Shown in pieces: positions 1 to 64,000 of a DNA stretch of 64,000 bases. A program made the position numbers and the translations under genes. The notes beneath the pieces are model-generated. The model searched no databases. It saw only the letters and a program-made list of their open reading frames with translations, and was not told the DNA's origin. The DNA comes from Hyphomicrobium sp. (GTDB lineage: Bacteria > Pseudomonadota > Alphaproteobacteria > Rhizobiales > Hyphomicrobiaceae), in contig NZ_JAIELN010000009.1 of NCBI RefSeq assembly GCF_019753045.1, positions 186,001 to 250,000 of the forward strand, in the 5' to 3' direction. Each line of letters starts with the position of its first letter. The stretch's first letter is position 1.

Positions 1-926
1 TTTATGAGCCCGAGCAAGCCTTCGCCAGTGTCTTTGATCTGCGGCGCAATTTCATGCTGGCAGCAGGGTGCTGACATAATGAGCGAGGCATTTGCGTGAA
101 CGCCGAGCGCCATCGCATCATCCGTCGCCGTATCGCAAGCATGCAGTGCGATGATGATATCGATGCCGGCGCGCGAGATCCGCGACGCTTCTTCAGCAAC
201 AAAATTCAATCCGCCGAAACCAAGTTCCCGCGTAAGCCCATTGCAGAATTCAACGAGCTCGGCGCGCATCTCGATACCGGCCATCTCGCAACTGTAGCCA
301 AGTTGCGTCGTCAAATAATCGTAGAACGCGAAGGTCAGATATCCTTTGCCGGAACCGATATCGACAATCTTTAAAGGCGCATCTTTTTTAAGATCGCTTT
401 CCTTGATCAGATCGTCCGCAATCTCGATGAACCGGCAGATCTGACGATACTTTCCCTGCATCGACGGCTTGATACGGCCCTCGCCGTCCGCCACCTGCAG
501 AGCCTTGAGATACGGCCGGTCGGGCGGAACAAGATATGCCTTCTTGCGATCGTGCGACGCGGGCTCGGCTGCTTTCAACGTTGCCTTTCCGCTCGCCAAA
601 TGCGGAACACCCTTGCGGCTGTAGTCGAGGCGAACGTCCCGCGCTGTCGAAAAGAGCGTGGCGCTCATATACGTTTCGCCGATCGACGAACCGATAGCGC
701 GCAAGCCCTCGTCGATCTTGTAGGTCTTCGTTTCGTCTTTGCGCTGAAAGCTCGTGACGAGCTTCAGATGCGGGACATCCTTGAGCGTCACGACCGTCGC
801 AATCGCTTTGCTCGCTTCGCCCTTGCCGCGAAATTTTCCGAGCGTGAGCTTCACGAAGGATGCGTTCTCGATGGCGTCGGCAAAAGCCTTTATGAACGCG
901 CCTTTGGCGTCGCCGTCGGGCTTCAT
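1..926 (-). CDS. SAM-dependent methyltransferase, Methyltransf_32-like (3' end outside window)
   Basis: An open frame of about 308 codons runs off the left edge, so the C-terminus is missing. The ATG at 926 overlaps the TGA of the DUF447 gene (ATGA), which supports both the start and translational coupling. Residues of about 190-300 carry a class I SAM-binding motif (DIGSGKGYLTFA) followed by LHACDTATDDA and SAPCCQHEI, the pattern of the PF13679-type methyltransferases. The substrate is not evident; relatives are annotated as RNA or unspecified methyltransferases. Being last in an operon of C1-cofactor genes could mean a role in cofactor modification, but that is inference from position only. 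Confidence 0.8.
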   Translation of the reverse strand, partial: MKPDGDAKGAFIKAFADAIENASFVKLTLGKFRGKGEASKAIATVVTLKDVPHLKLVTSFQRKDETKTYKIDEGLRAIGSSIGETYMSATLFSTARDVRLDYSRKGVPHLASGKATLKAAEPASHDRKKAYLVPPDRPYLKALQVADGEGRIKPSMQGKYRQICRFIEIADDLIKESDLKKDAPLKIVDIGSGKGYLTFAFYDYLTTQLGYSCEMAGIEMRAELVEFCNGLTRELGFGGLNFVAEEASRISRAGIDIIIALHACDTATDDAMALGVHANASLIMSAPCCQHEIAPQIKDTGEGLLGLI

Positions 927-1504
927 GAGGTCGACTTGTCGAACCGTGCCTGACGCCACGCCGAAACCTTTTCCATCAGCCATTCCCATGCCTCTTCTTC
1001 GCGCGGGCCGGCGGTCTTCGAAATTGCGATTTCGAGATATTTCAATTCGCTTTCGATCTTCTCCGGCGGCAGCATGTTGAGCCGGGTCGTCAGCACGGCG
1101 AGTTCGATGACCGCCGCCTGCGCGCGATTGAAGCCCTGCCACGCCTTATGCGTTTCCTCGTCCACGATGGAGCATAGAAACCGCGGCCTCTGCTCATCCT
1201 CGATAATCTTCTCGACCTTCAGTTCCCAATGCGAGACGCAATCTGCGAGCCTGTCGCCTTTGATGGTTCGCGTCGGCAGCAGCGGCCAAATCTTGCGTCC
1301 CGTCACCGCCCCCGCGAAAACGCGAACGTCGTCCGTATGGCTCGCCGCCGCGACTGGATTGATGCGGAGATTGTCGAGCGTAGTCGACGGCCGGAACGGC
1401 GCAATGATCCAATACGTCCCGTCATCGATCAGTCCAAGAGGAGCGATATGCGCCTCGCCTTCGGCGTTGAAGGTCGTCACGATCGTTTCGACGATACGCG
1501 GCAT
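923..1504 (-). CDS. DUF447 family protein of the methanopterin/methylofuran gene set
   Basis: The 193-residue product starts MPRIVETIVTTF and carries the split-barrel flavin-reductase-like look of DUF447 proteins, which occur in methanogens and in H4MPT-using methylotrophs. I chose the ATG at 1504 because it overlaps the TGA of the upstream kinase gene by one base (TGATG); a longer frame begins inside that gene. The homologue in Methylobacterium is one of the uncharacterised genes of the tetrahydromethanopterin islands. Its biochemical role is not established; a reductive or FMN-dependent step in C1-cofactor synthesis is a reasonable guess. Confidence 0.8.
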   Translation of the reverse strand: MPRIVETIVTTFNAEGEAHIAPLGLIDDGTYWIIAPFRPSTTLDNLRINPVAAASHTDDVRVFAGAVTGRKIWPLLPTRTIKGDRLADCVSHWELKVEKIIEDEQRPRFLCSIVDEETHKAWQGFNRAQAAVIELAVLTTRLNMLPPEKIESELKYLEIAISKTAGPREEEAWEWLMEKVSAWRQARFDKSTS

Positions 1505-2118
1505 CAGTCGGCTCCTTCGCCGGCAAGGATCGCGGCCAGCGCCGCATCGCCCGCCGGCCCGAAAATGGACCACGAAACTCCCGCCCGCGCAACGATCTCG
1601 GGAAAAAACCCGTCGACCACGCCTTGCCGGGCAAGGTCCTCAGCAGAAAGATCATCCGCAACGTCGACGGACTTCAGAAGAATAAGCCGCGCACCCAAAA
1701 GTTCGGCGAGACGCACCGAAAGACTATCCGACGTGACCGACCAGTTGGCGGAGATCGTCTCGTCGTCGCCGATCATGCGAAGCGGCGCCCAGACGGGAAT
1801 TTGTCCATCCATGATGCAGTCGGAGATTTCATCGATCGAGCGAGCGACTTTCAAACCGAACCGCTCGGAAACGATCCATTCCGCCATCTGCTCCATGGCG
1901 AGCATGGCAAGGCGATGAGCCACCACGTCGTTGAATCTGATCTCACGCTGCAAACTGCGCACGGCTTCGGCAAACGGGCCGCCGCCGGGCACGATGACGA
2001 TCGGTATCTGCGCCGCGCTGAGCATCGCCAGCGTCCCGCCGAGACGTCCGGTCTCGGCAAGGCTCCCGCCGACTTTGATGACGAGCGGGCGAATGCCGTT
2101 TTTGCGGCTCTCAGCCAC
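1504..2118 (-). CDS. Amino-acid kinase family protein, MfnE-like
   Basis: The 204-residue protein begins with the amino-acid-kinase signature LVIKVGGSLAE and has VPGGGPFAEAV at about residue 43-53 and SDSLSVRLAELLGA at about residue 130. It is shorter than aspartate or acetylglutamate kinases and fits the small kinases of methanogens and methylotrophs, including MfnE, which phosphorylates aminomethylfuran phosphate in methanofuran synthesis. The start overlaps the end of the dihydroneopterin aldolase gene by 8 bp. Placement beside an mfnB-like gene makes a role in methylofuran synthesis likely, but the substrate is inferred. Confidence 0.75.
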   Translation of the reverse strand: MAESRKNGIRPLVIKVGGSLAETGRLGGTLAMLSAAQIPIVIVPGGGPFAEAVRSLQREIRFNDVVAHRLAMLAMEQMAEWIVSERFGLKVARSIDEISDCIMDGQIPVWAPLRMIGDDETISANWSVTSDSLSVRLAELLGARLILLKSVDVADDLSAEDLARQGVVDGFFPEIVARAGVSWSIFGPAGDAALAAILAGEGAD

Positions 2119-2566
2119 GCCCGAACTCGCGCGCGGCGGCCCTCGTCGCCGGCCGAATGATCTCGACGCCTCTCAACGGCCCTCGCTCGAGCTTCTCGAG
2201 AACGACGCGAACTGCAACGACACGCCTGTCCGCGAGCACCTGCGCCGCAATGCGCTCTGCAAATGTCTCGACGAGATTGATGTGGCCGCCGCGCGCGAGG
2301 GCAACGATCATATCGATGATGTCGGCATAGGACGGAACTTCCGCCATCTCGTCTTCGACGCTGAAGACGTCCTTGTCCAAACGCGCTTCGACCGTGAAGC
2401 GAACCTTCTGCGTCACGCCCTGCTCTTCGGCATAGACGCCGACGTTGCAATCGACGACGAAGTCACGAACGAAGATGGAATCGCCAAGCTCACGCACGTC
2501 TGCAGCTGCCTTCTTCAGTGCCACTGAACCAGTGTCGTCGGCCTTTGCAGGCTTCTTATCTTTCAT
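2111..2566 (-). CDS. folB: Dihydroneopterin aldolase-like protein (FolB fold)
   Basis: The 151-residue protein has a charged Lys-rich leader, then IFVRDFVVDCNVGVYAEEQG, the N-terminal signature of FolB-type dihydroneopterin aldolases, followed by YADI and ETFAERIA. It would cleave dihydroneopterin to 6-hydroxymethyldihydropterin, a step shared by folate and tetrahydromethanopterin synthesis. The ATG at 2566 overlaps the mfnB stop (ATGA); an in-frame extension upstream lies wholly inside mfnB and is rejected. Location among methanofuran-type genes suggests this copy serves H4MPT rather than, or as well as, folate. Confidence 0.8.
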   Translation of the reverse strand: MKDKKPAKADDTGSVALKKAAADVRELGDSIFVRDFVVDCNVGVYAEEQGVTQKVRFTVEARLDKDVFSVEDEMAEVPSYADIIDMIVALARGGHINLVETFAERIAAQVLADRRVVAVRVVLEKLERGPLRGVEIIRPATRAAAREFGRG

Positions 2567-3300
2567 GCTGCTGACGTCTCCGATGATACCCTTGCGAGCC
2601 GAGCCTGATCGATTGCGCGCCGCACCTGAACGACGCGATCCGCTTCGACGGCGCCTTTGCGCCCCGCCCGACATAGCGCGCCGCGGAACCCCAGCATATC
2701 GGGTACGAGCTCCGTGAGCCCCGCGATATCGCTTTCCCTGAGAGATCCCGCGAGTCCGGCGAACAAATCGTTAGCGCGCGCCACGCGAAGGAATTGGCTC
2801 AACTGGCGAACGGAAAGAACCGTTGTCAAACTGCCGGCCGCCTTATCGGCGGTATCGAGCATCACGCCCGAGAACCCCGCGCGCCGAAGCACCGGCAGAA
2901 CGTCGAAGTCCGGAGCGCGATCCGCCATCAGCACGGCAACGAGCTGCGCCCGGGGGGAACATGCGGCCCCAGCCGCCAAAATCGCCTCGCGCGGGTCCTC
3001 GTCTCCGAAGAAGCCGATCTTCACGACGTCGACGCCGGTCTCGGCCATCGCGATCGCCGCCGCGCTCATAACCTGGGGATCGGACGGAAGGTCGCCGACC
3101 GTTGCGCTGACCGGAAGCCGACCGCCGACGCGGCTGACGATATCCCGAACGGTCGACGCGGGCAGCGCACCGAGCGCGCCCGATGCCGGGTCCTTGCAGT
3201 CGATGATGTCCGCGCCGCCCACTAGCGCGATTTCCGCCTCGTCCGCGTTCGTCACACTGGCGAGAAAGGCGGGTCGGCCTCGTCTCAAACCTTCGATCAT
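2563..3300 (-). CDS. mfnB: (5-formylfuran-3-yl)methyl phosphate synthase-like protein (DUF556)
   Basis: The 245-residue product matches the MfnB/DUF556 pattern: FLASVTNADEAEIALVGGAD near the N-terminus, then IIDCKDPASGALGALP with the active-site Lys, and VKIGFFG further on. In archaea MfnB condenses two glyceraldehyde-3-phosphate molecules into the furan core of methanofuran; methylotrophs carry a homologue for methylofuran, the carrier used by the formyltransferase/hydrolase complex. It lies 35 bp downstream of the ABC transporter ATPase on the same strand, so it is probably cotranscribed with it. Confidence 0.88.
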   Translation of the reverse strand: MIEGLRRGRPAFLASVTNADEAEIALVGGADIIDCKDPASGALGALPASTVRDIVSRVGGRLPVSATVGDLPSDPQVMSAAAIAMAETGVDVVKIGFFGDEDPREAILAAGAACSPRAQLVAVLMADRAPDFDVLPVLRRAGFSGVMLDTADKAAGSLTTVLSVRQLSQFLRVARANDLFAGLAGSLRESDIAGLTELVPDMLGFRGALCRAGRKGAVEADRVVQVRRAIDQARLARVSSETSAA

Positions 3301-3335
3301 TCCGTCATTCCGAGATTGGTCCGCCCTCGGCCATT

Positions 3336-4091
3336 CTAGGCGGCGAAGATGCGGTTCTGCTCCGCAAGCACGGCAGCACGGTCATGGCGCTGCGCCTCGG
3401 TCAGGTCAATGGTCACATCCTGCATGACACTCGCCTTTCCGGGCGCCAAGCGCAAGATCCGCGTTCCGAGCTGAATTGCCTCGGTCCGGTCGTGGGTAAC
3501 GAAAATCACGGTCGTCGGATGGCTATGCCAAAGTTCCAGCAACAGGTCCCGTAGGCTCTGAGCGGTCTGCTCGTCGAGCGATACAAACGGCTCGTCCATC
3601 AGCAGGATTTCCGGCTCCAGGATGAAACCGCGAGCCAGCGCTGCACGGCGCTGCATTCCGAGCGATAGCCGCTCCGGATAGGCATTCATGGCCTGCCCGA
3701 GCCCCACGCGTTCGAGCATGGCTGCAATCCGCGATTGCCTCGGATCGCCGTCAGGGAGAGCGAGCGAAATGTTTTCGTAAACCGTGCGCCACGGCAAGAG
3801 CCGGGGCGTCTGAAAGATGAACGCCAGGCGGTCCCTCGCAGGCCCGAGATCGACGCTGCCGTCGTAATCCCGGTCGAGACCCGCCATGATGTTGAGCAAC
3901 GTCGACTTCCCGCATCCGGATGGTCCGGTGATGACCAGGAACGACCGGGGCGAGACCTCGAACGAAATGTCCTTCAGCACCAGTTGCGCGGGGCGATCGC
4001 CGACGGGCGGAAAGACCTTGCGGTGAACCGAAACACTGATCGGCGCCGCGCCGCTAACAATTTCGCGGTTCGCCACGTTCAACGACGCCAT
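3336..4091 (-). CDS. ABC transporter ATPase, NitT/TauT (NrtD/SsuB) type
   Basis: The 251-residue ATPase has Walker A GPSGCGKST at residues 56-64, a divergent signature LSLGM at about 142-146 in place of LSGGM/LSGGQ, Walker B ILLMDEP at about 162-168 and the switch His near 200. I placed the start at the ATG at 4091, which overlaps the permease end by 13 bp; the longer frame is an artefact inside the permease gene. With the permease and binding protein it forms a three-part importer of the nitrate/sulfonate/taurine/thiamine-precursor class. The substrate cannot be read from sequence. Confidence 0.88.
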   Translation of the reverse strand: MASLNVANREIVSGAAPISVSVHRKVFPPVGDRPAQLVLKDISFEVSPRSFLVITGPSGCGKSTLLNIMAGLDRDYDGSVDLGPARDRLAFIFQTPRLLPWRTVYENISLALPDGDPRQSRIAAMLERVGLGQAMNAYPERLSLGMQRRAALARGFILEPEILLMDEPFVSLDEQTAQSLRDLLLELWHSHPTTVIFVTHDRTEAIQLGTRILRLAPGKASVMQDVTIDLTEAQRHDRAAVLAEQNRIFAA

Positions 4092-4891
4092 GCGCTCACC
4101 CGTGCCTGCAACGGTTGCAACAGCAGAAATTCGATGGCCTGCACGATCAGGATGAAAGCCAGCGCATAAGCCAGGATCGTGCTGACATCGAATTCCTGGA
4201 AAGCGATGCTCAAGCGATAACCGACTCCGCTCGACCGCCCGAACGCTTCGACGACGAGCACAATCTTCCAGACAAGCGAGAGCCCGGAACGCGCCGATGC
4301 CGCGAAGAACGGCGCAAGTTGCGGCAGCGTCACGTGGCGCAGCGTCTTCCACCAACCGAATTTGTAGATCTTCGCCATCTCGTCGAGATCTTTGGAAAGG
4401 CTGCGCGCACCTTCCCGCATGTTCACCGCGACGTTCGGAATTTTATTGAGCGCAACGGCGGTGATCGCGGCGATGTCGGTCAGGCCGAACCAGATATAGC
4501 AAAGCGTGATCGTTACGAGCGCCGGCAGATTGAGGAACAGGATCAGCCACGCGTCGAAGAACTTGTCCGCCGTCTTGAAGCGGCCCAGCGCCAGCCCAAT
4601 CGCGGTTCCAATGAACATCGAAACCACGAACGCAACGGCGACGCGGGCAAGAGTGGCCGACGTATTGATCCAGAGATCGCCGCTCGCGCTCTCGCGCCAT
4701 AGAACGTCGAAAACAGTGATCGGCGTCGGCAGGTATTTGTTTTGAACGTAGACCGCGATGAGCTGCCAAAGCACGGCCAGCGCCAAGAGCGAGCCCGCCA
4801 TCCAAGCGAGCCGCTCCAGCACAGCCGTAAAGCCCAAAGGCGCGGCGATCGGCTTAGGTGTGGAAAAGATTCTGGTCGAAATGGGTGCCAT
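4079..4891 (-). CDS. ABC transporter permease, NitT/TauT type
   Basis: The protein is about 270 residues with roughly six hydrophobic segments and a binding-protein-dependent transport motif (EMAKIYKFGWWKTLRHVTLP) that couples to the ATPase. The ATG at 4891 is preferred over an in-frame TTG at 4921; either way the start lies inside the end of the binding-protein gene, showing tight operon packing. The inner-membrane channel would work with the flanking ATPase and periplasmic protein. Confidence 0.87.
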   Translation of the reverse strand: MAPISTRIFSTPKPIAAPLGFTAVLERLAWMAGSLLALAVLWQLIAVYVQNKYLPTPITVFDVLWRESASGDLWINTSATLARVAVAFVVSMFIGTAIGLALGRFKTADKFFDAWLILFLNLPALVTITLCYIWFGLTDIAAITAVALNKIPNVAVNMREGARSLSKDLDEMAKIYKFGWWKTLRHVTLPQLAPFFAASARSGLSLVWKIVLVVEAFGRSSGVGYRLSIAFQEFDVSTILAYALAFILIVQAIEFLLLQPLQARVSAWRR

Positions 4892-5840
4892 CGCCAACGA
4901 GTTCCGTATCGCCGAGTTCAATGAGAAGGTCCGTCAGCTTCTTTGCTGCCGCCGTTTCCGCTACTCCCCACGATCCCGTGATGCCCGACCTGTAGTAATC
5001 CCGGATCGCGATCAGTTCCGCGTCCGACGCCGGCTTGATCAATGGCCGAAGCCGCTGCCAGGCATCATCGGACGAAGCCAGCACGCGGTTGGCATCGGCA
5101 ACTGCTGCGAGCAGCTTATCGACCGGAACGCCGTTGTCGCGGACCTGCTTCTCCGACCAGATGAAACCGACGAGCGGCGGCGTCGGCGCGACGTCCAGAC
5201 CTTTGACGACGTCGGCCATCGTCAGCAGTTGCTGTGCGCCTTCCGCCCGAAGCCGTGCTGCGTACGTCCAGAAGTTCAATACCGCATCGAGGCGGCCGTT
5301 CCTGAATTCTTCCGTTACCAGCGGAGCCGCCCCGAAGACGGGCTCGGCAATGCTGGCAATGTCTTTGCCGAGTGTCTTGCGCGAGTAAGCGCGCAGCAAG
5401 ATCCAGCTCTTGTCGATGCCTGTCCCGGCGACGCCTATCTTTTTTCCCTCGAGATCGGCGAGCGATTTGATCGGACCGTCCTTGCGGACCATGACGCTCC
5501 CGAGCGCCGACGAATAAGGTGCGAACTTGAGATCGCCGCCCTTCGCCCGCTGCCGTAGCGCCCACGTCCAATCGCTGACGATGACGTCCGCGGCGCGCGA
5601 GAGGAGCGCGACCGGCGCCGCCTGATTGTTCGAAACCTCGACGACCTGCAAATTGAGATCGTGCTTCTTGTCGATGCCTTCCCACCGGATCGTATCGATC
5701 AGCCAGCTCACCGAGCCGAACTTGACCGACGTCAGCCGGACCGGCACCGAAGCGGAAGCGACGGCGAGCCGCGGCAACAGCGTTGCGGCGACGAATGCCG
5801 AGCCTGTCGCGAGAACACTACGGCGGGTGTGCTTCGTCAT
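4854..5840 (-). CDS. ABC transporter substrate-binding protein, NitT/TauT type, Tat-like signal
   Basis: The 328-residue protein opens with RRSVLATGSAFVAATLLP, a twin-arginine-like signal, so it is exported. The body has SSUA/THI5-type features: DVIVSDWTWALRQR, LADLEGKKIGVAGTGIDKSW and EFRNGRLDAVLNFW. The start ATG overlaps the stop of the DUF3280 gene (ATGA). Proteins of this type bind sulfonates, nitrate, pyrimidine precursors or similar small molecules. The genetic link to DUF3280 and methylofuran-type genes suggests a ligand relevant to C1 metabolism, which is inference. Confidence 0.86.
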   Translation of the reverse strand: MTKHTRRSVLATGSAFVAATLLPRLAVASASVPVRLTSVKFGSVSWLIDTIRWEGIDKKHDLNLQVVEVSNNQAAPVALLSRAADVIVSDWTWALRQRAKGGDLKFAPYSSALGSVMVRKDGPIKSLADLEGKKIGVAGTGIDKSWILLRAYSRKTLGKDIASIAEPVFGAAPLVTEEFRNGRLDAVLNFWTYAARLRAEGAQQLLTMADVVKGLDVAPTPPLVGFIWSEKQVRDNGVPVDKLLAAVADANRVLASSDDAWQRLRPLIKPASDAELIAIRDYYRSGITGSWGVAETAAAKKLTDLLIELGDTELVGDGTHFDQNLFHT

Positions 5841-6355
5841 TTCGGCTGAGCCTCAACGTTGAACCTGTTTCGCCAGAGATAACGGACGCCATGCAGCCAG
5901 AGCTCGTCCGTATTGCCGTTGATCGCCGCCGACATTGTTTTGGTCAGCTCGCCGGTTTTGGTGTCGCGAGCTACGATCTGCAGGCTGAGCAGCGCATCCG
6001 AGATTTTGTCGACATACCCGGTGACGGCGATATCTGCGCCCGCTTCCTTGGCAATCGGAACTTCGCAGCCGTTGCATTGCTGAAACGGCGAAGCCGCCTC
6101 GATCTCCTTCGCGTGCGGCGCGAGGTCGATGACCGCGTACTTCCCGTCCTTCTCCATTAACGCTTTCAGTTCATCGGCGACGAGCTTGAGGCGCCTCTGG
6201 TCTTCCGGGTTGTACTGGGGAACGATCTCACCATCCTGCTGCGCATCGTGGAAATCGAATGGAAAGACAGCTGCTTTCGTCGTCGTAGCGTTGGCAGGAA
6301 CGGCGGCCATAAGGAACGGTGCCAAAAGGCATAAGAACCGCTTAAGCATGCGCAT
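5837..6355 (-). CDS. DUF3280-like exported protein
   Basis: The 172-residue protein has a clear signal peptide (hydrophobic stretch ending around PANATTT), then FPFDFHDAQQDG, a CNGC motif near residue 95 and a C-terminal LWLHGVRYLWRNR. This pattern fits DUF3280 proteins, which I associate with PQQ-dependent alcohol oxidation loci. The function is unknown. It is first in the minus-strand operon, divergent from the lut-type cluster across a 264-bp gap. An ATG two codons downstream is an alternative start. Confidence 0.75.
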   Translation of the reverse strand: MRMLKRFLCLLAPFLMAAVPANATTTKAAVFPFDFHDAQQDGEIVPQYNPEDQRRLKLVADELKALMEKDGKYAVIDLAPHAKEIEAASPFQQCNGCEVPIAKEAGADIAVTGYVDKISDALLSLQIVARDTKTGELTKTMSAAINGNTDELWLHGVRYLWRNRFNVEAQPK

Positions 6356-6619
6356 GGACTGTCATTTCCAAGTTATTGAGCGAACTCAGACTTCAAGGTG
6401 GATTTTGCGCCCGGCCGAAGCGCATAACCTTAGGTGCCCGCTTCCCCCCAATGATTGCAAGAGGTTCCGGCCCGCTTTGCCACGCACGCCCGGTCACAAA
6501 CGCGCGAGGCGGGAGCCGCCAGCTTGACAACTGAGGCGGCCAGCCCCTTTTAGTAACATAGTAACACTTACGCCGCGCGTATCGTGGGCGCGGGCTAAAC
6601 GCTGATCGGAGTTGGAACA
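6356..6619. promoter_or_regulatory. Divergent promoter region between the DUF3280 and lut-type operons
   Basis: This 264-bp gap separates two head-to-head operons and must hold promoters for both. An exact tandem duplication of the octamer TAGTAACA lies at 6551-6566, about 55 bp before the lut-type start, and is a candidate regulator site. No confident -35/-10 pair could be assigned by eye. Confidence 0.45.
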
Positions 6620-7921
6620 TTGGCCTTCGCAGATACCGGCCCCGCCACCGCTTCCCCGGCCCAGAGGAACTGGAAGGCGGCGTGCCTGGCCCTCGCCCTT
6701 ACAGCAGCCTTTGCGCTCCCCGTCCGCGCCGAAAACCCCAGCGCGCAAGAGGCGCCTAAGCCGGCACCCATTCCGATTCCGACAGCACAACCTCTAGGCG
6801 TAAACATTAAAATTCTTTACGTTAAGGAGAACCGCTCCAAAGAGCTGCCGCTATCGCTCCTCGACCAGCCAAACCCGGATGACGGCATCGCCGGCGCCAA
6901 GCTCGGCATTGCCGACAACAACACGACCGGCCGCTTCCTCAACCAGACGTTCACGATGGACGTGCTCGAGGGCGACATCGACGAATTGATCAAGGGCGCC
7001 ACCGAGAAGCTCGCAGGCGGCGATTCCTTCATCATCGCCGACGTCGAACCGGATTCCTTGCTGAAGTTGTCCGATGCGTTGGCGGGCAAGCCCGCACAGA
7101 TTTTCAACGTCGGCAATCCCGACGACCGGCTGCGCGAGGAAGACTGCCGGCCCAACGTGATGCACACGGCGCCGACCCGCACGATGCTGGCCGACGCACT
7201 CACTCAATACCTCGTTTGGAAACGCTGGCCGAATTGGCTGCTCGTCGTCGGACCGAGCCCCAAGGATCAGCTCCTCGCAGACGCCTATCGCCGGTCCGCG
7301 AAGAAATTCGGCGCCAAGATCGTCGAGGAACGCCAGTTCAAGATCGATACCGGCAACCGCCGCGCCGATGGCGGTTACGAGCAAATTCAACAGCAGATCC
7401 CGCAGTTCATGCAGGGCGCCAAAGATCACGACGTCGTCTTGGTCGTCGACGAAGACGAAGTGTTTGCCGACTATTTCCCCTATCGCACATGGGTTCCCCG
7501 CCCCATCGTCGGCTCGGCAGGTCTCGTGCCGTCGAGCTGGCACCCGGCGCTCGAGTTGTGGGGCGGAACTCAGTTCCAGAACCGCTTCAAGAAACTCTCA
7601 GGCCGCATCATGCGCCCGATCGATTACGACGCATGGGTCGCGACGCGCGCGGTTGGAGAAGCAGCATCTAGAAAGCAGACGAGCGACTTCAAAACGCTGC
7701 ATGATTACATGCATTCGCCGAACTTCGACGTCGCCGCCTTCAAGGGCGTCGCCACGAGCTTCCGCGCCTGGAACGGTCAATTCCGCCAGCCGTTGCTCGT
7801 TTCGACGCCGAAGCACCTCGTCAGCGTCTCGCCGCAGCAGGGCTTCCTTCATCAGTTCAGCGTGCTCGACACGCTCGGCATCGATAAACCGGAGACAAAG
7901 TGCAAAGCCTACACACAATGA
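6620..7921 (+). CDS. lutA: Lut/Ped-type ABC transporter substrate-binding protein
   Basis: The 433-residue exported protein has an Ala/Leu-rich signal segment (CLALALTAAFALPVRAENP) and a body typical of the PQQ-dependent catabolism-associated periplasmic binding proteins: ILYVKENRSKELPLSLLDQP, LREEDCRPNVMHTAPTRTML and WPNWLLVVGPSPKDQLL. The corresponding genes lutA in Methylorubrum and pedA1 in Pseudomonas putida serve lanthanide uptake. The start appears to be TTG at 6620 with GGAG eight bases upstream; no ATG precedes the signal peptide. It is the first gene of a five-gene plus-strand cluster. Confidence 0.85.
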   Translation: MAFADTGPATASPAQRNWKAACLALALTAAFALPVRAENPSAQEAPKPAPIPIPTAQPLGVNIKILYVKENRSKELPLSLLDQPNPDDGIAGAKLGIADNNTTGRFLNQTFTMDVLEGDIDELIKGATEKLAGGDSFIIADVEPDSLLKLSDALAGKPAQIFNVGNPDDRLREEDCRPNVMHTAPTRTMLADALTQYLVWKRWPNWLLVVGPSPKDQLLADAYRRSAKKFGAKIVEERQFKIDTGNRRADGGYEQIQQQIPQFMQGAKDHDVVLVVDEDEVFADYFPYRTWVPRPIVGSAGLVPSSWHPALELWGGTQFQNRFKKLSGRIMRPIDYDAWVATRAVGEAASRKQTSDFKTLHDYMHSPNFDVAAFKGVATSFRAWNGQFRQPLLVSTPKHLVSVSPQQGFLHQFSVLDTLGIDKPETKCKAYTQ

Positions 7922-7986
7922 TCCGATCCGCTCCGCCGGCCCGGCGAACCTTCACACCTTTTAGACGCTTCCTTCTGGAGACGAGA

Positions 7987-8973
7987 ATGTCCCGATTTGC
8001 TCAACCATTGCCTGTGTTCGTCGCTGCCGCAGCGATGACATCGTTCGGCGCGACTGCCGCCAACGCCTATACGGCCTACATAACGAACGAGAAGGACAAC
8101 AGCCTCTCCGTCATCGACACGGACAAGCTCGAAGTCACCAAGACGGTGAAGATCGGTCAGCGGCCGCGCGGTATCGTGATGTCGAAAGACGGCAAGTGGG
8201 TCATCGTCTGCACGAGCGACGACAACGACGTCAAAGTCTACGACGCCAAGACGCTGGAATTCGTCAAATCGCTTCCGTCTGGCCCAGATCCCGAGCTGCT
8301 GACGCTCCACCCTGACGGCAAAAGGCTCTACATCGCCAACGAAGACGACAACCTCGTAACGGTCGTCGATATCGAAACGTCCAAGGTCTTGACCGAAATC
8401 CCCGTCGGCGTCGAACCCGAGGGAATGGGCATGAGCCCAGATGGGAAGGTGCTCGTCAACACGTCCGAAACGACGAATATGGCCCACTTCATCGACACCG
8501 AGAACCACAAGACATTCGATAACGTCCTGGTCGACAGCCGTCCCCGCGTCGCGATGTTCAACTCCGCACAGACGCAGCTCTGGGTTTCCTCCGAGGTCGG
8601 GGGCACCGTGGCGGTCATCAACCCGGCCGACCGCAAGCTGATCACCAAGATCAATTTTGAAATCCCGGGCGTGGAAAAGGAAGCGATCCAGCCCGTCGGT
8701 ATCCGCATCACTAAGGACGGCAAGTTCGCGTTCATCGCCCTCGGGCCGGCAAACCGCGTGGCTGTCGTCGATACGGCGACTTTCAAAGTCCTGAAGTACA
8801 TTCTTGTTGGCCAGCGCGTCTGGCAGATGTACTTCACGCCGGACGATAAACTTTTGCTGACGACCAATGGCGCATCGAACGATGTGACCGTTATCGACGT
8901 TGCAAATCAAAAGGCGATCAAATCGATAAAGGTCGGGCGTTATCCCTGGGGCGTCGTAGTCTCGCCGGATTGA
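7987..8973 (+). CDS. PQQ-associated YVTN-family beta-propeller protein
   Basis: The 328-residue product has a signal peptide (FVAAAAMTSFGATAANA) followed by repeats of YVTN type such as AYITNEKDNSLSVIDTDKLEV, RLYIANEDDNLVTVVD and VAVVDTATFKVLKYI, predicting a seven-bladed periplasmic propeller. The ATG at 7987 follows GGAG; a longer frame overlapping the upstream gene is rejected. Its place directly before the ABC ATPase matches the propeller gene of PQQ-alcohol-dehydrogenase/lanthanide clusters (LutD-like by order). It may bind metal or a complex for delivery, which is not shown by sequence. Confidence 0.87.
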   Translation: MSRFAQPLPVFVAAAAMTSFGATAANAYTAYITNEKDNSLSVIDTDKLEVTKTVKIGQRPRGIVMSKDGKWVIVCTSDDNDVKVYDAKTLEFVKSLPSGPDPELLTLHPDGKRLYIANEDDNLVTVVDIETSKVLTEIPVGVEPEGMGMSPDGKVLVNTSETTNMAHFIDTENHKTFDNVLVDSRPRVAMFNSAQTQLWVSSEVGGTVAVINPADRKLITKINFEIPGVEKEAIQPVGIRITKDGKFAFIALGPANRVAVVDTATFKVLKYILVGQRVWQMYFTPDDKLLLTTNGASNDVTVIDVANQKAIKSIKVGRYPWGVVVSPD

Positions 8974-9025
8974 CCGCTGCGAAGATCTGACGACCGGCGT
9001 GAACGCTAGGCGCAAACGAAAGGCA

Positions 9026-9814
9026 ATGACGACGATGGCATCGACAGCCGAGACTGAAGCTGAAAGGACGCCGGCCCTCGTCGTCAACGGCGTCAGCCAT
9101 AGTTTCGGCGACCGGAAGGTCCTCGACCGCGTTTCGTTGACGGTCGATCAAGGAGCATTCGTCGTGCTCCTCGGTCTCAACGGCGCGGGAAAGTCGACCC
9201 TCTTTTCGCTGATCACGCGCCTCTACGACAACGTCACCGGCGAGATAACCATTCGTGGTTTCGATGTTCGGAGACGGCCGTCGCAGGCACTCCAGCGCCT
9301 CGGCGTCGTCTTCCAAAGCCGGACGCTCGATATCGATCTGACCCTGATGCAGAATCTCAAATACCACGCCGCGCTGCACGGCTTTGCAGGACGCACGGCA
9401 ACCGAGCGCGCGCATCAGGCGCTCGCACTCGTCGGCCTCGACGATCGCGCTTCCGAGAAAGTTCGCGCGCTCTCAGGCGGCCAGCTCCGCCGCGTCGAGA
9501 TTGCCCGCTCGATGATGCACCATCCCGACCTTCTGCTGCTCGACGAAGCTACAGTCGGACTCGATCTCGGCTCGCGCGAAACCGTCATGAAAATTGTGCG
9601 CGATCTCGTTGCGCGGGAACGCCTCGGTGTCCTCTGGGCAACCCATCTGATGGACGAGGTCTTACCCACCGACCAGGTCGTCATTCTTCACAAGGGTGTC
9701 GTTCTCTATAGTGGACCCGTTCCCCAGCTCTTGAAGCTCACAGGCACGTCGAGCGTACGCGAGGCCTTCCGCAGCGTCACCGGCACGAAAAGCACGATCG
9801 AGGAGGCCGCCTGA
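9026..9814 (+). CDS. lutE: Lut/Ped-type ABC transporter ATP-binding protein
   Basis: The 262-residue ATPase has Walker A GLNGAGKST, signature LSGGQ, Walker B LLLLDEA and the switch His in WATHLMDE. It belongs to the ABC-2-type ATPases paired with PQQ-dependent alcohol oxidation systems. The ATG at 9026 is chosen; a GTG at 8999 and an ATG at 9035 are alternatives. Its TGA overlaps the permease ATG (TGATG), so the two are translationally coupled. Confidence 0.86.
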   Translation: MTTMASTAETEAERTPALVVNGVSHSFGDRKVLDRVSLTVDQGAFVVLLGLNGAGKSTLFSLITRLYDNVTGEITIRGFDVRRRPSQALQRLGVVFQSRTLDIDLTLMQNLKYHAALHGFAGRTATERAHQALALVGLDDRASEKVRALSGGQLRRVEIARSMMHHPDLLLLDEATVGLDLGSRETVMKIVRDLVARERLGVLWATHLMDEVLPTDQVVILHKGVVLYSGPVPQLLKLTGTSSVREAFRSVTGTKSTIEEAA

Positions 9815-10827
9815 TGGCAGCGCAAGCGGTCACGACCGGATCGGAAAACCTTGGCTATCGCGAAAGCGACGCCGCGGCCCGCCATCGCCTTGGCGTTTCG
9901 GGATACTGGGCCTGCTTCAACGGCATCGTCCGGCGCGAAATCCTTCGCTACCTGCATCAACGTGAGCGATTTCTTTCCGCACTCGTGCGCCCGCTGATCT
10001 GGCTCTTCATTTTTGCAGCGGGCTTCCGGCAGACGCTCGGCGTCTCGATTATTCCGCCGTATGAGACATACGTCCTTTACGAGGAATACATCGCACCCGG
10101 CCTGATCGCGATGATCCTGCTTTTCAACGCGATGCAATCGTCGCTTTCGATGGTCTACGACCGCGAAACCGGCACGATGCGCACGCTTCTCGTCAGCCCC
10201 TTCCCGCGGTCGTTCCTGTTGCTGTCGAAGCTTCTCGGAGGCGTCTCGGTCGCGTTGCTGCAAGCCTACGCCTTCATGCTCGTTGCGTGGTTTTGGGGCA
10301 TTCAGCCGCCGCCCATCACCGAAGTGAAGCTCTTCACATTCTACGATCCGCCGAGTTGGGCGGGCGATGTCATCCCCAAGATGACGGACCCCATCGTCAC
10401 CCAGCTCTTCTCCATTCCCGGGTTCATTCAGCCCTTTGCAGGCTACATTACGGTCATTCCCGCGATCATCCTCGCCGGCCTGATGCTTGGCTCGCTCGCG
10501 CTCTTCATGTCGTCCGTCATCAAGCAGCTCGAAAACTTCGCCGGCGTGATGAACTTCGTCATCTTCCCGATGTTCTTCGCCTCGTCTGCCTTGTACCCGC
10601 TCTGGCGCATTCGCGAGGCAAGCCCCGCGCTTTTCGAAATCTGCCGTCTCAACCCGTTTACCTATGCGGTGGAAATGATCCGCTTCGGGCTTTACGGACA
10701 GGTCGATACGGTCTCGCTCGCCGTTGTCCTTGGCTGCACGGTTGTCTTCCTTGCGGCAGCGGTTTTTGCCTACAATCCGTCCAAGGGGTTGATCGCTCGG
10801 CGCGGCGGCCCCGGCGGCTCAGCTTGA
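9814..10827 (+). CDS. lutF: Lut/Ped-type ABC-2 permease
   Basis: The 337-residue membrane protein has about six transmembrane segments and ABC-2 features (RETGTMRTLLVSPFPRSFLL and FPMFFASSALYPLWRIRE). It matches the permease of PQQ-associated ABC systems (PedC/LutF type). ABC-2 permeases are often exporters, yet genetics in methylotrophs ties this class to lanthanide import; direction cannot be judged here. Confidence 0.85.
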   Translation: MAAQAVTTGSENLGYRESDAAARHRLGVSGYWACFNGIVRREILRYLHQRERFLSALVRPLIWLFIFAAGFRQTLGVSIIPPYETYVLYEEYIAPGLIAMILLFNAMQSSLSMVYDRETGTMRTLLVSPFPRSFLLLSKLLGGVSVALLQAYAFMLVAWFWGIQPPPITEVKLFTFYDPPSWAGDVIPKMTDPIVTQLFSIPGFIQPFAGYITVIPAIILAGLMLGSLALFMSSVIKQLENFAGVMNFVIFPMFFASSALYPLWRIREASPALFEICRLNPFTYAVEMIRFGLYGQVDTVSLAVVLGCTVVFLAAAVFAYNPSKGLIARRGGPGGSA

Positions 10828-10835
10828 GATTGGAA

Positions 10836-11507
10836 ATGAAAATGATCGGACATGTTCTTCGTCGCGCCGGCTTGCAGATCGCAACAGCTCTTGCTCTGGT
10901 GCCTTTCACCCTGGTGGCCGCTCCCGCTTTCGCTGATGAGGCTGAGCCTCAGAAAACCGAATGGCCCTGCGTTTACCGCAAGGTCCCGGTGTTGACCGCC
11001 GCAACGATTTGGGATGGCCCAACGATCACCGACACATCGACGTGGCGCAAGGACGAGACCATCAGAAAGCTCTCGCAATATCTCGTTTCTCGCCGCGTGA
11101 AGGAGCCCGAGGCCGAAGCCGCCGTGAAGAAGTTCGCGGCCGGCCTGCCCGCCGATACCCACGACGCCAAGCTGACGGAGCTTTTCTCCGCCGTGCTCAC
11201 GCGGACGAACGAGGATCGCAAGCTCGTCATGTCGGGCATCGAGCGCTTTCATAAGCGCCAGCTCGAGCGCGCCAAGGAAATCGAGAAGGAAGGCATCGAT
11301 CTTCCTCCCGCGGGCGATTTCGGCGCGACGGACGCTCCTGCAGGCGAGATCTCTCAGCTTTCTCCTAAGGAAGAAAAATACAAATGGGAGATCCGCACCT
11401 TCCAGGAAAAGCAGGCGAACATCCCGATCGCTTGCGAGATCCCTCAGCTGATCGACGAGCGGGCTGGCGCCATCGCGCGAGCCATTCGAGCCGAGATGAA
11501 AAGCTAA
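10836..11507 (+). CDS. Exported protein of the lut-type cluster
   Basis: The 223-residue protein starts 9 bp after the permease stop with a signal peptide (IATALALVPFTLVAAPAFADE). The mature part is helical and charged, with CVYRKVPVLTAATIWDGP after cleavage and two further Cys residues, one near the C-terminus (PIACEIPQL). An ATG six bases downstream has slightly better ribosome-site spacing. Position after the permease corresponds to lutG in Methylorubrum, but I could not confirm homology. A periplasmic helper of the transporter is the simplest reading. Confidence 0.75.
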   Translation: MKMIGHVLRRAGLQIATALALVPFTLVAAPAFADEAEPQKTEWPCVYRKVPVLTAATIWDGPTITDTSTWRKDETIRKLSQYLVSRRVKEPEAEAAVKKFAAGLPADTHDAKLTELFSAVLTRTNEDRKLVMSGIERFHKRQLERAKEIEKEGIDLPPAGDFGATDAPAGEISQLSPKEEKYKWEIRTFQEKQANIPIACEIPQLIDERAGAIARAIRAEMKS

Positions 11508-11704
11508 GGAACGGCAGCGCATGGCGTGCGGAAAATCTCAGGAACGGCAAAAATAATCTTTACGCGTCGTTAGCCTTAACGCGTCCTTAACCAAGGTTGA
11601 CATACTCTCAACGCATCGGCTCTCGACGCCGGCCTCTCCCCGGCCCGAAGCCAAACTGCAAGTGGAAGTGTCGTCATCTCTGTCTCGCGTTTGTGAGGTT
11701 GACC

Positions 11705-11941
11705 ATGCACTACGAACTTGTTTCGCGTGCCCTTGCCTATGCCTCCTGCATTTCGACAATGAGCCTGCTTATGACGTCGATGGCGATCGCAGCCATCAAC
11801 GTCGGAAGAGCGCACCCGGCCTTCTGCCAACCCAATGCCTGCGTCGCCGGCATTCGCGTTGGTACGGAAGCTCAATTCGGTGCTCTGACGAGCCGCGCCC
11901 ATGTCGCCTCGCTGGCGGCGAAGCTCTGGCGCGTCAGCTAA
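11705..11941 (+). CDS. Small hypothetical protein with N-terminal hydrophobic segment
   Basis: A 78-codon frame begins at ATG 11705 behind a GAGG-like site. The first 33 residues (YASCISTMSLLMTSMAIAAI) are hydrophobic, as in a signal anchor, and the rest is short with two Cys (FCQPNAC). No family is recognised. It lies between the lut-type cluster and kdsA with its own leader. It may be a real small exported protein or a chance frame. Confidence 0.4.
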   Translation: MHYELVSRALAYASCISTMSLLMTSMAIAAINVGRAHPAFCQPNACVAGIRVGTEAQFGALTSRAHVASLAAKLWRVS

Positions 11942-12237
11942 GAAGTCGAAATCTCAAAAAATACACTCGGCGAAGCGACGATGCCGTCTATGCGGGTAGC
12001 GGAATTGCGCCTTGGCGAGTGCGAAGCGAAGTGAAGTGAAGTGAAGTGAAGAAGTGAAGTCGAGCGATCTACGACCACGCACTGCCGTCCGTGCGCACGG
12101 ACTGAAATGAATTCACGAAGCCTACTGTCGAATACACGCTCTACAAGTCGGAAATGCCGAAGCTCCCGGCCTGAACCAGGATCAACCCAAACCCGGAAGC
12201 TTCAATCGAGAAACGAGTCTATCGACAAGAGCGCGAG
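11942..12237. other. Non-coding stretch between the small protein and kdsA
   Basis: This 296-bp gap contains the pentanucleotide repeat described separately and no convincing gene. The right end adjoins the kdsA stop and a hairpin. Confidence 0.5.
12022..12060. repeat. Pentanucleotide tandem repeat (GTGAA)n
   Basis: Two GCGAA units are followed by four GTGAA units and an imperfect fifth separated by two bases. It lies in non-coding DNA. Slippage could vary its length between strains. The same AAGCGAAGTGAAG string occurs in the palindromic element at 28118, so the array may have grown from a decayed copy of that element. Confidence 0.75.
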
Positions 12238-12251
12238 TCAGGCCTGGCTCG
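12228..12251 (-). terminator. Hairpin at the end of kdsA
   Basis: An inverted repeat with arms AGAGCGCGAG and CTCGCGCTCT brackets the kdsA stop. On the minus strand it is followed by TTGTC, only a weak T-run, so it is a possible rather than certain terminator. Confidence 0.4.
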
Positions 12252-13104
12252 CGCTCTTTCGCTGTTTGACGACTTGATCGATCGCCTGCAGCTCCGATAC
12301 GAGCCCCTCGAAATCTTTGAGCGCGACCATGTTCGGCCCGTCCGAAGGCGCCCTATCCGGATCCTGATGCGTCTCGATGAAAAGCCCGGCGACGCCGACG
12401 GCAACGGCCGCACGAGCAAGCACCGGCACGAAGCGGCGATCGCCGCCTGACGACGTTCCCTGCCCGCCCGGCTGCTGGACCGCATGGGTGGCGTCGAAAA
12501 TAACCGGCGCCCCCGTCTCGGCCATCTGCGGCAGGCCCCGCATGTCGACGACGAGCGTGTTGTATCCAAAGCTCGAGCCGCGCTCCGTGACGAGCACGTT
12601 CGGATTGCCGGAGCCCGTCACCTTGGCGACGACGTTCTTCATGTCCCAGGGCGCGAGAAACTGCCCCTTCTTGATCTTCACCACCCGGCCTGTCTTCGCC
12701 GCCGCAATCAAAAGATCGGTCTGGCGGCAGAGGAAAGCCGGGATCTGCAGAACATCGACGACTTCGGCCACCGCAGCGCACTGCCCGGCCTCATGGATGT
12801 CGGTTACGACCGGAACCCGATATTTTTCGCGAATTTCAGCAAGAACGGGCAGAGCGGCATCGAGCCCTATGCCACGACGGCCGGTCAATGACGTGCGATT
12901 GGCCTTATCGAAGGACGACTTGTAGACGAGACCGAAACCGAGCTTTTGGGCTATTTCGCTCAAGCCTGCGGCCATCTCGAGCGCGTGGGCGCGACTTTCC
13001 ATCTGACAGGGCCCGGCCAATATCGCGATTGGCGCGTCGTTGGCGAAAAGCACGTCACGAACACGGACGTGGGCGGCGGGCTTAAGGATTTCATGCTGGG
13101 TCAT
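12238..13104 (-). CDS. kdsA: 3-deoxy-8-phosphooctulonate synthase
   Basis: The 288-residue protein has the KdsA hallmarks ILAGPCQMESRAHALEMA, FKSS-like YKSSFDKANRTS, CRQTDLL, VKIKKGQFLAP and FDATHAVQQPGG. It condenses phosphoenolpyruvate with arabinose-5-phosphate to make KDO-8-phosphate for lipopolysaccharide. The ATG at 13104 gives the normal family start (MTQHEIL). In many alphaproteobacteria kdsA follows pyrG directly; here pqqA, a small membrane protein, bactofilin and a lysozyme-like gene stand between them. Confidence 0.95.
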   Translation of the reverse strand: MTQHEILKPAAHVRVRDVLFANDAPIAILAGPCQMESRAHALEMAAGLSEIAQKLGFGLVYKSSFDKANRTSLTGRRGIGLDAALPVLAEIREKYRVPVVTDIHEAGQCAAVAEVVDVLQIPAFLCRQTDLLIAAAKTGRVVKIKKGQFLAPWDMKNVVAKVTGSGNPNVLVTERGSSFGYNTLVVDMRGLPQMAETGAPVIFDATHAVQQPGGQGTSSGGDRRFVPVLARAAVAVGVAGLFIETHQDPDRAPSDGPNMVALKDFEGLVSELQAIDQVVKQRKSASQA

Positions 13105-13161
13105 GGGCGATTTATAGCGTCGCTGGGCTCTGGCCGCGACCCCCCTGGGCAGGCCGTACCC

Positions 13162-13190
13162 AAACAAAAACGGCGGCCGATGGCCGCCGT
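13162..13190 (-). terminator. Rho-independent terminator downstream of pqqA
   Basis: A perfect 9-bp stem (ACGGCGGCC / GGCCGCCGT) with a 3-base loop is followed on the minus strand by TTTTGTTT. It separates pqqA from kdsA and implies a short monocistronic pqqA transcript. Confidence 0.8.
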
Positions 13191-13215
13191 TCAGAAACCC
13201 GGAGGTTTGAATTCG

Positions 13216-13305
13216 TTAGATGAGGTCGATCTCAGCCGGCAGATAGCTGGTGACTTCGAGACCAACTTCTTGCTCGCGAACTGCAGGCTTCATCCAGACT
13301 TTCAT
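13216..13305 (-). CDS. pqqA: PQQ precursor peptide PqqA
   Basis: A 29-residue frame starts at ATG 13305 behind GGAGGA six bases away. It contains the PqqA signature: W4 and P7 in the leader and GLEVTSY, which places Glu17 and Tyr21 with three residues between them, the pair crosslinked by PqqE to form pyrroloquinoline quinone; the tail PAEID is also typical. It has a private terminator and no pqqB-E genes beside it, so it is a stand-alone or extra copy. PQQ is the cofactor of methanol dehydrogenases, in keeping with the lut-type cluster nearby. Confidence 0.9.
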   Translation of the reverse strand: MKVWMKPAVREQEVGLEVTSYLPAEIDLI

Positions 13306-13670
13306 GTGCGTCCTCCACGGATTTCTACAGGTTTCTCCTGTTGCATACGTAGTTACTGAAACAACCCCTCAATTACCAATCTCTTTTCACTAACGCGGTT
13401 CAAACTTTTCGTGATCGAAACGACGAATTGTTATATCATTTCAATTGGAAACACCCCCCGATAGCTCGCGATTTTTGAGTGGCGTTCTCCGCGTGCATGC
13501 ATTCGGGCACGGACGACTGTGCCTTCAAAGCTTCAGTCGGATACCGGAGCTTTCCTCCGCAGTGGCTTGTCGCTTTCCTCGGCTTTGCGCGTGCTAAGCC
13601 AAATTTGCAAGTCGCGACTCGGGGCGCGCGCGCACAAGCGACATAACAAAAGCTCGTGGAGACTACCCAG
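13306..13670. promoter_or_regulatory. Intergenic region upstream of pqqA and of the small membrane protein
   Basis: This 365-bp gap is locally AT-rich at about 13360-13450, unlike the surroundings, which fits a strong pqqA promoter reading leftward. No convincing gene was seen in it and no promoter hexamers could be assigned with confidence. Confidence 0.4.
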
Positions 13671-13907
13671 ATGCAAATATTTGAAACCTACCCTTGGATT
13701 GAGCCGGTTCTGATCGGCGCAGCGATCGTTTTCGTGTTGGACCTGATCGGCAATCTTATCTCGTTTTCGAACCGCGTGCTGAACGCGCTCGCGACCGCGA
13801 TCGTCTTCGCAGTCGTGTTCGGCCTATTGCTTTACACGAACGTTCTCCGGCTCGACGTGCGGACTGAGACCACGACGACGTCCGCACCGGCAACGCCCAC
13901 ACCATAA
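13671..13907 (+). CDS. Small two-helix membrane protein
   Basis: The 78-residue product has two hydrophobic helices (VLIGAAIVFVLDLIGNLI and ALATAIVFAVVFGLLLY) and a Thr/Ala/Pro-rich tail. The ATG at 13671 follows GGAG; a GTG five codons upstream is an alternative. A strong terminator follows, supporting a genuine transcription unit. No family is recognised. Confidence 0.65.
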   Translation: MQIFETYPWIEPVLIGAAIVFVLDLIGNLISFSNRVLNALATAIVFAVVFGLLLYTNVLRLDVRTETTTTSAPATPTP

Positions 13908-13943
13908 GGACCCAAGCGCGGATCCGCGTTTGCAGGCCATCAG

Positions 13944-13975
13944 AATCCCGGCGCATGACGCCGGGATTTTTGTTT
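13944..13975 (+). terminator. Rho-independent terminator after the small membrane protein
   Basis: A 10-bp stem AATCCCGGCG / CGCCGGGATT with loop CATGA is followed by TTTTGTTTT on the plus strand. Confidence 0.85.
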
Positions 13976-13991
13976 TCAGCGGCGATGCCGT

Positions 13992-14483
13992 TTACGATAG
14001 GTCGGGCGTCACTTCGCTCGCGTTCTTCGCCTTCTTGACGCTACCTTCGAAGTGAGCGCCGTCAGCGACCGTAAGCCGCTCCTGAACGATGTCCGCTTCG
14101 ACGACGGAATGTTCGTGCAGAATGACGTTCGAACCCTTGAGCTCGCCCTTTACGCCGCCCTGTATGGCGATTGTGCGTGCAGTGATCACACCCTTAACGT
14201 GGGCGCCATCATCGACGGTAACCGTTTCTCCGTGTACGTCGCCTTCGATGTGACCTTGTATCAGCAGCGAACCTTTGGTTTTCAGGATAAGCTGCTCGCC
14301 GTAGATTGAAATATCGGGCCCGAGAATGGATGTCGGCCTGTCGGGTGAAGCGGGCTGATAGCTCGGCGCCGCGGCATTGGACACGACACCGATTGGCCCA
14401 GAGAACCGCGGTGGCGGTGTTGGTATTGCGCCCGATTTTGCAGTGTCCGCGCGCGTCTCTGCTCGTGAATCTCGACTGAACAT
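13992..14483 (-). CDS. Bactofilin (polymer-forming cytoskeletal protein)
   Basis: The 163-residue protein has a disordered Pro/Ala-rich N-terminus (about 50 residues) and a central right-handed beta-helix domain with short repeats (GSLLIQGHIEGDVHGETVTV, DDGAHVKGVITARTIAI, GGVKGELKGS). Bactofilins polymerise without nucleotide and organise local cell-wall synthesis, for example at stalks in prosthecate bacteria. It is divergent from the exported lysozyme-like gene, suggesting a shared wall-remodelling role. Confidence 0.9.
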   Translation of the reverse strand: MFSRDSRAETRADTAKSGAIPTPPPRFSGPIGVVSNAAAPSYQPASPDRPTSILGPDISIYGEQLILKTKGSLLIQGHIEGDVHGETVTVDDGAHVKGVITARTIAIQGGVKGELKGSNVILHEHSVVEADIVQERLTVADGAHFEGSVKKAKNASEVTPDLS

Positions 14484-14602
14484 AAAAACCCCCAGAGATT
14501 GATCACTTTGAACATAAGAAAAGGCCGGTCCCGCTTAACTATGAGGGACATGCGATTGCAGCGTTACGAGGGCACACCACAAAGCAAAGGGGGAAATCTC
14601 CG

Positions 14603-15796
14603 ATGAAATGTTCGATGCCAGCTCTAGCTCGCCATTTGCGTGCAACCATTTGCGCGTTATCGGCGGTCACCATGATCGCGCTGCCTGAGGCCAGCATCGC
14701 CCAGGCACAGCCGGCCGATCTCACTCAAAAGATTGCCGAGTATCGCGAGAAACTCGCCGAATACACGAAGGCGCGCGCAGCCTACGAAGTAGTCGCGGGT
14801 CCCTACTGGGCGGCGATCGCGGAAAAGCGCGCCGAGCGGGCCGCCAAACGGCGCAAGAAAGAACGCACGACGCTCGACGATTACGTTCTTGAGCAACCGC
14901 CCGTCTACTCAGGCCCGCCGAAACCGGAGGATCCGGAACAGCGACGCATCGGCGAAGAATATATGCCCGTCGTCGCGGACTTCCTGAAGCAAGCCGAAGA
15001 GCACTTCGACTTTGTGCCGGAACGTCCCGCGAGCGATGATCAATACAGGCACGCATATGCGCAGCTCGCATTGGCCGCCGGCCTGACGCCGGAACAATGC
15101 GTGAAGATCTACGCGTTCGAGTCCACCGGAAACGGCGGATACGACATTCAAGCAGGCCTGGAGTACGGCCTGCCACACGAACGCGCGATCTCGACCGCGC
15201 TCGGCTATAACCAGCTGCTCGCAACCAACAGCATCTCACTCCTTGCAGAGGTCGGTGATAAATTCGTTGCAGCGCTCCGTGAGAAAGCTGAAGCGGCGGA
15301 CGGTGAACGCCGCACTGAGCTGCAGAAGAAAATCGCGACGCTGAAAAAAATGATCGCGTTCAGCCATACCGTGCCGAACCAATGGAGCGAGCACGCCAAG
15401 CTCGCCGAGACTCCCAAGGGCCTCGGAGTTCATGCGATCATTCTGGATATCGACATCAGCCCGCTATTGCAGGTCGAAAAGCTGCTGACGTCCGTCAGCT
15501 ACGCAAAGCGCCTCGGATATGCGAAGCCGCTGAAGGCAGCCGAACTCGAGATGATGAACCTGACGGGAGACGGCTCAGGCTTCGACATGGTCACGATGCC
15601 GGATGACATGCGGAAGAACATCCCGACATCGAATTTCTTCCAGCGGCGGGGCTATGAGCGCAACCAGATTGCAATCACGAATAACACGGTGGCTCTGCTC
15701 ATCGCGGCGACCGACGCCAAAATGCAATCGGAAGCCCAGCTGAATGGAGCGCGCGCGCTGGCAGCTGCGTTCGAGGTGTTCAGCGAAACCCGCTGA
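14603..15796 (+). CDS. Exported lysozyme/lytic-transglycosylase-like protein
   Basis: The 397-residue protein has a signal peptide ending near Ala-Gln-Ala 33-35 and a coiled, charged region to about residue 90. From about 165 to 215 it shows a lysozyme-like pattern: YAFESTGNGGYDIQAG with Glu173 as candidate catalytic acid, followed by STALGYNQLLATNS, similar in layout to the E..G and GYMQ motifs of lytic transglycosylases. No standard domain is certain. It ends at a bidirectional terminator facing pyrG. Confidence 0.65.
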   Translation: MKCSMPALARHLRATICALSAVTMIALPEASIAQAQPADLTQKIAEYREKLAEYTKARAAYEVVAGPYWAAIAEKRAERAAKRRKKERTTLDDYVLEQPPVYSGPPKPEDPEQRRIGEEYMPVVADFLKQAEEHFDFVPERPASDDQYRHAYAQLALAAGLTPEQCVKIYAFESTGNGGYDIQAGLEYGLPHERAISTALGYNQLLATNSISLLAEVGDKFVAALREKAEAADGERRTELQKKIATLKKMIAFSHTVPNQWSEHAKLAETPKGLGVHAIILDIDISPLLQVEKLLTSVSYAKRLGYAKPLKAAELEMMNLTGDGSGFDMVTMPDDMRKNIPTSNFFQRRGYERNQIAITNNTVALLIAATDAKMQSEAQLNGARALAAAFEVFSETR

Positions 15797-15801
15797 CGAA
15801 A

Positions 15802-15830
15802 CAAGCCGAGGCGTTTCGCGCCTCGGCTTG
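15802..15830. terminator. Bidirectional hairpin between the lysozyme-like gene and pyrG
   Basis: A perfect 12-bp stem CAAGCCGAGGCG / CGCCTCGGCTTG with loop TTTCG lies between two convergent genes. T-runs are weak on the plus side and moderate on the minus side. Confidence 0.7.
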
Positions 15831-15838
15831 CCCAAAAA

Positions 15839-17572
<1,734 letters not shown>

Positions 17573-18136
17573 TTAAAGGGGCCTGCCGCACTGCTGAGAG
17601 ACTTCTTGCGTTGCAGCAGCCTGCACGTCCGGAGGCACTGTCTCGGAAGCAAGTTGCGCTTTCAGCGCGTCAGCGGTCTCACGCGTGCCACGCGCCGCCG
17701 GAGCAATACCGTCACGACCGTAGGTAACGTCGATCGAGACGACACGCAGATCGGTCGGCTTGATGGTGACCTGTTGACCCTTCTCGCTCATCTTCGTCTT
17801 TCCGCACTTGAAAGACGTCTGCGCGGGCGTCGAGGTGAATGTCTTCTGATGCTGTACGGCGCCGTAGTCTGCAGCGGCCGCCAACGCGATCTTCTCGAGC
17901 CGGTCCGACGGAGTTCCCGGAGAGCCCGCCGCCGTCACGTGAATGCTGCCGTCCGCATTGGCCGAAATGCTGTATCCGGCAGGCGCGAACAAATTCGCAG
18001 CCTGATAATTGGTGACCGACCCCGTCGTCAGATCGCCGAGAGTAGCGCCGCAACCGCCGAGCTGAAGAAGCGCACCGGCGCCCACGACAAGCGCTGATAA
18101 ACGCGAGGCACGCCGGTTCGAACTGATGTGAGCCAT
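17573..18136 (-). CDS. Putative lipoprotein, unknown function
   Basis: The 187-residue protein has a signal segment and lipobox (LLQLGGCG) with Cys29 as the likely lipidated residue. Two further Cys (FKCGKT and QQCGRP) could form a disulfide. No domain is recognised. It sits between secG and pyrG on the same strand. Confidence 0.75.
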   Translation of the reverse strand: MAHISSNRRASRLSALVVGAGALLQLGGCGATLGDLTTGSVTNYQAANLFAPAGYSISANADGSIHVTAAGSPGTPSDRLEKIALAAAADYGAVQHQKTFTSTPAQTSFKCGKTKMSEKGQQVTIKPTDLRVVSIDVTYGRDGIAPAARGTRETADALKAQLASETVPPDVQAAATQEVSQQCGRPL

Positions 18137-18237
18137 TTCACTTCCCCCATTTATCCCCTTTTTTGCAGGGAATAGGCCGGGGGTCTAGCTGCCCGGGGCC
18201 TGACGCCCCGGTAGCGCACATGAATCCTGACTATCGA

Positions 18238-18621
18238 CTACTGATTCTGGGGGACGAGTGGCGCACGGGGCGCGTCGAGCTTGTCCAGGATGCCGCCACG
18301 TCCGGGTTCTGTCTTCGGGGCTTCCCCACCGGCTGCCGGAGCCTGCGCTCCGCCGGCCGGAGCCTTCACGCCATCGAACACCGACCCGCGCGGAGCGGAG
18401 TGATTGGCGAGGATCGTCAGCAAAATGCTCGTTGCGAAGAAAGCCGCTGCAAGGCCCGCAGTCGTCCGCGTCAGCAGGTTGGCCGTTCCGCGACCCGTCA
18501 GAAAGCCACCGCCACCGCCGCCGCCTATACCGAGCGCACCGCCCTCGGATTTCTGCAAAAGCACAACAGCGACAAGCGCCGCGGCGATCATCAAATGGAT
18601 AACGAGCAGTACGGTGGCCAT
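18238..18621 (-). CDS. secG: Protein translocase subunit SecG
   Basis: The 127-residue protein starts MATVLLVIHLMIAAAL, has KSEGGALGIGGGGGGGFLTG and RTTAGLAAAFFATSILLTIL, giving the two transmembrane helices and Gly-rich loop of SecG. The long Ala/Pro/Gly-rich tail is typical of alphaproteobacteria. An upstream frame extension to 18678 is unlikely because ATG 18621 yields the normal SecG start. It works with SecYE in Sec export. Confidence 0.93.
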   Translation of the reverse strand: MATVLLVIHLMIAAALVAVVLLQKSEGGALGIGGGGGGGFLTGRGTANLLTRTTAGLAAAFFATSILLTILANHSAPRGSVFDGVKAPAGGAQAPAAGGEAPKTEPGRGGILDKLDAPRAPLVPQNQ

Positions 18622-18792
18622 GAAATTTTCGATCCGGATTGAGCGGGCAGCAAGCCCAGCAAGCGTGGGCCTATACACTAGCCTGTCGCGATGAACCAGC
18701 CCCGATGACCGGCCTTTCGCAATGGTCGTTCAGCAGGAACGTTAACCCGGTTTACTTCGGGAGGGTTTTCAGCGGGTTCAAGGCCCAGGCTC

Positions 18793-19551
18793 TCAGGGTC
18801 CTGAGTGCGGCAAAACCACCGTCTCCCCGAAGCCGAACGACGGCAACGACATTTCCGGCACGAAAGACGGATGAGTCTCGGACGCCGTCTCGGCTGGCCG
18901 GGGGGCCCCGCGATAGGCGTCATGGACGATGACGGGCGGCGCGGGAGCCGGTGTTTCCTGAGAAATCTTCGATTTCGCGGGCTTGGCAGGCCCCGACCCT
19001 GACCCAGACTTGGAAGGATTGTCGTTCTCGGCCTTCGGCTCAGGCGGCTTTGCTTTCTTGTGCGTCGCCTTTTTCGGCCCGTCCTTCTGGGCGCCTTCCT
19101 TTTGGAGCGCGTCCTTTTTCGCTGGCGAAGCCGATTTCGGCGGGCCTGCCTTCTCCGACCCTGGTTTCGGAGGATCGTGCGCGACAGGCACGGTCGGATC
19201 GGCGTCGGAATTGATCTCGATGCGCGCCGCCGCCTCGCTCGCCCGTTCCGCCTCAGGCGAAAGCTTGGCGTCGCGACAGCCGAATTTCACCTGCTCGTCG
19301 AGTTGAATGAAATGCTCGATCTCGCGCAGCCGGTCCGCCGGCAGATTGGCCTTCGCCCATTGCGGGCCTTTGCTCATGTCGTCGAGAATACCCGACGCGC
19401 GGAATTTGATCTGCTCCAGCCTGAGCGCCGTGCATGTCTCGGGATCGACCTTAGGCTGCGTCGCCCATGCACTGAATGAAGCACCAATCAGCGCGCAAAA
19501 AAGCGGCGCGAGTGCCAGAGAGACAGTGTGGCGAAAAGGTAGAGGCATCAC
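18793..19551 (-). CDS. Exported Lys/Pro-rich protein next to tpiA
   Basis: The 252-residue protein has a signal peptide ([19 protein letters not shown]), a globular part with two Cys to about residue 105, and a low-complexity Lys/Pro/Ala/Ser region (about 120-210) before a Pro-rich tail. The start overlaps the tpiA stop (ATGA). No function is recognised; the basic disordered region suggests wall or surface interaction. Confidence 0.7.
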
Positions 19552-20324
19552 GGATTCTCGTATGCGCGAACTATGGCGAGAAAATCGCTCGCCTTGAGGC
19601 TCGCGCCGCCGACGAGCGCTCCATTGACGTTTTCAACAGACATTAGCGTCGCCGCGTTGTCGGGCTTAACCGAACCGCCATAGAGAATCCGCATGTGCGC
19701 GCCTTCCGGTCCGATCAGATCTAAGAGATCGCTCCGAATGGCAGCATGTACGATTTTAACATCGTCGGTCGTCGGCGTAAGCCCCGTGCCGATCGCCCAG
19801 ACCGGTTCATAGGCGACAATCGTATTGACCGCCGTCGATGCCTTGGGCACCGAGCCCTTGAGTTGCCGCGACACCACATCGAGCGTCGCACCGGCGGCGC
19901 GCTCTTCCTGAGTTTCGCCGATACATACAATCGCAAGGAGCCCAGCGCGGTGCGCAGCTTCCGCCTTCGCCCTCACCTGCTCGCTCGTTTCGCCATGATC
20001 AGCACGCCGCTCCGAATGGCCGACGATAACGGCCGACGCGCCCGCGTCCTTCAGCATCTCGGCTGAAATGTCGCCGGTATGAGCGCCGCTCGCTTTTGCG
20101 TGACAATCCTGCCCAGCCAGCAATACCGGACGCGCCCCGAGGCCTGACGCGAATCCGGCGATAAGCGTTGCAGGAGGGGCAATCATCACATCGGCGGCGA
20201 TGGACCCCAGCGGCCCGAGAAGGGCGTCACCGACGGCCTGAACCTCGCCGAAGCTCGCCTTCAGGCCGTTCATCTTCCAGTTTCCAGCAACCAGAGGCCG
20301 AATTTCGCGCCGATGATTCACCAT
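19548..20324 (-). CDS. tpiA: Triosephosphate isomerase
   Basis: The 258-residue protein has the TIM signatures VAGNWKMNG with the active-site Lys, VIVGHSERR with the catalytic His, and [12 protein letters not shown] with the catalytic Glu. It interconverts dihydroxyacetone phosphate and glyceraldehyde-3-phosphate. ATG 20324 is the start. The tpiA-secG-pyrG order is conserved in alphaproteobacteria. Confidence 0.97.
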
Positions 20325-20539
20325 CCCGTCCCTCTTTTTGCGGACGCGAACACGCTTTTCGGGCGCCCGCCGTCGTGAACACTCCGTAACCTCATCCCGG
20401 TCGCCCTTGCAATCCGAAACGGCCTGCGCTTCATATCACGCCATCGCCCCGTTCGCGGGGTGGTTCGTCATCCGAAGCTCGTTGACCTTACGCCCTCCCG
20501 CGGCAGCGTCACGCTTCCATCAACGGGACGTCTTTATCT
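20325..20539. promoter_or_regulatory. Divergent promoter region between tpiA and ppiD
   Basis: The 215-bp gap separates head-to-head genes and should carry promoters for both. No specific site was recognised. Confidence 0.35.
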
Positions 20540-22429
20540 ATGCTCGAAGCTCTAAGACGCGGCGCCCAGACGCGGGTCGCCAAGCTGCTGTTCGGATTGC
20601 TCGTGCTGAGCTTCGGCATCTGGGGCGTCCATGACGTGTTCCGCGGCTGGGGCCGTGGAGCCGTGGCCCATGTGGGCAACACCGCCATCTCGGATGAAGA
20701 GTTTCGCCGCGCCTACCAGAACGAACTCGACCGCGTTTCGCAGCAGGCTCGCCAGCGAATCACCGCTGAGCAGGGCCGCGCGTTCGGTCTCGACAAACAG
20801 GTTTTGGCCCAGCTCATCAGCGGCGCAGCGGTCGAGGCGCATGGCGAGCAGCTAGGTCTCGCCCTGTCCGACCAGACGCTCGTCGAAGGCATCCAGTCCG
20901 ATCCCGACTTCCAGATCGACGGCAAATTCTCGAAGCAGAATTTCGACGCCCTGCTTCGCCAGATCGGCATGACCGAACGCGGCTTCCTGAACCTTCGCCG
21001 CAAGGATGAACTGAGAGCCGCGATCATAAGATCGTTCGTGACGGGCCAGACCGTGCCGAAACCGCTCTTCGACCTCATGCACGCATACAATGACGAGAAG
21101 CGCGTCATCGAATGGGTCAAGATCGATCCGGACGCTATCACGGTCGCCGATGCGTCGGACGAGAAGCTCAAGGAGCTCTACGACAAGGACCAGGCGAAAT
21201 ACATGACGCCTGAGTACCGCAAGGTGCAGGTGCTGACGCTCAGCGTCGATGACTTGAAGAACCACGTCACGATCACCGACGAAGAGATTGCGAAGTCCTA
21301 CGAAGCGACGAAGGACACCTACAACAAGCCCGAGGAGCGGCGCATTCAGCAGATCGCCTTCAAGGACAAGGCGACGGCGGAAGCGGCCCTGAAAGATCTC
21401 CGCGACGGCAAGAAGTCCTTCGGCGACGTAGCCAAGGAAGCCGGCGCCAAGGATACCGACGTCGATCTCGGACTGGTGACGAAGAAATCCCTGATCGACC
21501 CGAAGATCGCGGACGTCGCCTTCTCGCTCGAAAAGGACAAATATTCCGACGTCGTCGAAGGCCGCTTCGCGACGGTCATCCTGCGCGTCACGCAGATCGA
21601 TCCGGGCATCAATCGCACACTGGCCGACGTCAAGGATCAGGTGCGCGATAAGCTCGCGACTGAAAAAGCCAAGTCCGAACTGCAGAACAAACACGACGAA
21701 GTCGAGGACAACCGCATCGCAGGCAAAACATTGACCGAGATCGCGGAGGCGTCGAAGCTCACCTTCAAGGAAATCCCGGCAACGGACGCAACCGGCCTCT
21801 CGCCGGAGGGCAAGCCCGTGATGGAAACGCCCGACCTCCGCAAGATCGTCACCCGCGCATTCGCTCCCGACAGCAGCACCGACGACTCGGCGATCGAGCT
21901 TTCGGACGGTGGATATGCCTGGGTCAACGTCCTTTCCAACGATGCCCCGAAGCAGAAGCCGTTCGACGCGGTCAAGGCTCAGGTAAAGGACAACTACATC
22001 GCGTCTGAGCGTCACCGCCTGCTCGAAGAGCTGGCCAAGAAGCTCGTTGAACGCGTCAACGCCGGTGAGCCGATGACGGCGCTCGAAGCCGAAGCGAAAA
22101 ACAAGGTCGAGAAGACCGACCCGCTGACGCGCAAGACCATTCCTCAGAGTCTTTCGGAAGCGGTCGTCGCACAGGCGTTCGCACTGCCTAAGGGCAAAGC
22201 AGGCCATGGTCCTTCGCCCGACCAGACTACGGCGGTCGTCTACCGCGTCGCCGATGTCATCGCGGCGCCCGAAGCCTCTCTCACCGAAACGGATCAGTTG
22301 ATGCGTCAGCTCAATGCCGAGCTCGCGAACCAGACGCTGATCGAATATGCGGAGGCCCTCAAAAAGCGCCTCGGCACCACGGTGAATACGGCGGAAATGA
22401 ATGCCGCTCTCGGCCTCAGCGAAGAGTGA
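20540..22429 (+). CDS. ppiD: Membrane-anchored periplasmic peptidyl-prolyl isomerase, PpiD-like
   Basis: The 629-residue protein has one N-terminal transmembrane helix (AKLLFGLLVLSFGIWGVHDV), a SurA_N-like helical domain (about 40-200) and a parvulin-type domain (about 250-360, RRIQQIAFKDKATAEAALKD). It is a periplasmic chaperone for outer-membrane and secreted proteins. It is the first gene of a pair with trpE, the stop and next start being 7 bp apart, as in many Hyphomicrobiales. Confidence 0.9.
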   Translation: MLEALRRGAQTRVAKLLFGLLVLSFGIWGVHDVFRGWGRGAVAHVGNTAISDEEFRRAYQNELDRVSQQARQRITAEQGRAFGLDKQVLAQLISGAAVEAHGEQLGLALSDQTLVEGIQSDPDFQIDGKFSKQNFDALLRQIGMTERGFLNLRRKDELRAAIIRSFVTGQTVPKPLFDLMHAYNDEKRVIEWVKIDPDAITVADASDEKLKELYDKDQAKYMTPEYRKVQVLTLSVDDLKNHVTITDEEIAKSYEATKDTYNKPEERRIQQIAFKDKATAEAALKDLRDGKKSFGDVAKEAGAKDTDVDLGLVTKKSLIDPKIADVAFSLEKDKYSDVVEGRFATVILRVTQIDPGINRTLADVKDQVRDKLATEKAKSELQNKHDEVEDNRIAGKTLTEIAEASKLTFKEIPATDATGLSPEGKPVMETPDLRKIVTRAFAPDSSTDDSAIELSDGGYAWVNVLSNDAPKQKPFDAVKAQVKDNYIASERHRLLEELAKKLVERVNAGEPMTALEAEAKNKVEKTDPLTRKTIPQSLSEAVVAQAFALPKGKAGHGPSPDQTTAVVYRVADVIAAPEASLTETDQLMRQLNAELANQTLIEYAEALKKRLGTTVNTAEMNAALGLSEE

Positions 22430-22436
22430 GAGCAAC

Positions 22437-24014
22437 GTGACCGCCTCAACGGCAGCGCCGGCATCGGCCAATTCTGACACGACACGAGCGGATATCTTCC
22501 CCGCGATCGATCAGTTCGCAAAAGTCTACGGTGACGGCACGGCCCAGGTCGTCTGGACGCGCCTCATCGCAGATCTCGAAACGCCGGTGTCCGCCTACCT
22601 GAAGCTCGGCGAGCGTCGCGCCATGAGCTTCCTGTTGGAATCGGTCGAAGGCGGGTCCGCGCGCGGACGCTACTCCGTCATCGGCTTCGCGCCGGACCTG
22701 ATCTGGAGAGCGAACGGCAACACGGCGGAAATCAATCGAACTCCGGACGCCAGTCCCGATGCGTTCGCGCTCGACGACAGCCCGGCGCTGGAATCGCTGC
22801 GCAAGCTTCTGGCCGATAGCGCGATTTCTCTGCCCGAGGCCTTGCCGCCGATGGCGGCCGGCATCTTCGGCTATATGGGCTACGACACGGTTCGGCTGAT
22901 CGAAAAACTGCCCGAGATGAAACCGGACGCTCTCGGCGTTCCGGACGCCATCCTGATCCGGCCGACGCTGATGCTCATCTTCGACAACGTCAAGGATGAG
23001 ATGACGCTCGTGACGCCGGTCCGGCCGCGAGAGAACGTCTCCGCCGCCGACGCCTACGGCGAAGCGCTCGCGCGCATCGAGAAGGCTATCCAGGCTCTCG
23101 AGACGCCGCTGCCGCTCGCCTCTTCAGCGCCTCAGCCAACCCTTGCACTCCCCGAGCCGCAATCGAACACCACGCCCGCCGACTACATGGCGATGGTCAC
23201 GAAGGCGAAGGAGTACATCAAAGCCGGCGACATCTTTCAGGTCGTCCTTTCGCAGCGTTTCTCCGCGCCGTTTGCGCTTCCCTCATTCGCGCTTTATCGC
23301 GCGTTGCGGCGGCTCAATCCGTCGCCGTTTCTGTTCCACCTCGATTTCGGCAACTTCCAGCTCGTCGGATCGTCGCCCGAGATTCTCGTCCGCGCCCGCG
23401 ACGGCGTCGTCACCATCCGACCCATCGCCGGTACCGCGCCGCGCGGCGCAACCGACGCGGAAGACAAGGCGTTGGCCGCCAAGCTCCTCGCCGATCCCAA
23501 GGAGCGCTCCGAGCATCTGATGCTGCTCGACCTCGGCCGCAACGACGTCGGACGCGTCTCGGAACCCGGCAGCGTCACGGTCACCGATAAATTCGTCATC
23601 GAGCGCTACAGCCACGTCATGCACATCGTTTCGAATGTGATCGGCAAGCTCGATGAAAAGAATCACGATGCAATCGACGCACTGATGGCGGGCTTCCCCG
23701 CGGGAACAGTGTCGGGTGCGCCGAAGGTGCGCGCCATGGAGATCATCGCCGAATTCGAAAAGGCGAAACGCGGCCCATATGCGGGCTGCGTCGGTTATTT
23801 CTCGGCGAATGGCGAGATGGACACCTGCATCGTTCTGCGCACGGCGATCCTGAAGGACGGCATGATCCATGTGCAGGCGGGAGCTGGCATCGTGCACGAC
23901 AGCATCCCCGAAAACGAACAGCAGGAATGCATCAATAAGGCGAAAGCCGTGGTGCGCGCCGCCGAAGAAGCCGTTCGCTTCGCCTCACGCTCATCCAACG
24001 TCCCTCGATCGTAA
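22437..24014 (+). CDS. trpE: Anthranilate synthase component I
   Basis: About 525 residues with TrpE features: the Trp-feedback region LLESVEGGSARGRYS, then KAGDIFQVVLSQRF, RPIAGTAPRG, HLMLLDLGRNDVGRV and AGFPAGTVSGAPKVRAMEII. It makes anthranilate from chorismate with TrpG. I prefer the GTG at 22437 just after the ppiD stop; an ATG at 22401 inside ppiD is possible. No leader peptide with clustered Trp codons was noticed in the short gap. Confidence 0.95.
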   Translation: MTASTAAPASANSDTTRADIFPAIDQFAKVYGDGTAQVVWTRLIADLETPVSAYLKLGERRAMSFLLESVEGGSARGRYSVIGFAPDLIWRANGNTAEINRTPDASPDAFALDDSPALESLRKLLADSAISLPEALPPMAAGIFGYMGYDTVRLIEKLPEMKPDALGVPDAILIRPTLMLIFDNVKDEMTLVTPVRPRENVSAADAYGEALARIEKAIQALETPLPLASSAPQPTLALPEPQSNTTPADYMAMVTKAKEYIKAGDIFQVVLSQRFSAPFALPSFALYRALRRLNPSPFLFHLDFGNFQLVGSSPEILVRARDGVVTIRPIAGTAPRGATDAEDKALAAKLLADPKERSEHLMLLDLGRNDVGRVSEPGSVTVTDKFVIERYSHVMHIVSNVIGKLDEKNHDAIDALMAGFPAGTVSGAPKVRAMEIIAEFEKAKRGPYAGCVGYFSANGEMDTCIVLRTAILKDGMIHVQAGAGIVHDSIPENEQQECINKAKAVVRAAEEAVRFASRSSNVPRS

Positions 24015-24029
24015 AGCGGCGGGCGCCGC

Positions 24030-24425
24030 TCAGCGAACCTTCGTCGTCTCGGCGCGCCAGCGCTTTGCCCATGCCCGCTGCCATGGCGACCATTTCGGCC
24101 GCCACAGAAGGCTGATGACACTGTGCCAAACTGCGTAGATCGGTAACCAGAAGAGCACACGGATCGGCAAGACACCGAGCGCGAACGCCGCGCGCTGTAT
24201 ACGTTTCGATGCCGCGACCCCGTATTTCTGACTGCGCGCCTTCACCCACGCTCGGACCGTCTCCTGACCGAGAACCCGCTCGGCGACACGCAGCGCAATG
24301 AACGCCACGACCGCCACCGGCAGCAGCAGCCACAGCACGATCCAAAGAAGTTGCGTGAAAACCCACCAGACGATGCTGATGAGAAGGGCAAGAATCCAAA
24401 AAAACGGCGCCAGTAGATAATCCAT
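24030..24425 (-). CDS. Small membrane protein, unknown
   Basis: The 131-residue protein has two or three hydrophobic helices rich in Trp and Leu (WILALLISIVWWVFTQLLWI) and a basic Trp-rich C-terminus (WRPKWSPWQRAWAKRWR). It is convergent with trpE and 15 bp from it. No family is recognised. Confidence 0.65.
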   Translation of the reverse strand: MDYLLAPFFWILALLISIVWWVFTQLLWIVLWLLLPVAVVAFIALRVAERVLGQETVRAWVKARSQKYGVAASKRIQRAAFALGVLPIRVLFWLPIYAVWHSVISLLWRPKWSPWQRAWAKRWRAETTKVR

Positions 24426-24535
24426 TGCGGATGGACCTTGTCATCGCGCCAGCGCGAATCTATGGCCTATCGCTTAACGGCATCGATGACCTGCTGTAAG
24501 GTCCCCTTGTCCCGCAACGCCAGCCCAAGGCCGCA

Positions 24536-25048
24536 ATGCTTTCTCTTGCCCTCCTCCGCCACGCGAAATCAAGCTGGGACGCGAAGGACATCGACGATTT
24601 CGACCGCGCCTTGAATGACCGGGGGCGCGCCGCCGCGCCGGTCATGGGAGGCGTTCTGAAAGAACTCCATTTCGCCCCCGAGCAGATCCTTTGCTCCCCC
24701 GCCAAGCGGACCCGCGAGACGCTGTCGCTGATCTCTTCATCCGTCAAAGACGCCGAAGTCACGTTCGACGATCAGTTGTATCTAACGGGCCCGGACACTT
24801 TATTAGCCCGCCTGAAGACCGTCCCCGTCGGCATCAAACGCGTATTGATGATCGGTCACAACCCGGGAATGCACGGCCTCGCCCTGATGCTGGCGGGCAC
24901 TGGCGACGCCAAGTCGATATCGCGTCTGGAAGATAAGTTTCCGACCGCCGCGCTCGCGACCTTTACCTTCCCGCAAGTCACCTGGCGCGATTTGACGCCG
25001 GCCTCGGGTCACCTCGAGGCCTTTATCACCCCGCGCGACCGCAGCTGA
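24536..25048 (+). CDS. Histidine phosphatase family protein, SixA-like
   Basis: The 170-residue protein has the phosphohistidine-phosphatase motif LALLRHAKSSW with the RHA catalytic His, CSPAKRTRETL and the second His in MIGHNPGMHGLAL. Size and motifs fit SixA, which dephosphorylates phosphohistidines on signalling or PTS proteins. Its target here is unknown. Confidence 0.87.
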   Translation: MLSLALLRHAKSSWDAKDIDDFDRALNDRGRAAAPVMGGVLKELHFAPEQILCSPAKRTRETLSLISSSVKDAEVTFDDQLYLTGPDTLLARLKTVPVGIKRVLMIGHNPGMHGLALMLAGTGDAKSISRLEDKFPTAALATFTFPQVTWRDLTPASGHLEAFITPRDRS

Positions 25049-25175
25049 AACGCCGAAACGCCGTCCCGCGTTGAAACAAGCCGTCTGGGGGCCATATTTT
25101 CCGTGTCGCGGTGCGTCTGGGGTCTGCTAGAAGGGCGTTGTCCGCTATGAACGCGCCGGCAGACTAAGGGCCAAT

Positions 25176-25772
25176 ATGCTGATCCTGATCGATAACTACG
25201 ATAGCTTCACCTACAATCTCGTCCATTATCTGGGTGAACTGGGCGCCGAAAGCGTCGTCATTCGCAACGACAAGGTTTCAGCCGACGAAGTGCTCGCGAA
25301 GAAGCCGCAAGCGATCGTCCTGTCGCCGGGCCCGTGCACGCCAAACGAAGCGGGCGTCTGCCTCGACCTCATCAAGAAGGCCGGTCCCACGATCCCGCTG
25401 CTTGGCGTCTGCCTCGGCCATCAGGCGATCGGACAAGCCTACGGCGGCAACGTCGTTCGCGCCCCAGCTCCGATGCACGGCAAACTGTCGACGATTTCCA
25501 ACACCGGCAAAGGCATCTTCAAGGACCTGCCGAAACGCTTCGAGATCACGCGCTATCATTCGCTCATCGTCGACCGCGCGACGCTTCCCGACTGCCTGGA
25601 AGTCACGGCCGAAACCGACGATGGAATTATCATGGGGCTGCAGCACAAGACGCACCCCGTCCACGGCGTTCAGTTCCATCCTGAAAGCATCGCCTCCGAG
25701 CAGGGTCACGCGCTCCTCGCCAATTTCCTTTCGCTTGCGGGCTTCACGCCGAAAAGCCGTAAGGCGGCCTGA
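25176..25772 (+). CDS. trpG: Anthranilate synthase component II (glutamine amidotransferase)
   Basis: The 198-residue protein has [29 protein letters not shown], the nucleophile Cys in [11 protein letters not shown] and the His-Glu pair in [12 protein letters not shown]. It supplies ammonia to TrpE and may also serve p-aminobenzoate synthesis. It heads the trpG-trpD-trpC-moaC run. Confidence 0.95.
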
Positions 25773-25775
25773 ACC

Positions 25776-26837
25776 GTGACAAGCACCGTGACAACCACCA
25801 CAACCGTTGCCAATCCGGCCCGCGAACTGAAGCAACTCATGAACCGTATCGCCGATGGGGAAACCCTCGGCGACGACGGCATGCAGCAGGCGCTCGATCT
25901 TCTGATGTCCGGCATCGCCCCTCCCGTCGCGATGGGCGCGTTTCTGATGGGCGTTCGCGTTCGCGGCGAAACGACGGAAGAAATCACGGGCGCCGCCAAG
26001 TTCATGCGCGGCCGAATGACGACGGTCGATGCCCCTCCGGGGGCCATCGACATTGTGGGCACCGGCGGCGACAGCAGCGGCACCTATAATATTTCGACCG
26101 CGGCAACATTCGTTGCGGCCGGAGCCGGGGCGATCGTCGCCAAGCATGGCAACCGGGCCGTGACCTCGCTCTCCGGCGCGTCCGACGTTCTTTCGGCACT
26201 CGGCGTCAAGCTCGACGTGCCGCCCGTCGTCGTCTCACGCGCGATCGCCGACGCCGGAGTGGGCTTCCTCTGGGCGCCGCTCTATCATCCGACATTCAAG
26301 ACTTGGGCGCCGATCCGCGCAGACCTCGGCCTCCGGACGATCTTCAATCTGCTCGGACCTCTCTGCAGTCCGGCGCGTGTCACGCGTCAGGTCCTTGGCG
26401 TCTATGAACGGAAGCTCGTCGAACCGATCGCCGAAGTTCTGCGCAAGCTCGGCTCGACTCATGCGTGGGTTGTCCACGGCGCCGACGGCATGGACGAACT
26501 GACGACGACCGGCGTGACCCACGTCGCCGAATTGAAGGACGGCGATATCTTTGCCTTCGATCTGACGCCCGAAGATGCGGGCCTCGCACGCAGCAATATC
26601 GAGGCACTGAAGGGCGGCGACGCGGCAACCAACGCGGCCGCCATTCACGCGCTTCTCCAGGGCGAAACCGGCCCCTATCGCGACATCGTCGTTCTGAATG
26701 CGGCAGCGGCCCTCATCGTCGCCGGCAAGGCCGACGGGCTGCCGGATGGCATCGCGAAAGCCGAATTGTCCATCGATAGCGGCCGCGCCGCACGCGCGCT
26801 CGACCGGCTGGTCGCCGTCACCAACGAACGAGTTTAA
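25776..26837 (+). CDS. trpD: Anthranilate phosphoribosyltransferase
   Basis: The 353-residue protein has IVGTGGDSSGTYNISTAATF, KHGNRAVTS, HPTFKTWAPIRADLGLRTIFNLLGPL and LGVYERKL, all TrpD signatures. It transfers phosphoribose to anthranilate. The start is GTG 25776, four bases after trpG; a second GTG at 25788 is possible. The Thr-rich N-terminus is a small oddity. Confidence 0.95.
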   Translation: MTSTVTTTTTVANPARELKQLMNRIADGETLGDDGMQQALDLLMSGIAPPVAMGAFLMGVRVRGETTEEITGAAKFMRGRMTTVDAPPGAIDIVGTGGDSSGTYNISTAATFVAAGAGAIVAKHGNRAVTSLSGASDVLSALGVKLDVPPVVVSRAIADAGVGFLWAPLYHPTFKTWAPIRADLGLRTIFNLLGPLCSPARVTRQVLGVYERKLVEPIAEVLRKLGSTHAWVVHGADGMDELTTTGVTHVAELKDGDIFAFDLTPEDAGLARSNIEALKGGDAATNAAAIHALLQGETGPYRDIVVLNAAAALIVAGKADGLPDGIAKAELSIDSGRAARALDRLVAVTNERV

Positions 26838-26840
26838 GAG

Positions 26841-27644
26841 ATGGCCGACATCCTCGACAAAATCACCGCCTATAAGCGCGAAGAGGTCGCGCGCGCCAAG
26901 ACGCTCAAGCCGCTGCGCGTCATTGCCGAGTACGCACGCTCGGCACCCAAAGTGCGCTCGTTCGCCGGCGCCATCGAAGCGAAGCTTCAAAATAAGCAGC
27001 CTGCACTGATCGCCGAGATCAAAAAGGCATCGCCCTCGAAAGGCCTGATCCGCGCCGACTTCGATCCCCCCGCCCTCGCCAAAGCCTATGAAGCAGGCGG
27101 CGCCGCTTGCCTTTCGGTCCTGACCGACCGGCCGTCCTTTCAAGGCGCACCCGAATTTTTGACGGCAGCGCGCGAAGCGACGTCGCTCCCCGTATTGCGC
27201 AAGGACTTCATGATCGACACCTACCAGGTTGCCGAGGCCCGCGCCTGGGGAGCGGACTGCATCTTGATCATCCTCGCAGAGGTCGACGACGCGACGGCCC
27301 ACGATCTCGCAGCCGCCGCGCAGGACTGGGGCATGGATGCCATCGCCGAAGTCCACGACGCGGAGGAATTGGAACGAGCGCTGAAGCTCGATTGCCGCCT
27401 CATCGGCATCAACAATCGCAACCTCAAGACCTTCGAGGTGAAGCTCGAGACGACCGAAGCGCTCGCGCCCCGAATTCCGGCGGGCAGGATTGTCGTCGGC
27501 GAAAGCGGTATCTTCACGAACGCCGATATCGTGCGCCTCTCCAAAGTCGGCGTCGGCACGTTCCTGGTCGGCGAAAGCCTGATGCGGCAAGCCGATGTAA
27601 CCGCCGCGACGAAAGCCTTGCTTCAGCCGGCGGCCGTGGCATGA
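26841..27644 (+). CDS. trpC: Indole-3-glycerol phosphate synthase
   Basis: The 267-residue barrel protein has [52 protein letters not shown] and VGESGIF. It closes the indole ring in Trp synthesis. It begins 3 bp after trpD and overlaps moaC by 4 bp. Confidence 0.96.
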
Positions 27645-28117
27645 GCAAACTCTCCCACATCAACGAAAAGGGCGAAGCCCGGATGGTCGATGTGTCCGAA
27701 AAGGCGACGACCGCGCGCCGCGCGGTGGCCGAAGGCTTTGTCACGATGCAGCCCGCCACGTTGGAACTCATCAAGAAGGGCGAGGCGAAGAAGGGCGACG
27801 TGATCGGCACCGCGCGCATCGCCGGCATCATGGCGGCCAAGCGCACCCATGAACTCATCCCGCTCTGTCATCCGCTCGCGATCACCAAGGCAACCGTCGA
27901 CTTCGAACTCTCGGAGGAGCCAGCCGGTGTCCACGTATCGGCGGAGGTAAAGGTCTCGGGCCAAACGGGCGTCGAGATGGAGGCATTGACGGCCGTATCG
28001 GTCGCCTGCCTGACGCTCTACGACATGCTCAAAGCTGCCGATAAATCGATGACCATCGAAGGCGTGCGCCTCATCGCGAAGGACGGCGGCAAGTCGGGTG
28101 CCTACCGTGCCGGCTAA
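27641..28117 (+). CDS. moaC: Cyclic pyranopterin monophosphate synthase
   Basis: The 158-residue protein has [34 protein letters not shown], the [20 protein letters not shown] segment and KSGGKSG-like KDGGKSGAY. It makes the precursor of molybdopterin with MoaA. The ATG overlaps the trpC stop (ATGA). Molybdenum cofactor would serve enzymes such as the oxidoreductase at 33858. Confidence 0.96.
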
Positions 28118-28165
28118 AGCGTTTTCAAGCGAAGTGAAGACCGGTTCGCGTGAAGAAAACGCGAT
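28118..28165. repeat. Dispersed palindromic element between moaC and moeA
   Basis: Inverted arms GCGTTTTC and GAAAACGC enclose GAAGTGAAGACCGGTTCGCG. The string closely resembles an intergenic palindrome that I recall as common in many Hyphomicrobiales genomes. It may form a hairpin in the trp-moa mRNA. Confidence 0.6.
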
Positions 28166-28200
28166 GAATAAAGACTCGCATTCCGGAGGCGCCTGACGCC

Positions 28201-29412
28201 ATGTCACTGCTGCCGGTCGCCGAGGCGCTGAAGCGCATTTTGGATGTCGTGACAACTCTCGAGAGTGAGAACGTCAGTCTGCTCCAGGCGCGAGGGCGCA
28301 CGCTTGCGTCGCCCATCATTTCGAAACTCGACAATCCGCCGTTCGATGCTTCAGCGATGGACGGCTACGCCGTGCGTGCGGATGACGTTGCGAGCGTTCC
28401 CGCTTCCCTCACCGTGATCGGCGAGGCCGGCGCTGGCCGGCCCTTTACGCGCACGCTCGGCAAAGGCGAAGCCGTGCGCATTTTCACCGGCGGCCGTGTG
28501 CCCGAAGGCGCCGACGCGGTCGTCATTCAGGAGAATGTCGGCGCATCGGGAACGGCGGTCACCGTGCGCGAGACCGCAGCCCGCGGCGCGAACATCAGAC
28601 CCAAAGGCGAAGATTTCAGGAAGAACGATATTCTTCTTGAACAAGGACGATGCCTGACCGCGCGCGACGTGCTGATCAGCGCGTCTTCGGGTCATGCCGA
28701 GCTTCCGGTCGTTCGGAAGCCCGTCATCGCCATCCTCTCGACGGGTGACGAACTTGTGCCCCCGGGAAGTCCCCTCGGACCGGGCCAGATCTCCGCTTCC
28801 AATGCCTACGGCCTCGCAGCCGTCGTGGAAGCCGCAGGCGCCGAGGCCCGCTTTCTCGGAATTGCGCGCGATACCTTCGCATCTCTCGACGAACGTATTG
28901 CCGCGTCCGATGGCGCCGACATTCTGGTGACGAGCGGAGGCGCGTCAGTCGGCGATCACGATCTCGTCCGCCCGGCCCTCGAAAAAGCGGGCGCCAAGCT
29001 GGATTTCTATAAAATTGCGATGCGTCCCGGAAAGCCGCTGTTCTTCGGATCGCGCGTTCAAGGCGGCAGGACGCAACACTGCCTGGGCCTTCCGGGAAAT
29101 CCGGTTTCCGCTCTCATCTGCGCGCGCGTATTTCTCGTGCCGCTCGTCGGTAGGCTGCTCGGGCGAGAAACCCCATTCCAAGCGGTGAATGCCGTACTCG
29201 CCGAACCGCTCCCCGCCAACGGCCCCCGCGAGCACTACATGCGCGGACTATTGGATGTAAGCGAATCACCGCCCCGGGTGACGCCGTTTAAAAGCCAGGA
29301 CAGCGGATTGATCAAATCCCTGCAGCGTGCGGACTGTCTCGTCGTGGTTCCCGCAAACGCATCGGCTCAGCCCCTCGGATCACCGGTAAAAGTGCTGAAA
29401 CTCGACATCTGA
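28201..29412 (+). CDS. moeA: Molybdopterin molybdenumtransferase
   Basis: The 403-residue protein has LDNPPFDASAMDGYAV, FTGGRVPEGADAVVIQE, ILSTGDELVPPG, VTSGGASVGDHDLV, MRPGKPLFFG and GLPGNPVSA, the MoeA set. It inserts molybdate into molybdopterin. It follows moaC after 83 bp holding the palindromic repeat, so partial uncoupling is possible. GGAG precedes the start. Confidence 0.96.
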   Translation: MSLLPVAEALKRILDVVTTLESENVSLLQARGRTLASPIISKLDNPPFDASAMDGYAVRADDVASVPASLTVIGEAGAGRPFTRTLGKGEAVRIFTGGRVPEGADAVVIQENVGASGTAVTVRETAARGANIRPKGEDFRKNDILLEQGRCLTARDVLISASSGHAELPVVRKPVIAILSTGDELVPPGSPLGPGQISASNAYGLAAVVEAAGAEARFLGIARDTFASLDERIAASDGADILVTSGGASVGDHDLVRPALEKAGAKLDFYKIAMRPGKPLFFGSRVQGGRTQHCLGLPGNPVSALICARVFLVPLVGRLLGRETPFQAVNAVLAEPLPANGPREHYMRGLLDVSESPPRVTPFKSQDSGLIKSLQRADCLVVVPANASAQPLGSPVKVLKLDI

Positions 29413-29542
29413 TGCTTTAATAGGCACACGTCCCAATCGGACACCTGCATTCCCGCGAATCCGGGCGATTTCATCTCTTTCGGGAACATTCGAGCCGAGC
29501 GTCGCGTTTTTCGGGCTCATCCGTTGGGCCGAGGCGCCGTAT

Positions 29543-30382
29543 ATGCTTATTCACGTTGGTTACGATATCGGTTTGCAGCTTGATGCGCCGACGCCGCTTC
29601 TATTGCTTCTCGACGTTCATCCGAGCCGTCGCCGCGATATCATCTACGAAAACGCGCTGAACGTTCCGGACATTCCTATCGAGCGCGGACTTGATCTCTA
29701 TGGAAACCGGACGCAGCGGCTCGTCGCGCCCGCAGGTCCTTTGAAGCTCAGTTATCGTGCCGTTGTTCGCGATCCCGGCGTACTCGAAGAGACGCCGCTC
29801 AATGCCCGCGAAATTCCGATACCCGACCTTCCGAACTACGCGATGCACTATTTGGGCGGCAGTCGCTATTGTGAGACCGACGAACTGACGCCGATCGCGT
29901 GGCAGCTCTTCGGCAACGTTCCCCCCGGATACGCGCGCGTCAAAGCGATCTGCGAATTCGTTCACAACCACATCAAGTTCGATTATCAGGCCGCCCGCTC
30001 AACACGCACGGCAGCCGAAGCCTATAAGGAGGGAACGGGCGTCTGCCGCGACTTCGCGCATCTCGCCATCGCCTTCTGCCGCTGCCTCAACATCCCGGCG
30101 GCATACGTCAACGGCTTCCTCGGCGACATCGGCGTGCCACCCGACCCCGCACCGATGGACTTCAGCGCCTGGTTCGAAGCCTACATCGATCATCACTGGG
30201 TGACGTTCGACGCCCGCCACAATGCGCCCAGAACCGGCCGCGTGGTCATTGCGCGCGGACGCGACGCCGCCGACGTGGCCATGATCACGTCGTTCGGCCA
30301 GCACTATCTGGGAGAGTTCAAAGTCGTGTGTGAAGAAGTTGCACCACAACGCGCGGAGCAACTGACGTCTCACGCGGCCTAA
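29543..30382 (+). CDS. Transglutaminase-like cysteine protease family protein
   Basis: The 279-residue cytoplasmic protein has a beta-rich N-terminal domain and a transglutaminase core with Cys168 in GTGVCRDFAHL, His near 217 in FEAYIDHHWVTFDARH and Asp223. These proteins act as peptidases or amidases with unknown targets. No signal peptide is seen. Confidence 0.88.
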   Translation: MLIHVGYDIGLQLDAPTPLLLLLDVHPSRRRDIIYENALNVPDIPIERGLDLYGNRTQRLVAPAGPLKLSYRAVVRDPGVLEETPLNAREIPIPDLPNYAMHYLGGSRYCETDELTPIAWQLFGNVPPGYARVKAICEFVHNHIKFDYQAARSTRTAAEAYKEGTGVCRDFAHLAIAFCRCLNIPAAYVNGFLGDIGVPPDPAPMDFSAWFEAYIDHHWVTFDARHNAPRTGRVVIARGRDAADVAMITSFGQHYLGEFKVVCEEVAPQRAEQLTSHAA

Positions 30383-30406
30383 TATCTATAGGCCGAGCCC
30401 GTCGAA

Positions 30407-30976
30407 TTAGTCCTTCGCGCGTTCGACGTACGAGCCATCAGCCGTCATGACGACGACGCGCGTACCGGCGCCGATGTGCGGCGGCACCATCACGCGGGCG
30501 CCGTTCGAAAGCTTCGCGGGCTTATAGGACGACGATGCTGTCTGGCCCTTGACGACGGGGTCGGCCTCGACAATTTCAAACGTCACGCGCTGCGGCAGCT
30601 CGATCGAAATCGGGTTGCCTTCATGCAGCGATACGAGGCACGTCATGCCTTCCTGCAGCCACTGGCCCTGGTCGCCGACGACGTCCTTAGGGATCGTGAT
30701 CTGGTCGAAGGTCTCGGGCTGCATGAAGTTGTAGCCCATATCGTCCTCATAGAGGAAATTGTAGTCCTTTTCATCGAGATAGGCGCGCTCGACCTGGTCG
30801 GTCGTGCGGTAACGCTCGACGAGCTTCACGCCGTCAGCGATGCGCCGCATTTCGAGGTGGGTTACGGGAGTGCCCTTGCCCGGATGGATGTTTTCAGCAT
30901 GCATCACGACGGCAAGCCTGCCATCGAGATCGAGCACGTTGCCTTTACGAACCGAGCTTGCAATAACCTTCACCAC
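30407..30976 (-). CDS. efp: Elongation factor P
   Basis: The 189-residue protein has the three-barrel EF-P architecture, with the modification loop HPGKGTP placing Lys34 for beta-lysylation. It relieves ribosome stalling at polyproline. It is divergent from epmA, its modifying ligase. Confidence 0.96.
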
Positions 30977-31125
30977 GTAACGTCTCCGATCTCAATTCAT
31001 GCGCTACGGCCGCCACATGGGCGGCCGGCCGGCGGAAGCCTTCAGGGATTCTGTCGCGTCTCATACCCGCTTAGTCAGTTGCCGCCAAGTGCGGCAACCC
31101 TGTGCTTAACCCTCAATTTGTCAGC

Positions 31126-32181
31126 ATGTCGCAACTTTCCTCCTGGTGGAGACCTGATCGCCATGCCGACCGCAGGCCTTTTCTCATTGGCCGGGGCCGG
31201 ATCAAGTCCGCGATAAGGAGTTGGTTTCTTTCGCAAGGGTTCCTCGAAGTCGAACCGGGCCTGTTGCAGGTTTCCCCCGGCAACGAGACACACCTTCATG
31301 CGTTCAGGACGGAGCTTATCGGAACCGATCTGTCGCGCCGGGACCTCTATCTCCACACCTCGCCCGAGTTCGCGATGAAGAAACTCCTGGCGGCAGGCGA
31401 GACGAAGATTTTTGCTTTCTCGCCAGTCTTTCGCAACCGGGAGCGGGGCAACCTGCATTCGCCTGAGTTCACCATGCTCGAATGGTACCGGGCGAACGAG
31501 CCCTACGAGACGCTGTGGGCGGATTGCCAGGCGATCCTCGATATCGCCGCGGAGGCAACGGGGCGCACAGAGTGGTCATATCGCGGCAAGCCGTGCGACA
31601 TCACCAAGCGCTACGACTGGACGACGCTTTATCAGGCGTTCTTCCAATTCGCCGAAATTCCGCTGCACGAGACAATGAGTGCAACTTCGGTTGATCGTGC
31701 GAAGCTTGCGGACTTCGCAAAAGCCCAAGGCATTCGCATCGGCGAGGACGACACGTGGTCGGATATTTTCAGCCGCGTACTGGTCGAAAAGATTGAGCCG
31801 GGACTGGGACTCTACCGCCCGGAGATCCTGTGCGAGTATCCGATAACGGAAGCCGCGCTGGCCCGGCCAAGCGCAGAGGATCCGGCGGTTGCCGAGCGCT
31901 TCGAGCTGTACGTCTGCGGCGTCGAGTTGGCGAACGGCTTCGGCGAATTGACGGACGCCGCCGAACAGCGTCGCCGCTTCGAAACCTGGATGGCCGACAA
32001 AGAGCGCATATATGGCGAGCGCTATCCGCTGGACGAGGATTTCCTCGCAGCTCTCGACCAAATGCCCCCGGCTTCCGGCTGCGCGCTAGGCTTCGACCGC
32101 TTGGCCATGCTGGCGACCGGTGCCGAGCGCGTCGATCAAGTGATCTGGACGCCGATGGCCGACGCGGAAAGGAGCAAGTGA
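31126..32181 (+). CDS. epmA: EF-P--(R)-beta-lysine ligase
   Basis: The 351-residue protein is a truncated class II lysyl-tRNA synthetase catalytic core without the anticodon domain: FLIGRGRIKSAIRSWFLSQG, FRNRERGNLHSPEFTMLEWY and ELANGFGELTDAAEQ. It attaches beta-lysine to EF-P Lys34. The ATG at 31126 is preferred to an upstream GTG at 31102. It starts the epmA-GFA-epmB operon. Confidence 0.93.
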   Translation: MSQLSSWWRPDRHADRRPFLIGRGRIKSAIRSWFLSQGFLEVEPGLLQVSPGNETHLHAFRTELIGTDLSRRDLYLHTSPEFAMKKLLAAGETKIFAFSPVFRNRERGNLHSPEFTMLEWYRANEPYETLWADCQAILDIAAEATGRTEWSYRGKPCDITKRYDWTTLYQAFFQFAEIPLHETMSATSVDRAKLADFAKAQGIRIGEDDTWSDIFSRVLVEKIEPGLGLYRPEILCEYPITEAALARPSAEDPAVAERFELYVCGVELANGFGELTDAAEQRRRFETWMADKERIYGERYPLDEDFLAALDQMPPASGCALGFDRLAMLATGAERVDQVIWTPMADAERSK

Positions 32182-32184
32182 CCG

Positions 32185-32661
32185 ATGACCACGAGCGACG
32201 AGAAAACCGGCGGATGCCAGTGCGGAGCAGTCCGCTTTCGTGTCGAAGGAACACTCGGCGACGCGTCCGTCTGCCACTGCCGAATGTGCCAGAAGGCATT
32301 CGGCGCGTTTTATGCTCCTCTCGTGAGCGTACGTGACGCAAAACTCGTTTGGACGCGCGGAACACCGGCAAAATTCCAGTCGTCGAACGCCGTGTTGCGC
32401 GGCTTCTGCGCCAACTGCGGCACGCCGCTGACCTATGAAGCGCCCGACGGCGTCGCGATCGCCATCGGAACCTTCGATGATCCGGCGAGTATCGTGCCGA
32501 AAGTGCAGTGGGGCGTCGAGGCCAAGCTCCCGTTTACGGACACCATTCCGGGCCTTCCGCAGCACGATACGCTTGCGGATACGAACGCGGCGCCGTTCCT
32601 GAAGACGCTCGTGTCGCATCAGCACCCGGATCACGATACGGATGTTTGGCCGCCGAAATGA
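32185..32661 (+). CDS. GFA-domain (glutathione-dependent formaldehyde-activating-like) protein
   Basis: The 158-residue protein has the zinc-binding pattern of the GFA/Mss4-like fold: GGCQCGAVRF, CHCRMCQKAFGAF and FCANCGTPLTYE. It lies 3 bp after epmA and overlaps the epmB start by ATGA. The family name comes from Gfa of Paracoccus, but most members have no shown activity. Its place inside the EF-P modification operon is unexplained. Confidence 0.88.
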   Translation: MTTSDEKTGGCQCGAVRFRVEGTLGDASVCHCRMCQKAFGAFYAPLVSVRDAKLVWTRGTPAKFQSSNAVLRGFCANCGTPLTYEAPDGVAIAIGTFDDPASIVPKVQWGVEAKLPFTDTIPGLPQHDTLADTNAAPFLKTLVSHQHPDHDTDVWPPK

Positions 32662-33728
32662 CGCTCATCGAAAAGAAGCTGACGTCGATTGACGATCTGA
32701 TCGCGGCAGAACTCGTCTCGCGAAGCGACCGCGATGCGCTGACGACAGTCTCTGCCCGCTATGCCGTCGCCCTGACACCCTTCATCGCAAACCTGATCGA
32801 TACGAACGACCCCAACGATCCGATTGCACGCCAGTTCATCCCCAGCGCCAAAGAACTCGAAACGCATCCGCGCGAAGAAGCCGATCCGATCGGCGACAAC
32901 CTCAAGAGCCCGGCGCCCGGCATCGTCCACCGGTATGCAGATCGCGTGCTGCTGAAGATCGCGAGCGTCTGCCCTGTCTATTGCCGCTTCTGCTTCCGCC
33001 GCGAAATGGTCGGACCGAGCAACGGCGAAGCGCTTTCATCAGCCGACCTTGCTTCGGCTCTCGACTACATCGCTGCAAATCCCAAAATCTGGGAAGTCAT
33101 TCTGACGGGCGGTGATCCGTTCATCCTCTCGCCCCGCCGCATCGAGGACGTCACCGCAGCATTGTCTGCGATCCCACACGTCAAAATCTTGCGATGGCAT
33201 ACGCGTGTCCCGGTTGTAGACCCGACCCGCATAACGGACGACCTCATCGCTGCACTGAAAGCGACCACCAAAACCGTCTTCGTCGGAATTCACACGAACC
33301 ACGCGCGCGAACTCGAAGGCCGCGCGAGCGACGCCATCGCCCGGCTTGTCGACGCCGGAATTCCGCTAGTCAGCCAGACTGTCCTGCTGAAAGGCGTCAA
33401 CGATAACGCCGACACGCTGGAAGCCCTGATGCGCCGCCTCGTCGAGTTACGCGTGAAGCCGTACTATCTCCATCACGGCGATCTCGCGCCAGGCACCGCG
33501 CACTTTCGAACGACCATCGCCGAAGGACGCGCTTTGATGGCTGAATTGCGCCGGCGCATCTCCGGCCTCGCGCTTCCGACCTACGTTCTCGACCTCCCCG
33601 GCGCTCACGGCAAAGTCCCAATTGAACGCCATGCGACGATGGCGGACGACGGCGTCGACATTTTCACCGACCGCAACGGCCGAAATCACCGTTACGAGGA
33701 TGCTTGCGCCGCCCCCGGCGTGCCCTGA
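32658..33728 (+). CDS. epmB: EF-P (S)-lysine 2,3-aminomutase
   Basis: The 356-residue radical-SAM/PLP protein has Cys105-x3-Cys109-x2-Cys112 (CPVYCRFCFRREMVG), VILTGGDPFILS, HTRVPVVDPTRIT and a PLP-binding Lys in GAHGKVPIERH. It converts alpha-lysine to beta-lysine for EpmA. The short size fits EpmB rather than catabolic aminomutase. The start at 32658 is set by overlap with the GFA gene; the longer frame through that gene is rejected. Confidence 0.92.
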   Translation: MTLIEKKLTSIDDLIAAELVSRSDRDALTTVSARYAVALTPFIANLIDTNDPNDPIARQFIPSAKELETHPREEADPIGDNLKSPAPGIVHRYADRVLLKIASVCPVYCRFCFRREMVGPSNGEALSSADLASALDYIAANPKIWEVILTGGDPFILSPRRIEDVTAALSAIPHVKILRWHTRVPVVDPTRITDDLIAALKATTKTVFVGIHTNHARELEGRASDAIARLVDAGIPLVSQTVLLKGVNDNADTLEALMRRLVELRVKPYYLHHGDLAPGTAHFRTTIAEGRALMAELRRRISGLALPTYVLDLPGAHGKVPIERHATMADDGVDIFTDRNGRNHRYEDACAAPGVP

Positions 33729-33740
33729 TCTCCGTAGATC

Positions 33741-33758
33741 GCCGGGCACCATGCCCGG
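33741..33758 (+). terminator. Hairpin after epmB
   Basis: An 8-bp stem GCCGGGCA / TGCCCGGC with a 3-base loop lies 12 bp after epmB. It lacks a T-run, so it may only stabilise the mRNA end. Confidence 0.35.
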
Positions 33759-33857
33759 CCATAATCAGTTCTTTCGATTGGACGCCTCGCGGTTTCGATG
33801 CCAGATTGCCGCATCAGAACAGGCCGGAAAACGGCTGGCATCGACTGGAGGAACTGA

Positions 33858-36005
33858 ATGAACGACGAACCGGCCCGCGAAAAGTTTTTCGGTGCATGTC
33901 CGCACGATTGCCCGGACACTTGCGCGATGATTTACGAGGTCCAGGATGGCCGGCTGGTCGATGTGCGTGGCAACAAGGACCATCCCATCACGCGCGGCGG
34001 TCTGTGCGTAAAGCTCAAGGACTTCGCCGATCACCATGCCAACCCGGATCGGCTGATGTATCCGCTTCGCCGCGTCGGCCCGAAGGGCTCGGGACCGAAT
34101 GGCGGCAACGTTTTCGAGCGCATAACCTGGGACGAAGCGATCTCCGAGATCGGCACCCGCTGGCGCGAAATCATCGCGACGTACGGTGCGCAGGCGATCA
34201 TGCCGCAAAGCTATCTCGGCAACATGGGCCTCGTGCAGGGCATCAACTCAGGCGATCCATTCTTCAACCGCCTCGGCTCCACCGTCAACGAGAAGACCTA
34301 CTGCACGTCGGGCTCGTCGACGGCCTGGCTTCTGACGCATGGTCCGACGGGCGGTGTCGATCCGGAAAGCTTCGTCCACAGCAAGTACGTCGTCATCTGG
34401 GCCTGCAATTCGATCTCGACCAACCTGCATCATTGGCCATTCGTGCTCGAAGCGCAGAAGCGCGGCGCCAAGATCGTCGTCGTCGACCCCTATAAATCCC
34501 GCACGGCGAAGGCCGCCGACTGGCACATCTGCCCGAAGCCCGGCACCGACGGAGCGCTCGCTCTCGGCATCATCAATTCGATGGTCGAGCAGGGACTGAT
34601 CGACCAGGACTACGTCGACAATTACACGCAGGGCTTCCCTGAGCTCAAAGCTCGCGCCGCCGATTTCACCCTCGAATACGTCGAGCGCGTCACCGGCGTG
34701 AAAGCGGCCGATATCACCAAGTTCGCCCGCGAATTCGCGACCTCGCAACCAGCCGCCATTCGCATCGGCGTCGCCATCGAGCGATCGGCCGGCGGCGCCC
34801 AGGCCGCCCGTGCCGTCTACGCAATTCCGGCGGTCTGCGGGGCGTGGCGTCACGTCGGCGGCGGCATGCTGCAATTGCCGCTGTGGGACTTCCCCGTAGA
34901 TTGGGTGAAGGCCGCACGGCCCGACTGGATCAAGCCCGGCACGCGCGTCGTCAACAATCTCCGGCTCGGCCAGGCGCTGAACGGGGAAATGAAGCTCGAT
35001 CCGCCGATCAAGAGCATGTTCGTCTTCTGCACCAACCCCGTCAGTCAGTCGCCCGAGACCAACAAGATCGTCGAAGGATTGATGCGGGAAGACCTGTTCA
35101 CGGTCGTCGCCGAACACTTCATCACCGACACAGCGAAATATGCCGACATCATCCTGCCATCCGCGATGGCGGGCGAAGCTGAAGACATGATGTGGTCATG
35201 GGGCCACTTCTATTTCACGTACAATGAGAAGGCGATCGACCCGCCCGGCGAATGCAAGCCAACGAGCGACCTGTGGCGATTGCTCGCCAAGGAGATGGGC
35301 TTCGACGACCCGGTCTTCAAAATGACCGACAGCGAGCTTTGCGCCGAATACATCAACTGGACCGACCCCAAGATGGGCGGCGTCGACATGGAGTACTTCA
35401 AGAAGCACGGGTACTACAAAATTGACGTCGGCTCCGCGGATACGCGCACGCCGCACAGCGAGGGCAAGTTCCCGACACCATCGGGGAAAATCGAACTGCT
35501 GGTGCACGACGCGAAGAACTTCGTCGCCGGGCCGTTCCGCGCCATGTACGAGGGCGAACAAGACGGTACGCCGATTGATCCGCTGCCTGGCTATGTGCCG
35601 GTTCGTGAATCGCCTGAGACCAACCCGGAACTGGCAAAGCGATATCCGCTCAACATCATCTCACCGAAGAGCCACGCCTTCTTGAACTCGTGCTACGCCA
35701 ACGAGCCGCACAAGATCAAAATCCAAGGCGAGCAGTTCGTGATGATTTCTCCGTTCGACGCCGCCAAGCGGAACATCCGCGAAGGCGATCCGGTCCGCGT
35801 GCAGAACGAGCGCGGCGACTTCGAAGGCGTCGCGCGTGTGACGGACGACGTCACGCCCGGCATCGTCGTCGCGACGCTCGGCTATTGGCGGTCCCTCAAC
35901 CGGTCTGACGGCTCCGTCAACTCCATCTCGTCGGACGCATGGAGCGGCCTCGGCCGGGCACCGACATTCTCGGACAATCTGGTCGAGGTTCATCGCGTGA
36001 ACTGA
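33858..36005 (+). CDS. Molybdopterin-dependent oxidoreductase with N-terminal [4Fe-4S] site
   Basis: The 715-residue protein has Cys14, Cys18, Cys22 and Cys50 (ACPHDCPDTC and GGLC) for a 4Fe-4S cluster, the Mo-bisPGD domain and a C-terminal molydopterin dinucleotide-binding domain (ISPKSHAFLNSCYANEPHK). No Tat signal is present, so it is cytoplasmic. It belongs to the DMSO reductase superfamily; relatives are annotated only as formate-dehydrogenase-like or molybdopterin oxidoreductase. The substrate is unknown. The moaC and moeA genes are a few kb upstream. Confidence 0.9.
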   Translation: MNDEPAREKFFGACPHDCPDTCAMIYEVQDGRLVDVRGNKDHPITRGGLCVKLKDFADHHANPDRLMYPLRRVGPKGSGPNGGNVFERITWDEAISEIGTRWREIIATYGAQAIMPQSYLGNMGLVQGINSGDPFFNRLGSTVNEKTYCTSGSSTAWLLTHGPTGGVDPESFVHSKYVVIWACNSISTNLHHWPFVLEAQKRGAKIVVVDPYKSRTAKAADWHICPKPGTDGALALGIINSMVEQGLIDQDYVDNYTQGFPELKARAADFTLEYVERVTGVKAADITKFAREFATSQPAAIRIGVAIERSAGGAQAARAVYAIPAVCGAWRHVGGGMLQLPLWDFPVDWVKAARPDWIKPGTRVVNNLRLGQALNGEMKLDPPIKSMFVFCTNPVSQSPETNKIVEGLMREDLFTVVAEHFITDTAKYADIILPSAMAGEAEDMMWSWGHFYFTYNEKAIDPPGECKPTSDLWRLLAKEMGFDDPVFKMTDSELCAEYINWTDPKMGGVDMEYFKKHGYYKIDVGSADTRTPHSEGKFPTPSGKIELLVHDAKNFVAGPFRAMYEGEQDGTPIDPLPGYVPVRESPETNPELAKRYPLNIISPKSHAFLNSCYANEPHKIKIQGEQFVMISPFDAAKRNIREGDPVRVQNERGDFEGVARVTDDVTPGIVVATLGYWRSLNRSDGSVNSISSDAWSGLGRAPTFSDNLVEVHRVN

Positions 36006-36038
36006 GGCGGCGCAACCGCCGCCGTCGACGAAGCTCTG

Positions 36039-36075
36039 GGGTCTGCACGGCCAAGGTTGTGCAGACCTCTTGTTC
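36039..36075 (+). terminator. Probable terminator after the molybdopterin oxidoreductase
   Basis: A 9-bp stem GGTCTGCAC / GTGCAGACC with a 10-base loop is followed by TCTTGTT on the plus strand. Confidence 0.65.
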
Positions 36076-36201
36076 CCTAGGAGACATCCTGCGGGGCTAC
36101 ATTGCGCTATAACCAGCCCGGGGAAGTAGGTTGACGATCTGACACGGGCCTCCGGAACGTCCGGGCGCTCCGGTCGTCCGCCAGGCAGGCGATGGAAGCT
36201 C

Positions 36202-36588
36202 ATGTCACCCGTTCACGCGGCGCTCGCCGCGATCACATATCTGCTCGTCAAGCACGCGATCGCCGACTTCATCCTCCAGACGGACCAGATATTCCGCCAA
36301 AAGGGATCCTACGGTGCGCCGGGCGGGCTGTGGCACGCGCTCATCCATATCCTATTGACGGCGCCGGTTTTTTTGCTTTTCCCGGGCGGTAGTCCCGGCC
36401 TCGCCGCAGTGCTGCTCGCTGGCGAATTCGTCCTTCACTATCATATCGACTGGACGAAAGAGCAGATCGTCCGCCGCGAAGGTTGGACGCCGAAGGACAA
36501 ATACTTCTGGTGGGCTCTCGGCATTGACCAGCTGCTGCACGGCCTCACCTACGTCGCCATCCTTTGGATTTGGCTCCCCCCCGCCTAA
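36202..36588 (+). CDS. DUF3307 family membrane protein
   Basis: The 128-residue protein has three to four hydrophobic segments and the DUF3307 pattern: KHAIADFILQTDQIFRQKGS, LWHALIHILLTAPVF, HYHIDWTKEQIV and ALGIDQLLHGLTYVAIL. The conserved His/Asp residues on membrane helices suggest an enzymatic or metal-binding role that is not known. Confidence 0.85.
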   Translation: MSPVHAALAAITYLLVKHAIADFILQTDQIFRQKGSYGAPGGLWHALIHILLTAPVFLLFPGGSPGLAAVLLAGEFVLHYHIDWTKEQIVRREGWTPKDKYFWWALGIDQLLHGLTYVAILWIWLPPA

Positions 36589-36710
36589 CCAGCGCCGTTA
36601 TGCGCTCCTTGCCCATCTTGCGCAGGATGTCGCCGGTCTGCCATATGCGGCAGGGCGCGCGGACTGGCGTACCAATCCGCACACCGCGTTAATATTATTC
36701 CACACCCGAC

Positions 36711-36736
36711 GTAACATTTCGCCATCCGCCACCGAA
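36711..36736 (+). promoter_or_regulatory. Candidate ECF sigma autoregulatory promoter
   Basis: GTAAC at 36711-36715 and CGAA at 36733-36736 are separated by a 16-base spacer counted from GTAACA. This resembles the GTAACC-N16-CGAA sequence that I recall for SigF of Caulobacter, whose anti-sigma NrsF is of the type encoded next. It lies 21 bp before the sigma gene start, consistent with autoregulation. Confidence 0.5.
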
Positions 36737-36757
36737 GACAATTGAGAAGGCGTAATT

Positions 36758-37315
36758 TTGGACCGAAAGGCTCGAGACGCTGAGTGGACGGGACTGATGC
36801 GCTCCGCGATCGCGGGCGATCAGGTGGCCTATCGCCGCCTGCTCTCCGAGCTTTCGCAGGCGTTAAGAGGAGTCGTCCGCCGGGGCTTCGCAGGTGTCGG
36901 CGTGCCGGCGAGCGAGGTGGAGGACGTGGTGCAGGACGTACTGCTGGCAATCCATTTAAAAAGACATACATGGGACCAGACGTTGCCGCTCGGCCCTTGG
37001 GTGATCGCCATCGCGCGCAACAAGATGATCGACGATCTGCGTCGCCGCGGCCGGCGGCCCGAAGTCCCCGTGGATCTGAGCGAGTTCGACTTCGAAGGCG
37101 AAGACCAGCAGGCCTCCATCGATGCCCATGACGTCGGGCGCGTCCTCAGCCGCCTGTCCGACAAGAACCGCGATATCGTTCAGTCGATCAGCATCGACGG
37201 GCAATCGGCGCGGGACGTTGCGGAGCGCCTTGGGATGAGTGAAGTGGCCGTTCGCGTTGCCCTGCATCGAAGTCTGAAGGCGCTGGCGGATACCTATCAA
37301 GAGAAGAAATTATGA
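36758..37315 (+). CDS. ECF RNA polymerase sigma factor (SigF/NrsF type)
   Basis: The 185-residue protein has sigma region 2 (about 15-90, EVEDVVQDVLLAIHLKRHTW, ARNKMIDDLRRRGR) and region 4 (about 125-175, ISIDGQSARDVAERLGMSEV with the helix-turn-helix). The start is TTG 36758 with GAGAAGG seven bases upstream. It overlaps the anti-sigma gene by 4 bp. SigF-type factors respond to oxidative or heavy-metal stress in Caulobacter; the local signal is inferred. Confidence 0.92.
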   Translation: MDRKARDAEWTGLMRSAIAGDQVAYRRLLSELSQALRGVVRRGFAGVGVPASEVEDVVQDVLLAIHLKRHTWDQTLPLGPWVIAIARNKMIDDLRRRGRRPEVPVDLSEFDFEGEDQQASIDAHDVGRVLSRLSDKNRDIVQSISIDGQSARDVAERLGMSEVAVRVALHRSLKALADTYQEKKL

Positions 37316-37953
37316 AGACAGACGACCTCATCAATGCCATTGCCGCCGACGCCAAAAGCGTCGAGCCGCCAATTGCGCAGACCGTCGCGATAGCGGTCGG
37401 CGTGGGCGCATTGATCTCGGCCGTTCTCTTTCTCTGGACGATCGGCATACGGGACAATTTCGCGGAATCGATGGTGTCTTCGCTTCGCTTTGTATTCAAG
37501 TTCGTGCTCACGCTGAGCTTGGCGATTCCGGCCTACGTCCTCGTTCGCGGATTGTCGCGACCGGACTTCCAGCCCGGAAAGAAACTGTGGTTTCTGGCGC
37601 TCGCTCCGGCGCTGCTTCTGATTGGCATTGGGCTCGAGCTTCTCTCGGTGCCGCAGGACGAATGGCACGCGCGGATGATGGGCCACAATTCCGTGGCATG
37701 CATGATCGTCATCCCGCTCCTGTCGTTGGCGCCGCTGGCCGCTGTTCTTTACGCGCTGCGCCGCGGCGCGCCGTCGAACCCGGCAATTGGAGGCGCCGTG
37801 GGCGGATTGCTTTCGGCCGGCATTGGAGCGACGCTTTATGCCAGCCACCGCCCTGACGACAGCCCGCTGTTTCTCGCAGCTTGGTACCCGATTGGCATCG
37901 TTTTGATGACCGCCATCGGCGCGCTGATCGGATCGCGCATTTTACGCTGGTAG
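37312..37953 (+). CDS. NrsF/DUF1109-type anti-sigma factor
   Basis: The 213-residue inner-membrane protein has a short cytoplasmic N-terminus and six transmembrane helices, with the DUF1109 signature LRFVFKFVLTLSLAIPA. It should sequester the ECF sigma factor until signal. Only a few Cys are present, including Cys129 in SVACMIVIP, of the kind implicated in NrsF sensing. Translational coupling (ATGA) fits a sigma/anti-sigma pair. Confidence 0.9.
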   Translation: MKTDDLINAIAADAKSVEPPIAQTVAIAVGVGALISAVLFLWTIGIRDNFAESMVSSLRFVFKFVLTLSLAIPAYVLVRGLSRPDFQPGKKLWFLALAPALLLIGIGLELLSVPQDEWHARMMGHNSVACMIVIPLLSLAPLAAVLYALRRGAPSNPAIGGAVGGLLSAGIGATLYASHRPDDSPLFLAAWYPIGIVLMTAIGALIGSRILRW

Positions 37954-37963
37954 CCCACGCGGC

Positions 37964-39241
37964 CTAAAGCAGATCGCGAATGCGGTAATACAGCATACCG
38001 AGCGCCAGCATGTAATTGCCCGCGACCTCGCTGAGCGGCAGCCGAACGTGTCTGATCCGCTCGAACAGATCGAACTGCTCCGTCTGCCCACAAATTGCAT
38101 CAGAAACGATTTCCGCTGCAATGTGCGTCGCGTTCACGCCATGCCCCGAATATCCCTGAAGATAGTAAAGGTTCGGCTGAAGCCGCCCGATGGCCGGCAC
38201 GCGGTTGACGACGATGGCAATCGTTCCGCCCCACGCGAACTCGACGCGCACGTCTTTCAACTGCGGAAAAACCTCGACCATACGCGGACGCATGACGGCG
38301 GCAATATCCGGCGGATCGCGATTGGTATAGTTGCAGCGGCCGCCGAACAGCATGCGCCGGTCGGCCGACATCCGGTAATAATCGAGCACGACGTTACTGT
38401 CGGCGACCGCGAGATTTTGCGGATCGACCGTCGCCGTCTCGGCTCCCGTCAAAGGCTCGGTTGCGATGATATAGCTGCCCGCCGGCAGCATCAGTCCTTT
38501 GAGTCCCCGCTGCCCGAAACGATTGAAAATCTCGCCGCCGATGACGATCGTCTGCGCTTCGACCCGGCCGCGATCCGTCTGAACCCAGGGCTTCGCTCCG
38601 CCCGAAAGATTGACGGCAGGTGAGTTCTCGAAAATTTTGACCCCGAGCGAAGCGGCAGCGTTCGCTTCGCCGCGGCAGAGATTGAGCGGATGCAAGTGGC
38701 CGCTGCGCCGGTCGATGTAGCCGCCGTAATACGACGTCGTCCCGAGCACACCCGGCATCGCGTCCGCTTCGACGATCTCGAGTCCGCCGCCGTCGCCGTC
38801 CTTGATGCGATCCTCGACGTAGTCCCGCATGTGATTCATATGGCGGGGACGCGCTGCAACTTCCATCCAGCCGTACTTCAGATCACAGGCGATGCCATAC
38901 TTCGCGATCCGGCCCTCGATGATCTCGTGACCGCGGTAACGAATGTCGCGAACGAGTTTTGCACCCGCTTCGCCAAGCTGTTGCTTGATCGTCGCTTCGC
39001 CGCTGATGCCGCCGATCATCTGGCCGCCGTTGCGCCCAGAAGCGCCCCAGCCGATGCGCTTGGCTTCGAGCAGCACCACGGACCGGCCGCGCTCAGCCAA
39101 CGTCAGCGCCGTGGCGACGCCCGAGAAGCCGCCGCCGATAACGCACACGTCCGCCTTGACCGTACCTTCGAGCGCCGGATAGCGCGTCTGGTCGTTCGCC
39201 GTCGCGGCATAGTACGAGCGTATGTAATCTGGATCGGTCAC
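37964..39241 (-). CDS. puuB: Gamma-glutamylputrescine oxidase-like FAD oxidoreductase
   Basis: About 425 residues of a DAO-family enzyme: FAD motif DVCVIGGGFSGVATALTLAE, GWGASGRNGGQMIGG, and the C-terminal LQGYSGHGVNATHIAA. Next to puuA and a PotFGHI transporter it is best read as PuuB, oxidising gamma-glutamylputrescine. I place the start at GTG 39241 (MTDPDYIRSYYA); upstream in-frame codons overlap the permease gene. TTG 39280 is an alternative. Confidence 0.88.
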   Translation of the reverse strand: MTDPDYIRSYYAATANDQTRYPALEGTVKADVCVIGGGFSGVATALTLAERGRSVVLLEAKRIGWGASGRNGGQMIGGISGEATIKQQLGEAGAKLVRDIRYRGHEIIEGRIAKYGIACDLKYGWMEVAARPRHMNHMRDYVEDRIKDGDGGGLEIVEADAMPGVLGTTSYYGGYIDRRSGHLHPLNLCRGEANAAASLGVKIFENSPAVNLSGGAKPWVQTDRGRVEAQTIVIGGEIFNRFGQRGLKGLMLPAGSYIIATEPLTGAETATVDPQNLAVADSNVVLDYYRMSADRRMLFGGRCNYTNRDPPDIAAVMRPRMVEVFPQLKDVRVEFAWGGTIAIVVNRVPAIGRLQPNLYYLQGYSGHGVNATHIAAEIVSDAICGQTEQFDLFERIRHVRLPLSEVAGNYMLALGMLYYRIRDLL

Positions 39242-39296
39242 GATAAGCCGCTGCTTAGCGCGCCGGGCGGCGAAACACAAATCCCGCGTGACATCC

Positions 39297-40121
39297 TCAG
39301 CCCGCAGCTCCGAAGGCTTTGCGCCGTTCTCGTTCCGAGCGTTCCGTCTGCCGCTTCGTAACGTACGCTGCCAGCAGCAAGCCGATTGTGACAATGCCGA
39401 TCAGGATTGTCGAAATGGCGTTGATTTCCGGCGTCACGCCCAGTCGAACCTGACTGTAGATCTTCATAGGCAGCGTCGTCGCGCCGGGCCCTGTCGCGAA
39501 GCTCGAGATCACGAGATCATCGAGTGATAGCGTGAACGACAGCAGCCATGCCGAGATCACGGAGGGCGCGATGATCGGCAACGTCACCTGGAAGAAGGTG
39601 TTGATCGGCGTTGCGCCGAGATCCATCGCCGCCTCTTCGACGGATTTGTCGAAGTCCTGAAGGCGCGCCTGCACGACGACTGCCGCATAGCACATCGTGA
39701 AGGTGATATGCGCCATCGTAATGGTCCAAAAACCACGGTCGAATCCCATGGCGACGAACAACAGAAGCAGCGACAGACCGATGATGACTTCCGGCATGAC
39801 GAGAGGGGCGAAAATCATGCCCGAGAAAAGCGTGCGGCCGGGGAAACGCCCCATCCGCACCAGAGTGATCGCAGCGAGCGTGCCAAGAACCGTCGAGACG
39901 GTCGCAGACACGAGCCCGACGCGGATCGTCACCCAGGCGGCATCCTTCAAAGCCTGATTTTCGAGAAGCGCGCTATACCACTTCGTCGACCAGCCCGCCC
40001 ATACCGTGACGAGCTTCGACTCGTTGAAGCTGAATATCACCAGGAGGAGGATCGGAATGTAAAGGAACGCGAAGCCGAACGTGATTGACGTCAGATTGAA
40101 CCAGGAGAAGTTCTTATTCAT
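39297..40121 (-). CDS. potI: Putrescine ABC transporter permease PotI-like
   Basis: The 274-residue permease has six transmembrane helices and the coupling motif EEAAMDLGATPINTFFQVTLP. The ATG overlaps the potH stop (ATGA). Confidence 0.9.
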   Translation of the reverse strand: MNKNFSWFNLTSITFGFAFLYIPILLLVIFSFNESKLVTVWAGWSTKWYSALLENQALKDAAWVTIRVGLVSATVSTVLGTLAAITLVRMGRFPGRTLFSGMIFAPLVMPEVIIGLSLLLLFVAMGFDRGFWTITMAHITFTMCYAAVVVQARLQDFDKSVEEAAMDLGATPINTFFQVTLPIIAPSVISAWLLSFTLSLDDLVISSFATGPGATTLPMKIYSQVRLGVTPEINAISTILIGIVTIGLLLAAYVTKRQTERSERERRKAFGAAG

Positions 40122-41020
40122 CGCCCGCTCTCCCGCTCGATCTGCTGCTGGCGCTGGAAGAGTACAATCGGGATCGTCAACACCAGCAACAGGATGACCG
40201 CCACAGCCGACGCAAGGGGCCAGTCACGGTTGTTGAAGAATTCGTTCCACAGCGTCTTGCCGATCATCAAGGTGTCGGATCCGCCCAACAGATCCGGGAT
40301 CACGAACTCGCCGACGGCTGGAATGAAAACGAGAAGGCAGCCCGCGAAGACGCCGGGCAGCGATAGCGGAAAGGTGATTTGCCAGAAGGCGCGCCACGGT
40401 CGCGAGCCGAGATCCTGAGCCGCTTCGAGCAATGCCGGATTGATTTTTTCGAGGCTCGCATAGAGCGGCAGGATCATGAACGGCAGATACGAATAGACGA
40501 TGCCGATGTAGACCGCCGTCGTCGTGTTCATGATCTGCAGCGGCTCACTGATGATGCCGAGCTTCATCAGGAACATGGTGAGAAACCCTTCCGGCTTCAG
40601 GATCGCGATCCAGGCATAAATGCGGATCAGGAACGAGGTCCAGAACGGCAGGATGACGAGCATCATCAGCGTCGGCTGCCAGGATTTAGGCGCCCGCGCC
40701 ATGCCGTACGCCATCGGATAAGCGACGAGCAGCGTCAGAACAGTCGAGATCGCCGCAATCTTCACGCTCGATAAGTAGGCGTTGACGTAGAGCGGATCAC
40801 CGAAAATGAAGGTGTAATTCTCGAAGTCGAGCTGCGAGATGAACTTCCCGATGCCCTCCGACCAACTGAAAGTCGGTGTGTAGGGCGGAATGGCCGTCGC
40901 AACATCTGAAAGCGAGAGCTTGAAGACGATGAAGAACGGAATGAGGAAGAAAATCAGCAGCCACAAATATGGCGCAGCAATTACATACCAGCGTCCGAGG
41001 CCGTTAGCCTTTGCACTCAT
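40118..41020 (-). CDS. potH: Putrescine ABC transporter permease PotH-like
   Basis: The 300-residue permease has six helices, FFLIPFFIVFKLSLSD near the N-terminus and the coupling motif LEAAQDLGSRPWRAFWQITFP. ATG 41020 begins 9 bp after potG; the longer frame through potG is rejected. Confidence 0.91.
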   Translation of the reverse strand: MSAKANGLGRWYVIAAPYLWLLIFFLIPFFIVFKLSLSDVATAIPPYTPTFSWSEGIGKFISQLDFENYTFIFGDPLYVNAYLSSVKIAAISTVLTLLVAYPMAYGMARAPKSWQPTLMMLVILPFWTSFLIRIYAWIAILKPEGFLTMFLMKLGIISEPLQIMNTTTAVYIGIVYSYLPFMILPLYASLEKINPALLEAAQDLGSRPWRAFWQITFPLSLPGVFAGCLLVFIPAVGEFVIPDLLGGSDTLMIGKTLWNEFFNNRDWPLASAVAVILLLVLTIPIVLFQRQQQIERESGR

Positions 41021-41028
41021 GGTTCGCC

Positions 41029-42225
41029 TCAACCCGTCAGAACCACGCCCGCGTCGACGGGCCAGTCGAGCCAAACGCCGTCTTCCCAGCTGATCGGCCG
41101 CTCGACGGTATGCGCTGCGTTGGCGCGCAATGCGGTAATGCGTTCCCCCGGAGCGGTGCGGACATGATAATGGGAAATTGACCCCAGATACCCGATGTCC
41201 TCGACCTTGCCGGGAATGGCGTTGACCGCGCTTGCCGGCTGCTCGTGTGCGATGCGGATCTTCTCGGGCCTCAGCGCCAGCCACACCTGTTGACCGACCG
41301 AAACCGGCTCAGAGCTGCGCGTTTTAAATTGATAGCCGTCCTTCGCACTGATCTCGATGCAACCGTCACCGATCGCAGAGACCGTTCCCTCGAAGACATT
41401 CACGTCCCCGATGAAGCCTGCGATGTAGCGGGTCTTCGGATTCTCATAGATATCGCCGGGCGTCGCGACCTGAACGAGTACGCCCTTCTCCATGACGGCA
41501 ATCCGGCTCGCGACCGTCATCGCCTCTTCCTGATCGTGGGTCACGATGATGAAGGTCGTGCCCGTCGTTTCCTGAATGCGCATCAGTTCGAATTGGGCCT
41601 GCTGGCGCAGCTTCTTGTCGAGCGCGCCAAGTGGCTCATCCAGCAAAACGATCCTGGGCTTCTTGGCGATCGCGCGCGCAAGAGCGACACGCTGCTGCTG
41701 TCCGCCCGACAGCTGATTGGGCTTGCGTTTCGCAAACTGGCGAAGCTCCAGCATGCCCATGGCTTCATCGACGCGTTCAGCAATCAAATTTTTGGGCATA
41801 CCCTCCTGGCGGAGCCCGAAACCGATGTTGCCTTCGACCGTCATATGCGGAAAGAGCGCATACGACTGGAACATCATGTTCACAGGACGCTGATAGGGAG
41901 GCAGGTCTGTAATGTCTTGCCCGGCGACGATCGTCTTCCCCTGCGTCGGCCGCTCGAAGCCAGCAAGCATGCGCAGCAACGTACTTTTTCCGCAGCCCGA
42001 CGGACCGAGCAACGCGAAGAACTCTTTCTCATAAATATCGAGCGTCACGTCATTGACGGCGACGAAATCGTCGAACCGCTTCGTTATCCCCTCGAAGCGA
42101 ACGATGGGCGACAGGCTAGGGTTCTTCCAAGGAGCGAACCCCGACTGCGGCGCAGCCGTGCGAGGCCCGGCACGCTGGGACGAGGCATTGCTTGCCTGTG
42201 GATCGCGAGCAGTCACAACACCCAT
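41029..42225 (-). CDS. potG: Putrescine ABC transporter ATPase PotG-like
   Basis: The 398-residue ATPase has Walker A GPSGCGKST, signature LSGGQQQRVALARA, Walker B IVLLDEP and a C-terminal TOBE domain (VWLALRPEKIRIAHE). The Ala/Pro-rich N-terminal extension before IVRFEGITKRFDDF is longer than usual. Confidence 0.93.
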   Translation of the reverse strand: MGVVTARDPQASNASSQRAGPRTAAPQSGFAPWKNPSLSPIVRFEGITKRFDDFVAVNDVTLDIYEKEFFALLGPSGCGKSTLLRMLAGFERPTQGKTIVAGQDITDLPPYQRPVNMMFQSYALFPHMTVEGNIGFGLRQEGMPKNLIAERVDEAMGMLELRQFAKRKPNQLSGGQQQRVALARAIAKKPRIVLLDEPLGALDKKLRQQAQFELMRIQETTGTTFIIVTHDQEEAMTVASRIAVMEKGVLVQVATPGDIYENPKTRYIAGFIGDVNVFEGTVSAIGDGCIEISAKDGYQFKTRSSEPVSVGQQVWLALRPEKIRIAHEQPASAVNAIPGKVEDIGYLGSISHYHVRTAPGERITALRANAAHTVERPISWEDGVWLDWPVDAGVVLTG

Positions 42226-42280
42226 GTCTGACGTCCTTTAAGTATTCCTAGCGGCCCAATCACATGACGAGTGCACAAGA

Positions 42281-42315
42281 AAAAACCGCGCCAGGTTTTT
42301 GCTGGCGCGGTTTTT
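42281..42315 (-). terminator. Strong hairpin between potF and potG
   Basis: A 14-bp stem CCGCGCCAG / CTGGCGCGG extended by A/T pairs, loop of 7, is followed on the minus strand by TCTTGT after the T-run. Lying just after the potF stop, it should end most transcripts there, giving excess binding protein over the membrane subunits. Confidence 0.8.
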
Positions 42316-42317
42316 GG

Positions 42318-43427
42318 TTATTGCCCAGTCGTGATCCGGGTCCACATTCGGGTTACCAGCCGTTGCGTTTTGTTGTCCCAAGCGGTCTTCACGTAGAGCT
42401 TCTTGAATGTCTCGGGGTCAGGATAGACCGCCGGGTTCTTCAGTACACTCTCGTCGATATCTTTCTGCGAAGCAAGGTTTCCGTTGGCGTATTGAATGAA
42501 GTTCGACGCCTTTGCCATCACTTCCGGACGGTTGAGATAGTTGAGGAAAATGTGAGCCTCTTCGACATCCTTGGCATCCGCGGGGATGGCCATCATGTCG
42601 AACCACATCTGCGTGCCTTCCTTCGGCAGCGCGTAATGGATCGTCTGCCCGTTCTTCGCTTCCTCGGCCCTGTCGGCCGACTGGAGGATGTCTCCCGACC
42701 AGCCAAGTGCCATGCAGATGTCGCCGTTCGCAAGCGCGTTGATATATTCCGATGAGTGGAATTTCTTGATGTAGGGCCGGATCTTCATCATCAGATCCTC
42801 GGCCTTCTTGAAGTCCTCTTCCTTGGTCGTGTTGGGATCGATGCCGAGGTAATTGAGCGCCACAGGAAGAATGTCTTCCGGCGAATCGAGCACGTAAATT
42901 CCGCAATCCTTGAACTTGGCGGCGATCTCGGGCTTGAAAATGATGTCAAGAGAATCGACCGGTGCATCCGGCATACGTTCCTTGATCTTGGCTTCGTTGT
43001 AGCCGACGCCGGTCGTGCCCCACATCCAGTTCATTGCGTACTGATTGTCCGGATCATACTGGGCAACCCGGTTGTACACCTCGGGCCAGGCATTGGCGAA
43101 GTTCGGGATCTTGGACTTGTCGAGCTTCTGGAAGACCCCCGCCTTGATCTGACGCGACAGGAACGATCCGGTCGGCACGACCACGTCATATCCGCTGCCG
43201 CCCGCCAAAAGCTTCGTTTCCAGAACTTCGTTGCTGTCAAAGACGTCGTAGACGACCTTGATGCCCGTCTCTTTGGTAAAGTCCGTCAGGATCTCTGGGT
43301 CGATATAATCCGACCAGTTGTAGACCTTGACGACCCTGTCAGCTGCATAAGCCCCCGCACCTATCAGCGTAACAGCGGCCACAGCAACGCCTGCGGCGCA
43401 ACGCACCACTTTCCCTACAGTCAACAT
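42318..43427 (-). CDS. potF: Putrescine-binding periplasmic protein PotF-like
   Basis: The 369-residue protein has a signal peptide and the PotD/PotF start of the mature protein, VYNWSDYIDPEIL, with the aromatic ligand-contact residues. GSGYDVVVPTGSFL and WMWGTTGVGYNE also match. It delivers putrescine to PotGHI. The Cys pair in KDCGIYV and DICMALGW is conserved in relatives. Confidence 0.92.
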   Translation of the reverse strand: MLTVGKVVRCAAGVAVAAVTLIGAGAYAADRVVKVYNWSDYIDPEILTDFTKETGIKVVYDVFDSNEVLETKLLAGGSGYDVVVPTGSFLSRQIKAGVFQKLDKSKIPNFANAWPEVYNRVAQYDPDNQYAMNWMWGTTGVGYNEAKIKERMPDAPVDSLDIIFKPEIAAKFKDCGIYVLDSPEDILPVALNYLGIDPNTTKEEDFKKAEDLMMKIRPYIKKFHSSEYINALANGDICMALGWSGDILQSADRAEEAKNGQTIHYALPKEGTQMWFDMMAIPADAKDVEEAHIFLNYLNRPEVMAKASNFIQYANGNLASQKDIDESVLKNPAVYPDPETFKKLYVKTAWDNKTQRLVTRMWTRITTGQ

Positions 43428-43872
43428 TGGAATTCCTCCAGAACCTGTCGCAACCAGGATCGCCCGAAAAGAGCTGCTTCATTGCAAAACACCGCTCTCA
43501 TCGGCATTTTGCTAAACATCTCCCATTGTGCTCAATTTGTTTGAGGAGCACAACGGACCAATGTAAAAAGATCGAAGTAATCGGCACCTGCATAAGCAGT
43601 AAAGACAGCAAACTAAACTGCGCGTTCTTCGAGCAGGTGCCGCCCGATTGAACAGGGTTATGGTTTATCTAAACGGGCAACGGACTATGCTGCGCCGCTC
43701 TATTGAGGTTCTACCGCCGACCAGTTTAACTCTGCTGGCGTTCTGAACTCGAAACTCCGACATGTCTGACGATGCCCGACGAGATGTGCAGAGCCCTGCC
43801 GATGCCGTGGCTCAGGCGCGCCTCCGGAGCCGCGAAGCATTCCACTAGACGCCACCGAGTGAGACGCGCCAC
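43428..43872. promoter_or_regulatory. Divergent control region between potF and puuA
   Basis: This 445-bp gap holds the promoters of both putrescine operons. An inverted repeat TTGTGCTC (43526-43533) / GAGCACAA (43546-43553) with a 12-base spacer is a candidate operator. No gene was supported in it. Confidence 0.45.
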
Positions 43873-45309
43873 ATGGAAACGAACAAACCAAAATTCTCAG
43901 GTGCCCTTATGACTGCCCCACCCGCACGAATACTGAACGAAGATGGCGACTTCGGCGCCGGCTCGACACCCGAAGCACTTCGCGATTGGCTGCGCCAGCA
44001 TCGTATCGAAGAAATTGATTGCGCCGTGCCGGACATTGCAGGCGTTGCGCGCGGCAAGACGATGCCCGCCGAGAAGTTCGTGAAGCTCGATGCGGTCCAC
44101 CTTCCGATTTCGATCTTCCATCAGACGATTACGGGCGACTACGTCGGCTTCGAAGAGGACGGCCAGGAACTTTACGCCGAAAGCGATCTGATGATGGTGC
44201 CGGATCTTTCGACCATCCGGCCGGCTCCGTGGGCATCAAGTCCAACGGCCCAGGTCATTCATGACGCCCAATGGCAGAGCGGAGACCCTGTCGAGATCGC
44301 GCCCCGCAACGTTCTGAAACGCATCGTCGATCTCTACGCCAAGGAAGGCTGGGTGCCGGTCGTCGCGCCCGAACTCGAATTCTATCTGACGAAGACCAAC
44401 CCCGATCCCGACTATCCGCTGGAGCCGCCGATGGGCCGCTCGGGCCGCCCAGGCGCTGGCCGCCAAGCCTATAGCCTCGGCGCCGTCGACGAATACGACA
44501 AGATCGTCGACGACATCTACGAGTTCGCCGAGCGGCAATATCTGAAGATCGATACGATCATTCAGGAAGGCGGCGCAGCCCAGCTCGAAATCAATCTGCT
44601 GCACGGCGATCCGGTCGATCTCGCCGATCAGGTCTTCCTGTTCAAGCGGACCATTCGCGAAGCGGCATTCGCGCAGAACTGCTACGCGACCTTCATGGCC
44701 AAGCCCCTCGCCAACCAGCCGGGCAGCGCCATGCACGTCCATCAAAGCGTCGTTGACGCGAAGACCGGCAAGAACATCTTTACGCAGCCGAACGGCGAGC
44801 CGAGCAAGCTGTTCTTCAATTTCCTCGCGGGTCAGCAAGCGTACCTGCCAGCCGCGATGTGCCTCATCGCACCCTACGTCAATTCTTATCGCCGGCTCGT
44901 GCCGAATGGCGCCGCTCCGATTAACGTCGAATGGGGTTATGACAACCGCTCCGCCGGATTGCGGGTGCCCATCTCGCCGACGGTGGCGCGACGCGTGGAA
45001 AATCGTCTCGCCGGCGCCGATTCAAATCCCTACCTAGCGCTCGCAGCCAGCCTCGCCTGCGGCTATCTCGGAATGAAGAACGAACTCGAGCCGCGTCAAG
45101 CGGTCGTCGGCAACGCCTATCGAAACGACCACCAACTGCCGCGCGGCTTACTTGAAGCGCTGACCGACTTCGAAGAGAACACCGCACTCCACGACATCCT
45201 CGGCAAACGCTTTTGCCACGTGTACCTCGCATTGAAGCGCAGCGAGTTTGAGGAATTCATGCGCGTCATCAGCCCGTGGGAGCGCGAGCATCTTCTCCTG
45301 AGCGTTTGA
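43873..45309 (+). CDS. puuA: Gamma-glutamylputrescine synthetase-like (glutamine synthetase family)
   Basis: The 478-residue protein is a GS III/PuuA-type enzyme: DCAVPDIAGVARGKTMPA, PELEFYL, GGAAQLEINLLHGDP, GSAMHVHQSV, and NRSAGLRVPISPT. With puuB and PotFGHI adjacent, gamma-glutamylation of putrescine is the natural role. ATG 43873 is used; ATG 43909 is possible. Confidence 0.9.
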   Translation: METNKPKFSGALMTAPPARILNEDGDFGAGSTPEALRDWLRQHRIEEIDCAVPDIAGVARGKTMPAEKFVKLDAVHLPISIFHQTITGDYVGFEEDGQELYAESDLMMVPDLSTIRPAPWASSPTAQVIHDAQWQSGDPVEIAPRNVLKRIVDLYAKEGWVPVVAPELEFYLTKTNPDPDYPLEPPMGRSGRPGAGRQAYSLGAVDEYDKIVDDIYEFAERQYLKIDTIIQEGGAAQLEINLLHGDPVDLADQVFLFKRTIREAAFAQNCYATFMAKPLANQPGSAMHVHQSVVDAKTGKNIFTQPNGEPSKLFFNFLAGQQAYLPAAMCLIAPYVNSYRRLVPNGAAPINVEWGYDNRSAGLRVPISPTVARRVENRLAGADSNPYLALAASLACGYLGMKNELEPRQAVVGNAYRNDHQLPRGLLEALTDFEENTALHDILGKRFCHVYLALKRSEFEEFMRVISPWEREHLLLSV

Positions 45310-45332
45310 TCTGAGCCGATCACCAACGAACA

Positions 45333-45357
45333 GCCGCCGGGGACACTCCCCGGCGGC
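45333..45357 (+). terminator. GC-rich hairpin downstream of puuA
   Basis: A perfect 11-bp stem GCCGCCGGGGA / TCCCCGGCGGC with loop CAC lies 23 bp after puuA. There is no T-run, so termination would be weak or Rho-assisted. Confidence 0.5.
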
Positions 45358-45597
45358 CCAGGCCAAACGCCTGCGTTGTATGCGGACCATCAGCCAACGT
45401 CGCACACACTAAAACCGGCGTTATGTCTCTTTATTTGAACCTCGGTTAGAAATTTTTAATCCTGCATTCAAACAAAGTTTCAATTTTCCACCAATGCTGG
45501 ATTGATTCCCAATACTGCTGAGCAAAAGTCATATGGCGGACAAGACCTCGCATGCGCTATCCAGCGCGTGGCTCGAGGAGGGCACGGATTTTTCTCG

Positions 45598-46725
45598 ATG
45601 ACATTAAAGGCTGAAACTTTGGCTCAAAAAACGGGCGACACCATTCTGTTCGTCGACGACGAACCGCTCTCGTTGAAATACTTCAAAAGCTCTGTCGGAA
45701 AATATGCCAACGTCGTGACAGCGAGCAGCCCCGAAGCGGCGCTGCATATATTAGAGTCAGCCGGCGACGACATTTCGGTTGTCGTGAGCGACGAACGCAT
45801 GCCGCGCGAGAGCGGCGTCTCCTTCCTGAGCGAAGTCCGCAAATCATGGCCCTCAACCGTCCGCGTGCTGACTAGCGCCTATGCCAACATCGATAATTTG
45901 CAGCACGCCATCAACGACGCTGCAATCTATCGCTTCGTGCCCAAGCCCTGGAATATCGACGAATTATGCACGGCGATGCAGGATGCGCTTCACGTCGAGC
46001 GCTCGGCCGCCGCCGTGTCCGAACCGGTGCTTGGCCCGAGCAGTGGGGGAGGAGATGCGGAAAGCGCGAACATGGCACTCCTCGCCGTTCTGGCGGCCGG
46101 CCTCGAAACGCCGCTGAAATCCCTTGATACTGAAGCACTCCAACTCGCTCAGCTGAGCCGGCCGAGTTCTTTGGAAGCTTCTCCTTCGGTTACTTCGTAT
46201 CTCGGATCCTGGGGGTCCCGGTTGAGGTTTGGAAAGATGAATGCATCCGCCATGCAGATCCGGCGCGACGTCGAGCATTGCAAGTCGCTGGCGAAGTCCA
46301 TCGGCAACCTTGCGCGCAGCCTCTCGGATCCCGCCACCACGCAATCGTCTTCGATGGCCGATACCCTTTCCGAAGTCGTCGAGCAGGCCGTGATCTTCCC
46401 CTCTGGGACAACCCTCGCCAATCTCGCCACCGGTCAAGACTTCACGTATCGCATTCCGCGCGAGATCATGAAGTTCGTGCTGGCCAATTTGCTTCGGGGC
46501 GCAATGAAGTCCAACACTTTCCCGAGAGTGGAATTGGTTTCCGGTGCCGAACATAATGAGGTTCGAATCATTTCGGCCGTGGACCCCGAGCCGGGGACGA
46601 TGGAAAATAATCAGTCCTGGCGAACGGTCCGCTGTGCCCTGTGGGCATTTGGAGGCGAACTGCTGTCCTCGACTGACAACAATTTGAGCATATCCACCCT
46701 TACCGTGTGCCTTCCGAAGGCATAA
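45598..46725 (+). CDS. Response regulator with degenerate histidine-kinase-like C-terminus
   Basis: The 375-residue protein has a REC domain (about 13-135) with the acidic pair DDEP at 20-23 and Asp65 in VVVSDERMP, and the KPWN motif. The C-terminal half resembles a dimerisation plus HATPase fold but lacks clear DxGxG and GxGxG boxes, so it is probably not a kinase. The ATG at 45598 is chosen. This layout recalls PhcR/PhcQ of Ralstonia. It precedes the PhcB-like gene. Confidence 0.82.
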   Translation: MTLKAETLAQKTGDTILFVDDEPLSLKYFKSSVGKYANVVTASSPEAALHILESAGDDISVVVSDERMPRESGVSFLSEVRKSWPSTVRVLTSAYANIDNLQHAINDAAIYRFVPKPWNIDELCTAMQDALHVERSAAAVSEPVLGPSSGGGDAESANMALLAVLAAGLETPLKSLDTEALQLAQLSRPSSLEASPSVTSYLGSWGSRLRFGKMNASAMQIRRDVEHCKSLAKSIGNLARSLSDPATTQSSSMADTLSEVVEQAVIFPSGTTLANLATGQDFTYRIPREIMKFVLANLLRGAMKSNTFPRVELVSGAEHNEVRIISAVDPEPGTMENNQSWRTVRCALWAFGGELLSSTDNNLSISTLTVCLPKA

Positions 46726-46799
46726 ACCGACGAGATGTATCTCCAAGGCATTGATAATTCGAAATCATCTAAACGCTTTCTAAATACCGCAGCGCCAAA

Positions 46800-46847
46800 C
46801 TGAACCACTGTGATAACCTTTTATTATCCACAGTCGGCGTAGTTCAG
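46800..46847. promoter_or_regulatory. Nested inverted repeat before the PhcB-like gene
   Basis: Inner arms ACTGTGATAA (46807-46816) and TTATCCACAGT (46824-46834) pair with one bulged base, and outer arms CTGAAC / GTTCAG flank them. The element ends 16 bases before the TTG start and could be an operator or an mRNA hairpin controlling the downstream gene. Confidence 0.5.
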
Positions 46848-46863
46848 TCATGGAGCTGTCCCC

Positions 46864-48261
46864 TTGCGCATCGAAAGAGATATTGATCGCACGGTCTCAT
46901 TCCGGAGCAGTCAGGGTACGGTTTTTCGCGGCACCCTGAGCAAGCTCTCAAGACGCAATATTGTCTTCGAGATCTACAATCCATTTTCGCCCGTTCAAAT
47001 GTCCGAGGTCCTGAGCGATCTCAAGGTGCGGCGCGGCAAGAACCTCGTTTATCAAGGCGACGCGGTCGTAACCGGCATCGTCACAACAAGCATTTTGGTG
47101 GTCGTATCCGCGACGCTGGTAAATCAGTGGTCTGCCGTTGACGCGATCATCTCGGACCCTGCAGGACTTGAAGCCGAAGTCGGCCGTTTCGTCGATGAAT
47201 GGGACCGCGCCAATAAACTTCAGCCGAACTATCAGCTCAAAGTCGCCGACCTCCGATCGTTCCTGAGCGACTTGAGCTTTTGGCTGGATCAGGTCGACCT
47301 GGCAGTCGAAGGCGAACCAGGTGCCAGCCACACCGTCCTCGACACCGCCCGATTTGAACAAATCAAAGCACCTGTGATGCCGCGTCTGACGCAGCTCTTC
47401 CTCGAACTCGAGGAAGCCTGCCGCCAGCTCGACGTCGACGAAGTCGAAAATCACAAGCAACTGGCCCAACGCGACCTACTGCCGCTCATGATGGCGTCGC
47501 CCTTCTTCAACCGCGTCTATTCCAAGCCCCTCGGCTACGCGGGCGACTACGAGATGGTGAACATGATGTTCCGCAAGGAGCGCCGCGGAAAGACCACCTA
47601 TGGCCAGATCATTAATGATTGGTTGCTGAACGGAGGACCGCCCGAGGCCCACCGTAACCGCATCTACATGCTGGGCAAAATGCTCGACAAAGCGGCGGAA
47701 GACGCCGCCGCAGCAGACAAGAAGGTCCGCATCCTCAACGTCGGCTGCGGTCCGGTGCAGGAACTCCAGCTCTTCCTAGCGAAGAACAAGGATGCCCATC
47801 GCTTCTCATTCGATCTTCTTGATTTTAATGCCGAAACTCTCGCCTACGCCAAACGCCAGATCGAGGCGGCGACGGCCGGCAGCGAAGAACAGCCTAATGT
47901 CACGTACATCCTGAAGACGGTGCAGGATCTTCTGCGTCAAGCCATCGAGCTGCCGGAGAACTCCAAGACCTACGACATCATCTATTGCGCCGGTCTCTTC
48001 GATTACCTGTCCGATCGCGTTTGCACCAAACTGGTACGGCTCTTTTACCAGTGGTGCGAGCCGGGCGGACGCGTGATCGTTACAAATGTCCACTCGTCAA
48101 ACCCTGTGAAAGGTTTGATGGAGCATATTATGGAGTGGCATCTGGTGATGCGTGACGAGTCGGATATGGTCCGCCTCGCGCCTGATCTTGGGCCGCTAAA
48201 GATTTATACAGATGAGACGGGTATCAACGTCTTTCTGGAGATAGATAAACCCCCCGTTTAA
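46864..48261 (+). CDS. PhcB-like 3-hydroxy fatty acid methyl ester synthase family methyltransferase
   Basis: The 465-residue protein has an N-terminal PilZ-like barrel (about 1-95), a helical middle and a C-terminal class I SAM methyltransferase with KPLGYAGDYEMVNMMF at 221-236, AHRNRIYMLG near 262 and motif I ILNVGCGPVQEL at 290-301. This set is the hallmark of the extracellular-factor (3-OH PAME type) biosynthesis family including PhcB of Ralstonia. The start is TTG 46864 with GGAG eight bases upstream. The sensor kinase follows 4 bp later. A diffusible methyl ester signal is inferred. Confidence 0.83.
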   Translation: MRIERDIDRTVSFRSSQGTVFRGTLSKLSRRNIVFEIYNPFSPVQMSEVLSDLKVRRGKNLVYQGDAVVTGIVTTSILVVVSATLVNQWSAVDAIISDPAGLEAEVGRFVDEWDRANKLQPNYQLKVADLRSFLSDLSFWLDQVDLAVEGEPGASHTVLDTARFEQIKAPVMPRLTQLFLELEEACRQLDVDEVENHKQLAQRDLLPLMMASPFFNRVYSKPLGYAGDYEMVNMMFRKERRGKTTYGQIINDWLLNGGPPEAHRNRIYMLGKMLDKAAEDAAAADKKVRILNVGCGPVQELQLFLAKNKDAHRFSFDLLDFNAETLAYAKRQIEAATAGSEEQPNVTYILKTVQDLLRQAIELPENSKTYDIIYCAGLFDYLSDRVCTKLVRLFYQWCEPGGRVIVTNVHSSNPVKGLMEHIMEWHLVMRDESDMVRLAPDLGPLKIYTDETGINVFLEIDKPPV

Positions 48262-48265
48262 CGGC

Positions 48266-50905
48266 ATGGATGAAAAGAGCGACTTACGGCACGCCTTCGA
48301 GGCTGAGGAGCAAGAGCTTCGGCTAAGGCAGTCGAAAGTCGCTTGCATCCTCGGCATTGTGCTGATCCCGGCAGGGATCACTCTCGATAGCATCAGCTAT
48401 TCTGACCAGTTCAAAACCTTGATTGCGATCCGGCTCGTCGCGGCGGCCCTGATCGCAGTCATCTACGCCCTGCACTTCTGGGACAAGACGGCGGCTCACG
48501 TTCGCTATCTGACGATGGCGGGCCTGCTGATCGCGGTCGCCTCGATAGCGGTGATGATCGGCATCACCGACGGCGCGAATTCGACCTACTACAACGGCCT
48601 CTTTCTCATCCTCTTTGCCGTCGGCGTTCTGGCGCCGATGCAGCCCTTCGAGGCCGCACTTTTGTGCGTCTCGACGCTCGGAATTTACATCATCGCATGC
48701 TTGCAGGTGCCGTCCGCCGCCGACACTGTAAAGACCTTGATGAACAATCTTTATTTTCTTGTGCTCACCTGCATCATTTCGGTCACCGCCGTTCATTTCA
48801 ACTACCGCCGCCGCTTCAACGAATTCCGCTTGAAGTTCAAGCTCGCGTCTCAGCATCAGGAGCTGTCGGCGCTCGACCGTCTGAAATCGCAGTTCTTTGC
48901 CAACGTCAGCCACGAGTTGAGAACGCCGCTCACGCTCATTCTGGCGCCGGTCGAGCGGCTGAAAGTCGACGTCGCGGGCTTGGGCCCGTCGGCCGAGCAA
49001 TTGCTGGATGTCATCGAGAACAATGCGCTGCGGCTGTTGCGTCTTGTGAATGACATTCTGAGCCTGATCCGCCTTGAGGAAGGCCGCGCCACGCTATCGA
49101 AGAAGCCCGTCGATATGGCGCACTTCCTGAAGCACACGGCTGCTTCGATGAAGCATCTCGCCACACTGAAGGGTGTGAACCTCGAGCTCCAGGAACCGAC
49201 CGGCGACCTGCTGATCAACGCTGATCCCGACGCCCTCGAGAAGATCGTCAGCAACGTCATCGCCAACGCGATCAAGTTTACGCCGCCTGAAGGCCGCATC
49301 GATATTTCCGCGCATCGCGAAGAAGAGATGGTGGCGGTCACAATCTCCGACACCGGTATCGGTATTCCGGCTGAACAGCTGCCTCATATTTTCGATCGCT
49401 TCTATCAGGTGGACGGCTCCGCGACCCGCCGCCATCAGGGTCTGGGTTTAGGCCTCGCCCTGGTTCGCGAATTGATTACGCGCCATGGCGGAAACGTTAC
49501 GGCAACGAGCAATTCGGGCAGCGGTACGACATTCGTTTTACGTTTTCCTCATGCCCTGCAGGTTACCCAATCAGACATGAGCAATTCCGAAGAAAAGCCG
49601 GACGGGCTTGCCGACGACCCATTGCGCACCTTCGATCGCAAAGCATCGGCCCGCGCCATCATGATCACGGATAACGCCCCTTCCGCGATCGGGCAGGTCA
49701 GCGAGCCACAAGCCAAGGATGAACGCACCGAGCTCCCTCTCCTCCTCGTCGTCGACGACGAGCCGGATATGCGCCGCTATCTGGCGTCGATGCTGCGCGA
49801 AAACTATCGCATCATCGAGGCGCCGGACGGCATCACCGCGCTCGAGAAAGCCAAGGAACAGAAACCCGATCTGATTTTGCTCGACGTCATGTTGCCGGGC
49901 GTCACGGGGCTCGAGGTCTGTCGCTCGCTCAAGGAAAGAGCCGAGACGCGCGCCATCAAAATTATCATTCTGACGGCGCGAGCCGACGAAGAAGCCAAGA
50001 TCACCGCACTGAAGCATGGCGCCGACGACTTCCTGATAAAGCCGTTCAGCGGCCTGGAAGTCCGCTCGCGCATCGCCAATCTGATCAAGGCTTCCAGGCT
50101 CGAGACCGACCTTTACAGGACGAACGCCGAGCTGAAACAGAGCCTGCAGCAACTGCGCGAAACAGAAGCAGCCCTGGTTCAAAACGCGCGTCTCAGCGCC
50201 CTTGGAACGATGGCCGCCGGCCTGTTGCACGAAATCGGCAACCCGCTGAACTTCATGGGAACGGCGTTGCAATTGGCGGCCCGCGACCCAACCATTCAAG
50301 GCGATCCCGACACCGCGGATACGCTGAAGGACATCCACGCGGGCTATGAGCGCATTCACCGCGTCGTAACCGATCTCAGAGGCTTCACAGCGCCGCATCG
50401 CCCCGAGCACCCGCGGCCGTTCCACATCGAATCGGCAATCGACCATGCGCTTCGCTTCACGGCGCATATCCAGAAGGGAATAACGATTACGAGGAATATC
50501 GCGGACGATGGGCTCGTCGTCGGCTCGCAGTCGACGATCGCACAGGTTCTCGTCAACCTCATCGTCAACGCCGTCGCCGCGGTCCGCGCCGTCGAGGAAG
50601 AGCGCAAACCTGAAATTACCATTACATCATTCGTTGAGGGTGACGAACTGATTGTCTCGGTAAGAGACAACGGAACCGGCATCGATCCGAAAATTCAAAC
50701 CCAGATTTTCGATCCATTCTTCTCCACGAAGGACGTAGGCGAAGGCATGGGACTTGGCTTGGCAGTCAGCCATCGGATAATTGCGAATCATGGGGGTTCA
50801 CTGACTGTTAAGAGTAGTCTTGGAGAGTGGACCGAGTTCCGTTTCAACCTCCCGATATCGTCGGACAAAGAGAACCAGGTCTTCCATGGAGTCGTTTCGC
50901 ACTGA
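48266..50905 (+). CDS. PhcS-like hybrid sensor with two histidine kinase modules
   Basis: The 879-residue protein has about six transmembrane helices (25-178), a first kinase module with His216 in FANVSHELRTPLT and G boxes SDTGIGIP (361-368) and GLGLGLALV (392-400), a receiver domain (490-610) with Asp540 in LILLDVMLPG, and a second kinase module with His655 in LLHEIGNPLNF and a second ATPase region ending DNGTGID and GEGMGLGLAVS. Both modules look intact. It overlaps the downstream response regulator by 20 bp. It likely senses the PhcB-like product. Confidence 0.88.
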   Translation: MDEKSDLRHAFEAEEQELRLRQSKVACILGIVLIPAGITLDSISYSDQFKTLIAIRLVAAALIAVIYALHFWDKTAAHVRYLTMAGLLIAVASIAVMIGITDGANSTYYNGLFLILFAVGVLAPMQPFEAALLCVSTLGIYIIACLQVPSAADTVKTLMNNLYFLVLTCIISVTAVHFNYRRRFNEFRLKFKLASQHQELSALDRLKSQFFANVSHELRTPLTLILAPVERLKVDVAGLGPSAEQLLDVIENNALRLLRLVNDILSLIRLEEGRATLSKKPVDMAHFLKHTAASMKHLATLKGVNLELQEPTGDLLINADPDALEKIVSNVIANAIKFTPPEGRIDISAHREEEMVAVTISDTGIGIPAEQLPHIFDRFYQVDGSATRRHQGLGLGLALVRELITRHGGNVTATSNSGSGTTFVLRFPHALQVTQSDMSNSEEKPDGLADDPLRTFDRKASARAIMITDNAPSAIGQVSEPQAKDERTELPLLLVVDDEPDMRRYLASMLRENYRIIEAPDGITALEKAKEQKPDLILLDVMLPGVTGLEVCRSLKERAETRAIKIIILTARADEEAKITALKHGADDFLIKPFSGLEVRSRIANLIKASRLETDLYRTNAELKQSLQQLRETEAALVQNARLSALGTMAAGLLHEIGNPLNFMGTALQLAARDPTIQGDPDTADTLKDIHAGYERIHRVVTDLRGFTAPHRPEHPRPFHIESAIDHALRFTAHIQKGITITRNIADDGLVVGSQSTIAQVLVNLIVNAVAAVRAVEEERKPEITITSFVEGDELIVSVRDNGTGIDPKIQTQIFDPFFSTKDVGEGMGLGLAVSHRIIANHGGSLTVKSSLGEWTEFRFNLPISSDKENQVFHGVVSH

Positions 50906-52139
50906 TCAGCCGGTCGAGATCCTGATCGTCGACGACGAGCCACAGGCCGTCAAATATTTCAAGAAGGCCTTCGGCACGCGATACGACGTGCTCACCGCAA
51001 CGAGCGCGGACGAAGCCGAATCTCTCATCCTCTCCGGCAACCACAACATCGCGCTGGTCATTTCCGACCAGCGCATGCCAGGACGCAGCGGCGTCAGCCT
51101 CCTTAACCGCATCCGTAACGAACGTCCCGACATCATCCGTATGTTGACAACCGCATACGCGGATCTCGATAGCGCTATCGATGCCGTCAATAAGGGCGAG
51201 ATCCTCCGCTACATTTCGAAGCCGTGGGACCTCCGCGTGCTCGAAGCCGAAATCGAACAGGCGATCACCTTCTATCTCCTGAAGAACGAATACGACATGC
51301 TCCTGCGCGACAAGCTCAGCGCGTTGCATCGTACGCTTTTGCGCGATCGCATGAACGACCTTGCGATGCTGTCGGGCCTGCTGCCCTACAACAACGCGCC
51401 GCTGACGATGTATCACTATTTGAAGGAAGCGATCGCCGAAACCGCCTGGCGGCCATCGGCCCAGAAGGCATGGTCTCAGCTCCGCATCAGAGACCACTGG
51501 CGCATTCCCGTTGAAGAAACCCAGCGCGCCATTGATCTTTCGGCAGTGCTGACGACGCCACCCCTATTGGCGGATGCTCATCCGAGCGAATTCGATCTCG
51601 TCGCCGTGCTGACGGACTGTGCCGACGAGATCAACCGCGAACTCGGCGGCCAACAGGTCGTGATCCATGCGGACCAGGCGCAACTCGCCGTTTCTGCCGA
51701 TCCCGCCGCGATGCGCGAGATCATCACGCGTCTGATGGATCCGATGAGCCAGTGGGCTGCAGCCGGCAGCGTGCTGCTCGTCAACGTCTCACGCGACACG
51801 CTTGATGATGACACGCCGGGCGTCAGCATTCATTTCGAACTCCGCAATTGCGAGCCGCAGCGATCGATGCAGGATTGCGTGCTGTTTGCGCCGCCGCTGC
51901 ACACCGCGCCCAAGCGCGCCAGCGACTATCTGAAAGCCGCGCTCGCGATCGGCCACATCGGCGGCACAATCAGCTCTCCGCCCATGGAAAACGGCTACAA
52001 GCAAATCCATGTTGCGCTTCCGGCACGCGCCAAGGCCGTCAACACCAAGAAGATCAACGCGCTTCCGCAGCAGTGGCTGCAGGATCTGAGCGAGGAATAC
52101 GAAAAGTGGGTGCTGGGCACTCTCGAAATGGCGGCGTGA
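50886..52139 (+). CDS. Response regulator with degenerate kinase-like C-terminus (PhcR/PhcQ-like)
   Basis: The 417-residue protein has a REC domain with DDEPQ near residue 16, Asp61 in LVISDQRMPGRSG and KPWDLRVLEAEI, a helical linker (about 135-215) and a C-terminal region with a HATPase-like layout but no intact ATP-binding motifs. There is no DNA-binding domain, so output must be through protein contact. It closes the four-gene cassette and shares architecture with the gene at 45598. Confidence 0.85.
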   Translation: MESFRTDQPVEILIVDDEPQAVKYFKKAFGTRYDVLTATSADEAESLILSGNHNIALVISDQRMPGRSGVSLLNRIRNERPDIIRMLTTAYADLDSAIDAVNKGEILRYISKPWDLRVLEAEIEQAITFYLLKNEYDMLLRDKLSALHRTLLRDRMNDLAMLSGLLPYNNAPLTMYHYLKEAIAETAWRPSAQKAWSQLRIRDHWRIPVEETQRAIDLSAVLTTPPLLADAHPSEFDLVAVLTDCADEINRELGGQQVVIHADQAQLAVSADPAAMREIITRLMDPMSQWAAAGSVLLVNVSRDTLDDDTPGVSIHFELRNCEPQRSMQDCVLFAPPLHTAPKRASDYLKAALAIGHIGGTISSPPMENGYKQIHVALPARAKAVNTKKINALPQQWLQDLSEEYEKWVLGTLEMAA

Positions 52140-52690
52140 GCGGCTGAGCCCTACGCGACGGACAAACCTCGCGTAGGGGTCTAATCCCGGGCCAAAACCG
52201 CCTTGAATTCGGCCGCCTGTTGGCCGCGCGTCAAAATGCCAGCCATACCGACAATCCCGCGACGAAACTTCGCGAACCGGGGCTGACGCGGCTCCGGCCG
52301 ATCACCGAACTGAACATAAGTTCGCCCCTGAAATTCAGACACACCTTGGCCATCGCAATTGCTTGATTGCGCGTAGATCCACGTCTTTCCCGTGCGAGCG
52401 CCGCAATGAGGTCTTCTTCAAGGCGAGGATAGCCCGGTGCCGCGAGATCGGCTGGCAAGGCAGCCTCGTCGGAAAGCGGCGTAGGTTGAATTGCCACCCC
52501 TCCCCATCTCGAAGCACCTCTTGCGCGTTTTTCCAACCGTACGCGCTTGAGATCACCGTGAAGGTATGGTCGTTCGGGCGGTCCACGCACGGAAGGAACC
52601 AAAGTTGCTGGAATTGGCATGTGTTGACACGGAGAACGTCGCGCGGCATCGCCGCGAATGTTTTCAGCGTCCACACCTGGAGGTTGCTGA
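52140..52690. other. Non-coding gap between the phc-like cassette and the aldehyde dehydrogenase
   Basis: A 10-bp hairpin CCCTACGCGA / TCGCGTAGGG at 52149-52178 lies just after the response regulator and could act as a weak terminator. The remainder contains only overlapping antisense frames without family resemblance; a decayed gene cannot be excluded. Promoter of the aldehyde dehydrogenase is expected at the right end. Confidence 0.45.
52149..52178 (+). terminator. Hairpin after the phc-like cassette
   Basis: Perfect 10-bp stem with 10-base loop; followed by GTCTAATCC, not a T-run. Confidence 0.45.
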
Positions 52691-54112
52691 ATGACTGCCC
52701 ACGTTTCGGTCAAGGAAGATGACTTCCTCCTGACAGGCTTTCTGAGCAGGCAGCGCGCCGCGTTCCTCAAGGATGGGCCGCCGTCGGCCGCGCAACGACG
52801 GGCCGATCTGCTCAAACTGAAAACGGCGTTGCAGAAGCGGCGCACAGCTATCGAAGCGGCCGTCAGCAAGGACTTCGGCTACCGGTCTGCGTACGAAACC
52901 CGGATCATGGAAGTCACGCCGGTCATTCAGACGATCAATTACCTCCGCCGCAATCTGACGAAGTGGATGCGTCCCGAACGCCGCCGCGTGGCAATGCACT
53001 TCGTGCCCGGCCGAGCCCGCGTCGTTTATCAGCCGCTCGGTGTCGTCGGCATCATCTCACCCTGGAATTATCCGCTGTCGCTCGCGCTCACGCCGCTCGC
53101 CACCGCAATCGCAGCAGGCAATCGCGCCATCCTGAAGCCGTCCGAGTTGACGCCCGCGACCAGCGAACTCTTGAAGTCGATGCTGCGCGAGATTTTCCCT
53201 GAGGAGCAGGTCGCCGTCGTCACCGGTGGACCAGAGATCGGCGCCGCGTTCTCGCGCCTCCCGTTCGATCATCTCGTCTTCACCGGCAGCACCAATGTCG
53301 GGCGTTCGGTGATGAAGGAAGCCGCGGAAAATCTTGTCCCAGTAACGCTCGAACTTGGCGGCAAATCTCCGGCCTTGATCGGCCCAGATGCCGATATCGA
53401 TGCTGCAGCCGTCAGCGTCGCCTACGGAAAGCTCGCGAATGCCGGCCAAACCTGCATCGCGCCCGATTACGTCCTGGTGCACGAAAAGGACGTGGCCGCA
53501 TTCGTGGCATCATACGACGCGACCGCACTCAAGTTCTATCCTCAAGGAGCAGCCGACCGGAATTACACCTCCATCGTCAACGCGAAGCATGAGAGCCGCA
53601 TTCAGAAGCTGATCGATGATGCGAAGGAAAAAGGCGCCAAGGTTATCGAAGTCGCGAATGGTGGCACAGCCGATCCACGCAAGCTTGCACCCGTGATCGT
53701 GCTCAATGTCACTGACGAGATGGCCATCATGCAGCAGGAAATCTTCGGGCCGGCACTCCCCGTCATGACCTACCGCACCATTGACGAGGCGATTGGCTAC
53801 ATAAACCGCAAGCCGCGGCCGCTGGCGCTCTATTACTTCGGCCAGAACAGCGACTATCGCCAGAAGGTCCTGACGCGGACGACCTCCGGCAACGTCACGA
53901 TCAACGACACCCTGATGCATTACGTTCAAGACGACCTGCCATTCGGCGGCGTGGGAATGTCAGGCATGGGCGCCTATCACGGGATCGAAGGCTTCAAATC
54001 GCTCAGCCATGCCAAGGGCGTTTTCGAGCAGAACAAGTGGAATCTCGCGCGGATCCTGCACCCGCCATTCAACAAAACGACGGATATGGTCATCCGGTAT
54101 TTTTCGCGGTGA
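52691..54112 (+). CDS. Coniferyl-aldehyde-dehydrogenase-like aldehyde dehydrogenase
   Basis: The 473-residue ALDH has SPWNYPLSLALTPLATAIAA, VTLELGGKSP with the general-base Glu, the nucleophile Cys in NAGQTCIAPDY and PFGGVGMSGMGAYHG, typical of the coniferyl aldehyde dehydrogenase subgroup. No signal peptide. It oxidises aldehydes with NAD(P); the natural substrate is unknown, and formaldehyde or lignin-type aldehydes are both possible in a methylotroph. Confidence 0.9.
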   Translation: MTAHVSVKEDDFLLTGFLSRQRAAFLKDGPPSAAQRRADLLKLKTALQKRRTAIEAAVSKDFGYRSAYETRIMEVTPVIQTINYLRRNLTKWMRPERRRVAMHFVPGRARVVYQPLGVVGIISPWNYPLSLALTPLATAIAAGNRAILKPSELTPATSELLKSMLREIFPEEQVAVVTGGPEIGAAFSRLPFDHLVFTGSTNVGRSVMKEAAENLVPVTLELGGKSPALIGPDADIDAAAVSVAYGKLANAGQTCIAPDYVLVHEKDVAAFVASYDATALKFYPQGAADRNYTSIVNAKHESRIQKLIDDAKEKGAKVIEVANGGTADPRKLAPVIVLNVTDEMAIMQQEIFGPALPVMTYRTIDEAIGYINRKPRPLALYYFGQNSDYRQKVLTRTTSGNVTINDTLMHYVQDDLPFGGVGMSGMGAYHGIEGFKSLSHAKGVFEQNKWNLARILHPPFNKTTDMVIRYFSR

Positions 54113-54196
54113 CTTTCCTCGCCAAATCGCATGTATTCGGCCGCCGTCGATCGCCACGGTCCAACGGCGAAACTAGAAAAGAAAAAAGGAATTCGA

Positions 54197-54637
54197 ATGC
54201 AGCAAACAGTGGTCAGGGTCATCTGCGCGATCGGGCAGTCCGGTCAGCTTGGCCTCAATGGAGAGCTGCCGTGGGAAGGCAACCGGGACCCTGAATACGT
54301 CGCCGACGTCGCTCGATTTTTCGACATCACTCGGGGCCATGTTCTGATGGCCGGACCGAAGACCATTGGAGCCGTCCCCGATTTCGCGCGCACCGATCGC
54401 ACGCTCTTCGTTCTGCGGTCTCACATGGACCCGGAAGAGACGCTTAAACAATTCGCGGGCCGCGTCGTCTTTATCGGCGGCGGGCCGCCGGTTTGGGACA
54501 TCTACGCGCGCTTCGTCAGCCACTGGGATATAACGCGCCTACCCTACGATGGCCCGGCGGACCGCTGGTTCAATCCCAAATGGTTGACGGCATCGGCACG
54601 CGCAGAAGGCGATCGCCACCCCAATCCTTCCCTTTGA
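54197..54637 (+). CDS. Dihydrofolate-reductase-like protein
   Basis: The 146-residue protein follows the DHFR layout: VRVICAIGQSGQLGLNGELP, then DVARFFDITRGHVLMAGPKTIG, VVFIGGGPPVWDIYARF and ITRLPYDGPADRWFNP. It is short with a non-standard substrate region, so it may be a divergent DHFR or a related pterin/deazaflavin reductase. ATG 54197 follows AAAAGGA. Confidence 0.72.
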   Translation: MQQTVVRVICAIGQSGQLGLNGELPWEGNRDPEYVADVARFFDITRGHVLMAGPKTIGAVPDFARTDRTLFVLRSHMDPEETLKQFAGRVVFIGGGPPVWDIYARFVSHWDITRLPYDGPADRWFNPKWLTASARAEGDRHPNPSL

Positions 54638-54746
54638 GCCGCCGGGCTTTCCTTCCATTTGAAAAAGCCAAAGGCCGGATGCACAGAACGCATCCGGCCT
54701 AAGGAATGTTGAGTGAGAATACTAATGGCAGGTTGTTATCCTGCCG

Positions 54747-54980
54747 CTAGTGTTGTCCGCCTTTGCGGCCCGCTTCGGCCGCTCGCCGTGGGTCATTCCG
54801 GAAGTTACCGCCACTCTCGTGGCCGCCCTTCCTTCCGGCCTGAGACGCAAGTTCATGATTCCGCGAAAAGCTGCGCTCATTGTCCGGAACGCTTGCGCCG
54901 CCCTTGCGGGCAATCTCACGCTGCTTTTCGGCATCCATGGATGCAAAGCCGCGCTTTGATGTTCTGTCCTCTTGCGCCAT
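54747..54980 (-). CDS. KGG-motif general stress protein
   Basis: The 77-residue hydrophilic protein has repeated KGG motifs: REIARKGGASVP, AGRKGGHESGG and AGRKGGQH, with GFASMD near the start. Such proteins are stress-induced and intrinsically disordered. GAGGAAGG precedes the ATG at 54980; the longer frame is rejected. Confidence 0.85.
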   Translation of the reverse strand: MAQEDRTSKRGFASMDAEKQREIARKGGASVPDNERSFSRNHELASQAGRKGGHESGGNFRNDPRRAAEAGRKGGQH

Positions 54981-55294
54981 CTGAAAATTACCTTCCTCAG
55001 TGAAAAAATCTTCGCCTTGAAAAATTCGCCTCGAAAATCGAGACAATGCGAATTGCCCAGAAAAGTGTGCCGGTCCGTGTGGGGGTCCGATCGCCACAAG
55101 GCAACTGAAGGATGAACCTCGCCTTCTCAGGTCGGTTCCGATAATTCTCCTCGCCGGTACATCACGTTTTGGAAAGAAATTTCACGAAGCGGAGCTTCGC
55201 GCGAGCCAAGCGGCGTGTCCCGCCAACCGTCCCTTCACGAGCATGCCGCATAGAGCCTCGGCCTGCGACGCAAGCCGAGGCGAGGATCGATCAA

Positions 55295-55984
55295 TTAGAC
55301 GTCGAAGTCGTCGCTGCCCCAATCGTATTGACCGTCATCCTGGGCATCTTGCATCTCGTCTTGCGCAGCGTCGTCGGCCGCCAAGTCTCGTTGCGCTTGA
55401 TCGGCATCGTCGCGAGCGTCCTGCGCCTGGTCCTGAAGATTGTCGATCGTCTTTTGATCGGCCGCACTCGTAGCGTCGCCACCGGCATAGGCACGGCCGC
55501 CGCCAAAGAGGCTACGAATTCCATCCGCGAGGAAGACACCGCCGGCGACACCTGCGGCTGTCGACAACGCCGAGGAAAGAAACCCTCCGCCGCCGCCAGC
55601 CGCCTGGGCGGGAGAAGCCCATGGACTATTGGACGATGGATTGGCGGCTGGAGGCGCCACGGGACCCGGCCCCTGCTGCGGTGAATACGAAGGCGTATAC
55701 CGGCTGCCGCTCTGCGGCACCGACGAGCCGCCGAGGAAACTTCCACCGCGTCCGGTGGACTGCGGTTGCCGCGCGGCAGCTTCCAACTCTCTCATGCGGG
55801 CTTCCGCGCGCTCAAGAGCCTGCTGCTGAACAATCACTGTCTGGGCGAGATAGTACGGCGCATCCGGAGAGCGCCTGATCAGATCCTGGATAAGCCATTC
55901 GGCATCCTGATCTTTCTCGCCGCCATCAAAATTGCGGAGTCGCGCAAACAAATCTTCAATGAGCTGCTTTTCTTGCGCGTTCAT
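55295..55984 (-). CDS. DUF2076 family protein
   Basis: The 229-residue protein begins MNAQEKQLIEDLFARL, with DAEWLIQDLIRRSPDAPYYL, a coiled segment, a Pro/Gly/Ser-rich middle, a hydrophobic GGGGFLSSALSTAAGVAGG and an Asp/Gln-rich acidic tail, the DUF2076 pattern. AGGAGG lies upstream of ATG 55984. The function is unknown. Confidence 0.87.
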   Translation of the reverse strand: MNAQEKQLIEDLFARLRNFDGGEKDQDAEWLIQDLIRRSPDAPYYLAQTVIVQQQALERAEARMRELEAAARQPQSTGRGGSFLGGSSVPQSGSRYTPSYSPQQGPGPVAPPAANPSSNSPWASPAQAAGGGGGFLSSALSTAAGVAGGVFLADGIRSLFGGGRAYAGGDATSAADQKTIDNLQDQAQDARDDADQAQRDLAADDAAQDEMQDAQDDGQYDWGSDDFDV

Positions 55985-56059
55985 GAGGCTAGCCTCCTTA
56001 TTAGACGCCGTTGTCGACCGTTCAGAACCGCATGTAGGAACGGAACGGAAAAGTGACAT

Positions 56060-56392
56060 GGGGCCTGAGATTAATTTTTCGCTGGAATTGTGTTCTGCCG
56101 CAGCGGCTTCCTTGACCCGTCAAAGGTGTCATACGCCCGGTTCATGTCGGTAGATCGACGCTTGGCGAACGGCTGCGAGAATGCCACCCGGAGGGGCGGC
56201 CCTGCATCGGCTATTCGCACTAGCTAAAAAGTCCAGAACAGCGAGAGTCCATAACAGCCGGGGCCTGGGCCGGCGCCCCAGCTCGGCTCGGCTCGGCTCG
56301 GCTCGGCTCGGCTCGGCATAGGCCGGATGGCCGATTCATCCCTGAGCAAAAGCCATATAACTCTACCTGCACAGTCTCCGGGGAGAACGACA
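56060..56392. other. Non-coding gap with pentanucleotide repeat
   Basis: The gap holds the GCTCG repeat and the leader of the small membrane peptide gene; no other gene was supported. Confidence 0.45.
56281..56315. repeat. Pentanucleotide tandem repeat (GCTCG)7
   Basis: Seven perfect GCTCG units run uninterrupted, about 78 bases before a small membrane peptide gene. The unit count could vary by slippage. Confidence 0.85.
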
Positions 56393-56482
56393 ATGGATAA
56401 AGTGGCCCTAAGCGCCCTATTGGTGCTCAACCTCGTCATCTTGGTGTTGGTCCACCAATTGGCGAGCGGCCCCCTCTTCTAA
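56393..56482 (+). CDS. 29-residue single-helix membrane peptide
   Basis: An ATG at 56393 behind GGGGAG (spacing about 8) opens a 30-codon frame including TAA. The peptide is MDKVA followed by a Leu/Val-rich helix (ALLVLNLVILVLVHQL) and a short tail. Good ribosome site, helix and following terminator support expression. Small hydrophobic peptides of this kind can be regulators, subunits of membrane complexes or toxins; none is recognised. Confidence 0.6.
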   Translation: MDKVALSALLVLNLVILVLVHQLASGPLF

Positions 56483-56562
56483 GCTTCAAACTTCCTGTCT
56501 TTGCCGGCTTTACACGCCTGTCACATCGGGCGCCGGCATTTGAGAAAGGCGCGCCCAAAAAC

Positions 56563-56587
56563 AAAAGCAGCCGCGAGGGCTGCTTTT
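56563..56587. terminator. Terminator between the small peptide and the TonB receptor
   Basis: A 10-bp stem AAAAGCAGCC / GGCTGCTTTT with loop GCGAG; the plus strand continues GCTTTT and the minus strand TGTTTTTG, so it can serve both converging units. Confidence 0.8.
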
Positions 56588-56618
56588 GCTTTTCGAGTCT
56601 TTGCAGTCGGGAGAGAGT

Positions 56619-59156
56619 TTAGAATTTTACCTTTATGCCGCCGTAAGCAGCGAACGGGATGGCCGGAACGACGGTCCGCGGGTTTTTCTCGTCGAACTCG
56701 ATACCGGTTACGTCCTCGAGTTCGTTGGCCTCGTCCACGTTGAAGTACGTCCCGTAGAGCGAGTAGCGCTTGTCCGTCAGGTTCTCGATCAACCCGTAGA
56801 CCTGGATGTGGTCCGTCACGTCGTAAGACGTGTGCAGGTTGACCTTGGCGTAACCCGCCAGCGGCCGCGAGAGGTTAGCCTGATCCTCAAAGAAGAACTG
56901 CGAACTTGCGGCGACCAGGTCGGCACCGAATTTCCACTTCGGCGTCATCCAGTAATCGAAACCTGTCTTGAACGTGTGAGCCGGAATGCCCGCAAGACGA
57001 TCGCCCTTATGGATGGCGGTGCAGTTTCCGGTGTCCCCACCCTCCGGATCGTCAGGGCATGGGAAGACGCCGGGACCGTCAGGATGGTTCGGGGCCGGGA
57101 AGAACGGAATCCCGGATTGGAACGTGGCGTCGTTGTAGGTGTAGTTCGCGTAGGCAAAAAGGCGCTTCGAACGGTAGGCAACGTTTGCCTCCACGCCTTG
57201 GCGCAAAGTCGTGCCGACGTTCTGGAAGTAACCGCGGCCTGTCGCAGTGGAGGCAGCGCTCATGATGTCGTCAGAGTTCTCAGTGCGGAACAGGCCGATG
57301 CCCCAATCCCACTGCGATCCGTTCCAGTTATTGACCGTACCCCGCAAACCGGTTTCCCACGTGCGAGACACGACCTGCTTCAACGGCGGATCCGACGTCA
57401 GGAAGCTCTCGATCAGGCACGGATTCTCAGGATCGGAGCAGGCGATCTCCGCCGCCGTCGGCGCGCGGTTGGCTTCCGAATAACCGCCGTACCAATTCAA
57501 AGCCGGGTTGAATGTGTAGGTCAGGCCGGCTGAGGGATTGAAGCGGCTATACTTGTTGACGCCGTTGAGCTTGTTCAGCTCTTCGTTGTCGGGATCGCCG
57601 GCATTTTCCAGCTCGATACGCGCGTAGTTGAAACGGCCACCGACCGTCAGCGCGAGCTTATCGGTGATGTTGAACGTATCGACGAAGAAAGCTCCGAAAT
57701 AATCGTTCGTCGTCGACAGCGCCCGCGGGAACAAGTCATCGTTCGTCATGATGACGCCCTGACCGTCGACAACGAATTTGGGTTGCATGAACCCGAGTTC
57801 GCTTTTCGCCGTATAGGCCACTCTGCCACGATCGTAACTGGTGCCGATCACGAACTGGTTTTCGTGACCGAAGAGCCTGGCCTTCTCGGTGGCCTGAAGG
57901 CTGATACCCGCGCCGTCAGCATTCTGCGACGTCTGGTCGATAGAGGCGTAAGCGACGCCATTCTGGAACGGGATCGGATCGCCCGTGGCGGCATTGAAGA
58001 CCTCTTCCCCGTCTGAGCAGAGGTTTCCGCCGCAGTTACCCGGTTCTTCGAACAGGTTGCCGTCCACGTGGCTCTGTCTGAAATGGCGATAATACGTGAC
58101 ACCCGAGAACGTCAGGGTATCCGTCGCCTTCACCTTGCCGTTCAACGAGTACATTTGCATTTCGTTGTCGGTCGTTTGCGGCGAAGTGAACGTCAACTGC
58201 CTGCTGATGTCGAGCAGCTGCTCGGGCGCCGCGGCCGTCACGCCAACCTGGTTGGCCGCGCCGGTGAAATTGAAATGGAACTCCGCGCCATCGCCTTTGA
58301 CGCCGAGGTCGAAGTAACCTCTGCGGACCTCAGCGTCGGAGAAGTCACGGAAGCCATCGTCGTTGATGGCCTCGAATGCTCCGTAAACACCCCAGTTGCC
58401 TTTGTTCAACCCGGCTTCGGTCGAGACCTGCTTCCGGCCGAACGAACCAAAGCGCGTGTCGATCTCTGCGCCCTGATAGTTGAAACCGTCCTTCATATCG
58501 ACGACCACAGCGCCGCCGAGCGCGTTGAGACCGAATACGGGATTGCCGGTCACCACCGCAACATTGTTGATCGCATTCGACGGCAGGAAGTCCCAGTTGA
58601 CGATATCGCCGAAGGCTTCGTTTATCCGGACGCCGTTCTGATAGACCGCGAGACCCTGCGGGACGCCGTTCACCGGCGACGCCTCGAAACCACGGAATTG
58701 TATGTTGGTCTGGAACTGGTTGCCTTGCAGGTCGCCAAGGATCACGCCCGGGATCTGGCTCTGAAGCGCTTCCTGAATGATGACCGTTCCGTCTCTCTTG
58801 ATATCGGCGGAATTCACCTGGAAGACACTGCCGGGAACCTTGTTGACCGGAATTTCACTGCCGCCCATCGGCGACATCTTCACGGAGGTTGCCTCGGTCT
58901 GCTCAGCAAAGTCGTCTGAACTCACCGGCGCGGCAACCACGGGTGGGGTGGCCGCAGGTTTCTTTGCCTGCTTGACCGGCTTCGCCTTGGGCGCCTGCTT
59001 TTCCTGAATGACCTGAACTTCGGGAAGCGTCTCGTTTGCTGCCGGCGGAGGTGTCGCCGATCCTGCATTCCCCGCGTCCTGTGCGATGGCAAAACTCCCG
59101 CCCCCGCCCATCAAAAGTGCCACGGCAGCCGCCGAAGCGAACAATTCACGAGTCAT
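56619..59156 (-). CDS. TonB-dependent outer-membrane receptor
   Basis: The 845-residue protein has a signal peptide (LFASAAAVALLMGGGGSFAIAQD), a low-complexity Lys/Pro/Ala segment, a plug domain (about 110-220: VPGSVFQVNSADIKRDGTVI, FRGFEASPVNGVPQGLAVYQ) and a C-terminal barrel ending with aromatic VKF. Two Asp/Glu/Cys-rich extracellular segments occur (PCPDDPEGGDTGNC). The start is ATG 59156. It has no local transporter genes; the lut-type ABC system 45 kb away lacks a TonB receptor in this window, so it could be its partner, which is conjecture. Confidence 0.93.
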   Translation of the reverse strand: MTRELFASAAAVALLMGGGGSFAIAQDAGNAGSATPPPAANETLPEVQVIQEKQAPKAKPVKQAKKPAATPPVVAAPVSSDDFAEQTEATSVKMSPMGGSEIPVNKVPGSVFQVNSADIKRDGTVIIQEALQSQIPGVILGDLQGNQFQTNIQFRGFEASPVNGVPQGLAVYQNGVRINEAFGDIVNWDFLPSNAINNVAVVTGNPVFGLNALGGAVVVDMKDGFNYQGAEIDTRFGSFGRKQVSTEAGLNKGNWGVYGAFEAINDDGFRDFSDAEVRRGYFDLGVKGDGAEFHFNFTGAANQVGVTAAAPEQLLDISRQLTFTSPQTTDNEMQMYSLNGKVKATDTLTFSGVTYYRHFRQSHVDGNLFEEPGNCGGNLCSDGEEVFNAATGDPIPFQNGVAYASIDQTSQNADGAGISLQATEKARLFGHENQFVIGTSYDRGRVAYTAKSELGFMQPKFVVDGQGVIMTNDDLFPRALSTTNDYFGAFFVDTFNITDKLALTVGGRFNYARIELENAGDPDNEELNKLNGVNKYSRFNPSAGLTYTFNPALNWYGGYSEANRAPTAAEIACSDPENPCLIESFLTSDPPLKQVVSRTWETGLRGTVNNWNGSQWDWGIGLFRTENSDDIMSAASTATGRGYFQNVGTTLRQGVEANVAYRSKRLFAYANYTYNDATFQSGIPFFPAPNHPDGPGVFPCPDDPEGGDTGNCTAIHKGDRLAGIPAHTFKTGFDYWMTPKWKFGADLVAASSQFFFEDQANLSRPLAGYAKVNLHTSYDVTDHIQVYGLIENLTDKRYSLYGTYFNVDEANELEDVTGIEFDEKNPRTVVPAIPFAAYGGIKVKF

Positions 59157-59509
59157 ATCCCCAAACTTCCCATTTTTATTGGCGCTACTCGAAATGCTGG
59201 CCAAAGCATTAATTCGCAGCGCAACTCCCCCAATGGCCGACTCCGGCCATATGCCCGGACCAGGGAAAAGGTTTTTGTCAGCGTGGGTCAATCCAAGGAT
59301 CGGCCGGAGTTTTTCCCGGGAAGCCCTCTTCCTGAGCCCCCGTGACATTGTTGCAACAAAAACTCCACAATCGGGAAAAAGTCCCTTTCTAACCGGGAAC
59401 TATGGCCACCGCTGCACTTCGACTTGCATCTCTCATGCCCGCGAAGAAAGATCGACCAAGTCCCACGCAAACCTCCTTGGTCCTTCGTCCGAGCACTGTG
59501 GCCACCCAA

Positions 59510-60031
59510 ATGACCAAACCGGCATCTTCACCGCCACCTCAGTCCATGTTGGCAAAATTGCTGGCCGGACCGATGGGTCCAGGTGAACTCGTGTGGATAG
59601 GACTTCGCCCATCACGTAACGCGCCCATGATCATGCCCACTACGGCGACCTTGATTTCGCAACGGGGCATCGAGGGGGACCGCTACCGCACGGAACGCAA
59701 CGGTCCGCGTCAGGTCACGCTCGTCGCCGCGGAAGATATTGCCGCGATCGCATCGTTTCTCGGCAAGGAGGCTGTCGTTCCGGAACTGCTGCGCCGAAAC
59801 CTTGTAACCCGCAGCATCAACCTGATCGCCCTCAAAGGTGGTAGCTTCCGAATTGGATCGACGACGCTGGAGACGACCGGCGAGTGCGCACCCTGCAGTC
59901 AGATGGAAGCAAACCTCGGGCCGGGTGGTTACAATGCCGTCCGCGGCCGCGGCGGCCTGACTGCAAGGATCATCGAGGGCGGCAAGATACGGATCGGCGA
60001 CAGCATCGAGCGGCTCGGTCGTCTCGCTTGA
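59510..60031 (+). CDS. MOSC-domain protein
   Basis: The protein has WIGLRPSRNAPM, RGIEGDRY, RQVTLVAAEDIAAI, PELLRRNLVTRSINL and GECAPCSQME with the MOSC Cys. MOSC domains bind molybdenum cofactor and handle sulfur. The start is uncertain: ATG 59402, 59510 and 59546 are all in frame, and no clear ribosome site marks any; 59510 is a compromise. Confidence 0.82.
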   Translation: MTKPASSPPPQSMLAKLLAGPMGPGELVWIGLRPSRNAPMIMPTTATLISQRGIEGDRYRTERNGPRQVTLVAAEDIAAIASFLGKEAVVPELLRRNLVTRSINLIALKGGSFRIGSTTLETTGECAPCSQMEANLGPGGYNAVRGRGGLTARIIEGGKIRIGDSIERLGRLA

Positions 60032-60254
60032 GCGTCCAGTACCGATCCGCCAGATCGTTCAAATTTTATTCTAGATTTCGAGCGGCTTTAAAGCCCCCGA
60101 CGAGCATATAGGCAAGGCACGTTAGCCATCGTCCCGCTTTCTCCCGGTCATTGTCCCGACCATCGCAAACCCAATGGAATATTTTACGCAGGCTTAAGGG
60201 CCCGGCTGATGTTGTGAAAGTCGTTGCGTCATTTCACTTTTGGGAAAATGCCCG

Positions 60255-60617
60255 GTGCCTCTCCCCTCCGCGAATTTACTAATCCGCAAATCCACGTCCT
60301 CTCCAGCGACCGCCGCAAGTCTTCTTGGCATCGGCATCCTGATCGTGGCCCTCGTCAGCCTGTTCCTGCCGTCGCATGAGGACAGGATGGTTACGACGGC
60401 GAAGCACCAAGTCCTCAACCAGCTCGCCTATCCCTCGGGCGCTGTCTTCGCGCAAGTCCGCGTGGCCGAGGAGCGCGTTCGCTCATGGACGTCGCATGTC
60501 GTCCAAGGCTGCGTGAAGGAACGCAATCCCACCAGCGAATATCCGATGTGGCGGGGGTTTTCCGTTGAAGGCGACGAGGTGAGCTTTCGCTCGCTTTACT
60601 GTCCGTTCCTGCCCTGA
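60255..60617 (+). CDS. Small membrane-anchored hypothetical protein
   Basis: A frame of about 120 residues has one transmembrane helix (AASLLGIGILIVALVSLFLP) and a C-terminal domain with two Cys (VVQGCVKE and LYCPFLP). The start is unclear: GTG 60255 or TTG 60240. No family is recognised. Confidence 0.55.
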   Translation: MPLPSANLLIRKSTSSPATAASLLGIGILIVALVSLFLPSHEDRMVTTAKHQVLNQLAYPSGAVFAQVRVAEERVRSWTSHVVQGCVKERNPTSEYPMWRGFSVEGDEVSFRSLYCPFLP

Positions 60618-60656
60618 TCGATCGCCGGCTTAAACGCGAACCGGTACAATGAAAAA

Positions 60657-60688
60657 AGCGGCAGAAGCGCTTGCGCGTCCCTGCCGCT
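60657..60688 (-). terminator. Terminator after the Trp/Arg-rich exported protein
   Basis: Stem AGCGGCAG / CTGCCGCT with a 16-base loop is followed on the minus strand by TTTTTTC. Confidence 0.7.
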
Positions 60689-60719
60689 CCATCAGGCCAA
60701 TTGGCCTCGCGCAAAACTT

Positions 60720-61025
60720 TTATCGCCAGCGGCTATCGCCGCGCCAATCGCGCCTGTCGTTCCAACCGTAACGGTCGCGATCCCGATCGAACCGGTTATA
60801 GCCACGCCAGTTTCGGCGCCAGCCGTCATCACGGGAGCCCCACCGACGCTCGTGACGCCACCAGGGACGGCGGCCTTCGTAATACCCGCCATCACGGACC
60901 TGTTGGACGGATGAGACGCCGCGATTGATCTTATTGCCCACTGCGAAGTCCGCCTTTGCCTCGGCCATTCCTCCGAACGTCATCAGGGCAACCGCGACCG
61001 GCAAAAGTGCAAGAGTGCGTTTCAT
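60720..61025 (-). CDS. Exported Trp/Arg/Asp-rich protein
   Basis: The 101-residue protein has a signal peptide (LLPVAVALMTFGGMAEA) and a mature part dense in Arg, Trp, Asp, Gly and Tyr (RRDWRGDSRWR, YNRFDRDRDRYGWN). Such small basic/aromatic periplasmic proteins are common and uncharacterised. GAGGGAG precedes ATG 61025, and a terminator follows. Confidence 0.75.
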   Translation of the reverse strand: MKRTLALLPVAVALMTFGGMAEAKADFAVGNKINRGVSSVQQVRDGGYYEGRRPWWRHERRWGSRDDGWRRNWRGYNRFDRDRDRYGWNDRRDWRGDSRWR

Positions 61026-61670
61026 GACTTTGTCTCCCTCAAGCGCGCTTAATGCCGCTTGATTGGAGAGCATTCAACACCGGTGTCCCGGAACCGATGC
61101 TGAATAGACAGTTCAACTGCCATTAGGAACCTCGCCGCAAACTCGCCATCATCGATACTGAGGGCGCACACCCGGCCACGTCGCATGCAAAGAACTTGAA
61201 CGTGCGAGAGCGGCCTAGGACCAGGACCGGCAAACGCCACCATCGGCCGCCTCCAACATCGAATTTCAGAAATTTATCTGAGCTTAGAAGCATTCGTGCG
61301 GTTCAACGCGGAAGGAACTCTGAACCGAGCCTGACTTTCGGAATGACGCAGCGTGCACGGAAGACAATGCTGCAAGCATCGATCTAAGCTTAGAAATTCT
61401 ATTCAGTTCTCACATTCATTTCTCGTGAGTAAATCAATCTCCGTTTTTGAGAGCTGCGGTGTGGACATTGACAGATGATCTAAATCGGCCGTCGCGAAGG
61501 TGCTGCCCAAGTTCCGGGCACTCCAGCGCACTGTGTATCGCGGAACGCACCTTCCGCTGAAGCCGCCGCATAAATCACAAGATGCGTTTCACAACGCATT
61601 CGCCCGAACGACACGTGCGGCGAACGTAAGGATTCGCGCGCGTAAGGGACTTGAAGAAAAGAGAACGTCT
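61026..61670. other. Gap before the TPR gene
   Basis: The 645-bp gap includes an AT-rich part at about 61380-61450, a likely promoter area for the TPR gene. Short frames in it show no supporting features. Confidence 0.4.
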
Positions 61671-63137
61671 ATGGAAATCGACCAACAAGGACTGGCACTC
61701 ACCGGTGCAACCGAAAAAGGCGCAGCGCTTTTTCGCAGCGCTCTCGACGAATTGGTCTACTTCAAATCCTCGGTTCTTTCGACGCTCGACAAGACGATCG
61801 AGGAAAATCCCGGCTTCGCCCTTCCCTATTTCGCACGGGCCTATCTCGATCTTTTCATGACCGAACCTCAGTTCGCCGAGCGCGCAAAGAACACGCTCAA
61901 CGAACTGAAGACGAAGGTCGATATCGAAAAGCTCTCGAGTAGGGAGCGGCATCACGCGGCGGCAATCGAGGCATGGATCGGCGGCGATCTGCGAAAGTCC
62001 GCGCGCATTCTCGATCGGCTCGGCCTCGATGAACCGCGCGATATTCTGGCGCTCCGGATCGGCCACGAGCTGGATTTCTTCGCTGGCAACAAAAGAAGTT
62101 TGCGCGATCGCATCGCACGCCAACTGAATGCGTGGACGCCATCGGATCCCCACTATGGCATCGTGCAGGGATGCTACGCCTTCGGCCTTGAAGAGAACGG
62201 CCAGTTTGAACGAGCCGAAGAGCACGGCCTGATCGCGCTGAGCGTTCGCCCCGACGACGTTTGGGCGCTACACGCCGTAACGCACAGCTTCGAGATGCGG
62301 GGCGCAATCGCCGACGGCCTTCGCTTCATGAACGAGCGCAGCGGTGATTGGGCGGAAGGCAATCTCTTTAGCGCGCACAATTGGTGGCACAAGTCGCTGT
62401 TCAACACCGATATCGGCAACTACGCAGCCGCTTTCGAAATCTATGACAAGGCCATCTTCAATCAGGACTCACCGAAGATCGCCCTGGTCCTGCTCGATGC
62501 ATCGTCTTTGCTGTGGCGTCTTCATCTTCAGCGGGTTCCTGTTGCGGATCGCTTTGCCGAACTCGCCGATGCCTGGGATGCCTTGGCGTCGGATCCCTTC
62601 TACGTCTTCAACGATGTGCATGCTGTCATGGCCTACGTCGGCAGCGGCCGCATCGCTGATGCGCGCGCGGTGGTAAGCCGACTCGAGCAATACGTCACCG
62701 ACGGTCATCAAGGCACGAACAATTATGACAACACGGTTCGCGTCGGTCTCCCGCTCGTGAAAGCACTCGTCGCTTTCGCCGAAGAGCGATACGAGACGGC
62801 ACTCGAACTTCTTTACGGCGTTCGCGAGAACGCGATCGAGTTCGGCGGCTCCGAAGCCCAGCGCGATGTAATCGATCGGACGCTGCTTGAGGCAGCTATC
62901 AGAAGCGGCAGCTCGAACTTGGCCGCAGCGCTCGCATCTGAACGCGTCAACCTCAATCCGAACAATCCGTACAACTGGTCGAAAATGGCCGAAGCGCTTC
63001 GCCTGTCGCAAGCTCTTGAGCGTACCGGCGAGAGCAACGCACGATCTCTATCGCTGAAAGATGAGATCTTGCGGCGCCTCGATTGGCAAGAACCGCGAAG
63101 CAACCCCGCCTCGACCGCCTCCGCTTTTCAGCACTGA
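61671..63137 (+). CDS. Tetratricopeptide-repeat protein, TTC38-like
   Basis: The 488-residue protein is all-helical with TPR-like units and the TTC38 pattern: ERHHAAAIEAWIGGD, DPHYGIVQGCYAFGLEENG, DDVWALHAVTHSFEMRG and NLFSAHNWWHKSLF. ATG 61671 is the start; an upstream extension is unlike coding sequence. It precedes the flavin monooxygenase by 54 bp and may share its operon. Confidence 0.87.
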   Translation: MEIDQQGLALTGATEKGAALFRSALDELVYFKSSVLSTLDKTIEENPGFALPYFARAYLDLFMTEPQFAERAKNTLNELKTKVDIEKLSSRERHHAAAIEAWIGGDLRKSARILDRLGLDEPRDILALRIGHELDFFAGNKRSLRDRIARQLNAWTPSDPHYGIVQGCYAFGLEENGQFERAEEHGLIALSVRPDDVWALHAVTHSFEMRGAIADGLRFMNERSGDWAEGNLFSAHNWWHKSLFNTDIGNYAAAFEIYDKAIFNQDSPKIALVLLDASSLLWRLHLQRVPVADRFAELADAWDALASDPFYVFNDVHAVMAYVGSGRIADARAVVSRLEQYVTDGHQGTNNYDNTVRVGLPLVKALVAFAEERYETALELLYGVRENAIEFGGSEAQRDVIDRTLLEAAIRSGSSNLAAALASERVNLNPNNPYNWSKMAEALRLSQALERTGESNARSLSLKDEILRRLDWQEPRSNPASTASAFQH

Positions 63138-63191
63138 CGCGACAACGGCCCCCCCCTTCCTTCGCCAAAAGTCAAAAAGGACGAACTCTCC

Positions 63192-64000
63192 GTGTCATCG
63201 AAAAAATTCCACTTGGGTTGGTTCACGAACTTCACGCCCGACGAGTGGAACGAGCCATTCTCGAACGGCGGCAATTCCTGGGACGGCAAGTTTCACATCG
63301 AGATGGCTCAATCTCTGGATCGCGCCGGCTTCGACTTCATCATGCTCGAGGACAAGCTCGCCATTCCCGAAGCATACGGCGGCAGTTTCGAGGTGTACCT
63401 GAAGCACGCCCTCGGCATGGCGCCGAAGCATGATCCGGTTCCGCTAGCGACCTTGCTCGCGGCATCGACCAAAAATCTCGGTGTGGTCGCGACCATGTCG
63501 ACACTCGGCTATCCGCCGTTTCTCCTGGCACGCCTGTGCTCGACCATCGACCACTTGGCTGGCGGACGCTTCGGCTGGAACATCGTGACGAGCGCCGAAA
63601 ACGCCGCCGCGCAGAACTTCGGCCTGGATCGCTTACCGCCCAGAGAAGAGCGCTACGAACGAGCCCACGAATACATGGACCTCGTTTTCAAGCTTTTCGA
63701 TTCCTGGGAAGACGGCGCCATCATTCGCGACCGCGCATCGGGAACCTACGCCGACTTCAAGAAGGTCCACACGATCAACTTCGAGGGCAAATATTTCAAA
63801 TCACGCGGTCCCTTGAACACCGCACGGTCGCCGCAAGGACGTCCGACGCTTCTGCAAGCCGGTGGTTCGCCGACAGGCCGCGACTTCGCGGCACGGTATG
63901 CCGATGCCATCATCGCAGTCAGCGGCGGCGTCGCTGGAATGAAGGAATACCGCGACGACATACGCGCCCGCGCCAGGAAGCACGGACGCAACCCCGATGA
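63192..64000 (+). CDS. NtaA/DmoA-family FMN-dependent monooxygenase (3' end outside window)
   Basis: The gene starts with GTG 63192 and is open to the window end (about 269 codons). It has KFHLGWFTNFTPDEWNEPFS, GFDFIMLEDKL, DHLAGGRFGWNIVTS and LLQAGGSPTGRDFAARYADA, the bacterial-luciferase-like two-component flavin monooxygenase pattern of NtaA, SnaA, DszA and DmoA. It uses FMNH2 from a partner reductase. DmoA of Hyphomicrobium oxidises dimethylsulfide, but substrate cannot be assigned here. Confidence 0.87.
   Translation, partial: MSSKKFHLGWFTNFTPDEWNEPFSNGGNSWDGKFHIEMAQSLDRAGFDFIMLEDKLAIPEAYGGSFEVYLKHALGMAPKHDPVPLATLLAASTKNLGVVATMSTLGYPPFLLARLCSTIDHLAGGRFGWNIVTSAENAAAQNFGLDRLPPREERYERAHEYMDLVFKLFDSWEDGAIIRDRASGTYADFKKVHTINFEGKYFKSRGPLNTARSPQGRPTLLQAGGSPTGRDFAARYADAIIAVSGGVAGMKEYRDDIRARARKHGRNPD

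What the first reader, a model, noticed from the sequence alone, without database searches (positions are those of the whole stretch)
45598..52139. Phc-like quorum-sensing cassette in a methylotroph
Four consecutive genes, RR / PilZ-methyltransferase / double-kinase hybrid sensor / RR, match the phcBSRQ logic of Ralstonia solanacearum, where PhcB makes a 3-hydroxy fatty acid methyl ester signal. Seen directly: the PhcB motifs GYAGDYEM and LNVGCGPVQ, the kinase overlap with the last RR and 4-bp spacing. Known: PhcB-family methyltransferases in betaproteobacteria. Inference: this methylotroph makes and senses a related fatty ester. Neither RR has a DNA-binding domain and no PhcA-like regulator is in the window.
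Basis: partly seen in the sequence, partly recalled or inferred. Interest (0 to 1): 0.82.

Follow-up and report, generated by a model that had tools for sequence, protein, structure and literature searches.

The report
Phc-type fatty-ester signalling cassette in Hyphomicrobium
A Hyphomicrobium bacterium carries a relative of the cell-to-cell signalling system known from Ralstonia and its kin, with a larger sensor protein that looks like the older form of the system and that also turns up in other bacterial phyla.

Summary
The four genes are real and form a Phc-type quorum-sensing cassette in a Hyphomicrobium. P0002 aligns with Cupriavidus PhcB along its whole length (43%) and is that protein's only match in the genome. 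The membrane sensor of P0003 is the PhcS sensor: among 397 Pseudomonadota genomes the same 8 hold full-length PhcB and this sensor, plus one weak stray. P0004 is closest to PhcQ. P0003 is not PhcS fused to PhcR: its last kinase is the PhcS kinase, with an extra kinase-receiver pair before it. In the loci fetched (the 80 best of 563 or more, plus one plasmid; 76 scorable), 37 of 39 outside Betaproteobacteria have this hybrid and 37 of 37 within have the short PhcS; the hybrid is probably older. A 2023 survey saw phc only in Betaproteobacteria. In six loci a type I polyketide synthase ends 17-43 bp before phcB, which hints at an acyl substrate. No PilZ signature was found. Signal, ligand and output remain inferred.

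The parts
45598..46725 (+). P0001: response regulator, receiver (Asp65) plus unclassified C-terminal half; extra Phc-type RR upstream of the synthase
   Evidence: its receiver falls with PhcQ/PhcR/P0004-type receivers, not with the hybrid's internal receiver
46726..46863 (+). intergenic stretch with blocks shared by the 15 Hyphomicrobium sequences aligned; possible separate promoter of the synthase gene
   Evidence: alignment; the consensus scan (4 promoter-like sites against a shuffled mean of 2.3) gives no support by itself
46864..48261 (+). P0002: PhcB-family methyltransferase, 465 aa: conserved N-terminal beta domain (about res 1-95), helical middle, class I SAM methyltransferase (about res 211-465)
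48266..50905 (+). P0003: PhcS-type membrane sensor followed by HK1-REC-HK2
48266..48865 (+). P0003 membrane sensor domain, about 6 hydrophobic segments, homologous to the PhcS sensor
48851..49561 (+). P0003 HK1 (His216)
49730..50089 (+). P0003 internal receiver (Asp540), in a clade of its own
50171..50881 (+). P0003 HK2 (His655), counterpart of the PhcS kinase (His230 in Ralstonia)
50886..52139 (+). P0004: PhcQ-like response regulator, receiver (Asp61) plus a degenerate histidine-kinase-like half

Best explanation
The locus is a Phc-type signalling cassette. P0002 (PhcB family) transfers a methyl group from SAM to the carboxyl of a fatty acyl chain, most likely a 3-hydroxy fatty acid, giving a diffusible methyl ester. 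The membrane domain of P0003 binds this ester. Binding changes the phosphorylation of His216 (HK1) and Asp540 (internal receiver), which gate HK2 (His655), the kinase equivalent to PhcS. HK2 then passes phosphate to Asp61 of P0004 and Asp65 of P0001. These two have no DNA-binding domain, so they act by protein contact, as PhcQ does by binding PhcA. The DNA-binding target in Hyphomicrobium is unknown. Shown: homology, gene order, conserved sites, co-occurrence. Inferred: substrate, ligand, direction of phosphate flow, output. The hybrid sensor is probably the older form and the short PhcS of Burkholderiales a derivative.
For: Full-length match with Cupriavidus PhcB; identity 47.4% in the N-domain and 45.2% in the MT part. 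Cupriavidus PhcB has one match in each of 4 Hyphomicrobium genomes with the cassette and none in 2 without. PhcB-family rows part from 20 short methyltransferases (95*, quick tree); in 397 genomes full-length hits score 374 bits or more and partial ones 78 or less. In the own genome Cupriavidus PhcS finds HK2 of P0003 (194 bits) and its sensor-HK1 half (119.5), next kinase 70.8. The P0003 sensor has one match at E<=0.001 in each of 6 relatives, at the phc locus, and is in the same 8 of 397 genomes as full-length PhcB plus one at 32 bits. P0004's best match in 8 of 8 relatives lies at the phc locus, PhcQ in both Cupriavidus. All-or-none in the genus. SAM-domain blocks invariant or nearly so in 82 rows. 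PKS 17-43 bp before phcB in six loci; three were scanned, KS-AT-DH-ER-KR-ACP with no thioesterase hit. H-boxes kept: HK1 33 of 33, HK2 33 of 33, PhcS 39 of 39. PhcS His230 and PhcQ-PhcA binding: passages of PMC11960443 and PMC13320629.
Against: No product or ligand has been measured. The PKS neighbours are in Verrucomicrobiota and one gammaproteobacterial MAG, not in Hyphomicrobium. Identity to PhcB is only about 43%, so the substrate may differ. A PhcA orthologue could not be tested. Ralstonia proteins themselves were not compared; Cupriavidus and Paraburkholderia stood in. In the co-occurrence test the seven genomes other than the window's own fall in two families (f67, f90), so the events are not independent. 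P0004 is called PhcQ-like from scores; the receiver tree does not place it with PhcQ or PhcR, and PhcR's receiver also matches it (90.1 bits). Direction of change rests on quick trees and distant outgroups. Seven of 22 Hyphomicrobium lack the cassette, so it is dispensable.
Confidence: 0.68

Rival explanations
1. The methyltransferase modifies a non-signal substrate (a membrane lipid, a cofactor, or a protein such as the sensor itself), and the cassette monitors envelope or fatty-acid state rather than cell density.
For: The MT fold is generic; 22 of 43 members weakly match CheR at E<=1; no product is known.
Against: Pairing of this MT with the PhcS sensor domain, full-length PhcB homology, PKS neighbours in six loci.
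Confidence: 0.18
2. The N-terminal domain is a c-di-GMP receptor (PilZ) that sets signal synthesis, so the cassette is mainly a c-di-GMP output.
For: The model has a six-stranded beta domain at residues 10-85; the domain is as conserved as the MT.
Against: No PilZ among the families shown; recalled motif RxxxR-(D/N)x(S/A/G/C)xxG in 0 of 82.
Confidence: 0.05
3. P0003 is a fusion of PhcS and PhcR: the Burkholderiales arrangement came first and the two genes fused.
For: Domain order TM-HK-REC-HK equals PhcS followed by PhcR (REC-HK); in a rough FastTree PhcR kinases fell on the HK1 side.
Against: The terminal kinase is the PhcS kinase (Paraburkholderia PhcS kinase: 189.7 bits to HK2, 51.4 to HK1); the hybrids' internal receivers form their own clade, 38 rows, 100*, apart from PhcR receivers; hybrids surround the classic clade.
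Confidence: 0.05

Closest known systems
Phc quorum-sensing system (phcBSRQ, phcA) of Ralstonia, with Cupriavidus and Paraburkholderia relatives
   Same: Full-length synthase of like length (465 aa here; 464-468 in Ralstonia, PMC8578825 passage), homologous membrane sensor, homologous kinase with the equivalent His, PhcQ-like RR without DNA-binding domain, adjacent genes
   Different: Sensor has an extra HK1-REC; no clear PhcR; an extra RR upstream; order RR-B-S-Q; PhcA not identified; alphaproteobacterial host
Leptospira LvrA (NCBIfam NF047465)
   Same: Hybrid kinase with HK, receiver and HK; top NCBIfam hit of P0003 (312.9 bits)
   Different: Far below the family's 1200-bit cut-off; that Lvr lacks a PhcB-type synthase is recalled, not tested
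Lqs system of Legionella (LqsA, LqsS, LqsR)
   Same: Small-molecule synthase, membrane kinase, separate RR (PMC10653808 passages)
   Different: The same passages state that Lqs and Phc have different signals and genes; LqsA is pyridoxal-5-phosphate-dependent

Membership tests
Phc quorum-sensing system | PhcB-type methyltransferase, full length | tested here: met
   (against Cupriavidus and Paraburkholderia, not Ralstonia itself)
Phc quorum-sensing system | PhcS-type membrane sensor kinase next to PhcB | tested here: met
   sensor and terminal kinase homologous, but with an added HK1-REC
Phc quorum-sensing system | PhcQ-type receiver protein without DNA-binding domain | tested here: met
   Cupriavidus PhcQ scores 123.6 bits with P0004 and 92.2 with P0001; P0004 finds PhcQ first in both Cupriavidus. 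The receiver tree leaves the exact pairing open
Phc quorum-sensing system | PhcR: receiver plus histidine kinase | tested here: inconclusive
   PhcR's receiver matches P0004 (90.1 bits) and P0001 (68.9), but neither P0004 nor P0001 keeps an H-box as read by eye
Phc quorum-sensing system | PhcA, LysR-type regulator acting downstream of PhcQ | not tested
   no reference PhcA was obtained: a recalled LysR pattern over two Cupriavidus loci and four 20-kb flanks gave one 296-aa LysR-like frame that I could not identify as PhcA; the same kind of pattern found none in the window
Phc quorum-sensing system | 3-hydroxy fatty acid methyl ester made and sensed | not testable with these tools
   needs mass spectrometry and mutants
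PilZ domain | PilZ sequence profile and c-di-GMP motif | tested here: not met
   no Pfam PilZ in P0002 at E<=0.1, none among the 25 of 34 families shown for 43 members; recalled motif 0 of 82
PilZ domain | PilZ fold | tested here: inconclusive
   six-stranded beta domain in the model; the fold comparison was filled by methyltransferases and the domain was not folded alone

The most novel reading that the evidence does not exclude
Phc signalling is an old, multi-phylum fatty-acyl methyl-ester system. Its ancestral receptor is a membrane HK1-REC-HK2 hybrid with built-in phosphate gating, and the PhcS of Ralstonia is a stripped descendant. Some lineages (Opitutia-type Verrucomicrobiota and a gammaproteobacterium) make the acyl chain with a dedicated reducing PKS whose product PhcB releases or caps as a methyl ester, and Hyphomicrobium runs the system without PhcA through receiver-pseudokinase adaptors.
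Probability: 0.5. Interest if true: 0.82.

Novelty: new variant of a known kind. Interest (0 to 1): 0.66.

Why it matters
[quoted passage not shown] If the reading holds, fatty methyl esters are a signal class shared by alpha-, gamma- and deltaproteobacteria, planctomycetes and verrucomicrobia. A Hyphomicrobium then becomes a harmless model for how the receptor and PhcQ-like adaptors work apart from virulence, and the hybrid receptor gives direct, testable phosphorelay predictions.

Tried and rejected

Papers. Passages only: PMC6989110, PMC8578825, PMC10653808, PMC13220807, PMC13320629, PMC11960443. Listings only. None of the listings showed a paper on Phc outside Betaproteobacteria: phcBSR + Hyphomicrobium, 0 papers (17); two of PhcB, 3-hydroxypalmitic acid methyl ester, Planctomycetes, 36 papers, the 15 listed all with 0 uses of Planctomycetes (32); PhcB + Hydrogenophaga, 2 (58); Hyphomicrobium + quorum sensing + methyl ester, 2 off-topic (59); PhcB + Alphaproteobacteria, 6, of which only PMC10653808 was opened (97); PhcS + hybrid + histidine kinase + PhcB, 4, of which only PMC6989110 was opened (98). 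The library lacks most subscription journals.

Full report
WHAT IS THERE. Four same-strand genes at 45598-52139: P0001, receiver protein; P0002, 465-aa methyltransferase; P0003, membrane hybrid kinase; P0004, receiver protein. P0002 ends 4 bp before P0003, P0003 overlaps P0004 by 20 bp, and P0001 ends 138 bp before P0002. The nearest named relative of P0002 is from Hyphomicrobium facile DSM 1565 (97%). The neighbours, an ABC transporter with solute-binding protein, a glutamine synthetase-like gene and an aldehyde dehydrogenase (Pfam; polyamine use is my reading), also flank the cassette in H. facile and three other close loci, and in part in a fifth, short contig. P0002 has one copy in its genome.

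THE CASSETTE IS A UNIT. Of 22 genomes in the genus, 15 have P0001, P0002 and P0004 and the same 7 lack all three. P0003 was not searched genus-wide; it lies between P0002 and P0004 in the loci read (L020-L024). P0002 changes least (78-98% identity in the 14 others), P0004 more (67-97%) and P0001 most (50-92%).

P0002 IS A PhcB-FAMILY ENZYME. tblastn against 72,556 plasmid records gave 144 records; one covers at least 80% of P0002, a Paraburkholderia graminis plasmid, 41.5% over 97%, whose next genes are a membrane kinase and two receiver proteins. The kept set is ranked by likeness to P0002, so it is no even sample. It includes Cupriavidus basilensis and C. gilardii with the order methyltransferase, 443-aa kinase, receiver-kinase, receiver, i.e. 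phcBSRQ as described for Ralstonia (PMC8578825, passages: PhcB 464-468 aa, PhcR 368-374, PhcQ 336-337). I did not fetch Ralstonia proteins. A PMC10653808 passage says Phc is functional in C. taiwanensis. Cupriavidus PhcB against six Hyphomicrobium genomes finds only the P0002 orthologue in the 4 with the cassette and nothing in the 2 without. In an even draw of 397 Pseudomonadota genomes 15 matched at E<=1e-15: 8 full-length (374 bits or more, the window's own included) and 7 over the methyltransferase part only (78 bits or less). In 199 Planctomycetota genomes, centre included, 18 matched, 6 of them full-length at 342 bits or more. A quick tree rooted on 20 short methyltransferases keeps 41 PhcB-family rows together (95*). 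In 82 full-length rows, blocks such as GYAGDY, AHRxR, CGP, AGLFDY and TNV are invariant or nearly so. R22, whose R22C change slows Phc activation in Ralstonia (PMC6989110, passages), is R22 here and R in 74 of 82 rows; the match of numbering with Ralstonia is inferred through Cupriavidus.

THE N-TERMINAL DOMAIN. Its first 95 residues are 47.4% identical to C. basilensis PhcB, as much as the catalytic part (45.2%), and are modelled as a six-stranded beta domain. No PilZ family is among the 25 of 34 families shown for 43 members, and the recalled c-di-GMP motif is absent in 82 of 82. The label PilZ should be dropped unless the domain alone proves to have the fold.

P0003 IS THE PhcS COUNTERPART WITH AN ADDED MODULE. 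The Paraburkholderia PhcS membrane part matches P0003 residues 6-201 (E 1.4e-29), and its kinase matches the last kinase HK2 (189.7 bits) far better than HK1 (51.4). Cupriavidus PhcS against the own genome finds HK2 (194 bits) and the sensor-HK1 half (119.5), then the next kinase at 70.8. The 200-residue sensor has one match at E<=0.001 in each of six relatives' genomes, each at the phc locus. In the 397-genome draw it is found in the same 8 genomes as full-length PhcB (68 bits or more) and in one more at 32 bits, where it sits on a cyclase. The seven besides the window's own fall in two families, so this is few events. The autophosphorylated His230 of Ralstonia PhcS (PMC11960443, passages) corresponds by motif to His231 in C. 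basilensis and His655, in HK2, here. HK1 keeps its H-box in 33 of 33 hybrids (window included), HK2 in 33 of 33, PhcS in 39 of 39; five hybrids under 840 aa were dropped, four of them cut by contig ends.

NOT A PhcS-PhcR FUSION. In a tree of 164 receiver domains (few columns, many open forks) the hybrids' internal receivers form one clade (38 rows, 100*) apart from the 126 stand-alone receivers, which include PhcR, PhcQ, P0001 and P0004. In a FastTree of 141 kinases PhcS falls with HK2. PhcR kinases fell on the HK1 side there, with long branches, so their origin is open and is the one result that leans towards the fusion view.

DISTRIBUTION AND DIRECTION. Of 81 loci with the synthase (L019-L099) five were left out (L029, L057, L078 cut by contig ends, L074 split frames, L066 no sensor on the contig). 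Of the 76 others 37 have the hybrid and 39 the short sensor. The 36 loci labelled Betaproteobacteria and the Paraburkholderia plasmid are all short; outside them 37 of 39 are hybrid, the exceptions being two MAGs labelled Rickettsiales. Labels come from record titles, many of them MAGs. On the synthase tree the Burkholderiales rows form one clade (39 rows, 100*) and the trait needs two changes; in the rooted tree the short form is nested among hybrids. The simplest history is that the hybrid is older and PhcS lost HK1-REC. This rests on quick trees, long branches and distant outgroups.

THE RECEIVER PROTEINS. Cupriavidus PhcQ matches P0004 (123.6 bits) better than P0001 (92.2); Cupriavidus PhcR's receiver also prefers P0004 (90.1 against 68.9). 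P0004 searched in eight relatives finds its best match at the phc locus in all eight, PhcQ in both Cupriavidus. The receiver tree does not settle which of the two it descends from. The C-half family matches histidine-kinase transmitters by profile (ZraS, E 7.2e-16; 17 of 29 rows used, 6 of which keep an H-box-like stretch). P0004's own C-half is modelled with the helices and strands of a transmitter but by eye lacks the H-, N- and G-boxes: a likely pseudokinase. P0001 has a receiver of the same group and an unclassified C-half. PhcQ of Ralstonia works by binding PhcA and protecting it (PMC13320629, passages), so action by protein contact is the best guess here.

A HINT OF THE SUBSTRATE. In six loci (L033, L043, L048, L077, L084, Verrucomicrobiota; L045, gammaproteobacterial MAG) a 2,082-2,133-aa type I PKS frame ends 17-43 bp before the first possible phcB start on the same strand. 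Three were scanned (L033, L045, L048) and have ketosynthase, acyltransferase, dehydratase, zinc-dehydrogenase (enoylreductase), ketoreductase and carrier domains and no thioesterase hit at E<=1e-5. L074 shows frame pieces of the same. A reducing PKS makes fatty-acid-like chains, so the enzyme next to it probably acts on an acyl chain. This supports, but does not show, a fatty methyl ester in Hyphomicrobium, where no such PKS lies beside the cassette in the window genes that I scanned.

WHAT IS KNOWN IN PRINT. [quoted passage not shown] My calls extend it; that a best-pair method missed the 880-aa hybrids is a guess. Six listings showed no account of the hybrid form, within an open-access library.

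VERDICT. A real Phc-type cassette, a new variant of a known kind. Family membership of the synthase and sensor is close to certain; fatty-ester signalling is likely (0.68); the output is open.

Noticed in passing
L033, L043, L045, L048, L077, L084 (upstream of the phcB-like gene): Type I PKS of about 2,100 aa directly upstream of a PhcB-family gene, 17-43 bp gap; the three scanned are fully reducing; frame pieces of one also in L074.
   Followed up: partly
L082:6278-7759: A second, divergent PhcB-like methyltransferase (224 bits) just upstream of the phcB-like gene in a Candidatus Anammoximicrobium MAG.
   Followed up: no
L145 (genome G122): Weak relative (32 bits) of the Phc membrane sensor in a protein that ends like an adenylate/guanylate cyclase.
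   Followed up: partly
L032, L035, L039, L045: Gammaproteobacterial hybrid loci whose first receiver protein keeps an H-box (PhcR-like), followed by a second receiver protein.
   Followed up: partly
window 37964-45309 and 52691-54112: FAD oxidoreductase, ABC transporter, glutamine synthetase-like and aldehyde dehydrogenase genes (polyamine-type by my reading) flank the cassette; transporter, glutamine synthetase and dehydrogenase are kept around it in other Hyphomicrobium loci.
   Followed up: partly
window 54747-55097, - strand: Small KGG stress-repeat protein (Pfam PF10685).
   Followed up: no
L080, L097: MAGs labelled Rickettsiales carry the short sensor form outside Burkholderiales; the labels may be wrong.
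   Followed up: no
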